Source of the DNA: a virus
DNA length: 49,740 nt
Virus record (IMG/VR): IMGVR_UViG_3300025141_011101
Coordinates: 1-49,740 of that record
Strand: one strand, 5' to 3'
Positions 1 to 49,740 of the stretch are shown in pieces. The notes under the pieces were generated by a model. That model did not search any database. It was not told the origin of the DNA and saw only the letters and a program-made list of their open reading frames with translations. How positions within the stretch are numbered: position 1 is the first letter of the stretch; the number at the start of each line of letters is the position of its first letter. A program made the position numbers and the translations under genes.

Positions 1-496
1 CCAACAAAGCATAATCAATTCTTGGGAAACGATAGAAATTTTCCGCCGAAAAGCTCTCCGAAACGAGCTTGAAAAGATTGTTCAAACCGATCTGGTTTTG
101 GGCGAAGAGAACTAGGTGTCGTCTTCTGAAAAGGTCTTTCCAATCGGAGCGTTCCTTCTCGCTCTCATCGATTGACATAGCCTTGGTTGCTTCTTTCTTC
201 TTTTGCTTCTGCTCCTCGTAAGCTACTCGCCACTCTTCAATGGATGGGATGAAATAAGCCTCAACCCCATAAACATTTTTAAACTCTTTACCCTCGGCTC
301 TCATCTTCTTGAGATGAAGAACCTGATTGGGTAGGTGGTTCATATTGCCGTGGTTTGTGATTGCGTGAGCAGTCAAGCCATTTTGATAAGCAAAGTCCAT
401 GTGCTCTGGGCAATAGCCAAGAGCGTCAAATGGGGAGCCTGCGACATCGTGTGCGTGTAAATTTACGAAAGGAATAGAAGGTTGTTGTCTTTCCAT
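1..496 (-). CDS. dnaE: DNA polymerase III alpha subunit (family C), N-terminal PHP domain, partial
   Basis: The gene starts at the ATG at 494-496, directly after the TAA of the previous gene, and runs off the left edge, so only about 165 residues are visible. They read as the PHP domain that opens bacterial replicative polymerase alpha subunits: FVNLHAHD near residue 10, ITNHGNM near 46, GVEAYFIPS near 75, then HLVLFAQNQIGLNNLFKLVSE near 130 and a RFPRID block. The His-x-His metal pair is present, but the usual Asp of TDHGNM is Asn here, so PHP metal binding may be altered. The family normally exceeds 1000 residues; the catalytic palm must lie outside the window. It would be the replicative polymerase of the phage or a companion to the family A enzyme at 12913-14091. 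Confidence 0.9.
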   Translation of the reverse strand, partial: MERQQPSIPFVNLHAHDVAGSPFDALGYCPEHMDFAYQNGLTAHAITNHGNMNHLPNQVLHLKKMRAEGKEFKNVYGVEAYFIPSIEEWRVAYEEQKQKKKEATKAMSIDESEKERSDWKDLFRRRHLVLFAQNQIGLNNLFKLVSESFSAENFYRFPRIDYALL

Positions 497-742
497 TTAG
501 CCCTCTGATTTTTTTTCTAATTCGTTTTGTAATTCCCTGACTTCCAATTCGAGATCATCAACATAGATTGTCAGATCTTCGACTTTCTTATGCAAATGTT
601 CAACCTCTTGCTCACATTCTTCCACAATGGCATCAACAAATTCTTGCTGTTCCATGTCGAGTGTCAGATAATGTTCTGGAAAGTTGACTTCGTTTTTTGT
701 ATGATAAGATATTGATTCGTAGATTTCTTCAATCGTCATCAT
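497..742 (-). CDS. Small acidic coiled-coil protein, function unknown
   Basis: This 81-residue protein starts at an ATGATG preceded by AGGAGGGGAC, a strong ribosome site. The C-terminal half (about 35-78) is rich in Glu, Leu and Lys with heptad-like spacing, so a coiled coil is likely. It overlaps the end of the upstream nucleotidyltransferase gene by 14 bases and its TAA abuts the ATG of the polymerase III alpha gene, so the three are probably co-translated. I recognise no family. A role as a small partner of the polymerase is possible only by position. Confidence 0.7.
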   Translation of the reverse strand: MMTIEEIYESISYHTKNEVNFPEHYLTLDMEQQEFVDAIVEECEQEVEHLHKKVEDLTIYVDDLELEVRELQNELEKKSEG

Positions 743-1628
743 TGTCCCCTCCTATTGGGTTGAATTCATGATAGTGTAATATTCTCTTGCTTGGGCGTTT
801 TACTTCCTTTCGTTCTTCTGATGATATATAATAACAGTATTCTTCCCAATTGTCAAGATTAAAATACCAAGGAACCTCAAGTTTTTTATCTTCTTCTTTT
901 ATCGAAGCTATTCCAAAGACATCCTCTAGTTTGAAGAATCTTGCTGAATACCTATCTTCCATTGGTAATGTTTCGCTCTTGACTCCGGGACCACCTGTTT
1001 TCCATTTTCCTGTTGCTTGTTCTCGCAAATGATCTCTGAACCTTTTGAAATCCTCACCTGTGAAGGTGAAAGAAAGATACTTACCATTTATAACAGATTC
1101 TCCGTTGTATGTCAAGAAAAAGCCGTTTTTATTTGAAATATCTTTTCTATGTTCTCGGACGATCCAAGGCTGGTATATTCCATAGGGAAATGCAGCATAA
1201 TATTTAGTTGGTGAAACCCATTTGCTTATCATATGGGCTGTTTTGTAAGCGGTGAGTGCTCCGTACAGGACGCTCCAAGATAAACAATCTCTTTTGTCTT
1301 TATCTCTCACTCTTATCGGGACATAGAAGATAGGGATTTGTTTCTTGCTTTCGGAAGGGAATGTGTCCATATGTCGGTATTCCCAAACTGGATCGCTTGC
1401 CCAATCCCCTATTCTATGCCTGATTAGTGGCTGCATATCATCGTGACAAACAACCCAAATCGTTTCACACCCAGCATAGGCACATTCAACGACTGCCCTC
1501 TCAATAGCAAGATAATTCTGGGCAATCGGCATTAGTGCATCGTGCCAAGGCATATTGAAATCCAAGTCTTGACCAGCAACAGGTATGATGCCTGCAAGAT
1601 GGAATTTAGCTGTTACTAGTGTTTCCAT
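729..1628 (-). CDS. Nucleotidyltransferase-like protein (GT-A / sugar-nucleotide pyrophosphorylase type)
   Basis: About 299 residues. The N terminus reads HLAGIIPVAGQDLDFNMPWH followed by DALMPIAQNYLAIERAVVECAYAG and ETIWVVCHDDMQP, the layout of a nucleotide-sugar pyrophosphorylase (nucleotide loop, sugar or acceptor part, then a strand with an acidic pair). The canonical GGxGTRLxPLT loop is not intact, so substrate and activity are uncertain. The open frame can be extended three codons to a TTG at 1637, but the ATG at 1626-1628 is the simpler start. It overlaps the end of the FeoA-like gene by 23 bases, so coupling is likely. Similar proteins of unknown role occur in aquatic phages (from memory). 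It may activate a metabolite made by the decarboxylase cassette upstream; that is inference. Confidence 0.6.
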   Translation of the reverse strand: METLVTAKFHLAGIIPVAGQDLDFNMPWHDALMPIAQNYLAIERAVVECAYAGCETIWVVCHDDMQPLIRHRIGDWASDPVWEYRHMDTFPSESKKQIPIFYVPIRVRDKDKRDCLSWSVLYGALTAYKTAHMISKWVSPTKYYAAFPYGIYQPWIVREHRKDISNKNGFFLTYNGESVINGKYLSFTFTGEDFKRFRDHLREQATGKWKTGGPGVKSETLPMEDRYSARFFKLEDVFGIASIKEEDKKLEVPWYFNLDNWEEYCYYISSEERKEVKRPSKRILHYHEFNPIGGDNDDD

Positions 1629-1839
1629 TCGTCTCAACCATAATCTTCCGTGCCTCGCTTAGGCGCAGAGCCCATACGCAGTCACCCATTCTCACAGCAA
1701 TGGGGTCGCCAAGAGGAGAAACCATACAAACCTTGACTCCTTCTCCTCGCAGGAAACCTCGGACAGCCATTTGTTCTCCGGGACAAGAAGTGATGATTCC
1801 ATTCTCATTTATTTTCATTTCATTTAGTGGTATAATCAT
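1606..1839 (-). CDS. FeoA-domain-like small protein
   Basis: A 77-residue protein whose middle matches the FeoA (SH3-like) signature: an RGFLRGEGVKVCMVSPLGDPIAV segment, then ALRLSEARKI near residues 54-66. In FeoA the equivalent is a small beta barrel with a PLGDPI-like strand followed by LALRxxEAxxI. In bacteria FeoA works with the iron transporter FeoB, and the same fold closes DtxR-type regulators. No FeoB is visible here. The gene overlaps its upstream neighbour by 20 bases and its downstream neighbour by 23, so it is embedded in a coupled cassette. It could be a stand-alone SH3-like adaptor rather than an iron protein. Confidence 0.65.
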   Translation of the reverse strand: MIIPLNEMKINENGIITSCPGEQMAVRGFLRGEGVKVCMVSPLGDPIAVRMGDCVWALRLSEARKIMVETNGNTSNS

Positions 1840-2758
1840 TTATCTTTGAGTTTAGGCTGTGTATATATTGTTCTTTTTCAATTGGAAAATTTTGAACAAT
1901 ATCTTCTTCACTTTCATACATGAATTCTATATTATCTATATCTTCATATAAATTTTTCTGAAGAGAAATTACTTCCCTCCTTTGAGGCTCTATCTTTAGA
2001 GCATAATATTTATATTTTTCTTTGTTCTTCTGATCTCTTCCGTTTCGTCTTCCACGGATGCCTGCCTCTTTCATTATATTGAGTATTTTAAATTTTGCGT
2101 ATGTATCAGAGTATTCATAATCATGAAGTTGTTTTTCAGATAAATAAGAGACAGAAACAAGGTCTTTTCTGTTTGGTTGATAACCGTCCACCCTTTCTGT
2201 CGGATAGAAAAACATTTCTCTTACAAAATTGTCGTCGGTCTCGAAGTATTGATATGGATGGGTCGTACAACAAGTTACATCCACCCAATCCAGCACTTTG
2301 CACATCTTTTCATTTAAACTTTCTAATGGTACAGGGAGACCTGTAATATTCTTATCATCGAAAACAAAAAGCTGATCAAACTTAATCTTGATCATTCGCG
2401 ACGAATCGGTTACAATGTTTAATAAACTATCATCTTTGAGACGAATAGAGCCAACTTTGTCTGACAAAGGGCACAAACCAGCAAGAGCCAAAACAAAAAC
2501 AAGGTGTCTATATACTTCCGTTTTATAATTTCCAAAAACTTTTTCATTTTCTTTTCCTTTTAATGTTGTTTTATCGTTTATAATATTTAGTGAAGATAGG
2601 TCAAAATCTGTATCAAAATAATCAAACCTGAATGGAAACTCTTGTTTGTTAATTATAAGTGGAAACCCATTGAGATAGGAAAAGGCAGCGGCATTCAAGC
2701 CACTGCCAATTACTAGGTTTTCTACCTCATATATGTGCTTTTCAAGATTGTTCTGCAT
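1820..2758 (-). CDS. Rossmann-type (dinucleotide-binding-like) protein, function unknown
   Basis: 312 residues. The start reads VENLVIGSGLNAAAFSYLNGFPLIINK: a beta strand, a GxGxxA turn and a helix, typical of an FAD- or NAD-binding Rossmann unit, at residues 11-37. The rest is not a family I can name; there is a CC pair near residue 163 and a basic GIRGRRNGRDQKNKEKYKYY stretch near 232. Its ATG follows directly on the TGA of the decarboxylase-like gene and its stop lies inside the FeoA-like gene, so the four genes form one unit. A flavoenzyme or UDP-galactopyranose-mutase-like fold is possible. The call rests on the N-terminal motif only. Confidence 0.5.
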   Translation of the reverse strand: MQNNLEKHIYEVENLVIGSGLNAAAFSYLNGFPLIINKQEFPFRFDYFDTDFDLSSLNIINDKTTLKGKENEKVFGNYKTEVYRHLVFVLALAGLCPLSDKVGSIRLKDDSLLNIVTDSSRMIKIKFDQLFVFDDKNITGLPVPLESLNEKMCKVLDWVDVTCCTTHPYQYFETDDNFVREMFFYPTERVDGYQPNRKDLVSVSYLSEKQLHDYEYSDTYAKFKILNIMKEAGIRGRRNGRDQKNKEKYKYYALKIEPQRREVISLQKNLYEDIDNIEFMYESEEDIVQNFPIEKEQYIHSLNSKINDYTTK

Positions 2759-3949
2759 TCACAAATTTGTTTCATCCGGAAAAAATATTGGGACAATCTT
2801 TATAATCATATCTGTAATGTTATTTCCCTGTCGCGACAGGCTGACCTTTTCGTCACGATAAACAACCTCTGATGGCATAGGGCGTAAATTATAGTTGCTT
2901 CCCATGGAGTAGCAATAAGCCCCAGCATTGTGGATTGCCAAAGTGTCTCCCAGCTTTATTTCGTTTATTTCTCTTTCTGTCGCGAAGTTGTCGCCTGTTT
3001 CGCAGATGTTCCCCACCACATCGTATGCCTTCTTTTCTCCATCTGGATTGGAAAGGTTCGTGATATGATGGTAGGCTCCGTATAGAACCGGGCGAATAAG
3101 TTGAGACATTCCTGAGTTTACGCCGACTATTGTTTTGTTTTTTGTTTCTTTAATATCTGTTACTTCGACTAGGAGATGTCCGGACTCAGCAACAAGATAC
3201 TTGCCCGGTTCAACGTGAATTTCAAACTCATCCGGGATCATCCTTCTTAGTGCCTTGCCCACGCTCTCAATGTCGATTGACTCTTGACCCTCTTTGTAGG
3301 GAACGCCGATACCTCCACCGACATTGACAAACTTCAAATCAGGAAAGAGGTCAATCAAGGCTGTTAGGAAGATAATCCCCTGATAGAACTCATCTTCGTC
3401 AGATAGCCCAGAGCCAGTGTGCTGGTGGATACCCACTACTTTTACATCGTAGTTTTTAATTATTCTTTTAACTTCAGGCATATCAGATAAGCGAATACCA
3501 AACTTGGAATCTGGTCCGGCTGTGGCTGTGTACTCATGGTCGCCTGCAACCACTTCTGGATTAAAACGCAAACAAACCTCTGTTGAGGGATGTGTGGCAG
3601 CAAACCTTTCCAATTGACCAACAGAGCCAAAGTTTATCAAAATTCCCTTTTTGTGAATCTCTTCTATCTCTCTTTGTGTTGAGTTGTTCGCCGTATATAA
3701 AATGTCTTTCGAACTGAAACCGATACGAAGAGCAAGCAGAACATCGCCCAAACTTACCGCATCGATGCCTGCGCCGCGCTTCAAGAGGGCTTTGAGAATC
3801 GAAGGGTTGTAGTTCGCTTTCATAGCATAAAGAACTTTTGAGTTACTTATGCTATTTTTGAGTAGATCGTACCTCTCATCAATTAGGTCTAAGTCATAAC
3901 AATATAAAGGAGACCCATACTTGTCAACAAGGTTTTTAAAATTTTTCAC
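2759..3949 (-). CDS. lysA: Diaminopimelate-decarboxylase-like PLP enzyme (fold type III)
   Basis: 396 residues, close to the normal length of the DAP/ornithine/arginine decarboxylase family. The PLP lysine is K44 in YAMKANYN. HQHTGSG (175-181) and GGGIG (211-215) match the phosphate-binding loops, EPGK (247-250) the EPGR motif, CETGD (316-320) the active-site Cys of the second subunit, and YCYSMGSNYN (345-354) the C-terminal substrate region. All catalytic positions I can check are present, so an active enzyme is likely. DAP decarboxylase makes lysine; related enzymes act on other diamino acids. In a phage it may supply lysine or a diamine, or modify another amino-acid-bearing molecule. It heads the cassette that continues to 729. 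Confidence 0.85.
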   Translation of the reverse strand: MKNFKNLVDKYGSPLYCYDLDLIDERYDLLKNSISNSKVLYAMKANYNPSILKALLKRGAGIDAVSLGDVLLALRIGFSSKDILYTANNSTQREIEEIHKKGILINFGSVGQLERFAATHPSTEVCLRFNPEVVAGDHEYTATAGPDSKFGIRLSDMPEVKRIIKNYDVKVVGIHQHTGSGLSDEDEFYQGIIFLTALIDLFPDLKFVNVGGGIGVPYKEGQESIDIESVGKALRRMIPDEFEIHVEPGKYLVAESGHLLVEVTDIKETKNKTIVGVNSGMSQLIRPVLYGAYHHITNLSNPDGEKKAYDVVGNICETGDNFATEREINEIKLGDTLAIHNAGAYCYSMGSNYNLRPMPSEVVYRDEKVSLSRQGNNITDMIIKIVPIFFPDETNL

Positions 3950-3965
3950 TATAACCTCAAGTTAT

Positions 3966-4667
3966 TTATTTTAATATTTTCCTAGCAATACTTTTTACCG
4001 CCATTCTCTGAAGCCTTGGAAGTTTTTCGTAAGTATCCAACCCTTCAGCAAAAGCCATTGGTCGGTTCCTAACTTTAGTCATAAATTCTGCTTCTTTGCC
4101 AAAAGTTGCAGATCCGAGATCAACCTTGCTTCCGTATCCGGGGAATTCAGCATTATTCGTTCCATAAAGAAACGCTCCTTCGGCTCCCTTCGGAATGAGC
4201 ATCACAGAATCTTGACAATACTTTTGCCCAAGGGGAATTATACTATCAAAGAATTCGGAACTTGGAATGTCTTTGAGGTTTACAACGAAAAAACTATCCT
4301 CTGCAGACGGTTCGTATGCTGCTGGCGTATTGAAGTGTTCTATATAGGAGCCGTCCACTGCCGTGATACCATAGCCCATACTCAACAATGCTGCCTTGAG
4401 ATCCCGATTTCTCCTCTTGTTTGTTTGGAGAGGTGTGTTCTCGTCTTCAGCGGCACCTACTTCTGCTGCATCAGTGCAGTTTGAGTCATCAGAGGGTTTC
4501 CCCCTGAAAGCCGTAACAATAGCTGTGTCGTGAGCATTCATGTGTCCTAAAAGCCGTGATAATGATGATTCAGTCAACATGCCCGGACTTGAAAGAAGCA
4601 TTGAATCTTCTGTCTTTGCCTCCTTCAGGCTTTGCCTAACTAATTTTTTTAACTCTTTGATATCCAT
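3966..4667 (-). CDS. Conserved phage protein of unknown function
   Basis: 233 residues, starting at an ATG ten bases after AGGAG. I recall the pattern LSRLLGHMNAHDTAIVTAFR, later RNRDLKAALLSMGYG, then QDSVMLIPKG and FPGYGSKVDLGSATFGKEAEFM, from a conserved but uncharacterised family seen in many T4-like phages; it resembles DUF3293-type proteins, but this is from memory and unconfirmed. The N terminus (MDIKELKKLVRQSLKEA) is an amphipathic helix like that found at the start of many proteins of such phages. It lies between groES and the decarboxylase cassette with short gaps on both sides. Confidence 0.7.
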   Translation of the reverse strand: MDIKELKKLVRQSLKEAKTEDSMLLSSPGMLTESSLSRLLGHMNAHDTAIVTAFRGKPSDDSNCTDAAEVGAAEDENTPLQTNKRRNRDLKAALLSMGYGITAVDGSYIEHFNTPAAYEPSAEDSFFVVNLKDIPSSEFFDSIIPLGQKYCQDSVMLIPKGAEGAFLYGTNNAEFPGYGSKVDLGSATFGKEAEFMTKVRNRPMAFAEGLDTYEKLPRLQRMAVKSIARKILK

Positions 4668-4679
4668 CCATTTTTTCTC

Positions 4680-5018
4680 CTATTGGGTATATTTTTCAGT
4701 GTCAATTCCGCAGAGACCATCGGTTTCTTGCTTCTCGTGCCCTTCGAGGACGCCCAGAACATAATTCTCTAGTATTAAATAGAAAGTTTCTCCCTCAAAG
4801 TTAATTTCATTTAACATTGAGCGCTCAATGACAATAATTTCCCCCTTATCACAGTCCACAATGCATTCAGGAGCCAGTCCAATTACTCTCGCTGCCATAT
4901 ACGAACTCTGTTGTGGTTTATAACTGTCTGGCAATAGAACTCCTGTTTCTTGTTTCTCTTCTTCTTTTTCTGGTAGTGGCTTTACATGTAGGTGTCTATT
5001 TGCTGGCATTAAATTCAT
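4680..5018 (-). CDS. groES: GroES-like co-chaperonin (gp31-type)
   Basis: 112 residues from an ATG with AGGAGG five bases upstream. RHLHVKPLPEKEEEKQETGVLLPDSYK (residues 8-34) matches the first strands and start of the mobile loop of GroES (RPLxDRVxVKxLxxExxTxGGIxLP), and the C-terminal part ends in a short strand after FEGETFYLILENYVLGVLEG. Phage GroES proteins such as T4 gp31 replace the host lid of GroEL so that the chamber can fold the major capsid protein. The match to chromosomal GroES is partial, as expected for gp31-type proteins. It lies nine bases after the RNR gene, so it is expressed with replication genes. Confidence 0.75.
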   Translation of the reverse strand: MNLMPANRHLHVKPLPEKEEEKQETGVLLPDSYKPQQSSYMAARVIGLAPECIVDCDKGEIIVIERSMLNEINFEGETFYLILENYVLGVLEGHEKQETDGLCGIDTEKYTQ

Positions 5019-5027
5019 CTTTTCCTC

Positions 5028-7004
5028 CTATATTTCACAATAATCGCCGTCACAGAACTTGGTTCCCTTTCCGGCTTCATTTATCTTAATTCTCTGAATT
5101 GGGGTAGTGCCCTCTGACATCTCTTCATACTGTTTTTTCGTAATTGGCTCATATGGTGCTTGTACATAGCCAGTCTCTTCATATCTTAGAAACGAAACTG
5201 CCTTTAGTCTTGTCTCATACATTTCCAGAGCAGATTTAATATCTCTTGCTTCCTCGGGTTTAAATGTGCAAGTTATGCTGACTGAGTTGTCTGCCCAGAA
5301 GTGCTGATATTGAGCAGCAATCTCAAGCTGTTCCCAAATACTAATATCCTTTTTCCCCTTCTCGTAGTAGGGCTCATGAACTGGGAATTCTACAACCTTT
5401 GTATTGGGAGAGTAGCTGTCATCTTCGATCTTATATCCGTGTTTCTCGATATCGGGCAAAAGCTCTGAATTGGCTGCAAACCGAATGCGACGAATATAAT
5501 ACTCTGCTTCTGGGAAGTGGATCCCCGGTGTTGAGCCATTTAGAAGAGAAACTGTTCCAGATGGCTTGATACTTGTCGTTCGCACTGAGCGAGGGACGCA
5601 TAGCCAATCTGAATAGCCCTTGTCTAACTTCTTTACCTCTTCGTAAGCATTGTCACACCAGTTTAAAAGTTCTCTTCGTCCGTGCTTATTAAATGCTTGA
5701 ATCACACCGGACTGTGAAAGTCCAATGCGACGGTTTTTGAGCATAATGGCATTTGTCTCGGGCCAATGCGTATTGACCAGAGTGACTGTTTTGCCATACA
5801 TATAAGCAATTTTCAGAGTTTTCAGGTAATCTTCATAATCCTCGTGTTTCGCTGGAAATGTTTCAACGAGACAGCAAAGTTCAGCATCTTCAAGCTGTTG
5901 TTCTACACAAGGGTTGAATCCAGCCACGTTGATGTCATCGTCCCTGTATCCATCCTTCATTCTGCCACGAGTTCGAGCATTATCAAGCCAGATGTAACCG
6001 GGCTCTCCGTTTTTCTGTGATTGCTCAGCGTGCCAAGTGTAGTCCATCCCAACCTTGGCGTGAAATGAATTGTTTGATCCCCAACGATGTGAGTAAAGCT
6101 TCTTTTCATCGTTCTTCATCGATAGGTAATCCATATCGTCAAACTCACCCAGAGCCAGTGCTGCAGAGCGCCGAACATTGCCTGCGACAACGCACTTGCC
6201 AATGAGATTTTCTGTATCAACGATGGTTGTTGAGCGGATTTCTTTCCCTATCCTCTCATCATAAAGTTCTTTGAGGTTATCGTGCATCTCTTTGAGGGGC
6301 TTATGACCAGAAGAAGTTCCCCCGAAGCCCTTGATTTCAGCACCGTAGGGACGAATTTTGCTGTAGTCAAACTTGGGAACCTTTTGTCCAAAGTAATAGC
6401 CATCAAGAAGGATTTGTACTGTTTCGCACCAACCCTCGCGGTCATCTGGGACAAAATAGACTTCATCTGTCCATTCTGGCTCCTTTATTGTGAGCTTTCT
6501 GGATCCAAGGGTATCAAAACCAACACCGACACCGAGCATCAGGGCGTCCATAATCCAACGGAACAAATATCCGCCTTTTGTGTCAATTTCCCTTGTTGAT
6601 CGGAAAGAACAGTTGAAGAGACCTGCGCCTGTGCGCTCATCGACAAACTTTGTGCCCATCATCCACAGACCGCGACCGGGGGGAGTCCACTTTAGGTGGA
6701 ATAACCTGTCGTATGCGTCTTTTGCTGTTTTTTGAGCTTTGGCATCATTCCATTCTAGACCAAGATGAAAGACATGCTTCTTTTGAATCGTAAACATACC
6801 TTCAATAACACGGCGACAAGTTTGAAACCACTCTTCTGTGCCTTCTACACCGGGTTCGAATTCAGCTAGCTTTCTAGCATACGTCCTCTTATAAGTAATG
6901 TATCCAATCGGACCCCAAGGTACTTCTTTGTCCCTATATTGATCGATAAAGACCTCCGACAATTTAAACCTTCTTACTGTCTGTTGCTGTGGATCAAAAC
7001 TCAT
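5028..7004 (-). CDS. nrdJ: Adenosylcobalamin-dependent (class II) ribonucleotide reductase
   Basis: 658 residues, of the monomeric ribonucleoside-triphosphate reductase type. C132 in GLFNCSFRS and C377/C378 in ELCCLVE fit the active-site reducing pair, and C366 in FNPCVE fits the thiyl cysteine with E368 as the catalytic acid. The C terminus ends in CDGDYC (651-656), the redox pair that is re-reduced by thioredoxin-like proteins. WTPPGRGLWMMGT (106-118) and RRIRFAANSELLPDIEKHGY are typical of the RTPR subfamily. The enzyme makes dNTPs for phage replication and needs vitamin B12 coenzyme, which the host must make or import. Its ATG overlaps the helicase stop (ATGA). Confidence 0.93.
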   Translation of the reverse strand: MSFDPQQQTVRRFKLSEVFIDQYRDKEVPWGPIGYITYKRTYARKLAEFEPGVEGTEEWFQTCRRVIEGMFTIQKKHVFHLGLEWNDAKAQKTAKDAYDRLFHLKWTPPGRGLWMMGTKFVDERTGAGLFNCSFRSTREIDTKGGYLFRWIMDALMLGVGVGFDTLGSRKLTIKEPEWTDEVYFVPDDREGWCETVQILLDGYYFGQKVPKFDYSKIRPYGAEIKGFGGTSSGHKPLKEMHDNLKELYDERIGKEIRSTTIVDTENLIGKCVVAGNVRRSAALALGEFDDMDYLSMKNDEKKLYSHRWGSNNSFHAKVGMDYTWHAEQSQKNGEPGYIWLDNARTRGRMKDGYRDDDINVAGFNPCVEQQLEDAELCCLVETFPAKHEDYEDYLKTLKIAYMYGKTVTLVNTHWPETNAIMLKNRRIGLSQSGVIQAFNKHGRRELLNWCDNAYEEVKKLDKGYSDWLCVPRSVRTTSIKPSGTVSLLNGSTPGIHFPEAEYYIRRIRFAANSELLPDIEKHGYKIEDDSYSPNTKVVEFPVHEPYYEKGKKDISIWEQLEIAAQYQHFWADNSVSITCTFKPEEARDIKSALEMYETRLKAVSFLRYEETGYVQAPYEPITKKQYEEMSEGTTPIQRIKINEAGKGTKFCDGDYCEI

Positions 7005-8374
7005 GTTACATTACTCCCGTTTTTTCCATTTATATATTCTTTATATTTCTCTCGGAGAAGTTGTTTTGATTTTGCCATAGTCACTTGTCCGTTCATAGCA
7101 CTCTTATTCTCCGGCATAACTTTAATTTTCACAGCACTAGTGTCCATAAAAATTGGAAATACGATTCCATCGGGTCCGTTACGATTTTTCGCAACAAAGA
7201 TCCTGCCGGAATTCTTAGCTTTGTCAATCATGGTTCTAGAAACTGAAAAAATGAAATCTGCGACGAAACACTTAGAGAACGCCTCTGATATGGAACTCAT
7301 CGTAATAACTTCAGCATCTAGCCCTCCACGGTTCGTTTGAGATGCCGTCCAGATAGGACAAGCAAAGTCATAAGCCAAACTTCTCAACTCTTCATAAATA
7401 GATTCTAACTCGGTTCTTTTCTCCTTATAATTCACCGTTGGACGCAGCAAATCTGCATAGTCAACGATTATCATATCGATATCATTACCTTTTTTAACAA
7501 TCTTCTCTAAATGATTTTTTAAAGTTTTTACAGTTGCTCTTTTCGCAGGATATTCTTTGACTATAAGTTGACCGCTGATATCTTTGATATTTTCATAAAT
7601 TTCATCTTTCTTGTCCATCAAATCGTTGAGTTCGATACCTGTCACACAACTATCATAACGACCGGCAATAACTGTATCCATTAGCTCTAATGTATAGTGA
7701 ACGACGCTTTTTCCATTCTTTATGGCTGCAGCGCCAAGATGAGTAAGAACCATTGACTTACCAACACCAGTGGGGGCAATGACGACACCAAGCTCTCCCT
7801 TGCCGAGCCCCTTCTTGCATATTCTATCGACCTCGGGCCATCCAGTGGAAATTGGGTTTCGGGCTTTGATCTGAAACCTTTCTTCGAAGTCTTTGATCCA
7901 CTCATAGCCATAATCGTTGTCTGAACCCAGCTTGAGAGCATTATTGATAACTGAACTTATTTCATCAAACGAAGATTGCTGAAGAAGTCCAATAGACTTC
8001 ATCATCGCTTCTTTCAGCTTCTGCTTTTTGCAGAAATCAAGCGCTGTGTCCTTGATATATTCTTCGCCGTCAACTTGGGCTTTGCTGATACGAACAACAT
8101 ATTCCTTCATTTGATTACGAAGGATTTCGCTCTCCCCGTCTAGCTCTGTCTTGAAGATTGTGACCAAGTTCTGATAAGACGGGTGTATCTTATATTTTTC
8201 TTTGTATTCAAAAATCTTCTTTATGAGAGTGCGAAGATATTTGAACTCCAAGAATTCAATATCAAGCACTTCTTCAATTTGATCAGCAAATGTCCTTTGT
8301 TCAATAATGAGTTGAACCAAACCTTCCTGAAAGGATTTGCCGAATTTTGAAAAAGTTATTTCAGTATGTTCCAC
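7001..8374 (-). CDS. DnaB-type replicative DNA helicase (gp41-like)
   Basis: 457 residues. The C-terminal RecA-like motor starts with STGWPEVDRICKKGLGKGELG, then Walker A APTGVGKSM (200-208), a Walker B strand MIIVDYADLL (301-310), a Gln-containing H3 motif TASQTNRGG, and a basic VAKNRNGPDG finger. The N-terminal 150 residues are helical like the DnaB/gp41 collar. It unwinds DNA at the fork; no primase gene is visible in the window. A sigma70-like promoter lies 25-53 bases upstream, so helicase, RNR and GroES likely form one transcript. Confidence 0.9.
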   Translation of the reverse strand: MEHTEITFSKFGKSFQEGLVQLIIEQRTFADQIEEVLDIEFLEFKYLRTLIKKIFEYKEKYKIHPSYQNLVTIFKTELDGESEILRNQMKEYVVRISKAQVDGEEYIKDTALDFCKKQKLKEAMMKSIGLLQQSSFDEISSVINNALKLGSDNDYGYEWIKDFEERFQIKARNPISTGWPEVDRICKKGLGKGELGVVIAPTGVGKSMVLTHLGAAAIKNGKSVVHYTLELMDTVIAGRYDSCVTGIELNDLMDKKDEIYENIKDISGQLIVKEYPAKRATVKTLKNHLEKIVKKGNDIDMIIVDYADLLRPTVNYKEKRTELESIYEELRSLAYDFACPIWTASQTNRGGLDAEVITMSSISEAFSKCFVADFIFSVSRTMIDKAKNSGRIFVAKNRNGPDGIVFPIFMDTSAVKIKVMPENKSAMNGQVTMAKSKQLLREKYKEYINGKNGSNVT

Positions 8375-8398
8375 CTATACTCTCCAATGTAAGAAACC

Positions 8399-8427
8399 AT
8401 TATAACCTATTTAGGATTTATTTTCAA
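8399..8427 (-). promoter_or_regulatory. Sigma70-like promoter for dnaB-nrdJ-groES
   Basis: On the minus strand TTGAAA (8427-8422), a 17-base spacer and a perfect TATAAT (8404-8399). It overlaps the end of the upstream exonuclease gene and sits 25 bases before the helicase ATG, so transcription would start near 8392. Confidence 0.7.
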
Positions 8428-9373
8428 GGGAAATTCTATTAAAATTTTGAAAAAGAGTATCCCAGTTGTAAGCACCAAATCCGTCTTCCATCATCATCTT
8501 GATAATTTCAGTTTTATTGAAGTGATACTCGGCATTATCAATATTGTATCTGACCTTGCTTTTTCCTTGAGGAGAAATAAAGGGAGAATAAAGCTGCATG
8601 ATCTTATAGTTCTCTGATATGGTCTCTTCAGCCTCGATGATATTGTCGAATGCTTTAAGTTTCAGTTCAGAGTCCTTGCAGAATTCTATAATCTCGCTAA
8701 TCGTGTATGATTTTTCCTCAACCAAGAAAGGAAGCCGCTTTGCGACAGTTGGGAGCCCAACTGACTTGACGCCTTCGATGTTGTCGCTTCTGTCGCCGAC
8801 CATTGCTCTGGCTAAGGCAAAGTTATTAGGATGAATGCCAAACTTCTCAATTATCCTATTTCTATTTAGTGTTTCCTTCTGGATTGGTCGATGAAGAACG
8901 GTTGAATCGTCCAGTAACTGAAAGAAATCTTTATCGCTGGAAACGATCACTTTTTGTTGTTCTGATATGTCTGTAAACTTGCATATAAACCCAATCAGGT
9001 CGTCTGCTTCGACGTTCTCAACCATCAACTGTATGATCGGCATTTCATTGAAGTATTCAGCCAATCTAGTCTGTTGCCAGACTTTATTTTCTATCTCTTC
9101 ATTCTCGGAAAGATTGCGAACAGACCGGTTCAGGCGAATCGGTGATCGACCTTCTTTATAGTTCTTGTTTATCGTCTTTCTGCGACGTGAACCGCCTGCT
9201 CCATCCCAGCAGATTACAACCTGATCTGGTTTCGTCTCTCGAATGAGCTTCTGAAGGATGCCAAGGGAGCCCTTGATACCTCCAATCGGCTGACCGTTCG
9301 CCGATAAGGATGGGTCAACGATATAAGCACGATAATACATGTTTAACATATCTATGATGAGTACTCTTTTCAT
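8411..9373 (-). CDS. 5'-3' exonuclease / flap endonuclease (T4 RNase H type)
   Basis: 320 residues of the PIN/FEN family. VLIIDMLNMYYRAY (4-17) carries the first metal Asp (D8), ICWDGAGGSRRR is the arch-side DGxxxxRR motif, VEADDLIGF and SSDKDFFQLL carry the second and third acidic pairs, and ARAMVGDRSDNIEGVKSVGLPTVAKRL is the helix-hairpin-helix DNA-binding part. It should remove RNA primers and flaps during lagging-strand synthesis. This matters because the family A polymerase at 12913-14091 has no exonuclease domain of its own. Its ATG overlaps the stop of the DnaJ-like gene (ATGA). Confidence 0.9.
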   Translation of the reverse strand: MKRVLIIDMLNMYYRAYIVDPSLSANGQPIGGIKGSLGILQKLIRETKPDQVVICWDGAGGSRRRKTINKNYKEGRSPIRLNRSVRNLSENEEIENKVWQQTRLAEYFNEMPIIQLMVENVEADDLIGFICKFTDISEQQKVIVSSDKDFFQLLDDSTVLHRPIQKETLNRNRIIEKFGIHPNNFALARAMVGDRSDNIEGVKSVGLPTVAKRLPFLVEEKSYTISEIIEFCKDSELKLKAFDNIIEAEETISENYKIMQLYSPFISPQGKSKVRYNIDNAEYHFNKTEIIKMMMEDGFGAYNWDTLFQNFNRISLENKS

Positions 9374-10011
9374 TTTTTCTCTTTTATCTCCACTTGAACT
9401 GATTCCTGAATCCTGTGAAAGCCGCCACCCTCACAGCTTGGACAAAGTTTGATAAACCCATGTCCCGCGCCGCCACAAGTGCGACAAGTTATTTGCTGAA
9501 CCACAAAGGCGTTGGGTCTAATCACTTCAACACCAGAGCCACCGCAAACATGACAAGGCTGCTTTCCCTCACCGCCTTGTCCCCTACAGGCTCCACAAAG
9601 CAGGTTACGCTGAAAGTTGATAGTTTTCACCGTGCCTTTCTTTATATTATCCAATGAAATCTTTAAATTAAAAATAATATCTTTGTCTATAGTGTGCTTT
9701 TCGGGCTCTTGTCTTCTCGGTTGACCTCTTTGTCCAAAAAAGTCAGCGAACGAATCAAAACCAAAACCACTGAAGGCACCAAACATGTCTCCAAAGTCCC
9801 CCATATTAAGTTGAGGTCCATTCTTCGATGCATGATACTGCTGCCTCTTTTGGTCATCGGAAAGAATAGAATAAGCCTCGTTGACTTCTTTGAACTTATC
9901 CTCGTCTCCGCCCCTGTCAGGGTGATACTGGGCAGCAAGCTTGCGGTATGCCTTTTTTAGCTGATCTTTGTTGGCGTCTTCTGAGACGCCTAAAACTTTA
10001 TATGGGTCCAC
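9370..10011 (-). CDS. dnaJ: Truncated DnaJ-like co-chaperone (J domain plus zinc fingers)
   Basis: 213 residues from a GTG at 10009-10011, chosen because GGAG sits six bases before it and the protein then begins VDPYKVLGVS as J domains do; a TTG 15 bases further upstream lies in a terminator T-tract and is unlikely. HPD (30-32) is the motif that stimulates DnaK ATPase. A Gly/Phe-rich linker follows (DMFGAFSGFGFDSFADFFG). Four CxxCxGxG-type repeats (CGACRGQG, CHVCGGSG, CRTCGGAG, CPSCEGGG) complete two zinc sites. The protein ends just after them, so the C-terminal substrate and dimer domains of full DnaJ are missing or reduced. It probably recruits host DnaK to phage substrates. Confidence 0.9.
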   Translation of the reverse strand: MDPYKVLGVSEDANKDQLKKAYRKLAAQYHPDRGGDEDKFKEVNEAYSILSDDQKRQQYHASKNGPQLNMGDFGDMFGAFSGFGFDSFADFFGQRGQPRRQEPEKHTIDKDIIFNLKISLDNIKKGTVKTINFQRNLLCGACRGQGGEGKQPCHVCGGSGVEVIRPNAFVVQQITCRTCGGAGHGFIKLCPSCEGGGFHRIQESVQVEIKEKK

Positions 10012-10024
10012 CTTATTCTCCGAC

Positions 10025-10060
10025 AAAAAACCCTCGCCTAGCTATGATACCAGACGAGGG
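10025..10060 (-). terminator. Rho-independent terminator after recA
   Basis: On the minus strand a stem CCCTCGTCTGG / CTAGGCGAGGG (11 pairs, two G-U) with an 8-base loop, followed by TTTTTT. It lies between the recA stop and the dnaJ start. Confidence 0.85.
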
Positions 10061-10072
10061 CAGAAAAGTCAA
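10044..10072 (-). promoter_or_regulatory. Sigma70-like promoter for dnaJ, interleaved with the recA terminator
   Basis: Minus strand: TTGACT (10072-10067), 17-base spacer, TATCAT (10049-10044). The spacer and -10 box are made of the 5' arm and loop of the terminator hairpin, so transcripts from here start in the 3' arm and do not form the full stem. Confidence 0.65.
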
Positions 10073-10084
10073 GAATTTTCTTAA

Positions 10085-11203
10085 TTATTCTTCTTCATTG
10101 TAAAAGCTGGATGCGTCCCCTTCTCTTTCATCAAATTTTTTGATGATTTCCTCATCCATGATTTTGAGAACTTGTTCCTTAAATTCGGGATCTGTCATTT
10201 TGTCCATCCATTTGCTTGGTTGAAACTTGACTTCTTTGCCGTCATCAAATTTCAGAGTATACCAAGCACCTGCATTAGACAACCTCTTTGAAAACTTAAT
10301 CGCCTCAAAAAGACTTTCGTCATCCATGATCCCCACTCCTTCGCCCCAAAGAATTTTAAAATTACACATCCTTCCTTGCGTGCCGAATCTTGACTTCTCA
10401 AGCCTTGCCTTGACTTCGGAGCCAATGCGAAAACCATTGTCATCCGTTACAAATGATGCCTTAGCCTTTCTTCCAGTTAACCAGACACGGAGTGAATAAG
10501 CATAAGTCATTGCTTTGCCGCCCGGAGTTGTGAAAGGTGTTGTCATTGCGACAACTGCAGCATTCATACCAGTAGGGATATTCGTTTTAAGCTGGTTTAA
10601 GACCAGCAATGTTGATTGTGTGTTCGCAATCGGCTGAGTAATCTTGGACATTCCCTTTGATAATACTCGTGCCTTGACTGCCATTGAAGAATTCGGATTG
10701 AAGTCTCCCTCAATATCTGAAATAGCGGGCGTTAGAGCCAGTGAATCCCAGATGAACAACATCCGATTTTCGTTGGATCCGAGTAGGGTTTCGATTGTTT
10801 CCAATACGAACTCAACACTCGCTGCCTGTACATAAATAATCTTCTCTAGGTCGCAACCTGCCTGTGATAGGAAGGTTGGGTCAATTGCTGATTCAGCGTC
10901 AAAATAAATGACATCAATGCCTTTCTTTTGAGCGTTTGCGGCAATTTGAGCAGCCATATAAGATTTACCAGTCGATTCGAGACCTGCGATCTCTGTGACC
11001 TTTCCGACTGGAATGCCTGCCACTTTTCCCTTACAGATAATTGAATCCAGCCACCGTGAACCAGTAGGGATCCAATCAGTAACTTCTGTTGGGTTTTCTT
11101 CTTGAAGATTATAGGCGACACTCATGCCTGCCTGTTTATTAATCAATTGACGCATTGCATCAATAGACATTTTTCCTGCCGCACTTTTCTTTGCTTTAGC
11201 CAT
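10085..11203 (-). CDS. uvsX: RecA/UvsX-like recombinase
   Basis: 372 residues from the ATG at 11201-11203, which has GGAG eight bases upstream; a longer open frame to 11236 would start inside a terminator hairpin and is rejected. Key parts are TGSRWLDSIICKG, Walker A GLESTGKSY, the strand MLFIWDSLA (Walker B), NQLKTNIPTGM (L1 area), and TTPGGKAMTYAYSLRVWL (L2 and following strand). It forms the strand-exchange filament for recombination-dependent replication and repair. The acidic C-terminal tail (EREGDASSFYNEEE) is like that of RecA and UvsX. It follows the SSB gene, its usual partner. Confidence 0.92.
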   Translation of the reverse strand: MAKAKKSAAGKMSIDAMRQLINKQAGMSVAYNLQEENPTEVTDWIPTGSRWLDSIICKGKVAGIPVGKVTEIAGLESTGKSYMAAQIAANAQKKGIDVIYFDAESAIDPTFLSQAGCDLEKIIYVQAASVEFVLETIETLLGSNENRMLFIWDSLALTPAISDIEGDFNPNSSMAVKARVLSKGMSKITQPIANTQSTLLVLNQLKTNIPTGMNAAVVAMTTPFTTPGGKAMTYAYSLRVWLTGRKAKASFVTDDNGFRIGSEVKARLEKSRFGTQGRMCNFKILWGEGVGIMDDESLFEAIKFSKRLSNAGAWYTLKFDDGKEVKFQPSKWMDKMTDPEFKEQVLKIMDEEIIKKFDEREGDASSFYNEEE

Positions 11204-11217
11204 TTTTGAACTCCAGA

Positions 11218-11250
11218 AAAATAAAGGGGGGGGCATTGCGCCCCCCCCCT
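11218..11250 (-). terminator. Very GC-rich hairpin terminator between ssb and uvsX
   Basis: Minus strand: a run of nine G, a short CGCAATG loop region and eight C, giving about nine consecutive G-C pairs, then TTTATTTTT. It directly follows the ssb stop and overlaps the uvsX leader, so it should reduce read-through into uvsX. Confidence 0.8.
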
Positions 11251-11263
11251 CTTTGCTCTATTG

Positions 11264-12019
11264 CTAGGCGCTTAACAATTCGTCAAACGATTTCTCAATA
11301 GAGTCAGTCCCACCCTCAACATATTTTTCAACATCAGGAGAGTCTCCGGAATCCCCATCAATGATATATTGATTAAGGAGTTCCTGAACGTCAGCGGTGG
11401 ACTTACGTTCGAAGAGGGTGGTGAAGTCAGGGATCGTATCAAGGTGTCCTTGAATCTGATCTTCCTGACATAGTGGGGTCTTTACGGGACGGACCCGAAT
11501 CTTTGTTTCTGGAAAGAGACGACCGGCGGAGCGACCGTAGGTAAGTCGAACATCATTGCCTTCCATTACATCCGTGATATCACCATAATCCGGATCAAAT
11601 AGAGTATTTAGCAATTGTTCGTAAATTGTCTTGCTGTATCCGTAAACTTTAGGACCAACATTCTCCTGCCCACGAACCAAGACAGGTGAGAAGAATCGCT
11701 GCTTCGCGAACAACTTCTTCGCTTCTTCAGCAGATTCCGGTGAGCCATTTTGACTCTCGTTCCAAAGCTTTGAGGCAAACTCACAGACTGGACAGTCTTC
11801 GCCAAAGTTTCGCTTCGGGCACATGACAGAATTTGTTCTGCCGTTTATCATCATGTAATGGAAGTGGTAATCCTTGAAAGGATCTCCATCTTCAGTTGAA
11901 AGAATGCGGATTGTCTGCTCTCCTTCTTGGGGCTTCCAAAAAGCAGATGCCGAACTACCGCCACCAGTGTTTTGAAGAGTATCTAATTTCTTCTTCATTT
12001 TATCAAGATCTAGAGCCAT
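11264..12019 (-). CDS. Single-stranded DNA-binding protein (gp32-like, zinc-binding)
   Basis: 251 residues with AAGGAGGG just upstream of the ATG. After a basic N-terminal helix (MALDLDKMKKKLDTL, the co-operativity region in gp32), a beta core begins AFWKPQEGEQTIRIL. HFHYMM (52-57) and C67, C76 and C79 (CPKRNFGEDCPVC) form a likely zinc site like His-Cys3 in T4 gp32. The protein ends in an acidic tail closing with SFDELLSA, the usual docking tail for helicase and recombinase partners. It coats single strands at the fork and hands them to UvsX. Confidence 0.9.
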   Translation of the reverse strand: MALDLDKMKKKLDTLQNTGGGSSASAFWKPQEGEQTIRILSTEDGDPFKDYHFHYMMINGRTNSVMCPKRNFGEDCPVCEFASKLWNESQNGSPESAEEAKKLFAKQRFFSPVLVRGQENVGPKVYGYSKTIYEQLLNTLFDPDYGDITDVMEGNDVRLTYGRSAGRLFPETKIRVRPVKTPLCQEDQIQGHLDTIPDFTTLFERKSTADVQELLNQYIIDGDSGDSPDVEKYVEGGTDSIEKSFDELLSA

Positions 12020-12046
12020 TGTTCCCTCCTTGTGTTGAACATATTA

Positions 12047-12925
12047 CTACTGTACCACATCATCTTCTAATTGTAAAGATTTTTTTTCATTTTCTCGAAA
12101 TTGTATAAATGAACTGTTAGCAATGCAATAAACATAATCATCGGAATAATCAGTAGAGAAAATTCCATAGGATACTTTTACATCATTTTCCATTTTAATA
12201 TTTTCAGTTATTTTTTTCATCAAATTTCCATCTGTCTCAAGCTTATTTTTATTTATAGCATAATAATACCTTATTTCTTTGATGTTGTCAAGAAAAAAGA
12301 ATAATTTTTTTTCATTTTCTAAATTTGATATTCCAATTGTGGAAATTCTAGCAATCTCATTTGGTTGAACAAAATTATCCACAACCGATTCGTTGTTATT
12401 ATAAACATTGACCATATGGAATGTCGAAACAATCAATTTATTTAGTTTATCATAATAACCAATAATTGGTATGTTGTCAAGAATTTTTTCAACTTGAGGA
12501 TTAGAAACAATATATAATCTTTCCAAAAGCCCAGATCTGGCGTATTCTTGCAAAATGTAGTATAGCGCTCGTTCTTGAAGTTTTTTATCTCCAATGAGCA
12601 ATTCGATATCTGGTTCTATGTATAAAACATTGATTTTACAGTGTCTGATTTGTTCAAGCACTCTCAGAGCGCAGCCAGATATATTTCCCGAGCCTCCAAG
12701 AACAAACAGGACCTGTCCCCCTAAGTGTCCGAGGAAAGCTCGCAGATCAGGAGTTTGAAGCTCATATTGTTGATGTGTCTTTTGTTTCGCTATTGAGAGC
12801 GTATTTTTGTCCAAAATTCCCGTATAAACACCCTCATCAATCTTGTAAATTTGATATTGAGGATTTTTTGCGAATTCGTCGGCAATTTTACAGCCTGCCC
12901 CGCCAAGTCCGATTACAGTTTCCAT
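12047..12925 (-). CDS. Divergent tubulin/FtsZ-superfamily protein
   Basis: 292 residues. The N terminus METVIGLGGAGCKIADEF is the first strand, Gly-rich loop and helix of FtsZ (IKVxGVGGAGxNAV). At 70-90, GQVLFVLGGSGNISGCALRVL fits strand S4 and the tubulin signature loop (GGGTGSG), degenerate here (GGSGNISG). INVLYIEPDIELL, a helix with QERALYYILQEYARSGLLERLYIVSN follows, matching the FtsZ order PFxxEGxxR...GLxxLxxxVDxLIVIPN. So the GTPase half is recognisable, but the T7 NxxxxD region of FtsZ is not obvious and the C terminus is unlike FtsZ. It could bind GTP or be a non-polymerising paralogue. It overlaps the family A polymerase by 13 bases, so it is co-expressed with replication genes. Confidence 0.65.
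   Translation of the reverse strand: METVIGLGGAGCKIADEFAKNPQYQIYKIDEGVYTGILDKNTLSIAKQKTHQQYELQTPDLRAFLGHLGGQVLFVLGGSGNISGCALRVLEQIRHCKINVLYIEPDIELLIGDKKLQERALYYILQEYARSGLLERLYIVSNPQVEKILDNIPIIGYYDKLNKLIVSTFHMVNVYNNNESVVDNFVQPNEIARISTIGISNLENEKKLFFFLDNIKEIRYYYAINKNKLETDGNLMKKITENIKMENDVKVSYGIFSTDYSDDYVYCIANSSFIQFRENEKKSLQLEDDVVQ
12049..12077 (-). promoter_or_regulatory. Sigma70-like promoter for ssb
   Basis: Minus strand: TTTACA (12077-12072), 17-base spacer ending TGTGG, TACAGT (12054-12049). It lies within the 3' end of the tubulin-like gene, 30 bases before the ssb ATG. The -10 box is imperfect. Confidence 0.5.
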
Positions 12926-14091
12926 TCTTTCATTGTCCCAAAGTCTTTTCCGACATGTAAGTTTACAAGATATTCACCAAATCTTGTTTGTGAGAACATT
13001 TTAACAAGTTCTTTCAGAGAATTTAACTCATTTCTATCAAAATCAATTATTAAACTGTCGTGAATCATAAAAGCGATATTAGATTTTTTATCCTTTAAGT
13101 AATTATAAACCTTTGATACTTGTTCCAAAAATAAATCACTACTTGTGCTCTGAATAATATAATTGAAAGCATGATAATCATCTGCTTTTATCTTTCTGTT
13201 AAAAACTGTTTCGATTTCTTTTCCATTAAAGAAGTTTTCTTTTATTCTGCCTCGATCATAAAACTTTTCAGACAAATCATCTTTAGAGTTTGGATTATAC
13301 AACCAAGCAAATATTCTCTTCTTTGCCTTCTCTCTTGTCAAGATTCCCTTATAAGCATTCTTGTTATTCCACTTGTGAAGATCGATAGGTGGCTGTTCTT
13401 TTCCAAGCAACGCCAAAACAGTTCTCAGTTCAGCCGCATTGAAATCCAGTTCGAGAAAGCAGTCATTCTGAGGCTTTATCATTGTCCTCAGTTCTTTCTT
13501 TATCGTGAGGATTGGGAAACTCCCATTTATCGTCGTCAGTCTTCCTGTTTTAGTCCCAAAGATATTATAGTTGACGTAAGTGTCCGAACTTCGGACCTTT
13601 TTCAAGAGATTTCGTGTTTTCGGTGAAATAGTGACTTTCGATGCATCAATGTCGAGGTTCTGGGTCTTGATATCTGTTGCGATTTTCAGAGTGCTCAGAA
13701 GGTGGTCGTAATTCTTTGGTTTTTCATAATTTCGAAGAACATAGTCAGTTATCCTGTCCTTGATGTCACAATAAGCCATCAGATGTCTTTCTGGAACAAG
13801 ATCGAAAAAGCAATTATCCCGAAGAGACACCTTGGCTTCCATAAAAGAACGATAAAACGCCTTCATTCTTTCATTTGCTTCTTCCCATCGTTCTTTGAGA
13901 TGTTCTGGGCACACTTCTGAAAGAGTTTTGCCAGAACAATAGAGTTTAGCATATTCTATATCCCGGTCTTCAAGAAATTTAGAATAATTCCAAGTTTTTG
14001 TGAGATTATCCGGAAGTTCGTCAAATATCAACTTGCCGTCAAGATAAATGCCAATACATTCTTGTTTGTCGTCGAGTGCTTGAAAAAGCAT
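12913..14091 (-). CDS. Family A DNA polymerase, polymerase domain only
   Basis: 392 residues, much shorter than the 600-900 of Pol I or T7 polymerase. YNIFGTKTGRLTT (175-187) is the thumb-palm TGRLS motif. Motif A is ELDFNAAELR with D216, motif B is REKAKKRIFAWLY (253-265), and motif C is FMIHDSLIIDF with HDS at 344-346. The 3'-5' exonuclease domain is absent: the first 170 residues hold no DxE motif. Unless a separate subunit proofreads, it is an error-prone, primer-processing or recombination polymerase. T4-like Rhodothermus phage RM378 also splits its family A polymerase from memory. A family C polymerase starts at the left edge, so two replicases coexist. Confidence 0.88.
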   Translation of the reverse strand: MLFQALDDKQECIGIYLDGKLIFDELPDNLTKTWNYSKFLEDRDIEYAKLYCSGKTLSEVCPEHLKERWEEANERMKAFYRSFMEAKVSLRDNCFFDLVPERHLMAYCDIKDRITDYVLRNYEKPKNYDHLLSTLKIATDIKTQNLDIDASKVTISPKTRNLLKKVRSSDTYVNYNIFGTKTGRLTTINGSFPILTIKKELRTMIKPQNDCFLELDFNAAELRTVLALLGKEQPPIDLHKWNNKNAYKGILTREKAKKRIFAWLYNPNSKDDLSEKFYDRGRIKENFFNGKEIETVFNRKIKADDYHAFNYIIQSTSSDLFLEQVSKVYNYLKDKKSNIAFMIHDSLIIDFDRNELNSLKELVKMFSQTRFGEYLVNLHVGKDFGTMKEWKL

Positions 14092-14114
14092 TAGTACCTT
14101 AATTAATTAATTAT

Positions 14115-15497
14115 CTATCCAGTGATAATATTACTCGGATCAACTCCACTTACACGCGCCGAATAGCTAGCCCAAGCTGCACTCATTTCCTCAATTGGAA
14201 CCCCTTGGAGCGGTAATGAACCTTGCATGCTCTCAATTATACTCGGTGTTTTGCCAGAAGTCAAGATATTTTTTTTATTTTTTCGAAAATCAGAAAGTTT
14301 TGCTAATTTTTTCTGTATGAAATTATTAAACAAGCCAGCTATATACGCCAATGCATAGTCAAAACCACTCGCAGCATATAGCTGATTAATATTTTTCATA
14401 TAATGTCTAACTTGACGCTTCGAAGCATCAATCTGCAACTCCTTTAGGCGCACTATAAAATATAATTTTAGCCAAAAATTATCATCATATTTGCTTTCCA
14501 TATCTTCCAACGTGATTGAGCTTCGATGAACCTTTCGCATTCTCACTTTCCCCGAACTAGTTGCTGAGCCCAATTGATTATTTTTTGGATTACAGACTTC
14601 GGGAACTGTAAAAGTAGAATTGCTTGATACAAATGTATTATAAAACCTCAAAACCGTTGTTTTTAAAGCGCTGACATCATATTGATAAGATCTGGAATAA
14701 TACCCATTGAACACACTCTGAGGAGTAAGTTCGTTTATAAAATACGAATTAACGATCTCTTTGAGAACAGGATTTACTTGCCAAGCCGGGGAAGCTAAGT
14801 TAGCAACAAGCCTCCACGGAACGGCTTTATCAACATAAAAGCCAAAGGTGGTGGCTAGTCGCAAATAAAAATTAAAATTTGTTTTGCTAAAATATCTAAT
14901 ATTTTTTTGAATATCGTTTGAATAGTCCCCTCTGGCGATTTCAATAACCAACCCACTAATTGCATGGGGGCAATATGATTTTATTATTGTGCCAGACTTG
15001 GTTATGGAAAAATGAGGACATGTTATATCTAAAAAATTAAAAAATGTTGGCAAAAATGTATCAAATGAAGTTACTTGTCGATCATTTTTTCCCTTCATTA
15101 CCTTTGTGTAAGTTTCGTTAAATGATGTATTAATAATGTTCAATTGTTGAGTGTATAAATGATTCACGCTTTCCCAGCCCCGGTGAGCTTGAAGGGGGCT
15201 AAAAAAATTAGATTTTGAAAAATTACCATTATTTTTCGATGATTGTTGAATATATGCGCTGAAAGCATTAAAAGCGTCAGCAACAAAATTTAAAGCAAAT
15301 ATGCTACCTTGCTCATTTATGGGCTTCATGCTATCAGGGGAAGGAAAAATAACATTAAAGTTAGTATCAACTTTTCCATAATATGGCTTTTCATTCCACA
15401 AGTCGATAAATTTAGAGCCGTTTACTGCTCCATCATACGATTTCCTACTATAGAACAGTATATCGGCATTCTTTGTTTTGTTTGAAGCAAGTGACAT
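14115..15497 (-). CDS. Virion structural protein, probably baseplate or tail associated
   Basis: 460 residues from an ATG with AGGAA eight bases upstream. A stretch FGFYVDKAVPWRLVANLASPAW (about 247-268) is like the conserved core of a structural protein I recall from marine T4-like phages (GFxVDKxAPWRLVADI). The N terminus has a Ser/Asn-rich segment. It is the last gene of the tail block in transcription order, following the 1199-residue structural protein, and the first gene before the replication block. I cannot assign a precise T4 counterpart. Confidence 0.5.
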   Translation of the reverse strand: MSLASNKTKNADILFYSRKSYDGAVNGSKFIDLWNEKPYYGKVDTNFNVIFPSPDSMKPINEQGSIFALNFVADAFNAFSAYIQQSSKNNGNFSKSNFFSPLQAHRGWESVNHLYTQQLNIINTSFNETYTKVMKGKNDRQVTSFDTFLPTFFNFLDITCPHFSITKSGTIIKSYCPHAISGLVIEIARGDYSNDIQKNIRYFSKTNFNFYLRLATTFGFYVDKAVPWRLVANLASPAWQVNPVLKEIVNSYFINELTPQSVFNGYYSRSYQYDVSALKTTVLRFYNTFVSSNSTFTVPEVCNPKNNQLGSATSSGKVRMRKVHRSSITLEDMESKYDDNFWLKLYFIVRLKELQIDASKRQVRHYMKNINQLYAASGFDYALAYIAGLFNNFIQKKLAKLSDFRKNKKNILTSGKTPSIIESMQGSLPLQGVPIEEMSAAWASYSARVSGVDPSNIITG

Positions 15498-15531
15498 TTT
15501 TTATTTCCTCGTTGTCCTTTAAAATTTCGAC

Positions 15532-18500
15532 CTATTCCGGGGGCCATGGTTCTCCAGCCGACCATGTGCCAGCTTGTATGGCAGCTTCTTTGGCGTTTAT
15601 TTCTGCTTGTATCGTTGCCCAAACCCCCGGAGTATTATATACACCGGGCCAATCAGTAAAACCCAATTCTTCTGGTGTTATGTCATATCGCTCTGCTATT
15701 TGATCTATTTGTTCCCATGTCGTGACTGATTCAAATGCCGCTGTCCCCTCTGCAATTTGTTGAAATTCATTTTGTTGCTGTTGTATTCTAATTGAATCCC
15801 AATCATCTGGCGTGTCAATGATATCAGTCTCCCAGCCTTCAGTATATATCTCCTGTCCCTCTGAGGCTCTTTGCCATGATTCTGGGTCGTTTGGAGCATA
15901 AAATATTATATTAGCAGGACGTCCATGTATATCGGTCAGGAACAGTCCATCGGTAAGTTCAGCGTTATAATCGTAAACGTGTTGAATTATTTCATCATCT
16001 GTGCTGGCAAATATTGATGGATCGGCAAAAAGGTTATTATAGCCAAAAGTGGCTTCTGCATGGTTTATATTAAAGTGCTCAAGCATGGCGCGATCATCAA
16101 GCCCATAAATTGTTGTTCCGCATGAAGCACCTCTTCGACCGGTCTCTACTTTAAACCCTGAATGTGTCCATCTGCAATCTAAAATACTCTCATAAAGCCC
16201 TTCCTCTATAATATTCTCAACCTTAACAATTAAAAAATACCCACCCAAGCCTAATTTGGCTGAAAGAGTTTCTTTGTCCATAACTGTTTGTAGACCCATC
16301 ATGGAGGGATTAATATAAATATATTGACCGGGATAGAACAACGAACTTCCATAAAGTGTAACCGTAGCATTATATCTTTCACGAATTTGACCAAATGTTC
16401 CCTCGCCTAGCGATCCAGCACGCTCCATTCGTGCCTCTCTATTATAATTTTGATCCATTCTGGAAAATTGAATAGTCTTTACTAAGCCCCTATCGCTTCC
16501 AAGATTTAAATGATATATGCCATCTCTAAAATCATTTTGAAGAATTTCTTGATATGGCACGCTACCAAAATCCCTATCATCATTATTAACAATAAAATCA
16601 GGATCTGCAATTATTGGATTATATAGAACAACATGATGATAATCCTCTTCGGTGAGGGCAAGAGATTGGTTTATGCCAACCTCCGTTAATCTAGATGGAA
16701 CATCTCTCAGGTATATTTTTCCATTATGTCTAAGGCGACCCATTCTATTTGTTGGAATATCATATATTTCTACTCCCAAAGCAAGATTCTCTTGCACCAT
16801 TGAATGTTCGCCGCCCGGATCATATAAACATTGTGTAAAAGCAGATAAAAGCAAAGTATTAAAAACACTCCGAATAAATTGTCGAAAGGTATATCTTTGC
16901 CTCATGGGTTCAACAATTTCTTCCAAAAACCACATTCCAAACAACTCAACTGATATTGGTATTTCGGCTAAAGGAATTAACTCACGATTACCATCCAAAT
17001 CTGCTGGATTTTGATAATAAAACGATCCCAAAAGAATTTTAATTCTTTCTCTATCATAATATGTTCCGGCGCTTTCTTGAAAATTACCCGCCCTATCACT
17101 AAAAGGTGCCAACACAGCATCGATCAAATCACCAAAAAACATAAATTCTATTGGAACAACACGTCTGTCATAGTAATCCTCAATTGTCCTCCATTGCACA
17201 TAACGCTGCATTTCTTCTATTCCCTCTTGAAAATCATCCTCGTTCCAATCTTGAGCATTATTTCGACCATGAGGGAGAAGAGACCTGCCAGAATTTGCCC
17301 GTGAAGAAGAAGGCGTTCTTCCTTGGCGAACGAGGCGATCAATATTCAAAAAAGCCGAACCGCCGCCGTTAGCCACTGGGGTATGGGCTGTCATGTCATT
17401 GGTGATCTCCAAAACTGTACTAGATAAAAACCTTCTTGCCCCCAATGACCGCCTTAAATATTCTGCATTAATGTGTTGTGTTGCCGCATCCTCGGGAGGC
17501 TCACCAACAGGTTCAATATTCTCAGGCACCTCTGATTCCCCTGATATACTTGATTCAAATCCCAAACTTGGCGCAGGATCAACCAAAATTCTATAAATTT
17601 TGCCATGCCTGAGTTGCTTTAACAAGTTCGAATAAGCTGTTGCTTTATTAATTCTTTGATAGAATAGTTGTTCTAAAATTCGAGCCTCTCGCTCTTCTTC
17701 TAGTTGCTCTTCAACCCATTCAAAATCTGCTTCAGAACTGATTCCTCTCTGAAGTTCAACATCGGTGCCAGCTTCAGTCTGAAATATAAAGCCCGAATCT
17801 TCTCGTACTGGTTCGTCTCCACATGGCTCAATTGTGCCCCCGTTTTGATAAGCATTAAGCCGACGAATTGAATCTTCCACCTCTTCAACCCTTCTGGGAC
17901 CACCCTCCGTAACGACTTCTCCCGTTCGGATCCGAAGAATATCAGAATCTCTTGATGTAAAAACACCTTCAACGTATGCTTGGTATTCAGCATCAAGTTC
18001 CATAGAACCATCTTGGTTAAAGTTAAGATTGTGTTTCAATAAGGTTAAAAACATTATTTTTTGATTAGTTTGCAGCACTCTTTGAATTTCATCGAAATTA
18101 GGGAATAAAGATCTTTGATTGCTTGGTACCGCCCAGCCGACAATGATTTTAATTCTAAAATAGCGTGGATTGTAAATTCTAGTATCGGGCGAGTTAATTT
18201 CTAGTTGTTCTATGGGCTCGGGCAAAACTAGTTCACTGAACCTATACTTTCCTCCTCGGTCAATTTGACCCTGAACTTCATATGCCGGCTGATCTCTTTC
18301 TTGATGAAACTCGTTAATATCATTGAAGTGCAATTTTAAGTTTGCTTTGATATTGTTTTCGACTTCTGCAGGATTGACACCCAAGAATTCCCAATTAAAA
18401 CTTTTTATACCAACGCCGCCGCCGCGACCTCTGCGGCTTTGTGTTATCTGAGTTAGTTTTTCGGCAGAAAGAGAAGAATCAAAACCAAACTCAATCTGTC

Positions 18501-19131
18501 GACCTCCAACACCGCGACGGGCAGATTGGATGTCGGGATAGATAATCTTAAAAATTCTTACTTGAGGCACCAAAAGAGAAAGCTGATAAGGTTTTAAATC
18601 AAATAACTTTTCAATATTCTCTTTTGAAACAAAGCGTGAAGTTAATAAAGCTGGATCTGCGTTTACTGACAGTACATGTTTTGGTATGGAAGAATCTACC
18701 CTATCATCATAGTTAGTTCCCAGCCTTACAATGTTTCTTATATGTTGTATGTTATAGGCTAAAAAACATTGTTTTTGAAACCTTACTTCATCAGCAAGTT
18801 CAGCATTTTCGAATTCTGTATATTCGAACTCAGAACGAACTGCAGTGACCGCGGCCCCTTCCAAATTGGCAATGTCGGGGGGGGCGAGGTTTTCATCTCG
18901 CAGGTGAGGGGGAAGAATGCCAGCGAATGCCTGTCGAACCTGTCCTTCGGGGATGGGGCGGATTCCTCCGGCTTCATCGATCTCTTGCAGGCGACGTTCC
19001 AATTGACTGAATGTCCGGGCAGGTGTCCGATCAGCAGGGGCAGGGGTCAGTATCTCATCTTCTTCTTGTCCACCGAAAGCGGGGAGAATAAAGATTAAAA
19101 ATAAAATTATTATGAATAATGACTCCATCAT
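15532..19131 (-). CDS. Large tail/baseplate structural protein with signal-like N terminus
   Basis: 1199 residues, the largest gene in the window. The start MMESLFIIILFLIFILPAFGGQEE is a hydrophobic helix followed by a small-residue site, like a signal peptide or anchor. The ribosome site before ATGATG is weak, so a later start cannot be excluded, but no better one is visible. The body is rich in Glu, Arg, Ile and Tyr with many beta-type stretches and a glycine-arginine patch (RRGRGGGVG near 240). The order after tape measure, gp48/54-like and gp53-like genes makes a baseplate wedge or hub component likely. I recognise no catalytic motif. Confidence 0.6.
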   Translation of the reverse strand: MMESLFIIILFLIFILPAFGGQEEDEILTPAPADRTPARTFSQLERRLQEIDEAGGIRPIPEGQVRQAFAGILPPHLRDENLAPPDIANLEGAAVTAVRSEFEYTEFENAELADEVRFQKQCFLAYNIQHIRNIVRLGTNYDDRVDSSIPKHVLSVNADPALLTSRFVSKENIEKLFDLKPYQLSLLVPQVRIFKIIYPDIQSARRGVGGRQIEFGFDSSLSAEKLTQITQSRRGRGGGVGIKSFNWEFLGVNPAEVENNIKANLKLHFNDINEFHQERDQPAYEVQGQIDRGGKYRFSELVLPEPIEQLEINSPDTRIYNPRYFRIKIIVGWAVPSNQRSLFPNFDEIQRVLQTNQKIMFLTLLKHNLNFNQDGSMELDAEYQAYVEGVFTSRDSDILRIRTGEVVTEGGPRRVEEVEDSIRRLNAYQNGGTIEPCGDEPVREDSGFIFQTEAGTDVELQRGISSEADFEWVEEQLEEEREARILEQLFYQRINKATAYSNLLKQLRHGKIYRILVDPAPSLGFESSISGESEVPENIEPVGEPPEDAATQHINAEYLRRSLGARRFLSSTVLEITNDMTAHTPVANGGGSAFLNIDRLVRQGRTPSSSRANSGRSLLPHGRNNAQDWNEDDFQEGIEEMQRYVQWRTIEDYYDRRVVPIEFMFFGDLIDAVLAPFSDRAGNFQESAGTYYDRERIKILLGSFYYQNPADLDGNRELIPLAEIPISVELFGMWFLEEIVEPMRQRYTFRQFIRSVFNTLLLSAFTQCLYDPGGEHSMVQENLALGVEIYDIPTNRMGRLRHNGKIYLRDVPSRLTEVGINQSLALTEEDYHHVVLYNPIIADPDFIVNNDDRDFGSVPYQEILQNDFRDGIYHLNLGSDRGLVKTIQFSRMDQNYNREARMERAGSLGEGTFGQIRERYNATVTLYGSSLFYPGQYIYINPSMMGLQTVMDKETLSAKLGLGGYFLIVKVENIIEEGLYESILDCRWTHSGFKVETGRRGASCGTTIYGLDDRAMLEHFNINHAEATFGYNNLFADPSIFASTDDEIIQHVYDYNAELTDGLFLTDIHGRPANIIFYAPNDPESWQRASEGQEIYTEGWETDIIDTPDDWDSIRIQQQQNEFQQIAEGTAAFESVTTWEQIDQIAERYDITPEELGFTDWPGVYNTPGVWATIQAEINAKEAAIQAGTWSAGEPWPPE

Positions 19132-19132
19132 T

Positions 19133-19474
19133 CTAGAAAACTCTCATATACGAAAGCGCAACCTCTAATGGAAATGGAACATGGATTACATCACCCAGCT
19201 TTATATGTGCCTCTGTTGGTTTCTGATTGTACCAAGCAACAATCCACCACAGGCGGGAATCTCCATAGTGTTCATGCGCCAATTTATAATATCTGTCACC
19301 AAATTTCCAAATATGCCTAAGTGTGCTTATGCTTTTGTTTTGTTCCAATGTTGGATACGTCATTCTTGGCGTATTGTAGTGTTTGATAAAGTTCACCCCT
19401 CTAGGATCAAAAATATCTTGATACATTGATCTGGAGTTTCTAAAAATTTTTCTATCTACATATCTCTTAGACAT
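19133..19474 (-). CDS. Baseplate wedge protein gp53-like (LysM-like)
   Basis: 113 residues. The C-terminal half reads HIWKFGDRYYKLAHEHYGDSRLWWIVAWYNQKP then IKLGDVIHVPFP, the pattern of a LysM-like fold (GDRLxxLAxxxYGDxxLWWxIAxxN...LxxGxxLxIP). T4 gp53 and P2 gpX share this baseplate role, clamping wedges together. The gene follows the tail-tube-cap-like gene and precedes the large structural protein, the usual place for gp53. It begins at ATG with GGAG seven bases upstream. Confidence 0.8.
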   Translation of the reverse strand: MSKRYVDRKIFRNSRSMYQDIFDPRGVNFIKHYNTPRMTYPTLEQNKSISTLRHIWKFGDRYYKLAHEHYGDSRLWWIVAWYNQKPTEAHIKLGDVIHVPFPLEVALSYMRVF

Positions 19475-19491
19475 TTATAAATCTCCAAATT

Positions 19492-20379
19492 TTATTCCCC
19501 CCCTGACCGAGGGATACTTGATGCTGCCCAAGTTAACATTGGGAATTCCGCACTTGTTCCGGGCTTAAGGGGATCAAAGCGTGAAAAGAATTCCCGACTT
19601 CCGCGTCGGACCCTTTCTGCTCCAGTTATCTCTTCTTCCGCAACGGCTGCCTGCGCTTGCTCAAGTGTATTGGAAGCTATGTTTCCAAGAACCGTCTCGA
19701 ACTCTTCAATGCTGTCTGTTTCCTCGAAGCCAGTTGTTCCGGCATATGGAAAATCAGAGTTGCTTGCCCCATTAATATCGAATCCAAGATCGTGTGTGTG
19801 GAAGACTGTATAATTACAACTAAATCTATTAACTTTTGGAAAAACAACACCAGCGCCGCCTTCCTCTGGATGGTGGAAAACACCCACTTCAAAATCAGGA
19901 TCATATGTTATCCCATCTAGTTTTCCTACCAATTCCTGTGCCTCGTTGCCGATTGCCCCCTGACCAAGATGGCCAGCATTCCTAATAAGATTTCCAAACC
20001 TTATCGCCAACAACGGAGCTGCAACCATAGATGTGGCAGAGAAGCTGGAATTTACAGCCGTTCTTTCATAAACAGGATATAAAAATTGAATCAATCTTCG
20101 ACTATTTTCGAAATTATATTTAGCCTCATCAAAGCTTGCGGCTACAACATCAAAGCTAAAAGAGATGTTTCTTCTTGTTCCTTGAAATGTCGAAATCGGA
20201 TCCATTCGTCCATAAACAGTTGTATCGTTCCAATCGCTCGTATATTGGTCTTTAAAGTCCGTTATAAAGGCTTTAAATTTTGCTACTTTATCTGTAGGAA
20301 TATGTCTAAAACTTATATACATCCCATATGTCTGGGCATATATATTTGATTCATCAAAACTTCCTATTTCGAAAGGCAT
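19492..20379 (-). CDS. Baseplate tail-tube cap / tube initiator protein (gp48/gp54 or gpU-like)
   Basis: 295 residues. SDWNDTTVYGRMDPISTFQGTRRNISFSFDVVAASFDEAKYN followed by RRLIQFLYPVYE and PLLAIRFGNLI is a pattern conserved next to tape measure genes in many myophages, where the protein links tube and baseplate. It comes directly after the tape measure gene in transcription order and before the gp53-like gene, as gp48 and gp54 do in T4. The start has GGAGGAG upstream. The assignment to gp48 versus gp54 is not resolved. Confidence 0.65.
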   Translation of the reverse strand: MPFEIGSFDESNIYAQTYGMYISFRHIPTDKVAKFKAFITDFKDQYTSDWNDTTVYGRMDPISTFQGTRRNISFSFDVVAASFDEAKYNFENSRRLIQFLYPVYERTAVNSSFSATSMVAAPLLAIRFGNLIRNAGHLGQGAIGNEAQELVGKLDGITYDPDFEVGVFHHPEEGGAGVVFPKVNRFSCNYTVFHTHDLGFDINGASNSDFPYAGTTGFEETDSIEEFETVLGNIASNTLEQAQAAVAEEEITGAERVRRGSREFFSRFDPLKPGTSAEFPMLTWAASSIPRSGGE

Positions 20380-20396
20380 ATCAGTACTCCTCCATA

Positions 20397-22457
20397 CTAA
20401 ACATTGGACATATTTATAGCCATTTCCCTATTAATGACACTCTTTGTTGCTCTCGCCATCTCTCTTCCATTAAGCTGAAGAACAATATCTTGTCCCCCGC
20501 CGGCAGCTTGTTTTCTTGAACTTTCTTCTGTTGCTTTAATCAACCTCTCAAGCTGTGGAGACATTCTTCCACTTTCCATTCTTGCCGAGGCGTTTCCCGT
20601 CGCGGCGGATGATAATAAGCTGTTCGCTCTAAGTGTAGAAGTTGTCGCAGACGCTGCTGCTGTAAAATTAGCCATGTTATCTGCAGCAATTCCTATATAT
20701 TCCGGAAATGTCGGGGAGTGACCTATTGTAAAAATATTACTAATCCATTGCAAACTATCTTTTACTTTCTTCATAATATCGTCCCAATGATTAAAAGCAT
20801 AAGTAATCGCAGTAACTGCCAATATAATTTTACCCACCGGGGTTAATAATAGCCATGCAGCTATGGTGATCCCAGCGAGCCAACTTGCAATTGGATTGCC
20901 AGTTATAAGGCTAACAATACCGGACAGCGCCTGCATTACCTCTTTTAATACTAGAACAATTGGTCTTATCGTAATAGCAAAACTATTCATAACATTTTGC
21001 ATTGTCTCAAAAACAGATTGAGCTTCTATTGCTCTATCATGCAGTTCTTTCTGGGCTGCAGCATTTGCCTCCGCTGCCGATTGAGCACGATCATATTCCG
21101 ATAGGGTCATCCCAAAAATTCTATTTGCCTCGGACATATCACTAATTCCAGCGGCTGAAGCCACCGCTTGTTTTTCAAACCTGCCCATCTCTTCCCAGCT
21201 TCTACCAGTAAGACTTACCGACTCTATAAGCATTCGAATTCTTTCTTCTTCGTTTGCGTTTAATAGTTCAATTGAGTTTAGATAAGGACCGCCCAACATT
21301 GCATTGAGCCTACCGGCTGATTCTGCTGCGGATTCAAAAGTATCATATTGCGCTGCAATCCCAATGAGGTTTCCCACCGCAATGCCCGTAGCTTTTGAGG
21401 CACCTTCAAGTTCAATAAAGATATCAATCGCCTCAGAGCCCCATTTAGCTAGCTGGGGAGCGGTGGCTGATAATTCCTGCATTAATCTAGCTGGTGGCAC
21501 TCCGATTCTTTCTGCTGTATTGATCAATTCCTCTGACATATCAGCAGCTTCTAAAGCGCTCATTCCCAAGGATCTGGTCATATAATCCATTGCTTGAGCC
21601 GCAGAGTCAGTTGAAATTCCCAACTCACTCATCAATGCGGTTGTTTCAAGGAGTCTGGATTGAACTCTCGGAGCCAACGTCGAAAACGCAGACATTTCAA
21701 TATATAAAGAACCGGCAGCAGCAGTGGCTTCCTCTATCGAAACACCAAGAGCGCGGTTGTTTACAAACGTATCCTGAATCATGGTGTCATAGCCACTGGT
21801 AGCACCTGTTGCTCTTATAAATGAAGACATCGCCTCATCTTGTGCTCCAGCCACTGCAATAGTTGCTTCCACCAATTTCATCATTCCTGAGCCGAGAATA
21901 TTTGTAGCCGAAAAGAGGTCGCTAGTGCTGGCACGAACTTTTGTTAGTGTTTTGGAAAATCCTTCTCCCTTTGAAGCTCCCTGAATAAAACTACCGAGAA
22001 TCGTATCTTTCCACTTTTCAGTAACTCCAGTTATCCCCGAGAGTGCTTCAGTTGTGCGCTCTGCTGCCCTGTCCGACATGGCAATTTGCTTAGCAAGCTC
22101 TTCTGTTTTCTTCTTTTCCTCTGCAAGGAATCTTGCTTGCACCGCAATTGCTTTCTTAAGCTGGTCGGTTTGCTCTTGTGTACTTTCATTGGTACTGAGT
22201 GCTATAGCTAAAGCTTTCTGTTTATTTCTTAAATCTTCTGCGCCCAAGCTGACGGCATTTTGGCGAAGCTCTATATCATATTGATTTTGAAGTTTTAATT
22301 TTTCATTTAAGCTGTCTTGCTGCTTGATTTCTTGTCTTTTAATTTCAAGTCGAGCTTTCTGCAACTGTAGGTTTACTTTATCATCAGCGCTTGCAATGGC
22401 TGGCAAAATAAAAACAAAAACAAGTAAACATATTGGTATTATTAATAACATTTCCAT
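20397..22457 (-). CDS. Tail tape measure protein
   Basis: 686 residues. A hydrophobic, signal-like N terminus (MEMLLIIPICLLVFVFILPAIASADD) leads to a long coiled coil (28-130), then a helical body with repeats typical of tape measures (MSEL..., LGMSALEAADMSEELI..., TAPQLAKWGSEA). Two membrane-like helices lie near 535-575 (WLAGITIAAWLLLTPVGKIILAVTAITYAF). At about 1.5 angstrom per residue this gives a tail near 100 nm. It lies between the assembly-chaperone genes and the tube cap gene. T4 gp29 holds the same place. The signal-like start is unusual for a protein that assembles in the cytoplasm. Confidence 0.85.
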   Translation of the reverse strand: MEMLLIIPICLLVFVFILPAIASADDKVNLQLQKARLEIKRQEIKQQDSLNEKLKLQNQYDIELRQNAVSLGAEDLRNKQKALAIALSTNESTQEQTDQLKKAIAVQARFLAEEKKKTEELAKQIAMSDRAAERTTEALSGITGVTEKWKDTILGSFIQGASKGEGFSKTLTKVRASTSDLFSATNILGSGMMKLVEATIAVAGAQDEAMSSFIRATGATSGYDTMIQDTFVNNRALGVSIEEATAAAGSLYIEMSAFSTLAPRVQSRLLETTALMSELGISTDSAAQAMDYMTRSLGMSALEAADMSEELINTAERIGVPPARLMQELSATAPQLAKWGSEAIDIFIELEGASKATGIAVGNLIGIAAQYDTFESAAESAGRLNAMLGGPYLNSIELLNANEEERIRMLIESVSLTGRSWEEMGRFEKQAVASAAGISDMSEANRIFGMTLSEYDRAQSAAEANAAAQKELHDRAIEAQSVFETMQNVMNSFAITIRPIVLVLKEVMQALSGIVSLITGNPIASWLAGITIAAWLLLTPVGKIILAVTAITYAFNHWDDIMKKVKDSLQWISNIFTIGHSPTFPEYIGIAADNMANFTAAASATTSTLRANSLLSSAATGNASARMESGRMSPQLERLIKATEESSRKQAAGGGQDIVLQLNGREMARATKSVINREMAINMSNV

Positions 22458-22474
22458 TTAAAGAATTATTTTCC

Positions 22475-22798
22475 TTATTTAAAGGGCCACTTGATTCCAG
22501 TCTTTCTTTGAAACTGAGAAATTGAAGAGTCCAAAGAGGCTTTACTTTTATATGTCTTTGGATTATCAAGACCAAGTTTTTTAAAATTTTCAATATATTT
22601 TTTTTCTGCGCCCAAAGTACTCAAAAACGAACGAACATCAGAGGGATTTCCCTTGAGTTGAACAGGGAGTTCATATTTTCCAAAAACACCCCTCAAGATA
22701 GTCTTGATACCCCATCCCAATGAATGAAGAAAACTTTCTTCAAGATCTTCATTTTTTAATTTTTCTAAATCAATAATAACTGGTGATAAATCATTCAT
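22475..22798 (-). CDS. Small conserved tail-region protein, function unknown
   Basis: 107 residues. The end reads KKLGLDNPKTYKSKASLDSSISQFQRKTGIKWPFK, a pattern I recall from small proteins beside tape measure genes, but no function is known to me. A good ribosome site (GAGGAG) is nine bases before the ATG. It starts after the terminator at 22836-22863 and ends 17 bases before the tape measure ATG. Confidence 0.6.
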   Translation of the reverse strand: MNDLSPVIIDLEKLKNEDLEESFLHSLGWGIKTILRGVFGKYELPVQLKGNPSDVRSFLSTLGAEKKYIENFKKLGLDNPKTYKSKASLDSSISQFQRKTGIKWPFK

Positions 22799-22835
22799 AC
22801 GCCACTCTCCTCTTTAAACTAATTAGTAATGAGCA

Positions 22836-22863
22836 ATAAAAAAGCTGGGAGAAGCCCAGCTTT
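22836..22863 (-). terminator. Rho-independent terminator after the tube/assembly gene unit
   Basis: Minus strand stem AAAGCTGGG / CCCAGCTTT with a 5-base CTTCT loop and a T6 tract. It separates the sheath-tube-gp26 unit from the tape measure unit. Confidence 0.85.
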
Positions 22864-22867
22864 AATA

Positions 22868-23083
22868 TTAATGTTTACTTTTCTTTGATTTTTCTATTTG
22901 TTCTTTTTCATCTTGGAATTGTTTTGCCAAGCGCTCAACAAACCAATGTCTTAGACCGACTGGGAGGTTATAAGCTTCTATAAAGCTCCAACCACCATGA
23001 TATTTGAGCATAAAAAACTGCTCATAAACCTGCTCCATGTAATTATCACTTAGGCCAAAAAAACGTTGCGCCAAACGGCACAT
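22868..23083 (-). CDS. Tail assembly protein, second reading frame (gp51-like); may be a frameshift extension
   Basis: 71 residues if started at ATG 23083, with FFGLSDNYMEQVYEQFFMLKYHGGW, then EAYNLPVGLRHWFVERLAKQF and a Lys-rich tail. It overlaps the gp26-like gene by 38 bases in the +1 frame. The first eight residues come from the overlap, while the conserved-looking part starts exactly at a T7 run, so it may be made as an extension of the gp26-like protein. An AGGGG-like site before the ATG also allows separate initiation. T4 gp51 acts with gp26 in baseplate hub assembly. Confidence 0.6.
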   Translation of the reverse strand: MCRLAQRFFGLSDNYMEQVYEQFFMLKYHGGWSFIEAYNLPVGLRHWFVERLAKQFQDEKEQIEKSKKSKH

Positions 23084-23912
23084 CTACCCCCCCCTCGTGC
23101 CCACAATCTGGACAAACGAAGTCTTGCGTGAGATCGATATTTGGAATTATTTGCTGATATGTGCTCCTTAAGTTTTTAGAATCCAGCGCTGGCATGTGTT
23201 GAATGAAAGATTCAATATATTGATGATCGGAATTTCCATTAACTGAAACTATCATTAATCGAAGCTGATTTGTTAAATTTGTCTCTGGAAGTTTCTTTTT
23301 CCTTCGAGATTCCATCAAAGTAATAAGTTTCTTTTCTTCTTTACTTGTTAGTAATTTAACTTCAACATCTACTTTTGATTTCTCTAAGTAAACGACAAAT
23401 GTGTTATTATCTGTCTTCCTTACTCCCAATTCTGCATAATTGTCAAATTCTGTAACGTTGCACTCATTCAAGTCGAATACATATTCAGTAGAAGAATTAC
23501 ATGAAGGACATGGCACTTGAACTTGATAAGCGGCACCGTAACCAGTAACTCTAGAAGCAACAATAATTGCATTTTTATCACCAATTAATAGTTCATCAAT
23601 TCTGATGGATCGGTCAACAACAATATTTTGAAGAAATCTATCTATTGCCAGTCCTTTTTGCAATAATGTTCTGGATGTTAAAATATCTTCATCCTTCGCC
23701 GTCATGTGGCGGATTTCGACGGTATCCTTCTTATGTAAAGGATGCTCCTCTGGATAATACACTCCCTTCGAAGGAAGGTCTATGATTTCTGTTGGAGTTA
23801 CAAATTGTAATGTTTGCGGATTAGGAAAGTTTTCGTTTTGCTCATGTGCTTGTGGAATGGGCGCATCTTGACCGCGATTGGTTGCGCCCAATCGATCTTG
23901 GTTGTTTCTCAC
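23046..23912 (-). CDS. gp26-like baseplate hub / tail assembly protein
   Basis: 288 residues from a GTG with GAGG upstream. TEIIDLPSKGVYYPEEHPLHKKDTVEIRHMTAKDEDILTSRTLL, then IDELLIGDKNAIIVASRVTGYGAAYQVQVPCPSC is the T4 gp26 family core. Two CxxC pairs (CPSC near 136, CPDC near 269) suggest a bound zinc. In T4-like phages this protein is needed for hub or tail assembly and is a good candidate tail assembly chaperone because it lies between the tube and tape measure genes. The stop (TGA at 23046-23048) comes just after a T7 run; see the finding on frameshifting. Confidence 0.8.
   Translation of the reverse strand: MRNNQDRLGATNRGQDAPIPQAHEQNENFPNPQTLQFVTPTEIIDLPSKGVYYPEEHPLHKKDTVEIRHMTAKDEDILTSRTLLQKGLAIDRFLQNIVVDRSIRIDELLIGDKNAIIVASRVTGYGAAYQVQVPCPSCNSSTEYVFDLNECNVTEFDNYAELGVRKTDNNTFVVYLEKSKVDVEVKLLTSKEEKKLITLMESRRKKKLPETNLTNQLRLMIVSVNGNSDHQYIESFIQHMPALDSKNLRSTYQQIIPNIDLTQDFVCPDCGHEGGVDVPFGATFFWPK
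23057..23063 (-). promoter_or_regulatory. Candidate programmed frameshift site (T7)
   Basis: On the minus strand the gp26-like frame reads ACG TTT TTT TGG CCT AAG TGA. A +1 (or -2) slip on the T7 run enters the overlapping frame at GGC CTA AGT (Gly-Leu-Ser) and continues for about 60 residues. A G8 run lies 20 bases upstream. Confidence 0.45.
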
Positions 23913-23937
23913 AGTTTACCTCATTGACTAAGAGTTC

Positions 23938-24471
23938 TTATAGTGGTATTGTTCCACCTTGGGCTTGGATTTTGAAATAATCATACCTTAAAACCAAATC
24001 GATGGTAACTAAATCGTCACTTTCATAATCTAATTGGGAATGTTTGCATGATTTTATCCAAGTATTCTTTAATAAATATTCCTCTAGCGGATCTCCTTCG
24101 GGGGTTAAATGGCGGATCATAACCTGTCCCAAGCCTGCACCTTGAACCATTCCTTGCTTAGAAACTGTTGCTTGGTTAATTTCTGCTTCATCAGGTCGAA
24201 TATATCCCGCTTTACGCAAGAGATTCCACATAACAATAGAGCCATTGGGTTCTACTGAATCCACAAGAGAAACATTAATTTCATCGTAAGTAATCCTTCC
24301 GGGATAATAAAATGTATGATTTAAAAATTGGTGCGTGGACTCACCGAAAGACCAGCTTGGCTTATCAACCTTCTTGATCATCCATTCTTGAATGCCGTCT
24401 GCACTCCCGAAACTCATAGTCCACCTATAAGCTCGTTTAGGTTCTAAACTTGGTTCTGCCCAAAATGCCAT
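23938..24471 (-). CDS. Tail tube protein (gp19-like)
   Basis: 177 residues with AAAGGAG upstream of the ATG. KRAYRWTMSFG, KKVDKPSW, FYYPGRITYDEINVSLVDSVEP and VTIDLVLRYDYFKI match the gp19 tube fold (two short sheets joined by a helix and a loop). It lies between sheath and the gp26-like gene, the standard myophage order. It polymerises on the baseplate to make the channel for DNA. Confidence 0.9.
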   Translation of the reverse strand: MAFWAEPSLEPKRAYRWTMSFGSADGIQEWMIKKVDKPSWSFGESTHQFLNHTFYYPGRITYDEINVSLVDSVEPNGSIVMWNLLRKAGYIRPDEAEINQATVSKQGMVQGAGLGQVMIRHLTPEGDPLEEYLLKNTWIKSCKHSQLDYESDDLVTIDLVLRYDYFKIQAQGGTIPL

Positions 24472-24537
24472 TTATTTTATCTCCTTTATCAAACTACTAA
24501 TCTATAATAACTAGTCCATTCATAAAAATTTTATTCT

Positions 24538-27447
24538 TTAATCACCAAAAGATGCCCCAGTCCTCTCAATCACGAAATCAATCGCAATGAACTCAATAGC
24601 TCTAGCTGGCTTCAGCAAAATTTTAGCATACATCACGTTGCGGTCAATCATTTCAGGAGTCGTAGTCGTCTCATCAAGAATTAACCTATAGTCACTCAAA
24701 CCGAAACGAATCTTGACACTTTCCAACAGCGGCTCAACTAAGCCTCGGAACCTGTCCCAAGTTACCCGAAGGTTCGGATCAAACAATACTTGTTTGGACA
24801 GTCTTGAGACTTCCTTCTTGAGAAAAATCAGCAACCTACGAACGTTAATTCGATCAAGAGCAGATTTTGTAGTTTGCATTGTTTTTTGACCAAAAATTAC
24901 AAGCCCCTCATTTGGGAATGAAGCAATGGGATTAATATTAACATCATAAAGCTTATCACGCTGACCGGAAGTAAGCTTTTCAACTATATTAATAACAGAC
25001 AGCCCAGCAGCGCCATTGCTCAAGCCACCCCTGTTGAACCCAGCGGGAGCAAACCAAAGTTCAGCACGCCGTTCTGAGCTTGCAAACGCGCCCAAAGCTA
25101 CTACAGAAGGTGGTACCCACACCACAGCACCGTTTATAGAATCTTTAATCTGTACCCAAGGATAGTAAGTGCAACCATAGCTTGAATTGAGATATCTATT
25201 TTTAAAGTTTGTGACGGTAGTATCAAGGCTGCTAGCCAACCTGCTTCCAAAAGAAGCATAAGAAGTACCTTCGTGGGGTGGATTGTAAACATCAGGCAAA
25301 TCAATGATAGCCAAGGCGTCTGACCGATCCTCACAAATATTAACCATATGTTCCGTTAATGTAGTGTTGGTAATTCCGGGCATCACCATTGTGTTAAAAT
25401 CGACATGTTCCGCATCGGAACAAGCATCGATAGATCTTTTGAGTGTGTTGAATACATAACTGCCTACTTCCGTCGAACCAATGTTTCTATTGGCAAATGG
25501 ATCCGATTCTGTGATCTGAACGCCGTCAAAGCCACCCCACATTGGTACAGTAAACTTGTTAAAGCCGGCAGTATCGATGAGATCTGCATAAGCACCGCTT
25601 TGTGCCGTCAATGATGATCCGGCTGCTCTCGCGCCAGACACATATGTAGCTACGCCACTAGCAACCTGTAAATCATCCAGAGTGAAAGCAACTCCAATCT
25701 CTATATTCGTGGTATCCGTATTCACATTCGCTGGTAACATTCGAAGAACGTCTTTATTGGAATGATCATACCTATTGGTACCTGATTGGTTTGTAGTGTA
25801 GCCGAAATAAGCATCCTTGTCACTACCCATTGAATCATCATTTGATTGATACCTCAAAGCAATATCCGGAAATTTAAAATATCCTTGCTGCGAATTGCTG
25901 TAGTGTTCTTCGTTAGCGGGTTGAATCATGCCGGACCAATGAATGCCGGATGCAGACAGAACTGTCCCAGCCATTTCACCAGATGCAGTCAGAGAGCTAC
26001 CGGTACCAAACGCCGGTCCACTGCCCCCGGGGTTGATTTGTCCTGAGCCCGAATCGAAATGCCACATGGTGGGTCGGAATGGTCCATGGAAACCAAAAGG
26101 AAGCAAAGAGGGATCAGTTGATCCCATATCTAATTCATTGTTCATCTCTACTCTAATATATTTTGAAATATTTAAATAAGAACCGTATTCTCGAAATCTA
26201 CGCTCTGAATCGTCCCAAGCATCGAACATATCACCGATTCTTTTAGCAATATAATTTTCAGCATTTGGATTCAAACTTAGTCCGAGAAAAGATTCAACAA
26301 CTTGAATAGCATTGTCTGTATCCTGCGCTCTGCGGATAATAAGATCGAAGGTTCCATATGGATCTACGCCCGCATTTGGCGAAGCTTTAATGTTGGCAAT
26401 GGAAATTTTAAAATTCCCCATTGGATATACGCCTTTCTCAATAGCGTGAACCTTAAACAATTTTGTAACATATGTAGTATCTCTGGGATTAAAATTTTGA
26501 TATGCAGTACCTCTTGTATCTTGTGAAATGATCCATCCAGTACTGGCAGGTTGTGCGTCAATGCCTTGAAAATCAGAAAAATTAGTTGGTGTGGTCCCTA
26601 CTTGCAAACCAAGCATTATTCCGCCAACATTTCCACCTTCGCCTGTGCCGGCAATTGTATCGGCAACTGCCCTTTCGTATGTTTGACCAAGCCAATATTT
26701 TTCTTGATTACCAGACTCAGTAATTCCAGTGTTTGTTAAAATTGGATTGGTATTGAAAACCTTTCTAATAAACTTATCAGAATTTGGATTAAAGTTAAAA
26801 GAATAGAGTCTTCCAGAAGAGGGAGGCTGGCCAGTAGAGCCAGTTGTAATAGTTGCTTTAAATTCTTGATTTGTCCCGATTGATCTTAAGAGAGTGGCGT
26901 TAGATGCAGTTTGTAATGTTCCGGGGTGATTATATAAAAAAGTGCCGCTAAGAACAATTGCACCATTTCCATCTGGAAAATACCAAACTGCTGCCAGCGT
27001 ACCAGTGTTATTGGTGCCGGCAGCACCGGAATCAATTAAGAAAAGTCCGTATGCGCCGCCGCCATAGCTGGCTCTGGAATAGCCGCCCCAACCAGCTTCG
27101 CCAGCACCACCTGCAGTAGCATTAGTGGCTTGCATTCCTAACAAACGAACAATTGTCGCAGTCTGTCCATTTTTCAACCAAGCTTGTGCAGCATAAGTAG
27201 CATACATGGGAGAAGTACGGTTTCCTTCTCTCCAGACGTCTCCGCCGATTCCGCCCGGAATGGGATTTCCAAACTTTTCAATAAACTCAGAGAAAGAATT
27301 TACCTGCGTAGGTCTAAAGGCAGGACCGCGCTCTGTTCTACCAATAATGACAGGTCCCATGGCGGGTGCTGCGCCGGGTATCTGTGAATTATCAATCTCA
27401 TCGATAAAAACACCGGGTGATACAAATTTAAACTTGGTAACAGACAT
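24538..27447 (-). CDS. Tail sheath protein (gp18-like)
   Basis: 969 residues, longer than the 659 of T4. The N terminus SPGVFIDEIDNSQIPG...PVIIGRTERGPAFRPTQVNSFSEFIEKFGNP is the conserved sheath start. The C-terminal part has INPIASFPNEGLVIFGQKTM, INVRRLLIFLKKEV and TWDRFRGLVEPLL, the conserved core that interlocks subunits. The extra length lies in the middle and is Gly/Ser/Thr rich, so it is likely surface decoration domains. The late-type motif at 27494-27502 lies 47 bases upstream. Confidence 0.95.
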   Translation of the reverse strand: MSVTKFKFVSPGVFIDEIDNSQIPGAAPAMGPVIIGRTERGPAFRPTQVNSFSEFIEKFGNPIPGGIGGDVWREGNRTSPMYATYAAQAWLKNGQTATIVRLLGMQATNATAGGAGEAGWGGYSRASYGGGAYGLFLIDSGAAGTNNTGTLAAVWYFPDGNGAIVLSGTFLYNHPGTLQTASNATLLRSIGTNQEFKATITTGSTGQPPSSGRLYSFNFNPNSDKFIRKVFNTNPILTNTGITESGNQEKYWLGQTYERAVADTIAGTGEGGNVGGIMLGLQVGTTPTNFSDFQGIDAQPASTGWIISQDTRGTAYQNFNPRDTTYVTKLFKVHAIEKGVYPMGNFKISIANIKASPNAGVDPYGTFDLIIRRAQDTDNAIQVVESFLGLSLNPNAENYIAKRIGDMFDAWDDSERRFREYGSYLNISKYIRVEMNNELDMGSTDPSLLPFGFHGPFRPTMWHFDSGSGQINPGGSGPAFGTGSSLTASGEMAGTVLSASGIHWSGMIQPANEEHYSNSQQGYFKFPDIALRYQSNDDSMGSDKDAYFGYTTNQSGTNRYDHSNKDVLRMLPANVNTDTTNIEIGVAFTLDDLQVASGVATYVSGARAAGSSLTAQSGAYADLIDTAGFNKFTVPMWGGFDGVQITESDPFANRNIGSTEVGSYVFNTLKRSIDACSDAEHVDFNTMVMPGITNTTLTEHMVNICEDRSDALAIIDLPDVYNPPHEGTSYASFGSRLASSLDTTVTNFKNRYLNSSYGCTYYPWVQIKDSINGAVVWVPPSVVALGAFASSERRAELWFAPAGFNRGGLSNGAAGLSVINIVEKLTSGQRDKLYDVNINPIASFPNEGLVIFGQKTMQTTKSALDRINVRRLLIFLKKEVSRLSKQVLFDPNLRVTWDRFRGLVEPLLESVKIRFGLSDYRLILDETTTTPEMIDRNVMYAKILLKPARAIEFIAIDFVIERTGASFGD

Positions 27448-27493
27448 GTATTATAATCTCCTTATTTTCCTTATTTCATAGCTATCGTCTTTA

Positions 27494-27502
27494 ATAAATA
27501 GT
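27494..27502 (-). promoter_or_regulatory. Candidate late promoter motif before the sheath gene
   Basis: Minus strand ACTATTTAT, 47 bases upstream of the sheath ATG in a 90-base gap. The same nine bases occur before several other structural genes. Confidence 0.5.
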
Positions 27503-27537
27503 ATTAGAAACAGTCAAAGGGACAAAAATCCAAAAGG

Positions 27538-28437
27538 TTATTCTCGATAAAAACCTCTCTCATCAATATGTTCTGGGATGTCTCCGACAATGACATGTTC
27601 TTTTGGAAGCTTAACTTCTACGGCATTTTCTCTATAGACAATTTTGGGTTGTTCTTGATTTTTATCTTCTCCGATAATATAGCCTAAAGTTTTAATATCA
27701 ATTTTAGTTTCATATTTTCGGTATTCTTCTTCCAACGAGGTAACATTATTATTTTGAGTAAAATCAGATTGTACAAATGATTCAAAACGATGACCATCAT
27801 GTTTAATTAAAAAATAATTAATCGCACCCGGTATTGTGGCAAAGGGAGTCATCAAATCATTCATTTGTTGCTGATATTCTGTTTGTATTGTTATGGTATA
27901 AGTAATATCGAGATACACTGGCATTGGAATCGTGACTGTTTGATAAACAATTTTTTCATTACCAAAAGGGAAAGTACGCTGCTTAACTTGAGTATTTACT
28001 GTTTTTCTCCAAGAATCCGCATTGGCAAAGTTAGCAGTTTTGTCTTGCTTTATTCTTCTCGCAATTGTTATTGAGCCACCTTTTTCGTCCTTAACAGGCG
28101 GAATGTGCCCCCAAGCAGTTCCCTTTTTTGACAAATCCTTTGCCACACTTGCCCTCTCTATTGTTATTAGCGGTAAAATCAAGGTTCCATCTTGATCTCT
28201 CAAGTTATCATCTCTTTTCACCTGATAGGAGCGCTCCGCTGAAGCCCAAATAACTGGAACCTTGTTCCACCCATTGTGCATTGTCGTATAAAGATCTAGG
28301 TCATCGTTGACCCAACTATGCAATGCATAATCAATAGTCTCTAGTGTCGAGGGTTGAAAGGGAACTTCTTTTAACAAGGCAGTCTCAGTTCCCCAACGTT
28401 TGCTTTTAATTTTATAACTTCCCTTTTTAGCTGGCAT
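27538..28437 (-). CDS. Tail terminator / proximal sheath stabiliser (gp15-like)
   Basis: About 299 residues from the ATG at 28435-28437; a TTG one codon earlier is less likely. NKVPVIWASAERSYQ, GTLILPLITIERASV and PVYLDITYTITIQTEYQQQMNDLMTPF align by order with T4 gp15 (VPITYASxEH, ILPRINLHL, MIYELSIFTRYEDDM). gp15 caps the finished tail before head joining. Position between gp14-like and sheath genes agrees. Upstream gene overlaps it by 11 bases. Confidence 0.75.
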   Translation of the reverse strand: MPAKKGSYKIKSKRWGTETALLKEVPFQPSTLETIDYALHSWVNDDLDLYTTMHNGWNKVPVIWASAERSYQVKRDDNLRDQDGTLILPLITIERASVAKDLSKKGTAWGHIPPVKDEKGGSITIARRIKQDKTANFANADSWRKTVNTQVKQRTFPFGNEKIVYQTVTIPMPVYLDITYTITIQTEYQQQMNDLMTPFATIPGAINYFLIKHDGHRFESFVQSDFTQNNNVTSLEEEYRKYETKIDIKTLGYIIGEDKNQEQPKIVYRENAVEVKLPKEHVIVGDIPEHIDERGFYRE

Positions 28438-28918
28438 CAAACAGTCCCTTTCTCGCCCTAATGCAGTTTGCTATTATTTCCATTTTATGATCAACTTGTC
28501 CAAATATTTGTTTTGGCTCTGCCAATGTAACAATCTCATAATGAAAAGAACCATACAAGACAAAATCCCCCTCTCGAACAAACAAGTCTTGATCTTCTGT
28601 TAACCTTCTCTTGTGAAAGTGAACACTCAAACTTGAACGACGATCAACACCAAAATTAGTTGCCGAAGTCGTGTGCCCCTCCCAGTCAACAAGGGCATAT
28701 ACCCTGATGGGTGGGAGGAAAGTTTTCTTTATCGCTTCACCATAAAGTGAATGAAAATTTGTATGCTCTAGGCTTATCGGATAATACAGTATTTGTTGAC
28801 CAACGACTCTTTCAATAAGCTCATCATTAACTTGTTTTACAAGGTTGCGCTCTTTCTGACCAAAAAACAGCGGAGGTGGCGGGTTTACCGGTTGTGACCA
28901 TTTGTTCTCAGCCATCAT
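28427..28918 (-). CDS. Neck protein (gp14-like)
   Basis: 163 residues. QQILYYPISLEHTNFHSLYGEAIKKTF fits T4 gp14 ([24 protein letters not shown] by order), followed by an FGVDRRSSLSVHF strand, REGDFVLYGSFHYEIVTLAEP, and GQVDHKMEIIANCIRARKGLF. It would bind the gp13 ring and the tail terminator. It follows the gp13-like gene by three bases, the expected order. The family is divergent, so the call depends on order as well as motifs. Confidence 0.7.
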   Translation of the reverse strand: MMAENKWSQPVNPPPPLFFGQKERNLVKQVNDELIERVVGQQILYYPISLEHTNFHSLYGEAIKKTFLPPIRVYALVDWEGHTTSATNFGVDRRSSLSVHFHKRRLTEDQDLFVREGDFVLYGSFHYEIVTLAEPKQIFGQVDHKMEIIANCIRARKGLFDAS

Positions 28919-28921
28919 TCA

Positions 28922-30220
28922 TTACCCCACAAATATTCCAGCCGGCACATTTGATTGAACTTTGTTTGTACTATCCATAATTGCAGCTTCGGTCGCTGAA
29001 AGGTTCGCATAAGTCAACTCATCAAGTACTGTCTTTAGTTCTTCTCTGAGTTTCTCTTGTTCTTCTTTTGCCTGCGACAGTAATTCGGAAGCATTTAATG
29101 TAACTGATTCTCCCGGTATTGGTATAGTAGTATACTTACCACGAACCTGACCGAGCATTTCTTTTGTCAACGATAAAGCAAATCTTCTAATCCATTGCTT
29201 GCCAATTGAATTTATATGATTATATCGAATATTGTCAAAAGGAAGCGTATTCATGTTATTAATACCATCTGCCCCAGTACGCCGATCTTCTTCCTGATCC
29301 CACGCATCCTCGTCGACAGTAAACTCAACCCACATTTTCAGTGGATGTGTTGCGGTAACATTTGGAAACAATCTCAATCTGTTATTTTTAATTTCATAAG
29401 AATAGTGTGAAGTTCTTGTATATAGATTATCCTCGAAGCCCATAGCTTGAAGTTTGTTTTGCCAAGTTGGAACAATCTCAAAAGTTGCATCGTCTGACCA
29501 TTGACCATATTGGTGAAGGTTCCCAACAGTATTCAAACCACCATAATATCCATAAAACCTCCACATCGCATGGGGAGTCTTATAATAAACCCTTCTTATT
29601 GTAATCTCCTTCTTTCCAACCTTATTATAATATGGATAATATGTATTGTCACTATCAACGGAGGCGCTATAAATAATTTTTTGTAAATCGTAATCTTGTA
29701 CGCTAGCAGATGCGCCGAAGGAGGCTGAATAAATTGATATATCACCACCGAGCCCAGCTTCAGTAGAAACAGCGCTTCCAACCTTATTTGCATAACTAAA
29801 TTTAAATTTTGGATATTTTAATGATACACTTTCCCTGCCCAAACTTGATGAAAGAGTACTGCCTGCTTCAAGTTGTCCGTGCTGGTCAAAGGAGCCAGTA
29901 GAATCACCCAACAAGCTTGGGAGAACGTTTTTCGCTTGATGTGTATTAACAATATATGAATATTCTAAAACTGATTCTTCATAAGCAGCATAAACATTCT
30001 GTGCTTTAAGTTCAATGTCTAAAATATCACCACCGAGTTTTCTATATGTATGTGCTACCTGATCAACTGCTCCCGAAACAAAGGTGGGCTCGTACAGGGA
30101 ACCATTTGTTGCATATATGCCAAAAGGCAAATTTGCAGCGGTCACATCGCGATGTGTCCCTGTAGCTGGTAAAACAATAGAGCTAGTTGCTTGAGTTGGT
30201 GTTAAGATTGGAGTTGCCAC
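28922..30220 (-). CDS. Neck / head completion protein (gp13-like)
   Basis: 432 residues from a GTG with GAGGAG upstream. The C-terminal part reads GKQWIRRFALSLTKEMLGQVRGKYTTIPIPGESVTLNASELLSQAKEEQEKL, a pattern of the gp13 family, ending with a coiled coil. The N-terminal half is Ser/Gly/Tyr-rich. The gp13 ring attaches to the portal and stops DNA leaking. It is larger than T4 gp13 (309 residues), so an extra domain is present in the first half. Confidence 0.7.
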   Translation of the reverse strand: MATPILTPTQATSSIVLPATGTHRDVTAANLPFGIYATNGSLYEPTFVSGAVDQVAHTYRKLGGDILDIELKAQNVYAAYEESVLEYSYIVNTHQAKNVLPSLLGDSTGSFDQHGQLEAGSTLSSSLGRESVSLKYPKFKFSYANKVGSAVSTEAGLGGDISIYSASFGASASVQDYDLQKIIYSASVDSDNTYYPYYNKVGKKEITIRRVYYKTPHAMWRFYGYYGGLNTVGNLHQYGQWSDDATFEIVPTWQNKLQAMGFEDNLYTRTSHYSYEIKNNRLRLFPNVTATHPLKMWVEFTVDEDAWDQEEDRRTGADGINNMNTLPFDNIRYNHINSIGKQWIRRFALSLTKEMLGQVRGKYTTIPIPGESVTLNASELLSQAKEEQEKLREELKTVLDELTYANLSATEAAIMDSTNKVQSNVPAGIFVG

Positions 30221-30268
30221 TAAATTATATCTCCTCAGATATAATTAGTTGACTGCCCTTTAAAAACA

Positions 30269-30553
30269 CTATTCTTTCTTCTTTGTTGCTTTTTTGGTTG
30301 CCTTTTTTCTTGAAGCTGGTTTTTTGGTGGTTTTGGAAGTTGTTTTTTTCTTCGCTTTTGTTGGCTTTTTAGTAGCCTTGCTCTTTTTTGGCTTTGGAAC
30401 AGCAGGGGCAGGCTTTTCTACTACCGGCTTTGTCTCAATAACTTCTTCTATAGTGTCGCTCTTGTTTTCGAATCCTAAAAATTTTGCAAACTTTCGACCA
30501 AACTTTCTACCAAACTTTTCAGGACATTTTTTCGCTCTTCTTTTCTTTCCCAT
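30269..30553 (-). CDS. Lysine-rich histone-H1-like basic protein
   Basis: 94 residues. After a short head with a GRKFGRKFAKFLGFE segment, an acidic patch (SDTIEEVIETKP) leads to a tail of about 45 residues made almost only of Lys, Pro, Ala, Ser and Thr (KPKKSKATKKPTKAKKK, then TTSKTTKKPASRKKATKKATKKKE). This composition is like the C-terminal tails of histone H1 and bacterial AlgP/H1-like DNA-binding proteins. It has its own candidate late promoter and a good ribosome site (GAGAGG), so it is made late. Non-specific DNA or RNA binding is the simplest reading. Confidence 0.75.
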   Translation of the reverse strand: MGKKRRAKKCPEKFGRKFGRKFAKFLGFENKSDTIEEVIETKPVVEKPAPAVPKPKKSKATKKPTKAKKKTTSKTTKKPASRKKATKKATKKKE

Positions 30554-30576
30554 GGGAACCTCTCTTTTATTATATT

Positions 30577-30585
30577 ATAAATAGT
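30577..30585 (-). promoter_or_regulatory. Candidate late promoter motif before the H1-like gene
   Basis: Minus strand ACTATTTAT, 24 bases upstream of the ATG and just after the terminator at 30592-30626. Confidence 0.45.
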
Positions 30586-30591
30586 TGTACA

Positions 30592-30626
30592 CAAAAGAAA
30601 ACCCCACCTCCCGAAAGAAGTGGGGT
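30592..30626 (-). terminator. Terminator after the KPKAA-repeat protein gene
   Basis: Minus strand stem ACCCCAC / GTGGGGT with a 12-base loop, then TTTTCTTTTG. The stem is convincing, the T-tract is interrupted. Confidence 0.7.
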
Positions 30627-30651
30627 CTAAATTTGAAGAGTTGGTTGTTAC

Positions 30652-30804
30652 CTATTCTTCTTTCTTTATAACAGGTTTCTCTGCCTTTGGCTTTGCTGCT
30701 GCCTTTGGCTTTATTGCTGCCTTTGGCTTTGCTGCTGCCTTTGGCTTTGTCACTGCCTTTGCTGCCTTTGCTGCCATCGCAGCGATTTTATTTCCAATAC
30801 CCAT
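30652..30804 (-). CDS. Small KPKAA-repeat basic protein
   Basis: A 50-residue gene with a strong AAGGAG site before its ATG. After MGIGNKIAAMAAKAAKAV it consists of four copies of a six-residue KPKAAA-type unit (18-base repeat), ending in EKPVIKKEE. It is a second lysine/alanine/proline-rich, H1-like protein beside the gene at 30269-30553. It is bounded by a terminator downstream and lies 18 bases after the gene at 30823. It should bind nucleic acid or an acidic protein; the exact role is unknown. Confidence 0.75.
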   Translation of the reverse strand: MGIGNKIAAMAAKAAKAVTKPKAAAKPKAAIKPKAAAKPKAEKPVIKKEE

Positions 30805-30822
30805 CTTATTCTCCTTTTAATG

Positions 30823-31416
30823 CTAAATATCGTCTGGTGCTATATAGCCTTCGAGGGTGATGACGAACTTGCCAGCAGTGTAAGTCCCAGCAGTGTTGGC
30901 ATCGCCGGCGGTAAGGTAAAGCCCGTTGCTCTCCGATGCGAGATCGTGAAGAGTCCCGTGAGCCACTGCATAGTGATCAACAGCACCCAAGGTCCAATCT
31001 CCTCCTGCCGTTATAAGGGCTGTTTCAGTAGCCTCGGTGATAAGATACCCAGCGGTTTCAGTAGTTGTTATCTCGTCGGCGAGGTACAAGTCAATATCTT
31101 CGGTTCCGCCGGTTGGTGCCTCAAGACATGCCATTTCAACATAAGTAATGTACCCATTAACGGCTGGTGTAAGTGTGGTGAGAGAGGCGTTTGTGCCATC
31201 GGCCACACCGATAATATCTAAATCTGTAGCTACAGAGGCTATGACTGCCTTGGATGTACCAAGATCTACAACGATCTCTGTAAGAACTTTGCTCCCCTCT
31301 CTGCGAACCGTGCTTGACACGACAGCACCCGAAATTCCTGCACCGGCAGTATTGGTATTTGTCTGCCCCTTTTTATTAAGACTATAAAGTCTTTTTCTTC
31401 CTATTCTTTTTCCCAT
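30823..31416 (-). CDS. Probable head decoration-type virion protein
   Basis: 197 residues with AGGAGGAAA before the ATG. The basic start (MGKRIGRKRLYSLNKKGQT) is followed by a Thr/Ala/Gly-rich, beta-type body (VLTEIVVDLGTS, YITYVEMACLEAPTGGTEDIDLYLADE, LYLTAGDANTAGTYTAGKFVITLEG). Such proteins are common next to capsid genes of aquatic T4-like phages, usually without a name. Position after the major capsid gene supports a capsid surface or head fibre role, but this is inference. The 131-base leader is discussed separately. Confidence 0.6.
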   Translation of the reverse strand: MGKRIGRKRLYSLNKKGQTNTNTAGAGISGAVVSSTVRREGSKVLTEIVVDLGTSKAVIASVATDLDIIGVADGTNASLTTLTPAVNGYITYVEMACLEAPTGGTEDIDLYLADEITTTETAGYLITEATETALITAGGDWTLGAVDHYAVAHGTLHDLASESNGLYLTAGDANTAGTYTAGKFVITLEGYIAPDDI

Positions 31417-31546
31417 AATAAATTTCCTCCTTTTATGAGTTATTGCAATAACCTGAATAAATTCTCGAATCCTAACCAGCCACGTTCGGCTAAGAGTCTT
31501 CAGGGGTCAGTGGCCTCGACCCATGGAGAAAATTCTCAAGTTCACC
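31417..31546 (-). promoter_or_regulatory. Long, structured 5' leader of the decoration-type gene
   Basis: No gene is visible in the 229 bases between 31417 and 31645. On the minus strand the leader holds GGGTC...GACCC, AGCC...GGCT and GAGAATTTTCTC inverted repeats, and a perfect 14-base palindrome GTTATTGCAATAAC at 31439-31452, followed by the ribosome site. It may be a regulatory RNA or a small structured leader. Confidence 0.35.
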
Positions 31547-31556
31547 TATAAATAGT
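31547..31556 (-). promoter_or_regulatory. Candidate late promoter motif upstream of the decoration-type gene
   Basis: Minus strand ACTATTTATA, between the capsid terminator and the leader, 131 bases before the ATG. Confidence 0.45.
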
Positions 31557-31587
31557 ATTCTTGTTGGTAAACATCCCAAAGAAACAA

Positions 31588-31621
31588 TAAAAAAACCCGC
31601 CCTGAATTAACAGGACGGGTT
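31588..31621 (-). terminator. Rho-independent terminator after the major capsid gene
   Basis: Minus strand stem AACCCGTCCTG / CAGGGCGGGTT (11 pairs, one G-U), TTAATT loop and a T7 tract. A strong terminator 25 bases after the capsid stop. Confidence 0.9.
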
Positions 31622-31645
31622 AATTTATTACTCGTTAGCTATTGC

Positions 31646-33496
31646 TTAGCTTGAGCCAGCCTCACCAAGGAGACCGCGAACGATAACCAAACCATACATA
31701 TCAGGTCTAACCATCTGTTTGGCATATCGAGTCATCACGCCTTTGCGGGGCACGAAGTCTTCGGTACCGAAGATAGTCGGAGTGACTTGCAGGGGTACAT
31801 ATGGAGCATAGACATAACCACTCTCAAGGAATGATCCGCCATGGCGTCCAACCAATACCACATTTCGTGGGAAGTATGGATCAACATAAACATCCCATTT
31901 TCTGCTTAGAGCACCAACTTTAACAGCACCAGCAGTGCCGCGATCATCGTCGACAGCGATGGCAGCTCTGAAGCCCGAAGTCATCTCAAGGATGCTAGCT
32001 ACTTCTGGCGAAACAACAACAAAGTTTGCGCCGCCTCGTACCGTTTTGCGATGAATTTGAGCTGATACATCATTAATAGTTTCAAGCAGGGTCTCATACC
32101 ATTCACTGACTGTACCGGTGAAATCCGGAGCAGCAGATGAAGCACCAAGCTCGGCACCAGTTGTTCGGTGTACGAACAGACCGGGAGCGCGTGACCAGTA
32201 ATATGTAGCAGCCTTGGCACCTATAACAAGGTCATTGAGGATCTCGCGATCAATCTCAAGAGCAATTTGCTCAGAGAGAATGCTCGTAAGCTCAACCTCT
32301 GCATCAAGGTTATGATAAGCGTTGAGGTCCTGACCGAGTTCAGGAGTCCACTTCGCTTTCAGCTTCTTGGTAACTGCGGTGACGCTCACGGAATCGACCT
32401 TAATGTCGATCTCGGGAATGTCCCTGTTGTCCTCAAGTCCCCATTCGCTCGCACCGGCAACCGCACCAACACGAGAGGTCCCTGCTGCTGCAGCGACTCC
32501 CTGAAAGTTATCCTGCAGAGGGAAAGTGACAGCAACAGTGCCATTTAGCGCTGTGGCGTTATCAGTTGTAGATGCCAATCCAGCAATATCGGCATCCTTA
32601 CCGAGAAGAACAAAATACAGATCAGTCTCGGTACCATCCCAAGCAGCTTCATACCTCATATTGGCAGATGAACCAAGTGTAGTCAGTCGACGGACCAACT
32701 GAACCTCGTCATCAGAACCATTTGCAAAAACAAAATTAATGCCACTGAGGTTTTTCTTATTGAGATACTCACCATTAGATGAAACATTCTCAATGTCAGT
32801 AAGCTGAAGCTGGACAATAAGACACTCATGGCCATCGCCAAGCGCAAGGACGTCGGCATCATAACGAAGAGCCTTCTTTTGCGCTTCGGACGGAGAGTTA
32901 AGATCAATCGTTGCATCACCACTCTGATTCACGGGATCGTGAGCCACGAACTGTGCTGCAGCCAAAGCAGCTACTGAACCCGTGGGCGAAGAATATCCGG
33001 TGGAAAGGTTATAAAAACCTTCGTCCAGATCGTTGCGTGCCTGCTGGCCCATCTCATCTGCCGAAACATAATCAAGGTCAATACCACCAGTGATCGCCTG
33101 TCCAACTTTGTTCCCACCATACAGTGAATCGCCGGTTTCCATTCCAAGCCCGCCGGCTGCAGCAACTTGGAAGTCCAGAAAGAAAATCAGTCCAGAAGGC
33201 AAGCTCATGGGCTGAACGCTAACTAAATCGTTAGCAATAAGTCCACCGAATACACGGCGAACAATGGGAAACGCAACAGCAGCAAAACCCTCTACATCAC
33301 CACCAGCCATCGTTGAAGCTTCTCTAAGAAGCTCCTTAGCTTGGTTCTCTAGAAGGCGTGCCATACCATTACGTTTTGAATCGCTTTCGATTCCTTCCAA
33401 AAGTCCAGTAGCTTCCCACTTATCAAGCAGAGCAGCACCTTCCTTCTGGAGATCGCGATTAACGATTCCTTCAGTAAGTTTATTTAATACACTCAT
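31646..33496 (-). CDS. Major capsid protein (gp23-like)
   Basis: 616 residues with AAAGGAG upstream of the ATG. The acidic/helical N-terminal part (residues 1-65) is the likely propeptide cut by the prohead protease. MAGGDVEGFAAVAFPIVRRVFGGLIANDLVSVQPMSLPSGLIFFLDF is the conserved start of the mature gp23 fold. VTAVTKKLKAKWTPELGQDLNAYHNLDAEVELTSILSEQIALEIDREIL is the central gp23 motif, and GFRAAIAVDDDRGTAG, KVGALSRKWDVYVDPYFPRNVVLVGRHG and YAPYVPLQVTPTIFG follow. GroES at 4680-5018 is probably its folding partner. Confidence 0.95.
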   Translation of the reverse strand: MSVLNKLTEGIVNRDLQKEGAALLDKWEATGLLEGIESDSKRNGMARLLENQAKELLREASTMAGGDVEGFAAVAFPIVRRVFGGLIANDLVSVQPMSLPSGLIFFLDFQVAAAGGLGMETGDSLYGGNKVGQAITGGIDLDYVSADEMGQQARNDLDEGFYNLSTGYSSPTGSVAALAAAQFVAHDPVNQSGDATIDLNSPSEAQKKALRYDADVLALGDGHECLIVQLQLTDIENVSSNGEYLNKKNLSGINFVFANGSDDEVQLVRRLTTLGSSANMRYEAAWDGTETDLYFVLLGKDADIAGLASTTDNATALNGTVAVTFPLQDNFQGVAAAAGTSRVGAVAGASEWGLEDNRDIPEIDIKVDSVSVTAVTKKLKAKWTPELGQDLNAYHNLDAEVELTSILSEQIALEIDREILNDLVIGAKAATYYWSRAPGLFVHRTTGAELGASSAAPDFTGTVSEWYETLLETINDVSAQIHRKTVRGGANFVVVSPEVASILEMTSGFRAAIAVDDDRGTAGAVKVGALSRKWDVYVDPYFPRNVVLVGRHGGSFLESGYVYAPYVPLQVTPTIFGTEDFVPRKGVMTRYAKQMVRPDMYGLVIVRGLLGEAGSS

Positions 33497-33518
33497 TTTT
33501 AGAAATCTCCTTTAAATT

Positions 33519-34577
33519 TCATTTGTTATTTATTCCGGCTAATCGTTGCATACGATTTCGCACGGGTGCCGGCATATCTGACTGTCGGTCTTTTCGACGC
33601 CCTGTCAACAAGGAAGAAGTTCTTTTCTCAACTGCCTCGCCCAGTGATTTTGGCCCACGTCGTTTTGACATAGATCCCACTGCGCTTTCAAGGGTCTCAA
33701 AAATAACCTTAGCCTCTTCTGCCGAACTTATATTAGAAATAGCATCGACAACTTTTTGTTTTTGTCGCTCATTCAGGGAGGTGCTACTTAATATTTTGTT
33801 TGTATAAAGCAATCTCGTATTCGAGAGTGCCATTTCATCAAATTTTTCTTTAAGAGAAGAAACTACATCTTTGTATTGTTCTTCTCGCTCTTGATATGTT
33901 TTAACAGCTTCTTGAAGTTTTTCAAGGCTGTCTTTAAGTTCTTTATTTTCTTTCTTTACGAATTGCGTACTAGCGTGTTCTTCAGCTTTCGAACGCATTA
34001 TGTCAAAGTCTTCTTCCACATCTTCTTCTTGTGCCAAGCGTGCCAAATCTTTCTCTGTTTCAAAATCAAGCTCCTTTTTTGGTCGACCTGCCCAGTCACT
34101 TGCTGTTGGCTCAAGATCGACAGTAACTTTTTCTAAAAGTTCTTTTAATTCCTCTTCAGAGAGTTCTATTTCAAGTTCTTCTTCCAAATCCTCTTTATCA
34201 ATGTCGTCAATGTCAATATCAACTTCTTCTTCAAGGGCAGCAGCAGCCATTTCATGTGGCTCGGGAGTGCCGAGATCTTCGCTACTTTCGCCTGTTTCGA
34301 TTTTCTCAAGCTCTTTTTTAATGTCAGTTAGGTCCAATTCAACCTCCTCATCTTCTTCGGGACAAGGGCAGAAATCTTCACCATCTGTTGCTGCTATGGG
34401 AATATCAATATCCTCTTCTCCCATATCAAATTCATCTCCATCTTGCTCTAAAATTTTATCAATGGCTTCTTTGATTTCACCAGAATATTTTTCGACAATA
34501 GACTCCTCTGCATTTTTTATTGCCGCTTCTTTAAGCATTTTGGCGTCAATAATCGCCTGTTCTAACATTGATGACAT
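33519..34577 (-). CDS. Prohead scaffold core protein (gp22-like)
   Basis: 352 residues. Very acidic and helical: long Glu/Asp blocks from 40 to 165 (DIDIDDIDKEDLEEELEIEL and similar), a coiled coil at 200-250, then ALSNTRLLYTNKILSSTSLNERQKQKVVDAI, a C-terminal motif typical of gp22-like scaffolds. A CPCPEE patch near residue 70 is unusual. It lies directly before the capsid gene, as gp22 does. The scaffold fills the prohead and is destroyed by the protease. The C-terminal 35 residues are basic and may bind the capsid shell. Confidence 0.85.
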   Translation of the reverse strand: MSSMLEQAIIDAKMLKEAAIKNAEESIVEKYSGEIKEAIDKILEQDGDEFDMGEEDIDIPIAATDGEDFCPCPEEDEEVELDLTDIKKELEKIETGESSEDLGTPEPHEMAAAALEEEVDIDIDDIDKEDLEEELEIELSEEELKELLEKVTVDLEPTASDWAGRPKKELDFETEKDLARLAQEEDVEEDFDIMRSKAEEHASTQFVKKENKELKDSLEKLQEAVKTYQEREEQYKDVVSSLKEKFDEMALSNTRLLYTNKILSSTSLNERQKQKVVDAISNISSAEEAKVIFETLESAVGSMSKRRGPKSLGEAVEKRTSSLLTGRRKDRQSDMPAPVRNRMQRLAGINNK

Positions 34578-34620
34578 AATAAACTCCTTAAAATAACCTA
34601 ATTAGAAATAAGTATTCAAA

Positions 34621-34629
34621 ATAAATAGT
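34621..34629 (-). promoter_or_regulatory. Candidate late promoter motif before the scaffold and capsid genes
   Basis: Minus strand ACTATTTAT, 44 bases before the scaffold ATG in a 79-base gap; spacing like that at the sheath gene. Confidence 0.55.
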
Positions 34630-34656
34630 GCATATAATCGTTAAATGACTATAATA

Positions 34657-34959
34657 TCAATTGAATGTGATGTCTTTGTCTTCTTTACCAAGAATATCCC
34701 ACTGTTGCTTGGTAAACTTTAAGAAGGCAAGGGCTTTTTTGTAAGAATTTTGATCTTCTTCTGTTGATTCTGAAATCTGCTTTTTCATCTTTTCTACAAG
34801 AAGCCTTCCTGTTCCAGTTACTGGTAACTCCTCTAAAAACTTAACAAATTTTTGTTGGTTAATGATCGAAAGGTTCGAACTTTGTAAAAGAACGATGCAA
34901 AATTCATATAAATTATTGAAGAAAACACCTTTTTCCTTATCAATACTATTTTTTTTCAT
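34657..34959 (-). CDS. Small helical protein, function unknown
   Basis: 100 residues, Lys- and Leu-rich and probably all helical (NNLYEFCIVLLQSSNLSIINQQKFVKFLEEL, ALAFLKFTKQQWDILG). No clear ribosome site of its own is visible except GAGG at the end of the upstream fibre gene, nine bases away, so translation may depend on coupling. I recognise no family. Confidence 0.55.
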   Translation of the reverse strand: MKKNSIDKEKGVFFNNLYEFCIVLLQSSNLSIINQQKFVKFLEELPVTGTGRLLVEKMKKQISESTEEDQNSYKKALAFLKFTKQQWDILGKEDKDITFN

Positions 34960-34968
34960 TTTATTTTA

Positions 34969-37059
34969 TCAACCAGCCTCTAAAGCAGCCACTCTTGCAG
35001 TCAATTCCTGCACAGCCTTGATCAAAACTGGAACCAAAACATCCCTTGAAACGGTCATATAGACGGTTTCACCCGTTTCTGGATCCACCTGATCTTCGCT
35101 TCCATCCGCTGCTGGAGCAAACTCAGCTTGTAGCTCTTGAGCGACTAACCCTGCTACACAATGAATATCATTTTTTATCCAATCAAAGTCGCGGACTTTA
35201 ATATTGCCAACTATCTCCAGCCCATTTATGACAGTATCAACAATATTTTTCTTAAGTCTTCTATCGGACGCGTCAGCTAGGGAAAATGTCCCATCGACAT
35301 TCTTTATTGATCCTACAGCGTCTCCATCTCCGTCCGCGGCATAAAAGTAGTGAGTTGTGCCCGAGCCATCGTCTGCTCCGCCCTGAGCTTTGACAACATA
35401 TCTATTTGCATTTCCACCATTATTGTCTACAGACAAGCCATATGCACTAGCTTTATTAGCCAAGATATAGGTGCCGCCGGCGTCAGTCTTAAGAGTTATC
35501 GCTCCCTGACCAGTGCCTTGGTCGGAATGAAGATAAATGGATTCGCTTGTTCCTGCATCAGCATGAAGATAAATCGCTTTTGATGCATCTAAGCCTGATA
35601 GAACCTCAACTCTGCCGACGTCGGAAGTTAATTGAATTGATCCTGAGCCGTCTGTGGCAGAAGTACCTGTATCATTGAAAATATTAATTGTGGAATCGGT
35701 ACCGCCATCTGCTGTGATGTTAACTGCGTTGGCTAGATTGGCAGTTGAGCGAATTCCCACGCCGCCGGCTGTTGCGAGAAGTTGAACCGCAGCAGCCCCT
35801 TCTGCAACAGCAGTGCCCGCCGTGTTCGTTACAGAATAAAGCTCGCTTCCAGCAGTTCCATGCGGCGCTATAATCGTTTCTACTGCGCCATTCTTGCCTA
35901 ACTTTAATGTTTGACCATCAGCTAATGCAGCGCCAACTGTTATGGAAGCAGCAGTCGAATCAATCGCTACTTCCTGATTGGCGTTTACATCAAAAGCGCC
36001 GTCAAGAGTAAACGTAAGATCTGCGGCTTCGGCGTTATCATCAACTGTTGTAATTGTGGTTGCGCCGTGAGTGGTTGTAGCAATCGAGAAAAGGTCGCCA
36101 GTGTCTGCGGAGCTTAGGAGCTGAATGTCGGTTCCGCCGTCGGCGCAATTAATAATCAAGCCGTTGTTAGTATCAGCGCCAGTAGAAGTAAGTTCCATAC
36201 CAGTCGCGACGGCTGTTCCGTTTGTGCCACCAGTTGCAGTGATAACAGCGCCCTTTACAGTGGGGGTGCCGGCATCAGCGGCGTGGGTAAGCGTCGGTGT
36301 GACGTGCAAGCCATACATGGTGTTGGTACCATTGGTGGCTGCGGTATTATCCATGTCAATATTGAGACCATACATGGTGTTGTCTGATGTAGTGGCTGTT
36401 ATTTTGTCCAGATCGATATTCAAGCCGGTGACAGTCGCAGCAGCAGAGCCTGAGAAGTTTTTGTCGAGTTTTATTCCTGTAATACCGCCATCTGACTGAA
36501 CGGTGAGCGCTGTTGCGGCAATTGCCGCTGAGTTATTCTGGATTATGAGTGCGGTATTTCTTGTTCCTGTGTCTGCTGAGTTGTCATCAACATAAAGAGC
36601 ATTACCAGTTGTTAAACCATCTGCGCCAATAGCAAGCACTCTTGCTGTTGTTACATCGTTTGCTGTTATGTTAACTACGTTTGCGGTAATATTGCCAGCA
36701 TTAATATCGAGGCATTGCTGGTCTGTGTCGTTGCTATTTAACTGTACGAGAGGCACGCCGAAAGCACCAGCAGAAGCATGATTTTTAACTTCTAATGTTG
36801 CGCCGGGAGATCCTGTATTGTCACCCATGCTTATTCTATTCGAAGAGCCTTCAATAAAAAACATATGAGTCTCGTCAACGGATTCAACTCTAAAATCGTA
36901 GTCATCGCCACTTTCATTAGAAATAAAAGAACCATAATTAGTAATCGTATTGCTTCCTGAAACAATAAGGCTACCCGATATATATATAGCACCAGAGCCG
37001 GAAAGAGATCCAGAACTAATTGTTGTTGATTCTCCCGAGCCACTAATAATAATTGGCAT
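34969..37059 (-). CDS. Tail fibre / spike with C-terminal S74 chaperone domain
   Basis: 696 residues. The first 580 are a repetitive, Thr/Ala/Gly-rich beta-type stem with units such as NTMYGLNIDMDNTAATNGT. The last 110 begin DASDRRLKKNIVDT and go on to GLEIVGNIKVRDFDWI, the S74 intramolecular chaperone of endosialidase-type fibres; the Ser of SDRR and the Lys of LKKN are the usual self-cleavage pair. The domain trimerises the fibre and is then cut off. It begins with a TAATG overlap on the previous fibre-like gene. Host range and receptor binding may lie in this stem. Confidence 0.85.
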   Translation of the reverse strand: MPIIISGSGESTTISSGSLSGSGAIYISGSLIVSGSNTITNYGSFISNESGDDYDFRVESVDETHMFFIEGSSNRISMGDNTGSPGATLEVKNHASAGAFGVPLVQLNSNDTDQQCLDINAGNITANVVNITANDVTTARVLAIGADGLTTGNALYVDDNSADTGTRNTALIIQNNSAAIAATALTVQSDGGITGIKLDKNFSGSAAATVTGLNIDLDKITATTSDNTMYGLNIDMDNTAATNGTNTMYGLHVTPTLTHAADAGTPTVKGAVITATGGTNGTAVATGMELTSTGADTNNGLIINCADGGTDIQLLSSADTGDLFSIATTTHGATTITTVDDNAEAADLTFTLDGAFDVNANQEVAIDSTAASITVGAALADGQTLKLGKNGAVETIIAPHGTAGSELYSVTNTAGTAVAEGAAAVQLLATAGGVGIRSTANLANAVNITADGGTDSTINIFNDTGTSATDGSGSIQLTSDVGRVEVLSGLDASKAIYLHADAGTSESIYLHSDQGTGQGAITLKTDAGGTYILANKASAYGLSVDNNGGNANRYVVKAQGGADDGSGTTHYFYAADGDGDAVGSIKNVDGTFSLADASDRRLKKNIVDTVINGLEIVGNIKVRDFDWIKNDIHCVAGLVAQELQAEFAPAADGSEDQVDPETGETVYMTVSRDVLVPVLIKAVQELTARVAALEAG
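36311..36382 (-). repeat. Direct repeat inside the fibre gene (57-base period)
   Basis: A 15-base block occurs at 36311-36325 and 36368-36382, encoding NTMYGL twice in the stem. Fits a 19-residue structural repeat. Confidence 0.7.
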
Positions 37060-38063
37060 TAGTCTTTAATCTCCTTTAACATCATTTCATATTTCTTTCC
37101 TGTTCTGTTATTCACCACGCATAAATAGTCTTCTTCCTCAAGTATTGTCCAGTCGCCTCGATCATTCTTGAGGTGTAAGTCTCCAGTGTATACATTTGCC
37201 CAGCGTTTTGAGGCTGAACCAAAATTTCTTGTATTGTCTGCATCTGGTAAAACATCACCGCCTGCAGGACCCAAAACAATATCACCATCTACTACAAAGT
37301 TAAGGTGCGCAATCGCTGCATCAGTATCCACTGTGGTTATAGTTGTCTCCCCGTTTGCTCCCACAGCAATACTACAATAATTCGCAACTTGTGCATCATC
37401 CATTATCTTGAATGCTGGATCGGCAACATCAAAATCAAAAATGGTGGTTGTACCATCATCCATTGTAATGTTATCGCCGTCAGCAGAAAGAACAATATCA
37501 CCACCCGAGTCCAGCGTTACAGTTGTGCCGGCAAGTTCGGCTGTGCCGTCTGCGGTGACTTGTATGTTCGCGGCTGCTGCGGCAGCATCAACTGTTGTTA
37601 TAGCTAAATCGCCGTGTGTACCGACAGCAAAAGTAGCATAATCAGACAAGTTATTGGATAGTTTTAATTGTGTGCTTGTTCCAAGTATTTCAAGCATGGA
37701 ATCGGGATGCAATATGCCGATGCCGACGCGACCATTTTCAACAAGAAGAGCATTGGTTGCACCACTTACAAGAACACTTCCAGTAAATTGGTGTGTGTCG
37801 CCGGTGCTGTTACCAAATGATGTTGAACCTAGATGTTCGGTGTTACTTATTGTAATCGTGTTGAATTCATATGCTTTAATTGTACCGGAAACATCTAGTG
37901 TCCCAGAAAGGCTGACAACATCATTAGCATGATCATAAGTAAAGTTATCAGAACCTGATATAACTGTAGAACCAGAAAAAAAACAAACCTGCTTATCCTT
38001 TGGCTTAGCAGTAACATTTGAACCTGAAATATAAGCCCAGCCTAACGTTCCGATATCTGGCAT
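37059..38063 (-). CDS. Fibre-like virion protein
   Basis: 334 residues. It is Ser/Thr/Asp-rich with beta-type repeats similar in style to the neighbouring fibre (DLAITTVDAAAAAANIQVTADG and GETTITTVDTDAAIAHLNFVVDG are two copies of one unit). The C terminus ADNTRNFGSASKRWANVYTGDLHLKNDRGDWTI, then EEEDYLCVVNNRTGKKYEMMLKE is an end domain I recall from marine phage fibre-region genes. It is likely to form a trimeric stem together with the product of 34969-37059. Overlaps the next gene by one base (TAATG). Confidence 0.65.
   Translation of the reverse strand: MPDIGTLGWAYISGSNVTAKPKDKQVCFFSGSTVISGSDNFTYDHANDVVSLSGTLDVSGTIKAYEFNTITISNTEHLGSTSFGNSTGDTHQFTGSVLVSGATNALLVENGRVGIGILHPDSMLEILGTSTQLKLSNNLSDYATFAVGTHGDLAITTVDAAAAAANIQVTADGTAELAGTTVTLDSGGDIVLSADGDNITMDDGTTTIFDFDVADPAFKIMDDAQVANYCSIAVGANGETTITTVDTDAAIAHLNFVVDGDIVLGPAGGDVLPDADNTRNFGSASKRWANVYTGDLHLKNDRGDWTILEEEDYLCVVNNRTGKKYEMMLKEIKD
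37121..37129 (-). promoter_or_regulatory. Late-type motif inside the fibre-like gene
   Basis: Minus strand ACTATTTAT, 62 bases before the S74 fibre ATG but within the coding region of 37059-38063. It may drive the fibre gene separately or be chance. Confidence 0.3.
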
Positions 38064-38080
38064 TTAGTCTCTCCCCATCA

Positions 38081-38512
38081 TTAAAAAGTGGAACAAGCTG
38101 CGTAACAAAGAACATCGGCTGTGACCCCAACGAAGGCTACGCGGTCGATTCCAGCGATCTCAATAGTTACCATTTCTCGATCAGCAGCAGTTTGAGACCC
38201 TAGCGCAGTACTGGAATCGGTCACAGTTACTACTGCAGCAACCCCAGCAACGGCAGTGCTGTTGCCCAAAGTATTTAGGGGTGCCCACTTCTCAAAGGCA
38301 TGATTATAACCATATATTGTTACGGCGCGTTCGTCCCCATCATTCCTATCAAGAACCATAACGTGCAAAAATCTCTGATTCTCCGTAGGATATCCGTCAG
38401 TTGCTGCGTCTAGGGTGGCGACCAGCACGACGTCAACGTTGCCGCCTTGACTGCCTGCTAAATTTTTTGGACTTCTTGTTCTTCCCCAACTTTTATATTG
38501 AAAATCTGCCAT
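38081..38512 (-). CDS. Small virion-type protein, function unknown
   Basis: 143 residues with GAGGAG upstream of the ATG. Beta-rich, Ala/Val/Thr-rich (VDVVLVATLDAATDG, FLHVMVLDRNDGDERAVTIYGY, TVTDSSTALGSQTAADREMVTIEIAGIDRVAFVG). The size and composition fit a small capsid or fibre-associated protein, but no family is recognised. It sits between bS21 and the fibre-like gene. Confidence 0.5.
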   Translation of the reverse strand: MADFQYKSWGRTRSPKNLAGSQGGNVDVVLVATLDAATDGYPTENQRFLHVMVLDRNDGDERAVTIYGYNHAFEKWAPLNTLGNSTAVAGVAAVVTVTDSSTALGSQTAADREMVTIEIAGIDRVAFVGVTADVLCYAACSTF

Positions 38513-38533
38513 TTTTTGCTCCTCAATTGACTT

Positions 38534-38746
38534 CTATGTTTTTTTTTGTTGCTCTCGATTTAATTTTTGAGCAATTTTCTTTCTCCTGATCTTCTTTAAT
38601 CTTCGAACATCAGAAGGTTTTTTATAATGTTTCCTCTCTATTACTTCTCGAAGAAAGTCTTCTTTCTTACACTTCTTAATAAATCTTTTTATCGCCCTTA
38701 TCGGGTCTTCATTCTTCTTCGGAATTACTTCCATGTTGATTCCCAT
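38534..38746 (-). CDS. rpsU: Ribosomal protein bS21 homologue
   Basis: 70 residues from the ATG at 38744-38746, chosen because AGGAGG lies four bases upstream. MEVIPKKNEDPIRAIKRFIKKCKKEDFLREVIERKHYKKPSDVRRLKKIRRKK matches bS21 throughout: the V...NE..xxAlrRFkr.ceKaGil.E...R.yYekPs..R...k pattern and a basic tail. bS21 binds the 30S platform near the mRNA exit and anti-Shine-Dalgarno site and affects start selection. Phage copies can displace or replace the host one to favour phage mRNAs; phage-encoded bS21 has been reported in several viruses including a pelagiphage. It lies in the late block, between protease-linked and fibre genes. Confidence 0.9.
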   Translation of the reverse strand: MGINMEVIPKKNEDPIRAIKRFIKKCKKEDFLREVIERKHYKKPSDVRRLKKIRRKKIAQKLNREQQKKT

Positions 38747-38754
38747 GTTCCCTC

Positions 38755-39150
38755 CTAGATCAACTTGCTCCAATTGCTATTGAATAACCCACCAATGTCA
38801 ACTCCTGAATCATTGGGTGCGACGTTTGCCAAGGGTGAATGCTGATTTGATTCAGCCGGGGCTGGATCAGTATTCTCAAAAACGTTTACACCATTAAAAG
38901 AATCTCTTCCAATGGAATCCAATATTTTCTTTCTCTGCTCTTTCAGCATTTTATTTTTCTTTTCTTTTTTACCTCTTGCTTCAAGATCAAGCATTGTCTT
39001 TGTTTTTTCTTCTTTGATGACTGGTGCTACATTGACGCCCTTCACCACCTCACTAATAATGCCAGAAAGAACACCATCTTCGAAGATGGCTTCCCTTATA
39101 CATTGTTTAATTAGTGGCTTAAGAGCCTTTTTCAATTCGTTAGTTTTCAT
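38755..39150 (-). CDS. Conserved prohead-associated protein, function unknown
   Basis: 131 residues. The start (MKTNELKKALKPLIKQCIREAIFEDGVLSGIISEVVKG) is an amphipathic helix that I recall from small proteins beside prohead protease genes; a Lys/Glu-rich coiled middle follows and then a Pro/Asn tail. It may be a minor core protein like gp67 or gp68 in T4. It begins five bases after the protease stop and ends nine bases before the bS21 ATG. Confidence 0.55.
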   Translation of the reverse strand: MKTNELKKALKPLIKQCIREAIFEDGVLSGIISEVVKGVNVAPVIKEEKTKTMLDLEARGKKEKKNKMLKEQRKKILDSIGRDSFNGVNVFENTDPAPAESNQHSPLANVAPNDSGVDIGGLFNSNWSKLI

Positions 39151-39154
39151 ATTC

Positions 39155-39766
39155 TCACATTAATATATTGTTTAAAGCACGATTTATGCGATCTGCTTTT
39201 GTCCATGCTTCGTTTTGTAATTCTCTTTGTTTGTTCTCTGAAAGATTTAGATACGCATTTGTTGTTGAAGGTTCTGAAACAATATCAAAACAAATCAACT
39301 GGAAATCGTCCTCAACAATTGTGTTCCCGTTTGCTTCGTGAACAGAGCCCATCCCCCTTGAAGAAATTCCAAGAGAAACGCCTGATTGAGCAAGTGACTT
39401 CAAGATATTTCCTGATGGCGTATCAAGCGCTTTAATCTTGCCCATTACTTTATTGCCATCCCACCAACAATTTGTAACCATGTGGGAAACATTGCGAAGA
39501 TTAACAACTGAATCATCGGGATGGTCAAGTTCGCCAAGGGCGCGGTTCTCTTCAATAATTTTTTGATAATTCTCAACTTCTCTACGAAGTACGCTTTCTG
39601 GATATATGCGACCGTTGCCATTTTTTTCACCAGCGCATTGAATAACCCCTGTTAGGAAGACGACTCCCTGCTCATTGACCATTCGCTTTTCAGTTTCAGT
39701 TAAAAGGTCTTGGCATATGCCACCTTCACATAATTCATAATATTCTCTAAGTAATACCTTATTCAT
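39155..39766 (-). CDS. Prohead protease (gp21-like, S80 family)
   Basis: 203 residues with AAGGA before the ATG. NGNGRIYPESVLRREVENY (50-68), LGELDHPDDSVVNLRNVSHMV with H82, and GVSLGISSRGMGSV with S135/S136 are the catalytic signature of T4 gp21-type proteases. It cleaves scaffold and capsid propeptides in the prohead. The same frame is open for 33 codons upstream of the ATG back to the stop of the membrane protein gene, so a longer form is conceivable (see findings). Confidence 0.9.
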   Translation of the reverse strand: MNKVLLREYYELCEGGICQDLLTETEKRMVNEQGVVFLTGVIQCAGEKNGNGRIYPESVLRREVENYQKIIEENRALGELDHPDDSVVNLRNVSHMVTNCWWDGNKVMGKIKALDTPSGNILKSLAQSGVSLGISSRGMGSVHEANGNTIVEDDFQLICFDIVSEPSTTNAYLNLSENKQRELQNEAWTKADRINRALNNILM

Positions 39767-39866
39767 GTTTGATTCCTTTGGTAGCGGTCTCTCTCCGCTC
39801 GGATATGCGTCCTCTACAACAATGTCGAACCGGCTGGAGCCTCCATCGTGCTGTCCAAATATCCAT
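39759..39866 (-). CDS. Possible 35-residue leader ORF overlapping the prohead protease start
   Basis: An ATGATG preceded by GGAGG opens a 35-residue frame (MDIWTARWRL...) whose TAA overlaps the protease ATG (ATGAATAA), as in a coupled leader. The encoded sequence is Arg/Thr/Cys-rich and does not look like a normal protein, whereas the overlapping protease frame reads more protein-like. It may be a translation-coupling leader or a frameshifted remnant. Confidence 0.25.
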   Translation of the reverse strand: MDIWTARWRLQPVRHCCRGRISERRETATKGIKHE

Positions 39867-40156
39867 CATTCACCTCCGCTAATTTTTAGTCCACAGTCAT
39901 CAATTAGCATAGTTAGTGCATATGATGTGCCCGCGCTCAAACACCCTAAAAGTAGGGCATTCACATAGTTATAATCATATATAAATAGTTCTGTAAAACC
40001 ATTAACACTCCATAAAAATACACCAACCCAGAAGCCTACACACAATGGGCAATGAAAGAATTTATATTTTGGTCGAATTTTGTCAAATATGCTTCCATAG
40101 ACTAAAATAAAAGTGAGTCCATAAGCGCACAAAATGAAGTGAACTAGGTTTATCAT
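39866..40156 (-). CDS. Small membrane protein (DUF1360-like)
   Basis: 96 residues from the ATG at 40154-40156, which overlaps the previous stop as ATGA. MINLVHFILCAYGLTFILVYGSIFDKIR is the first membrane helix, FFHCPLCVGFWVGVFLW the second with a CPxCxGFWVG motif, and VNALLLGCLSAGTSYALTMLI the third. I recall the CPxCxGFWxG motif from DUF1360-type membrane proteins of phages and bacteria. The function is unknown. Its stop TGA is followed in the same frame by 33 sense codons and the protease gene. Confidence 0.7.
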   Translation of the reverse strand: MINLVHFILCAYGLTFILVYGSIFDKIRPKYKFFHCPLCVGFWVGVFLWSVNGFTELFIYDYNYVNALLLGCLSAGTSYALTMLIDDCGLKISGGE

Positions 40157-40704
40157 TTCTCCCACTCTTCATATATAAAATTCACCCCATATGGACTTCG
40201 TATATGGGTTGGTCTAAGCGTGCCCTTCTTCTGTGAATGACGACTAGGATCATATTCTGAAGATTCAGCTTCACTGGGTTCAGTTAATCTTTCTTCCTGA
40301 TATTTTTCATATGCCTCAAGATATTCGAAATATGGTCTCTCTTTTTCAATAAATTTAGCTATTACCATTAAGATAGTTTTTAAGAAACTTGTTTCGTCAT
40401 TTTCTGGTATTTTTGCCTCAAGTGAGGCGAAAACGTTCCCGCCTTGTATACTGTCTGGCAATATAACCCCCCTCTTTTGCAAAAATTTAAACAGCTCATT
40501 TTGAGTTACATAGGTCTCCTCTGTAGCAGTGTCTTTGGGGAAAGTTACAATTTTTCTCTTTGAGGGGACAATAACAATATCAATGTCTGAGTGGTCGCGC
40601 ACTATGATATTGCCATCTAATGTTTTTCTAATATTTAAGCTAAGAACGACTTTCTCAGAATCCTGTTCCCCTTCTGGAGTGAAAGTTATTTGTATGTCAG
40701 CCAT
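40153..40704 (-). CDS. Conserved head-region protein, function unknown
   Basis: 183 residues with AAGGAGATC nine bases before the ATG. A beta-type start (DIQITFTPEGEQDSEKVVLSLNIRKTLDGNIIVRDHSDIDIVI) is followed by a helical part and an acidic, Ser/Pro-rich end (RLTEPSEAESSEYDPSRHSQKKGTLRP). It lies between portal-linked and protease-linked genes in the head operon, where phages of this type carry several conserved unnamed proteins. A role in prohead assembly is only inferred from place. Confidence 0.6.
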   Translation of the reverse strand: MADIQITFTPEGEQDSEKVVLSLNIRKTLDGNIIVRDHSDIDIVIVPSKRKIVTFPKDTATEETYVTQNELFKFLQKRGVILPDSIQGGNVFASLEAKIPENDETSFLKTILMVIAKFIEKERPYFEYLEAYEKYQEERLTEPSEAESSEYDPSRHSQKKGTLRPTHIRSPYGVNFIYEEWEK

Positions 40705-41524
40705 CTGTGGAGATCTCCTTGGCTAATTCTTGAACCTTGAGAACACTTTTTATCATATTATCATCTATTTTCTGATCGCCATAGCTTTCCAATAAGTTTA
40801 ATACTTTTTTAGTCTTCTCAAGCATTGTTGAATCTGATTTGACTTCCTGCATTCCTAATGAGTTATCGATAGCTTCTTTCAATCTCCCGACTTCTTCATT
40901 TAAAAAAAGTTTAAATTCAACCTCTTCATCAGCAAGAGAAAAAATATATTGAGTTAATAATTTTCTTTGTTCTTCAAGAAGGCAGCCATACGTTGAGTTA
41001 AATTTATCAATGAATGTTTTATATACCAAATTATCAATTGGCTTCATTTTTTGTGCATCTATTTCTTCCTCGGTCATCATTTTTTGAATTATGCCCCTCT
41101 CCAACATAATTCGCTTTTTCACTGTTAAATCATCACCAAATATTTGAGAAAGTGTTGCCAAGTCTTTATAATTTGAAATAAAATTAGAAAAAACATTTTT
41201 TGAAAGATTTTTATTTATTTTAGTGATAACACTACTTTGTTCTTTATAAATTTCATCACGATTCAAATCACTAAAATAAACTTTTTTAGATTCATGAAGT
41301 ATTTTTTCCGCAGTGTGAAAATCTAATTTTTTACTTTCTAATATATCTTCATACAAATATCGTTCCTTGTAAAGAACGGAGTCTTTCCGGAAATGTTCTT
41401 TAAGAATTGAAAGAATAATATTTTTCTTCTCGTTATTTTTCTTAACAATGTTCTTTGCTAACTCTTTAATCAAAATTTCATATAAGAAAACTGTATTACG
41501 CTTTTTGTTGTGCTTTGTTTTCAT
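40697..41524 (-). CDS. Conserved lysine-rich head-region protein, function unknown
   Basis: 275 residues from the ATG at 41522-41524; the longer frame to 41548 starts with TTG. HNKKRNTVFLYEILIKELAKNIVKKN is an opening I recall in proteins next to portal genes of aquatic T4-like phages. The protein is helical, with many Lys and Glu residues, and has no recognised catalytic motif. It overlaps the end of the portal gene by 29 bases, so coupling to the portal is likely. It may be a core or portal-associated assembly protein. Confidence 0.6.
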   Translation of the reverse strand: MKTKHNKKRNTVFLYEILIKELAKNIVKKNNEKKNIILSILKEHFRKDSVLYKERYLYEDILESKKLDFHTAEKILHESKKVYFSDLNRDEIYKEQSSVITKINKNLSKNVFSNFISNYKDLATLSQIFGDDLTVKKRIMLERGIIQKMMTEEEIDAQKMKPIDNLVYKTFIDKFNSTYGCLLEEQRKLLTQYIFSLADEEVEFKLFLNEEVGRLKEAIDNSLGMQEVKSDSTMLEKTKKVLNLLESYGDQKIDDNMIKSVLKVQELAKEISTDG

Positions 41525-43448
41525 TCTCTTTGGTCTCCAACTGTTCAATTAACATTTTTATTTTGTGATTAGCTTCAAACAATATCTGTTCTTCGTCTGT
41601 ATAATTAGAATCAATATTCTCCGAAATACCTTTTCCGAGACTTGAAAGGCTTGAAAGTTCTGGTACCTTCCAAATATTTCTATTAGTATTGCGAGCAGTC
41701 TCATCCGCCCATAGGCTTTTAAAATATTTTTCTCTCGCACCTCTTGATTGTCGAGGGTGCTTAACTTTCTTATTATACTTCTTCGAACGAGGCGTCTTGT
41801 AGGAGCCATCTGGTCTTACTTTGATTTCCTCTTCATCTCTTTTCCCGGGGGCTGATAAAAGAGTTCCCTCTTCTCCGGCTTCTTCCTCTCCCCCTAGTTC
41901 CTCTTCTGCTCCTAGTTCTTCTTCTGCTCCTAGTTCTTCGCCGGGGAACTCTTCGCCTCCCAGAGCGCCTAAGCCGCCTTCGGCTCCCATCAACTCTTCG
42001 CCCTCTGCAACAGCATCAAGGGCAGTCTGAATTTTTCTATCATAAAAAAGCTCCCTTTGATTACGAAGAAATTCTTCTTCAGATAAATCAAAAACATGTT
42101 CAGCAACCCAACGCTTACTAAAGAAACCCTCCGTTGCGGCAGAAGCTGTTTCAAATTTAGTTCGCCAAGTTTCAAGCTCCTGAAGTTCTGCAATCTTAGA
42201 AGGATTGTTAAGCTTTAATTTAAAAGAAACCAAATCAGATCCACGATATCCCAACGAATATAAATGAATTACTCCAACTTTTTCAAGTTCCGAAACTATA
42301 ACTCTTTGTAATCTCTGAACTGTTCTAGCAAATCTAATATCTTTTTGAGCCAGTGTTGTCTTGTCCTCTTCTGCTCCTTCGCCTCTCGCAAGATAGGATT
42401 GTGGAACTTTAAGAGCAGAAAACAATTTATCTCTCAAATACTTAACATCGTCAATATCTCCAGTATATGTTCCACCGGGTAAAGTTTCAATTTTTGATGA
42501 TAGCCCGCCTCGAACTGGAATGAAATAATCTTCCTCCACCGAGAGTGGATTATATCTTAAATCAACCTTGCCCGTTGAAGGATCAACGACTTGGTTACGC
42601 TTCATTTGAGTCATGACTTTTTGCATATATTGTTCCACATCTTGTGGGGGAATGTTTCCCGTATCAATATAAAATACTCGTCGCTCTGGTGATCGAACAA
42701 TGCGATAAGCCATCATTGCATCTTCTAACAGGGTTAACTGCCTCCAAATACGACGGGCTGGCTCCAGAACTGATGTTCCATACGGAGCAAATTTATCATT
42801 CCCCAAAATACGAAAATGGGCAACTTGCCAGTTTTCAAAAGTTATGCCACCCGAATTCCATTGGAATTGGACATAATTGGGGTTTGTTTGATCTTCTCCT
42901 TCAATTCTTTCCATTTGGTTGTAAGGAAGGCCAATCACATTTTTTACACCAAAACCGTCCTCAATATCAACATATAAAAATAAATCACCATACTTACACA
43001 TTGTGCGAGACCAGCCGAAAAGATTAAATTCAATATTTATAACATTGTGATATAAAGAATCTAAAACACTTTTTATTTCCTCATTTGGGCAATCGATTCC
43101 CAAAAGAGGTGAGAGGTCAGAAGAAGTCGTCATCTCATCCGCGTATATATCAAGAGCAGACGCAATCTCTGGTGTGTATTCCATTTGGTCAAAATCGGCA
43201 TATCTCTCAACGCGATTCTGAGAAGAAATAACATTTGTCGACAAGTTCTCGAATGGTTTGTGCGCGTTGCGCTTAAATTGTTGCCCACTTAATGATTTAA
43301 AAGATTTAGAAAATTTATCCAGTTGGTTCCGACGATACTTACGAATTGTTTGACTTCGATAATCAATAATTGGACCAGAGAATAACCTAGTTAATCTTTT
43401 AAATAATTCTGAATTTGGATTTTTGGGATTTTTAGTTTTAGCTGCCAT
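41496..43448 (-). CDS. Portal protein (gp20-like)
   Basis: 650 residues. RYADFDQMEYTPEIASALDIYADEMTT, then FGWSRTMCKYGDLFLYVDIEDG, VAHFRILGNDKFAPYGTSVLEPARRIWRQLTLLEDAMMAYRIVRSPERRVFYIDTGNIPP and YFIPVRGGLSSKIETLPGG are the gp20 core. VPQSYLARGEGAEEDKTTLAQKDIRFARTVQRLQ precedes the clip region. A low-complexity insert of Glu/Gly repeats (GEELGAEEELGAEEELGGEEEAGEEG, residues about 500-530) and a basic tail follow, longer than T4. It forms the 12-mer gate for DNA at one vertex. It lies between terminase and the head genes. Confidence 0.93.
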   Translation of the reverse strand: MAAKTKNPKNPNSELFKRLTRLFSGPIIDYRSQTIRKYRRNQLDKFSKSFKSLSGQQFKRNAHKPFENLSTNVISSQNRVERYADFDQMEYTPEIASALDIYADEMTTSSDLSPLLGIDCPNEEIKSVLDSLYHNVINIEFNLFGWSRTMCKYGDLFLYVDIEDGFGVKNVIGLPYNQMERIEGEDQTNPNYVQFQWNSGGITFENWQVAHFRILGNDKFAPYGTSVLEPARRIWRQLTLLEDAMMAYRIVRSPERRVFYIDTGNIPPQDVEQYMQKVMTQMKRNQVVDPSTGKVDLRYNPLSVEEDYFIPVRGGLSSKIETLPGGTYTGDIDDVKYLRDKLFSALKVPQSYLARGEGAEEDKTTLAQKDIRFARTVQRLQRVIVSELEKVGVIHLYSLGYRGSDLVSFKLKLNNPSKIAELQELETWRTKFETASAATEGFFSKRWVAEHVFDLSEEEFLRNQRELFYDRKIQTALDAVAEGEELMGAEGGLGALGGEEFPGEELGAEEELGAEEELGGEEEAGEEGTLLSAPGKRDEEEIKVRPDGSYKTPRSKKYNKKVKHPRQSRGAREKYFKSLWADETARNTNRNIWKVPELSSLSSLGKGISENIDSNYTDEEQILFEANHKIKMLIEQLETKENENKAQQKA

Positions 43449-43451
43449 TTT

Positions 43452-45026
43452 TTAACCTTTGTAAAGCCATGCGTATTGCTGTATTTCTCTTATTTCCTTA
43501 ATATTCTTTTCTGGTCTAAAGCCTTTCATGCCTGATATTTTAGTATCCATTACCGAGTTTTCTTTAAAAATAGAATCTATAAATGCTTTTTTATATTCAA
43601 CGTCCTTCTGATTTAAAGTCAAAGCCGTATCACGAACCCAACAAGCTATAGCAAAAGCCATTACGAGATCGTCATTATATCCCCGCATTGCCTCTGGTTT
43701 GTTGCTGTTCCACACAAATGTCTTTAATTCATTATGGAGTCGCGAAGAATATATCCTAATTATGCCGTTCCTGATAAATTCTTCCATTTTTGCTATAATC
43801 ATTGGTCGAGTTTTTCCAGAGGTTGTAAAACCCGGCACACAATCAGAGCGAGCTTCTGCCACATACTGTTCAACAAACTCGTGTGTTGATTTCACTGAGT
43901 GGTAAACATTTGAATATCCGAGTTCTTTTACTTTTTCTATTACTGTGTATCCAATGTTATTATTTTCCACGACCACCATACAGTCCCCATACTGCTTTCC
44001 AATTTCAACTAGGAAAGGAGCATAGATATCTGGGGCTGGCTTGCCTTGGTATTCAGCTACAATCTCCATTGTATTTAGATTAAAGACATGGAAAACAGAA
44101 TAATCTTTTCCATCACCTCGGGCGACGTCTGCTGATAGAAGATAAGAACAAGACGGATCGCGCTCTTTCCAGACCCACAATCCTCGATCAAAGCCGGTTC
44201 TATATTCTGGTTCGCAAACCATTTGTTGTATCTTATTCATATCGTCCGGATGAATTACAGTTTCACCAGACATATTAAAGTTACACTCAAATTCTTGTGC
44301 AATTTGCCTTCGTGATAAGTTTCTTGTTTCTTTCTCGAACCATTCCCGATCTCTGTCTGGATGCAAGTCCCACATTAACCTTACAGAGTGAAAATCGTTT
44401 GCTTGTGATTCAGCCTCTACATAAGTTTGATGGAACCAGTTTCCAACGCCATTTGGGGTTGAAGCAACAATGCAACGACCACCAGTTGAAATTGTAGGAT
44501 AAAGACCGGTCCATAGTTCGTCCAACCCTTCGACGTGGGCTGCCTCATCAATTACAAGAAGAGATAAGGCTTCTGATCGTCCAGCATCGCCGGAAGTTGA
44601 AGTGGCTTTGATCTGTGAGCCGTTTGATAATTCAAATGAGCTTCTGTTATCAACAGAAATGTTTGCTATTTGTATCCATTCAGGCAAGGTTTTAATAATG
44701 GCTTTCACTTTTTTAACCAAATTTGATGCTGTCTGGAACTTTGTCGCCATCACGAGAATGTTTTTGTCGCGATGAAACATCATTAGCCAAGAGATATATG
44801 CACCAATTATTGTAGAAATACCCATCTGACGGGCTTTTAAAATAATGCTAAAACGATAATCATTGAAATCCTCTAAAAGATCTTTCTGAAAATCGTAAGT
44901 TCTGAAAGGGATCAAGCCATGTATGGGGTGAGAAATTTTAGCGTAATTATTTATGAAGTAAAAAGGATCTTTACCAGATTTGATAATCTCCTGAACTACC
45001 TGCTTTTTGGATAATTGGTGACTCAT
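43452..45026 (-). CDS. Terminase large subunit (gp17-like)
   Basis: 524 residues. The ATPase has LKARQMGIST (63-72) as a variant Walker A, SLLVIDEAAHVE (155-166) with Walker B and catalytic Glu (D160/E161), and CIVASTPNG as the coupling motif. The nuclease half starts with LSADVARGDGKDYSVFHVF (D300), followed by VVENNNIGYTVIEKVKELGY with a second acidic site and NDDLVMAFAIACW with a third. It cuts concatemeric DNA and drives it into the prohead. No small terminase subunit is certain; the two genes upstream (45047-45967) are candidates. Confidence 0.93.
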   Translation of the reverse strand: MSHQLSKKQVVQEIIKSGKDPFYFINNYAKISHPIHGLIPFRTYDFQKDLLEDFNDYRFSIILKARQMGISTIIGAYISWLMMFHRDKNILVMATKFQTASNLVKKVKAIIKTLPEWIQIANISVDNRSSFELSNGSQIKATSTSGDAGRSEALSLLVIDEAAHVEGLDELWTGLYPTISTGGRCIVASTPNGVGNWFHQTYVEAESQANDFHSVRLMWDLHPDRDREWFEKETRNLSRRQIAQEFECNFNMSGETVIHPDDMNKIQQMVCEPEYRTGFDRGLWVWKERDPSCSYLLSADVARGDGKDYSVFHVFNLNTMEIVAEYQGKPAPDIYAPFLVEIGKQYGDCMVVVENNNIGYTVIEKVKELGYSNVYHSVKSTHEFVEQYVAEARSDCVPGFTTSGKTRPMIIAKMEEFIRNGIIRIYSSRLHNELKTFVWNSNKPEAMRGYNDDLVMAFAIACWVRDTALTLNQKDVEYKKAFIDSIFKENSVMDTKISGMKGFRPEKNIKEIREIQQYAWLYKG

Positions 45027-45046
45027 TCATTTTCCGATCTTTTAAC

Positions 45047-45568
45047 TTATTTAGCTGTGTCGTTTTTGCCAAGAGAAAGCCAATTTTTGAAAGAATCTTT
45101 CAAGCGCTCCTCACTTGCTTCTGCAACAGGCTTCACATCATCAATTCCACCAATCTTATACCATCTATAGGCTTGAACCCAAGAGCGAATTCTTGAAGTA
45201 CTCTGAACAATAGCTTCCATTTCACCATCTTCAGTCAAGGTCAAAGTATCGCCAGTAACCTTTTTGTATTCTTTTTTTAGAAATTTAACAACATCATTGA
45301 TGGTATTCTCAAGGTTAGATTCAAATTGATTATCGTGAACTTCTTTAAGGTGAACTTCGGAATGGTAATTGACACAGAGTTTATTGCCCTGAATTTTTAC
45401 CTTGAAACCATCAATTACTCGCTTATCGATAATTGGATCCCCCTCTTCCCTTTTCAAACCAAAACTATGGGCTTCTCCGTCGTCCGTATAGTCTTCCTTA
45501 TGCCCCCCATCATATGCATAGACAAGTGCTTGGGAAATTCCTCTAATGATTTCTAATGTCGTTGCCAT
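45047..45568 (-). CDS. Conserved protein before terminase, function unknown
   Basis: 173 residues with AAGGAG upstream of the ATG. MATTLEIIRGISQALVYAYDGGH, then GLKREEGDPIIDKRVIDGFKVKIQGNKLCVNYHSE and NTINDVVKFLKKEYKKVTGDTLTL is a conserved pattern in aquatic T4-like phages, in my recollection always unnamed. Its place directly before the large terminase gene would fit a small terminase, but the sequence does not show a helix-turn-helix pattern I can point to. Confidence 0.6.
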   Translation of the reverse strand: MATTLEIIRGISQALVYAYDGGHKEDYTDDGEAHSFGLKREEGDPIIDKRVIDGFKVKIQGNKLCVNYHSEVHLKEVHDNQFESNLENTINDVVKFLKKEYKKVTGDTLTLTEDGEMEAIVQSTSRIRSWVQAYRWYKIGGIDDVKPVAEASEERLKDSFKNWLSLGKNDTAK

Positions 45569-45574
45569 AAAATT

Positions 45575-45967
45575 TTAATCTCCTTGTGGTCTCCATCCAG
45601 ATTGCCATCGTTCTTCCCGGTCTTCAACGTGCTGAATATAACACTTGAAGCAGCAATTAAATTTATTCATATAGACATCATCTTGTGCGTTAAATGAATA
45701 AATACTACAAACTGGACAAGATCGATCATTCTTCTTATTAAGTAGTTTCTTAGAAACAAAAATTCCATCTACTTCTACTTTCTCGGATTTCTCATCAAGT
45801 TTCTGTTGACGTATATAAAAATCTTTAATTTGTTTCAGATATTCTTTTTCTTTTTCTGGCGTCCAGTTTGCTTTTGGATTCTGGATTGTTTCATAGCCAT
45901 ATTTCTTTTTTATGGCTTTCTCCACTTTAACAATATAGTGAGGATCTTTGTATTGTTTTAGTGGCAT
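45575..45967 (-). CDS. Zinc-ribbon protein
   Basis: 130 residues. The C-terminal part has CPVCSIYS and NCCFKCYIQHVEDREERW, two CxxC pairs about 26 residues apart that should bind one zinc. The N-terminal half is Lys-rich and helical. It overlaps the nucleotidyltransferase gene by one base (TAATG) and precedes the pre-terminase gene. A nucleic-acid-binding helper of packaging is plausible; the function is not known to me. Confidence 0.65.
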   Translation of the reverse strand: MPLKQYKDPHYIVKVEKAIKKKYGYETIQNPKANWTPEKEKEYLKQIKDFYIRQQKLDEKSEKVEVDGIFVSKKLLNKKNDRSCPVCSIYSFNAQDDVYMNKFNCCFKCYIQHVEDREERWQSGWRPQGD

Positions 45968-46758
45968 TATCTTATCGTTAATCTAATTTTTTTGTCTGCT
46001 TCAGAGTTCAGAGACATCATATTATCATACGAATCAACTCTAAAATCTGAAAGGTTTCCTAAATACCCATTTCTTCGCAAAACTTTGAAGGCTAGGTTTT
46101 CTGGGGAATATTCACCTCCTGTCTCCAGACCACATTTTCTAAACCTTCTTATTTTGTCTCTTATTCTTTTTGACTCTTCGTATGCTTGCTCGTAAGAGCC
46201 TTCTTGGTACATTTTTTCGACTTCATCAATCATATCCATTAGACATTGTGCTTTCTGAGAAATAAGTTTCTCATCGACTGTAACCTCTCTATAGGATGGC
46301 TCTACGTTCCATTCATCTCTCAAGACAGAGTACACGCCTGTAGATGTATGGGGTTCCTCTGCATCTTGACCATAAATTTCCACTTCATGACCTTTGATAG
46401 TGATATCGTGCGTTCGATTCCAATTACCGGATTTAGCTCTAAAGAAGTCACCAACAAGCTCAACATTCTCATCGACATCACCAAAGTGAACCAAGATATG
46501 CAAATCAACATCGGACATGTTTGTCCAGTTGTAATTGGCGATTGAGCCTGTGACTATTACATCAACAATCTCAACATCTTTTAAGCCCAGACCTTCCCAA
46601 AAATCATTAGCAATTTGTAATAATTTTTTTGTAATATTGGAACGAAGCTTGCCCTCTTTCCATATACTTTGTTTTAATTGTTTTTTAAGCTCAAAGGTTG
46701 AAAAGTCAAAGTTTTTTAACTCTTCCAGATATTTTCGCCAAGTTTCATTTAAATTCAT
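45967..46758 (-). CDS. Nucleotidyltransferase-fold protein (Pol beta superfamily)
   Basis: 263 residues. VDVIVTGSIANYNWTNMSDVDLHILV (66-90) carries the GS (71-72) and DxD (D83, D85) motifs that bind nucleotide and metal; HDITIKGHEVEIYGQD follows with a possible third acidic position (near 127). The C-terminal half is helical. These enzymes add NMP groups to proteins, RNA or small molecules, and some are toxins; which applies here cannot be read. It has a GAGGG ribosome site and a late-type motif 16 bases upstream. Confidence 0.8.
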   Translation of the reverse strand: MNLNETWRKYLEELKNFDFSTFELKKQLKQSIWKEGKLRSNITKKLLQIANDFWEGLGLKDVEIVDVIVTGSIANYNWTNMSDVDLHILVHFGDVDENVELVGDFFRAKSGNWNRTHDITIKGHEVEIYGQDAEEPHTSTGVYSVLRDEWNVEPSYREVTVDEKLISQKAQCLMDMIDEVEKMYQEGSYEQAYEESKRIRDKIRRFRKCGLETGGEYSPENLAFKVLRRNGYLGNLSDFRVDSYDNMMSLNSEADKKIRLTIR

Positions 46759-46773
46759 AAATTTGCCCTCAAC

Positions 46774-46782
46774 ATAAATAGT
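46774..46782 (-). promoter_or_regulatory. Late-type motif before the nucleotidyltransferase gene
   Basis: Minus strand ACTATTTAT in the 24-base gap between Nudix and nucleotidyltransferase genes, closer to the ATG than elsewhere. Confidence 0.3.
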
Positions 46783-47175
46783 TTAAGAATTGGTTAAAAA
46801 AGAATTTTTAATCATTTCAATTTCACTTGGCTCAAGTGTCACATCGTATTCATCCAAATCTTCCAATTCAAGCCAAATATACTTCTCGTGTTCCCAGCTT
46901 AACTTAACATCTCCAGAAAACTTATCCGTAGTATAGAACCAAACTTCACCGAAGTCTCGCTTAACTTTAGCCATTAAAAAATGTAAATCTTCCTTATTTA
47001 TTGCCAGCCCTGTTTCTTCAAATGTTTCTCTGACAGCGGTGTCTTTTATGGCTTCACCTTCGTCGGCAATGCCTCCGGGGGGTCCCCAGTGACCGGTCTT
47101 CCAACCAGCACTTCTCAGTAAAAGAAGAATTTTTCCATTATCATTAATAATAACATTGGCTGCTCGATTTGACAT
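46783..47175 (-). CDS. Nudix hydrolase
   Basis: 130 residues with a complete Nudix box: G35, E41, R49-E50, E53-E54 and G56 in GGIADEGEAIKDTAVRETFEETGL. The GHWGPPGG entry and LEELDEYDVT-like exit are normal for small MutT-type enzymes. Substrates in this family range from oxidised nucleotides to dinucleoside polyphosphates or capped RNA, so the activity is open. It has AGGAAT upstream of the ATG and lies between the lysis-like genes and the terminase block. Confidence 0.9.
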   Translation of the reverse strand: MSNRAANVIINDNGKILLLLRSAGWKTGHWGPPGGIADEGEAIKDTAVRETFEETGLAINKEDLHFLMAKVKRDFGEVWFYTTDKFSGDVKLSWEHEKYIWLELEDLDEYDVTLEPSEIEMIKNSFLTNS

Positions 47176-47183
47176 TTTTATTC

Positions 47184-47630
47184 CTATTCTATTTCGTTAA
47201 TTGCGAAGGCAATCGCAATTGTTGTGGCAACACCGAGAATCACGCCGCCTGTGAACCAGACAGTGCTGAAGTCTCTATGGTCAGCTTCTATGGCAATCTC
47301 AGTCAATCTTTCAATCTCCTGATCCTTAATATCCATAATGGTGTTGTATCTTTCTTGCAACGCTTCCAAACTTGCTGTTGTGGAATCAACTACCAAGTCG
47401 CACATCGCTGTCTGGCGATCTTCTGCGTATTCAATTCGTAGTTCGCATTCTGTTTCGCTTGCTTCTTTCTCGGCAAGCATTTGGGCAACTGCTGAAGGGT
47501 TTAGAAGGGTTCCAGAGAATGGAGCAGTCTGCCCTTCAATGATATCTGTTATAATTGGTTCCACCTCTTGTGCCAGCGCTAAAGGCTGGATCACAAGAAG
47601 GGAGACCAAAAGAAAAATCAGGGATCTCAC
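47184..47630 (-). CDS. Secreted/anchored protein, possible spanin-like lysis protein
   Basis: 148 residues from a GTG with AGGA upstream. The start MRSLIFLLVSLLVIQPLALAQEVEP is a signal peptide with an ALA cleavage site. A periplasmic part with two Cys (TECELR, AMCDLVV) and helical coiled-coil stretches follows, then a hydrophobic C-terminal helix (FTGGVILGVATTIAIAFAINEIE). A periplasmic coiled coil held at both membranes fits a spanin, but I know no exact family. It precedes the Nudix gene. Confidence 0.6.
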   Translation of the reverse strand: MRSLIFLLVSLLVIQPLALAQEVEPIITDIIEGQTAPFSGTLLNPSAVAQMLAEKEASETECELRIEYAEDRQTAMCDLVVDSTTASLEALQERYNTIMDIKDQEIERLTEIAIEADHRDFSTVWFTGGVILGVATTIAIAFAINEIE

Positions 47631-47651
47631 TTTCTTTATCCTAGTTTACTA

Positions 47652-47879
47652 TTATTGTTTGCCATAGATAGAAGCTAGTACCCAGATAGCTACCAAGCCA
47701 ACTAGTCCTTGACTTCCAAGCTGATTAGTAATGTCTATCACACTACCGACGACATCAATGCCCAAAAAGGGAACTGCTGCTCCAAATAAAACTTGTAACA
47801 CTACACCTGTGCAGATGAGTGACAGACCGAATTCTGTAATTGCGCCTAAATATTCTTTTGCTGTTTTTAAGTATTTCAT
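47652..47879 (-). CDS. Holin-like small membrane protein
   Basis: 75 residues with two hydrophobic segments: ITEFGLSLICTGVVLQVLFGAAVPFLGI and GLVGLVAIWVLASIYG, and a short basic start (MKYLKTAKEYLG). Size and topology fit a class II holin. It has the strongest sigma70 promoter in the window and AAAGGAG before the ATG, so it may be expressed independently. Confidence 0.6.
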   Translation of the reverse strand: MKYLKTAKEYLGAITEFGLSLICTGVVLQVLFGAAVPFLGIDVVGSVIDITNQLGSQGLVGLVAIWVLASIYGKQ

Positions 47880-47915
47880 TATATAATCTCCTTTAGATAT
47901 ATTTTTTATTATTAT

Positions 47916-47944
47916 ATTATAACTGATTTATTATTATTTGTTAA
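47916..47944 (-). promoter_or_regulatory. Sigma70 promoter before the holin-like gene
   Basis: Minus strand: TTAACA (47944-47939), 17-base spacer, perfect TATAAT (47921-47916). Start expected near 47909, about 30 bases before the ATG. Confidence 0.75.
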
Positions 47945-47956
47945 AGAAAGTGAGAA

Positions 47957-48385
47957 TTAATCTCCTGATTTTTTCTGCCAGTCCCGTGATATCTTATCAT
48001 CCTTGATGGGTCCACCGGCAGCCCATGTGTAACACGATCTTGCCGAATGACACTTAAAGTGATGCATCCAGCAATATCCTAAGTAGCCCTCCGTATCCTC
48101 AATCGGCTCAGAAACTGGTCCGGGCATACATTCTTTCATTCTGGGAGAGATGTCAAAAGCGATACAGTTGCCACATCGAGACTCCTCTGCGACATCTACA
48201 GTTGTGTTCCAATGTTCTGCTGCATGGTCCCAATATTCCTCGTCTGCCAAGTTTAACGGACCATACTGAATATGCTCTGCCTCTATCGCAGCATCTCTAT
48301 TTTTAGTATTAAGTTCCAGATCCTGTGTCGGCTCTGGACAATCATACGATTTTGTTTCTGGATTTAGAGTTATTTTTATTTTCAC
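47957..48385 (-). CDS. Cysteine-rich, HiPIP-like protein
   Basis: 142 residues from a GTG at 48385. The core SRCGNCIAFDISPRMKEC then GYLGYCWMHHFKCHSARSC shows CxxC, a lone Cys and a GYC-W/F pattern as in high-potential iron-sulphur proteins (CxxC...C...GWCxxW), with two further Cys that could form another metal site or disulphide. A conserved NTKNRDAAIEAEHIQYGPLNL start precedes it. I recall closely similar sequences as common unnamed proteins in marine phages. A small Fe-S or zinc protein is likely; redox function is unproven. Confidence 0.6.
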   Translation of the reverse strand: MKIKITLNPETKSYDCPEPTQDLELNTKNRDAAIEAEHIQYGPLNLADEEYWDHAAEHWNTTVDVAEESRCGNCIAFDISPRMKECMPGPVSEPIEDTEGYLGYCWMHHFKCHSARSCYTWAAGGPIKDDKISRDWQKKSGD

Positions 48386-48386
48386 T

Positions 48387-48941
48387 TTAGTATTCTACTT
48401 TTTGTGCTCTTATCTTGACATCTGGATATGATTTTTTCAAATTATTTACTGCAGCCACGTTCTTTCCTGAATCGTCGACAAAATAAATATCACTATATCC
48501 TTTTTTGATATGGTCTTCGATCCAAGAAGATTTAGCTTCTGGTGCTGAAGTCCCCAGCATCGCAAACTCCACATCATCTGGGTCGACACCAATCTCTATT
48601 AGATAGTCCCTAATTGCACTATAAGCATCGGGAGCCCTAGCAGTAAGGATAGCAATTTTTCTATCTTCTGTCCCTGCAGCAACAATCCTGCGAAAAACAT
48701 TAGTTACTGCCTTTACTTCCCTTGGGTTGATTAGTTCTCCCCTGAACTCACTGTAATCGAATTCATCGTCTTCTTCGGGTCCATAGACAGCATACTCACC
48801 GGGAGTAAGATCTAATATGCTCCCGTCTGCCTTATTTACTATTATTTTTGCATCGGTTTTAGCAAGAGTATCGTCGAAATCAAAAACACGAAGTTTCTGT
48901 TCTTTCAGATACTCCTTCCAGTTTTCAAGTAAAGGTTTCAT
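48387..48941 (-). CDS. HAD-family phosphatase, PseT-like
   Basis: 184 residues from an ATG with GGGGAG upstream. VFDFDDTLAKTD (19-30) is HAD motif I with nucleophile D21 and acid D23; AILTARAPDAY is motif II; a Lys follows near 137; and FVDDSGKNVAAV is motif IV. The order matches phage polynucleotide-kinase 3'-phosphatase domains (T4 PseT), and stand-alone versions occur in phages. No kinase domain is attached here. It may act on 3' phosphates of nucleic acid or on nucleotides. Confidence 0.85.
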   Translation of the reverse strand: MKPLLENWKEYLKEQKLRVFDFDDTLAKTDAKIIVNKADGSILDLTPGEYAVYGPEEDDEFDYSEFRGELINPREVKAVTNVFRRIVAAGTEDRKIAILTARAPDAYSAIRDYLIEIGVDPDDVEFAMLGTSAPEAKSSWIEDHIKKGYSDIYFVDDSGKNVAAVNNLKKSYPDVKIRAQKVEY

Positions 48942-48943
48942 AT

Positions 48944-49351
48944 TCAGTCTCCCCGTGGAACAAAGGTGATTCCAAAAGCTTCACTTAGTGCTTTTGATAG
49001 CTCCTCTGGGTCCCCATGGTTCTCTTTAATTATTTCTTTAGCCCTCTTTTCTTTATTTTTCTCTATCGCGGAAAGGTCTTCCTCAAGCTGTTCGTCAAGT
49101 TGTTCCATAACTTCCTGATGAACTTGGATGATTTCATCTCGCTTGGCGATCTCATTGGTATGCGATTCATTGAGAACATCGATTTGTTCTTTATATGATT
49201 CCGTGCGTGTCTTTAGGAGCTTGAGGGCAATATCTGATCTCTTCACAAAAAGGGCGGCTAAAGCAAACACAACGAGCAAGGGCACATACCAATAGTTTTT
49301 GATCCATACCCAAGCCCGTTGTGTAAAATGTTTTGCTTTTATCCAGTTCAT
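48944..49351 (-). CDS. Membrane-anchored coiled-coil protein, spanin-like
   Basis: 135 residues. IKNYWYVPLLVVFALAALFVKRSD (18-41) is a single membrane helix followed by a long Glu/Gln/Lys coiled coil to about 115 and a GITFVPRGD end. This topology (N-in, periplasmic coil) is that of an i-spanin such as Rz. The ATG overlaps the stop of the upstream small membrane gene (ATGA). With the gene at 47184-47630 it may form the inner/outer pair, but a lipoprotein partner is not obvious. Confidence 0.55.
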   Translation of the reverse strand: MNWIKAKHFTQRAWVWIKNYWYVPLLVVFALAALFVKRSDIALKLLKTRTESYKEQIDVLNESHTNEIAKRDEIIQVHQEVMEQLDEQLEEDLSAIEKNKEKRAKEIIKENHGDPEELSKALSEAFGITFVPRGD

Positions 49352-49536
49352 CTACCGTGCTTCCACGTTGCAGCCAAATCAGCGAAACCCTGAATGCCTA
49401 CATAGCCAATTGTAATGGCTGTCCACTGCTCGTTATTAACGAAACCGAGGACAAGAAAGGCAGAAGCTGTAATCCAAGCCAGTAATTTACGAGAAATTAA
49501 TTTGTCTAAACCTTTGTCTATAGCCTGTTTCATCAT
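49348..49536 (-). CDS. Small membrane protein, holin-like
   Basis: 62 residues from ATGATG at 49536, where GGAGG sits five bases upstream; the longer frame to 49593 has no such site. AIDKGLDKLISRKLLAWITASAFLVLGFVNNEQWTAITIGYVGIQGFADLAATWKHGR contains two hydrophobic segments separated by a polar turn. The size is right for a holin, and I recall similar proteins in phages, but no family name is certain. It overlaps the spanin-like gene by four bases. Confidence 0.6.
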   Translation of the reverse strand: MMKQAIDKGLDKLISRKLLAWITASAFLVLGFVNNEQWTAITIGYVGIQGFADLAATWKHGR

Positions 49537-49546
49537 AATTCCTCCA

Positions 49547-49651
49547 CTAGCCCAAGCGATCTTGAACTTGTCCGTAACACCATTTGAGAGCAACCCACGC
49601 GAACGGGGAAGCTACTGCGCCTGCGACGACGCCCCACATAAATGCACTCAT
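49547..49651 (-). CDS. Very small membrane protein
   Basis: 34 residues (MSAFMWGVVAGAVASPFAWV...) preceded by AGGAGGTG, a strong ribosome site. One hydrophobic helix with small residues. It lies 10 bases before the holin-like gene and may be a lysis helper or antiholin. No family recognised. Confidence 0.6.
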   Translation of the reverse strand: MSAFMWGVVAGAVASPFAWVALKWCYGQVQDRLG

Positions 49652-49683
49652 AATAACACCTCCTATTTTGTATTATAATTAGT

Positions 49684-49740
49684 CTATTGGTTTACAAATG
49701 CGAAACCATTTTTATTCTCAATTGTAATTTGCTGATCCAC
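49684..49740 (-). CDS. C-terminal end of a gene running in from the right edge
   Basis: An open frame from the right edge reads VDQQITIENKNGFAFVNQ and ends in TAG at 49684-49686. It is short and unremarkable but fits the tight packing and is followed by the ribosome site of the next gene. Only 18 residues are visible, so nothing can be said of its function. Confidence 0.4.
   Translation of the reverse strand: MDQQITIENKNGFAFVNQ

Follow-up and report, generated by a model that had tools for sequence, protein, structure and literature searches.

Four closely packed genes of a phage, located on the minus strand between positions 729 and 3949 of the DNA analysed here, raise the question of whether they constitute one biosynthetic or modification pathway, as a sequence-only reading had proposed, or a conserved unit to which other genes have been added. 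The window, that is, the whole stretch analysed, is a 49,740-base IMG/VR virus record representing a fragment of a phage genome; it encodes hallmarks of contractile-tailed phages (tail sheath, portal, terminase, major head protein, UvsX-like recombinase and DnaB-like helicase), carries nearly all of its large genes on the minus strand and has no relatives at the DNA level in INPHARED. In the order of transcription, the minus-strand segment includes a B12-type ribonucleotide reductase (RNR; 5028..7004; identified with Pfam and PHROG) of the replication/nucleotide module, a GroES-like co-chaperonin (4680..5018; phrog_3188, 1.5e-6) and an S-AdoMet-lyase-family protein of 233 aa (3966..4667; PF23780, 1.3e-9, score 38.5 vs the gathering score of 28). 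These are followed by lysA, predicted to encode a meso-diaminopimelate decarboxylase of 396 aa with a GTG start (2759..3949), a Rossmann-fold flavoprotein-like protein of 312 aa (1820..2758), a FeoA-domain protein of 77 aa (1606..1839) and a nucleotidyltransferase (NTase)-fold protein of 302 aa (729..1637). Downstream, an 81-aa coiled-coil-like ORF (497..742), with a homologue in 4 loci, overlaps the 3' end of the NTase gene and precedes the N-terminal part of a DNA polymerase (2..496; phrog_405, 1.1e-21) that runs off the record.

The four minus-strand ORFs and their 0-, 20- and 23-nt junctions were described correctly from the sequence: there is no gap between lysA and the Rossmann gene, the Rossmann and FeoA genes overlap by 20 nt, and the FeoA and NTase genes overlap by 23 nt when counted from the ATG at 1628, the likely start of the NTase-like gene, or by 32 nt when counted from the TTG at 1637. 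The neighbouring junctions are equally tight, with a 4-nt overlap between the RNR and helicase genes, 9 nt between the GroES and RNR genes, and 16 nt between the SAM-lyase-like gene and lysA. Tight junctions are the rule throughout the gene run; they suggest that the genes are transcribed together, without setting the four apart as a unit.

We therefore turn to related phages, in which, as the sequence-only reading had advised, co-occurrence of the four genes was checked. Using the NTase-like protein and then its alignment, we gathered 130 related loci from 124 distinct IMG/VR contigs (the 130-locus counts take in six contigs twice) and detected the Rossmann genes among them with a profile of that family. 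The Rossmann gene lies upstream of the NTase gene, on the same strand and in the same order, in 119 of the 119 distinct contigs that reach far enough, at a distance of at most 150 nt in 91 of them and with at least one intervening gene in the other 28. In the five contigs without a Rossmann gene, the NTase frame starts less than 0.9 kb from where the fetched sequence ends, which would place the Rossmann gene outside it. The GroES-like gene also has homologues in 117 of the 130 loci. By contrast, neither lysA nor feoA was found at any of the 130 related loci, and the respective domains are missing from the whole records of the 50 relatives in the first set collected (PF00278, 0/50; PF04023 over the cutoff, 0/50, with one sub-cutoff match). 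Thus, the pair stays together whereas lysA and feoA are absent, an outcome that the sequence-only reading had itself named as refuting; the data lend no support to the proposal that the four genes form one pathway.

In the related loci, the pair is surrounded by variable slots, located between the GroES and Rossmann genes, between the Rossmann and NTase genes, and between the NTase and polymerase genes. In the window, the GroES-like gene forms the left border of the slot that lysA shares with the SAM-lyase-like gene (slot A), and feoA is inserted inside the pair. Proteins resembling the SAM-lyase-like one also occupy this slot in relatives. The slots of other loci contain SLT transglycosylases (28 loci), SAM-lyase-like proteins (25), cysteine-synthase-like PLP (PALP) enzymes (20), ThyX (19) and DNA methyltransferases (15); adenylosuccinate synthetase is present in 10 loci, in some of them further downstream. 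Where the window has the SAM-lyase gene and lysA, one of its two nearest relatives (L001) encodes a GmrSD-type domain protein and a DNA methyltransferase, and the other (L033) encodes a 164-aa protein without an assigned family. Close relatives are sparsely sampled, L001 and L033 both being fragments, which leaves room for a recent linkage of the four genes in this lineage.

The persistence of the pair and the absence of lysA and feoA from the relatives indicate that the four genes consist of a core pair and two separate acquisitions. Accordingly, the reading we favour, with a probability of roughly 0.78, is that the segment belongs to the replication-module operon of an uncultivated contractile-tailed phage, in which the Rossmann and NTase genes would be the core conserved across the phage group, whereas lysA and feoA would be host-derived auxiliary genes, acquired separately into the variable slots that flank the Rossmann gene.

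The sequence of the decarboxylase points to LysA. Both the N- and C-terminal Orn_Arg_deC domains are recognized by Pfam, and the protein scores 358.1 against the NCBIfam LysA equivalog TIGR01048 (cutoff 297.9) but falls far under the cutoffs of the ornithine/lysine, carboxynorspermidine and arginine decarboxylase models; the nearest solved structures are also LysA (PDB 2p3e, E 2e-66). Comparison of the residue columns with 80 cellular relatives showed that the phage enzyme retains the PLP-binding Lys44, the CETGD motif, the Arg and Tyr of RPxLY and the tyrosine of the C-terminal GAY, and that the kept residues are common to nearly all of these proteins. The original description of a DAP-decarboxylase-type PLP enzyme thus holds. 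The EPGR motif reads EPGK in the phage protein; we considered and rejected a change of specificity because the same substitution is normal for its cellular clade (68 of the 80 proteins). Compared to cellular LysA, the phage enzyme is full-length, passes the equivalog cutoff and retains the catalytic and substrate-binding residues, differing in being phage-borne and in showing 46-54% identity to its nearest aligned cellular relatives; judged by its sequence, the enzyme itself is unremarkable, and what is unusual is its location. In the phylogenetic tree, its long branch is basal to one LysA group, and no clear donor emerges. This group comprises proteins from DPANN archaea, Lentisphaerota, Ignavibacteriota/Bacteroidota and Thermodesulfobacteriota, and in some of the cellular genomes, genes of this clade are located in the vicinity of those for DapF and LL-DAP aminotransferase.

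Another IMG/VR record (L052), the only match when viral contigs were searched with the lysA protein and its alignment, is 99.65% identical to the window over 5.5 kb and shares its SAM-lyase/lysA junction; an artefact of a single assembly therefore does not account for lysA. All 19 differences between the two records fall inside the helicase gene, the shared part of lysA being identical; lysA has been seen in one phage population only, that of the window and L052. INPHARED yielded 22 lysA matches, every one below 60% identity, and several of these, on short or unannotated records, look like host DNA. For feoA, the window record is the sole source: a search of viral contigs with the FeoA protein produced a single weak partial match. 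The narrow occurrence of the two cargo genes and the long branch of lysA weigh against the favoured reading. The assignment of the small SH3/FeoA-like protein itself was borne out, since it matches PF04023 over the whole domain (Pfam, 46.3 vs the gathering score of 23, 4.4e-12); the domain is complete as in other FeoA proteins, but the gene is embedded in a phage replication operon, and no FeoB showed up among the pieces examined. During infection, LysA would decarboxylate meso-DAP to L-lysine, which may supply virion synthesis, and/or may draw DAP away from peptidoglycan, and FeoA could stimulate the FeoB ferrous-iron transporter of the host. Lysine supply, one of the outcomes suggested at the outset, remains the best reading of the predicted activity of the decarboxylase alone; its extension to a four-gene pathway did not hold.

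Outside the related loci, the core proteins are hard to place. Neither of them matched any of the 50,697 phage records of INPHARED (tblastn), a scan of viral contigs with the single Rossmann protein found no match, sequence-profile searches of the PDB with both proteins detected no relatives, and PADLOC assigned the pair to no known defence family; in BFVD, two unnamed viral proteins share the Rossmann fold (TM 0.84-0.88). The AF2 model of the Rossmann protein (pLDDT 92.8) resembles FAD-dependent oxidoreductases (Foldseek E 2e-8, TMq 0.50). Profile comparison with cellular FAD proteins using hhalign gave no signal, so the relationship is one of fold only. Among the 36 members of the family, the first glycine of the dinucleotide motif is invariant, the second is found in 3, and the acidic residue after beta-2 is absent. 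The protein of the window is one of the three that keep the second glycine (GSGLNA), with Asn/Lys at the acid position, which explains why a GxGxxA Rossmann protein was noticed from this sequence, correctly so for the window itself. The family shares its fold with GR2 FAD oxidoreductases, such as geranylgeranyl reductase and PHBH, but its members are shorter, show about 10% identity to these enzymes and have lost most of the dinucleotide motif together with the beta-2 acid; on these counts, the motif is vestigial across the family.

The NTase-like protein shows a comparable combination of a familiar fold and altered motifs. Its AF2 model (pLDDT 85.5) matches RmlA (Foldseek probability 1.00, E 1.8e-7, TMq 0.51), whereas the PF00483 profile does not match the protein and sequence support from hhalign against pyrophosphorylases is thin (46% probability across 49 columns). 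The protein resembles RmlA, a glucose-1-phosphate thymidylyltransferase (PF00483), in its fold, its length, and the P-hydrophobic and central-helix region. However, the pyrophosphorylase loop reads GxxLDFNxPWHD in place of GxGxR...K, the column of the RmlA catalytic lysine is occupied by Asp33 in 33 of 33 proteins (with the hhalign register extended by one residue), and the Mg-binding GDN position, placed by eye, reads FPYG. A pyrophosphorylase-like enzyme had been proposed here; the fold stands, and the GxGxR...K signature and the Mg-binding Asp do not. Because the catalytic Lys and the Mg-binding Asp are lost in this family, synthesis of an activated amino sugar is doubtful. Nevertheless, 9 of the 30 invariant residues are located inside one 16-residue loop (p = 2e-6), and this conservation speaks for a ligand site that has been kept but works by a different chemistry.

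These observations bear on what the pair might do and on whether the four genes could still cooperate. A pathway in which the lysine or diamine product of LysA is attached to DNA or to the virion by the Rossmann and NTase proteins would fit the compact junctions and the fact that, in 20 related loci, a cysteine-synthase-like PLP enzyme directly adjoins the NTase gene, so that amino-acid PLP enzymes recur at this position. We nonetheless regard such a pathway as very improbable, given that the relatives keep the pair but have neither lysA nor feoA and that the NTase lacks the catalytic Lys and the Mg-binding Asp. Nor does the hypermodification system of Pseudomonas phage M6, to which a PLP decarboxylase belongs, provide a precedent. 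In M6-type thymidine hypermodification systems, the hydroxymethyl base is made by ThyA-superfamily enzymes; no dUMP hydroxymethylase of this superfamily (PF00303) was detected in 14 records, some of them contigs of 147-191 kb. Homologues of the DNA kinase and amino-acid:DNA transferase of such systems did not turn up either: none of the 189 ORFs from positions 1-50000 of M6, all but its last 9.4 kb, matched the window, and in the 50 relatives only the RNR was matched. The presence of a PLP decarboxylase is therefore the sole likeness to M6, the window, itself a fragment, containing neither a ThyA-family hydroxymethylase nor homologues of the proteins from the first 50 kb of that phage, and the suggestion of M6-type DNA modification is not supported; modification of some other kind would be compatible with these results.

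Under the favoured reading of a core pair with separately acquired cargo, two mechanisms are the most likely: the proteins may jointly act as enzymes on a nucleotide-linked substrate, using an altered chemistry, or both folds may have been reused without catalysis. It is quite possible, if short of even odds, that neither protein is catalytic and that they serve as pseudoenzymes or as structural components of the replisome or head: the canonical catalytic and cofactor motifs are lost in both, and the Rossmann protein diverges fast, with identity falling to about 23%, but the invariant polar residues of the NTase (D26, H32, D33, E46, D112 and R164) speak for an active site that still functions. 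On the catalytic side, we tentatively propose, as a rather unlikely case, an undescribed two-protein enzyme system distributed group-wide, with a new LDFNxPWHD active site and a partner devoid of canonical dinucleotide binding. A role of the pair as a new system for modifying DNA or nucleotides or for countering defence, with the slots around it gathering anti-restriction and metabolic helpers, seems unlikely. The location beside the DNA polymerase, helicase and RNR genes, the DNA methyltransferases, SAM-lyase-like proteins and GmrSD-type domain among the slot cargo, and the invariant polar loop of the NTase are all compatible with such a role, but no direct link connects the pair with DNA or with any known modification, and the nucleotide-binding motifs of the Rossmann family are degenerate.

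Our search of the open literature found no clear earlier description of either lysA or feoA in the role of a phage auxiliary gene; the lysA of this replication operon extends the set of amino-acid auxiliary genes. More useful than lysA is the pair itself, as a marker present in all related contigs that reach far enough. Strongly conserved in a large group of uncultured phages and adjoining the DNA-copying genes, the Rossmann and NTase-fold proteins probably act together. If the two-protein reading is true, a nucleotide-linked substrate would be processed near the replisome, while enzymes of amino-acid and nucleotide metabolism are swapped around the pair. It is this conserved pair, with its altered active sites, that merits following: if catalytic, it would be a new enzyme and, if not, two enzyme folds put to an unusual new use next to the replication genes.

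The cargo associated with the conserved pair of flavoprotein-like Rossmann-fold and nucleotidyltransferase-fold (NTase) genes includes, in related IMG/VR contigs, enzymes of nucleotide and amino acid metabolism. A short adenylosuccinate synthetase is encoded near the pair at L015:6091-7095 and L029:7592-8614; about eight more loci share this arrangement. These proteins (334-340 aa) score higher with PurA than with PurZ, neither score reaching the cutoff, and seem to retain the Asp of the GD(E/C)xKGK motif. A cysteine-synthase-like PLP enzyme is encoded at L019:10869-11735, with 19 further loci besides, and at L007:8877-9998, where it carries an N-terminal extension of 90 residues; its gene either overlaps the 3' end of the NTase gene or lies between the two genes of the pair. 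Neither of the two such proteins scored reached the NCBIfam CysK/CysM cutoffs. A cysteine-synthase-like protein with 53% identity to the L019 one is encoded in an uncultured phage record of 635 kb (LR745206.1:264332-265201).

Some other cargo is associated with DNA methyltransferases. The slot occupied in the window by the SAM-lyase-family gene and lysA contains, in L001 (4306-7288), genes for a GmrSD-type domain protein, a 287-aa protein and a DNA adenine methyltransferase, which together look like a phage-borne restriction-modification-like module. The small proteins encoded at L033:3966-4460 and L050:11776-12324 resemble each other and share a YARSKEI...LGH motif, and one of them is encoded immediately ahead of a DNA methyltransferase; they are possible endonuclease partners. 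In L046, a 345-aa protein (11831-12868) for which PADLOC gave no match adjoins a DNA methyltransferase between the NTase and polymerase genes.

In the window itself, matches late in one DNA polymerase PHROG (12913-14091) and early in another (2-496) fall at two separate positions and suggest a split polymerase.

Finally, the identifier of one relative, L196 (IMGVR_UViG_2684622992_000003), differs in form from those of the metagenome relatives. This contig may derive from an isolate or single-cell genome, in which case its host could be revealed.
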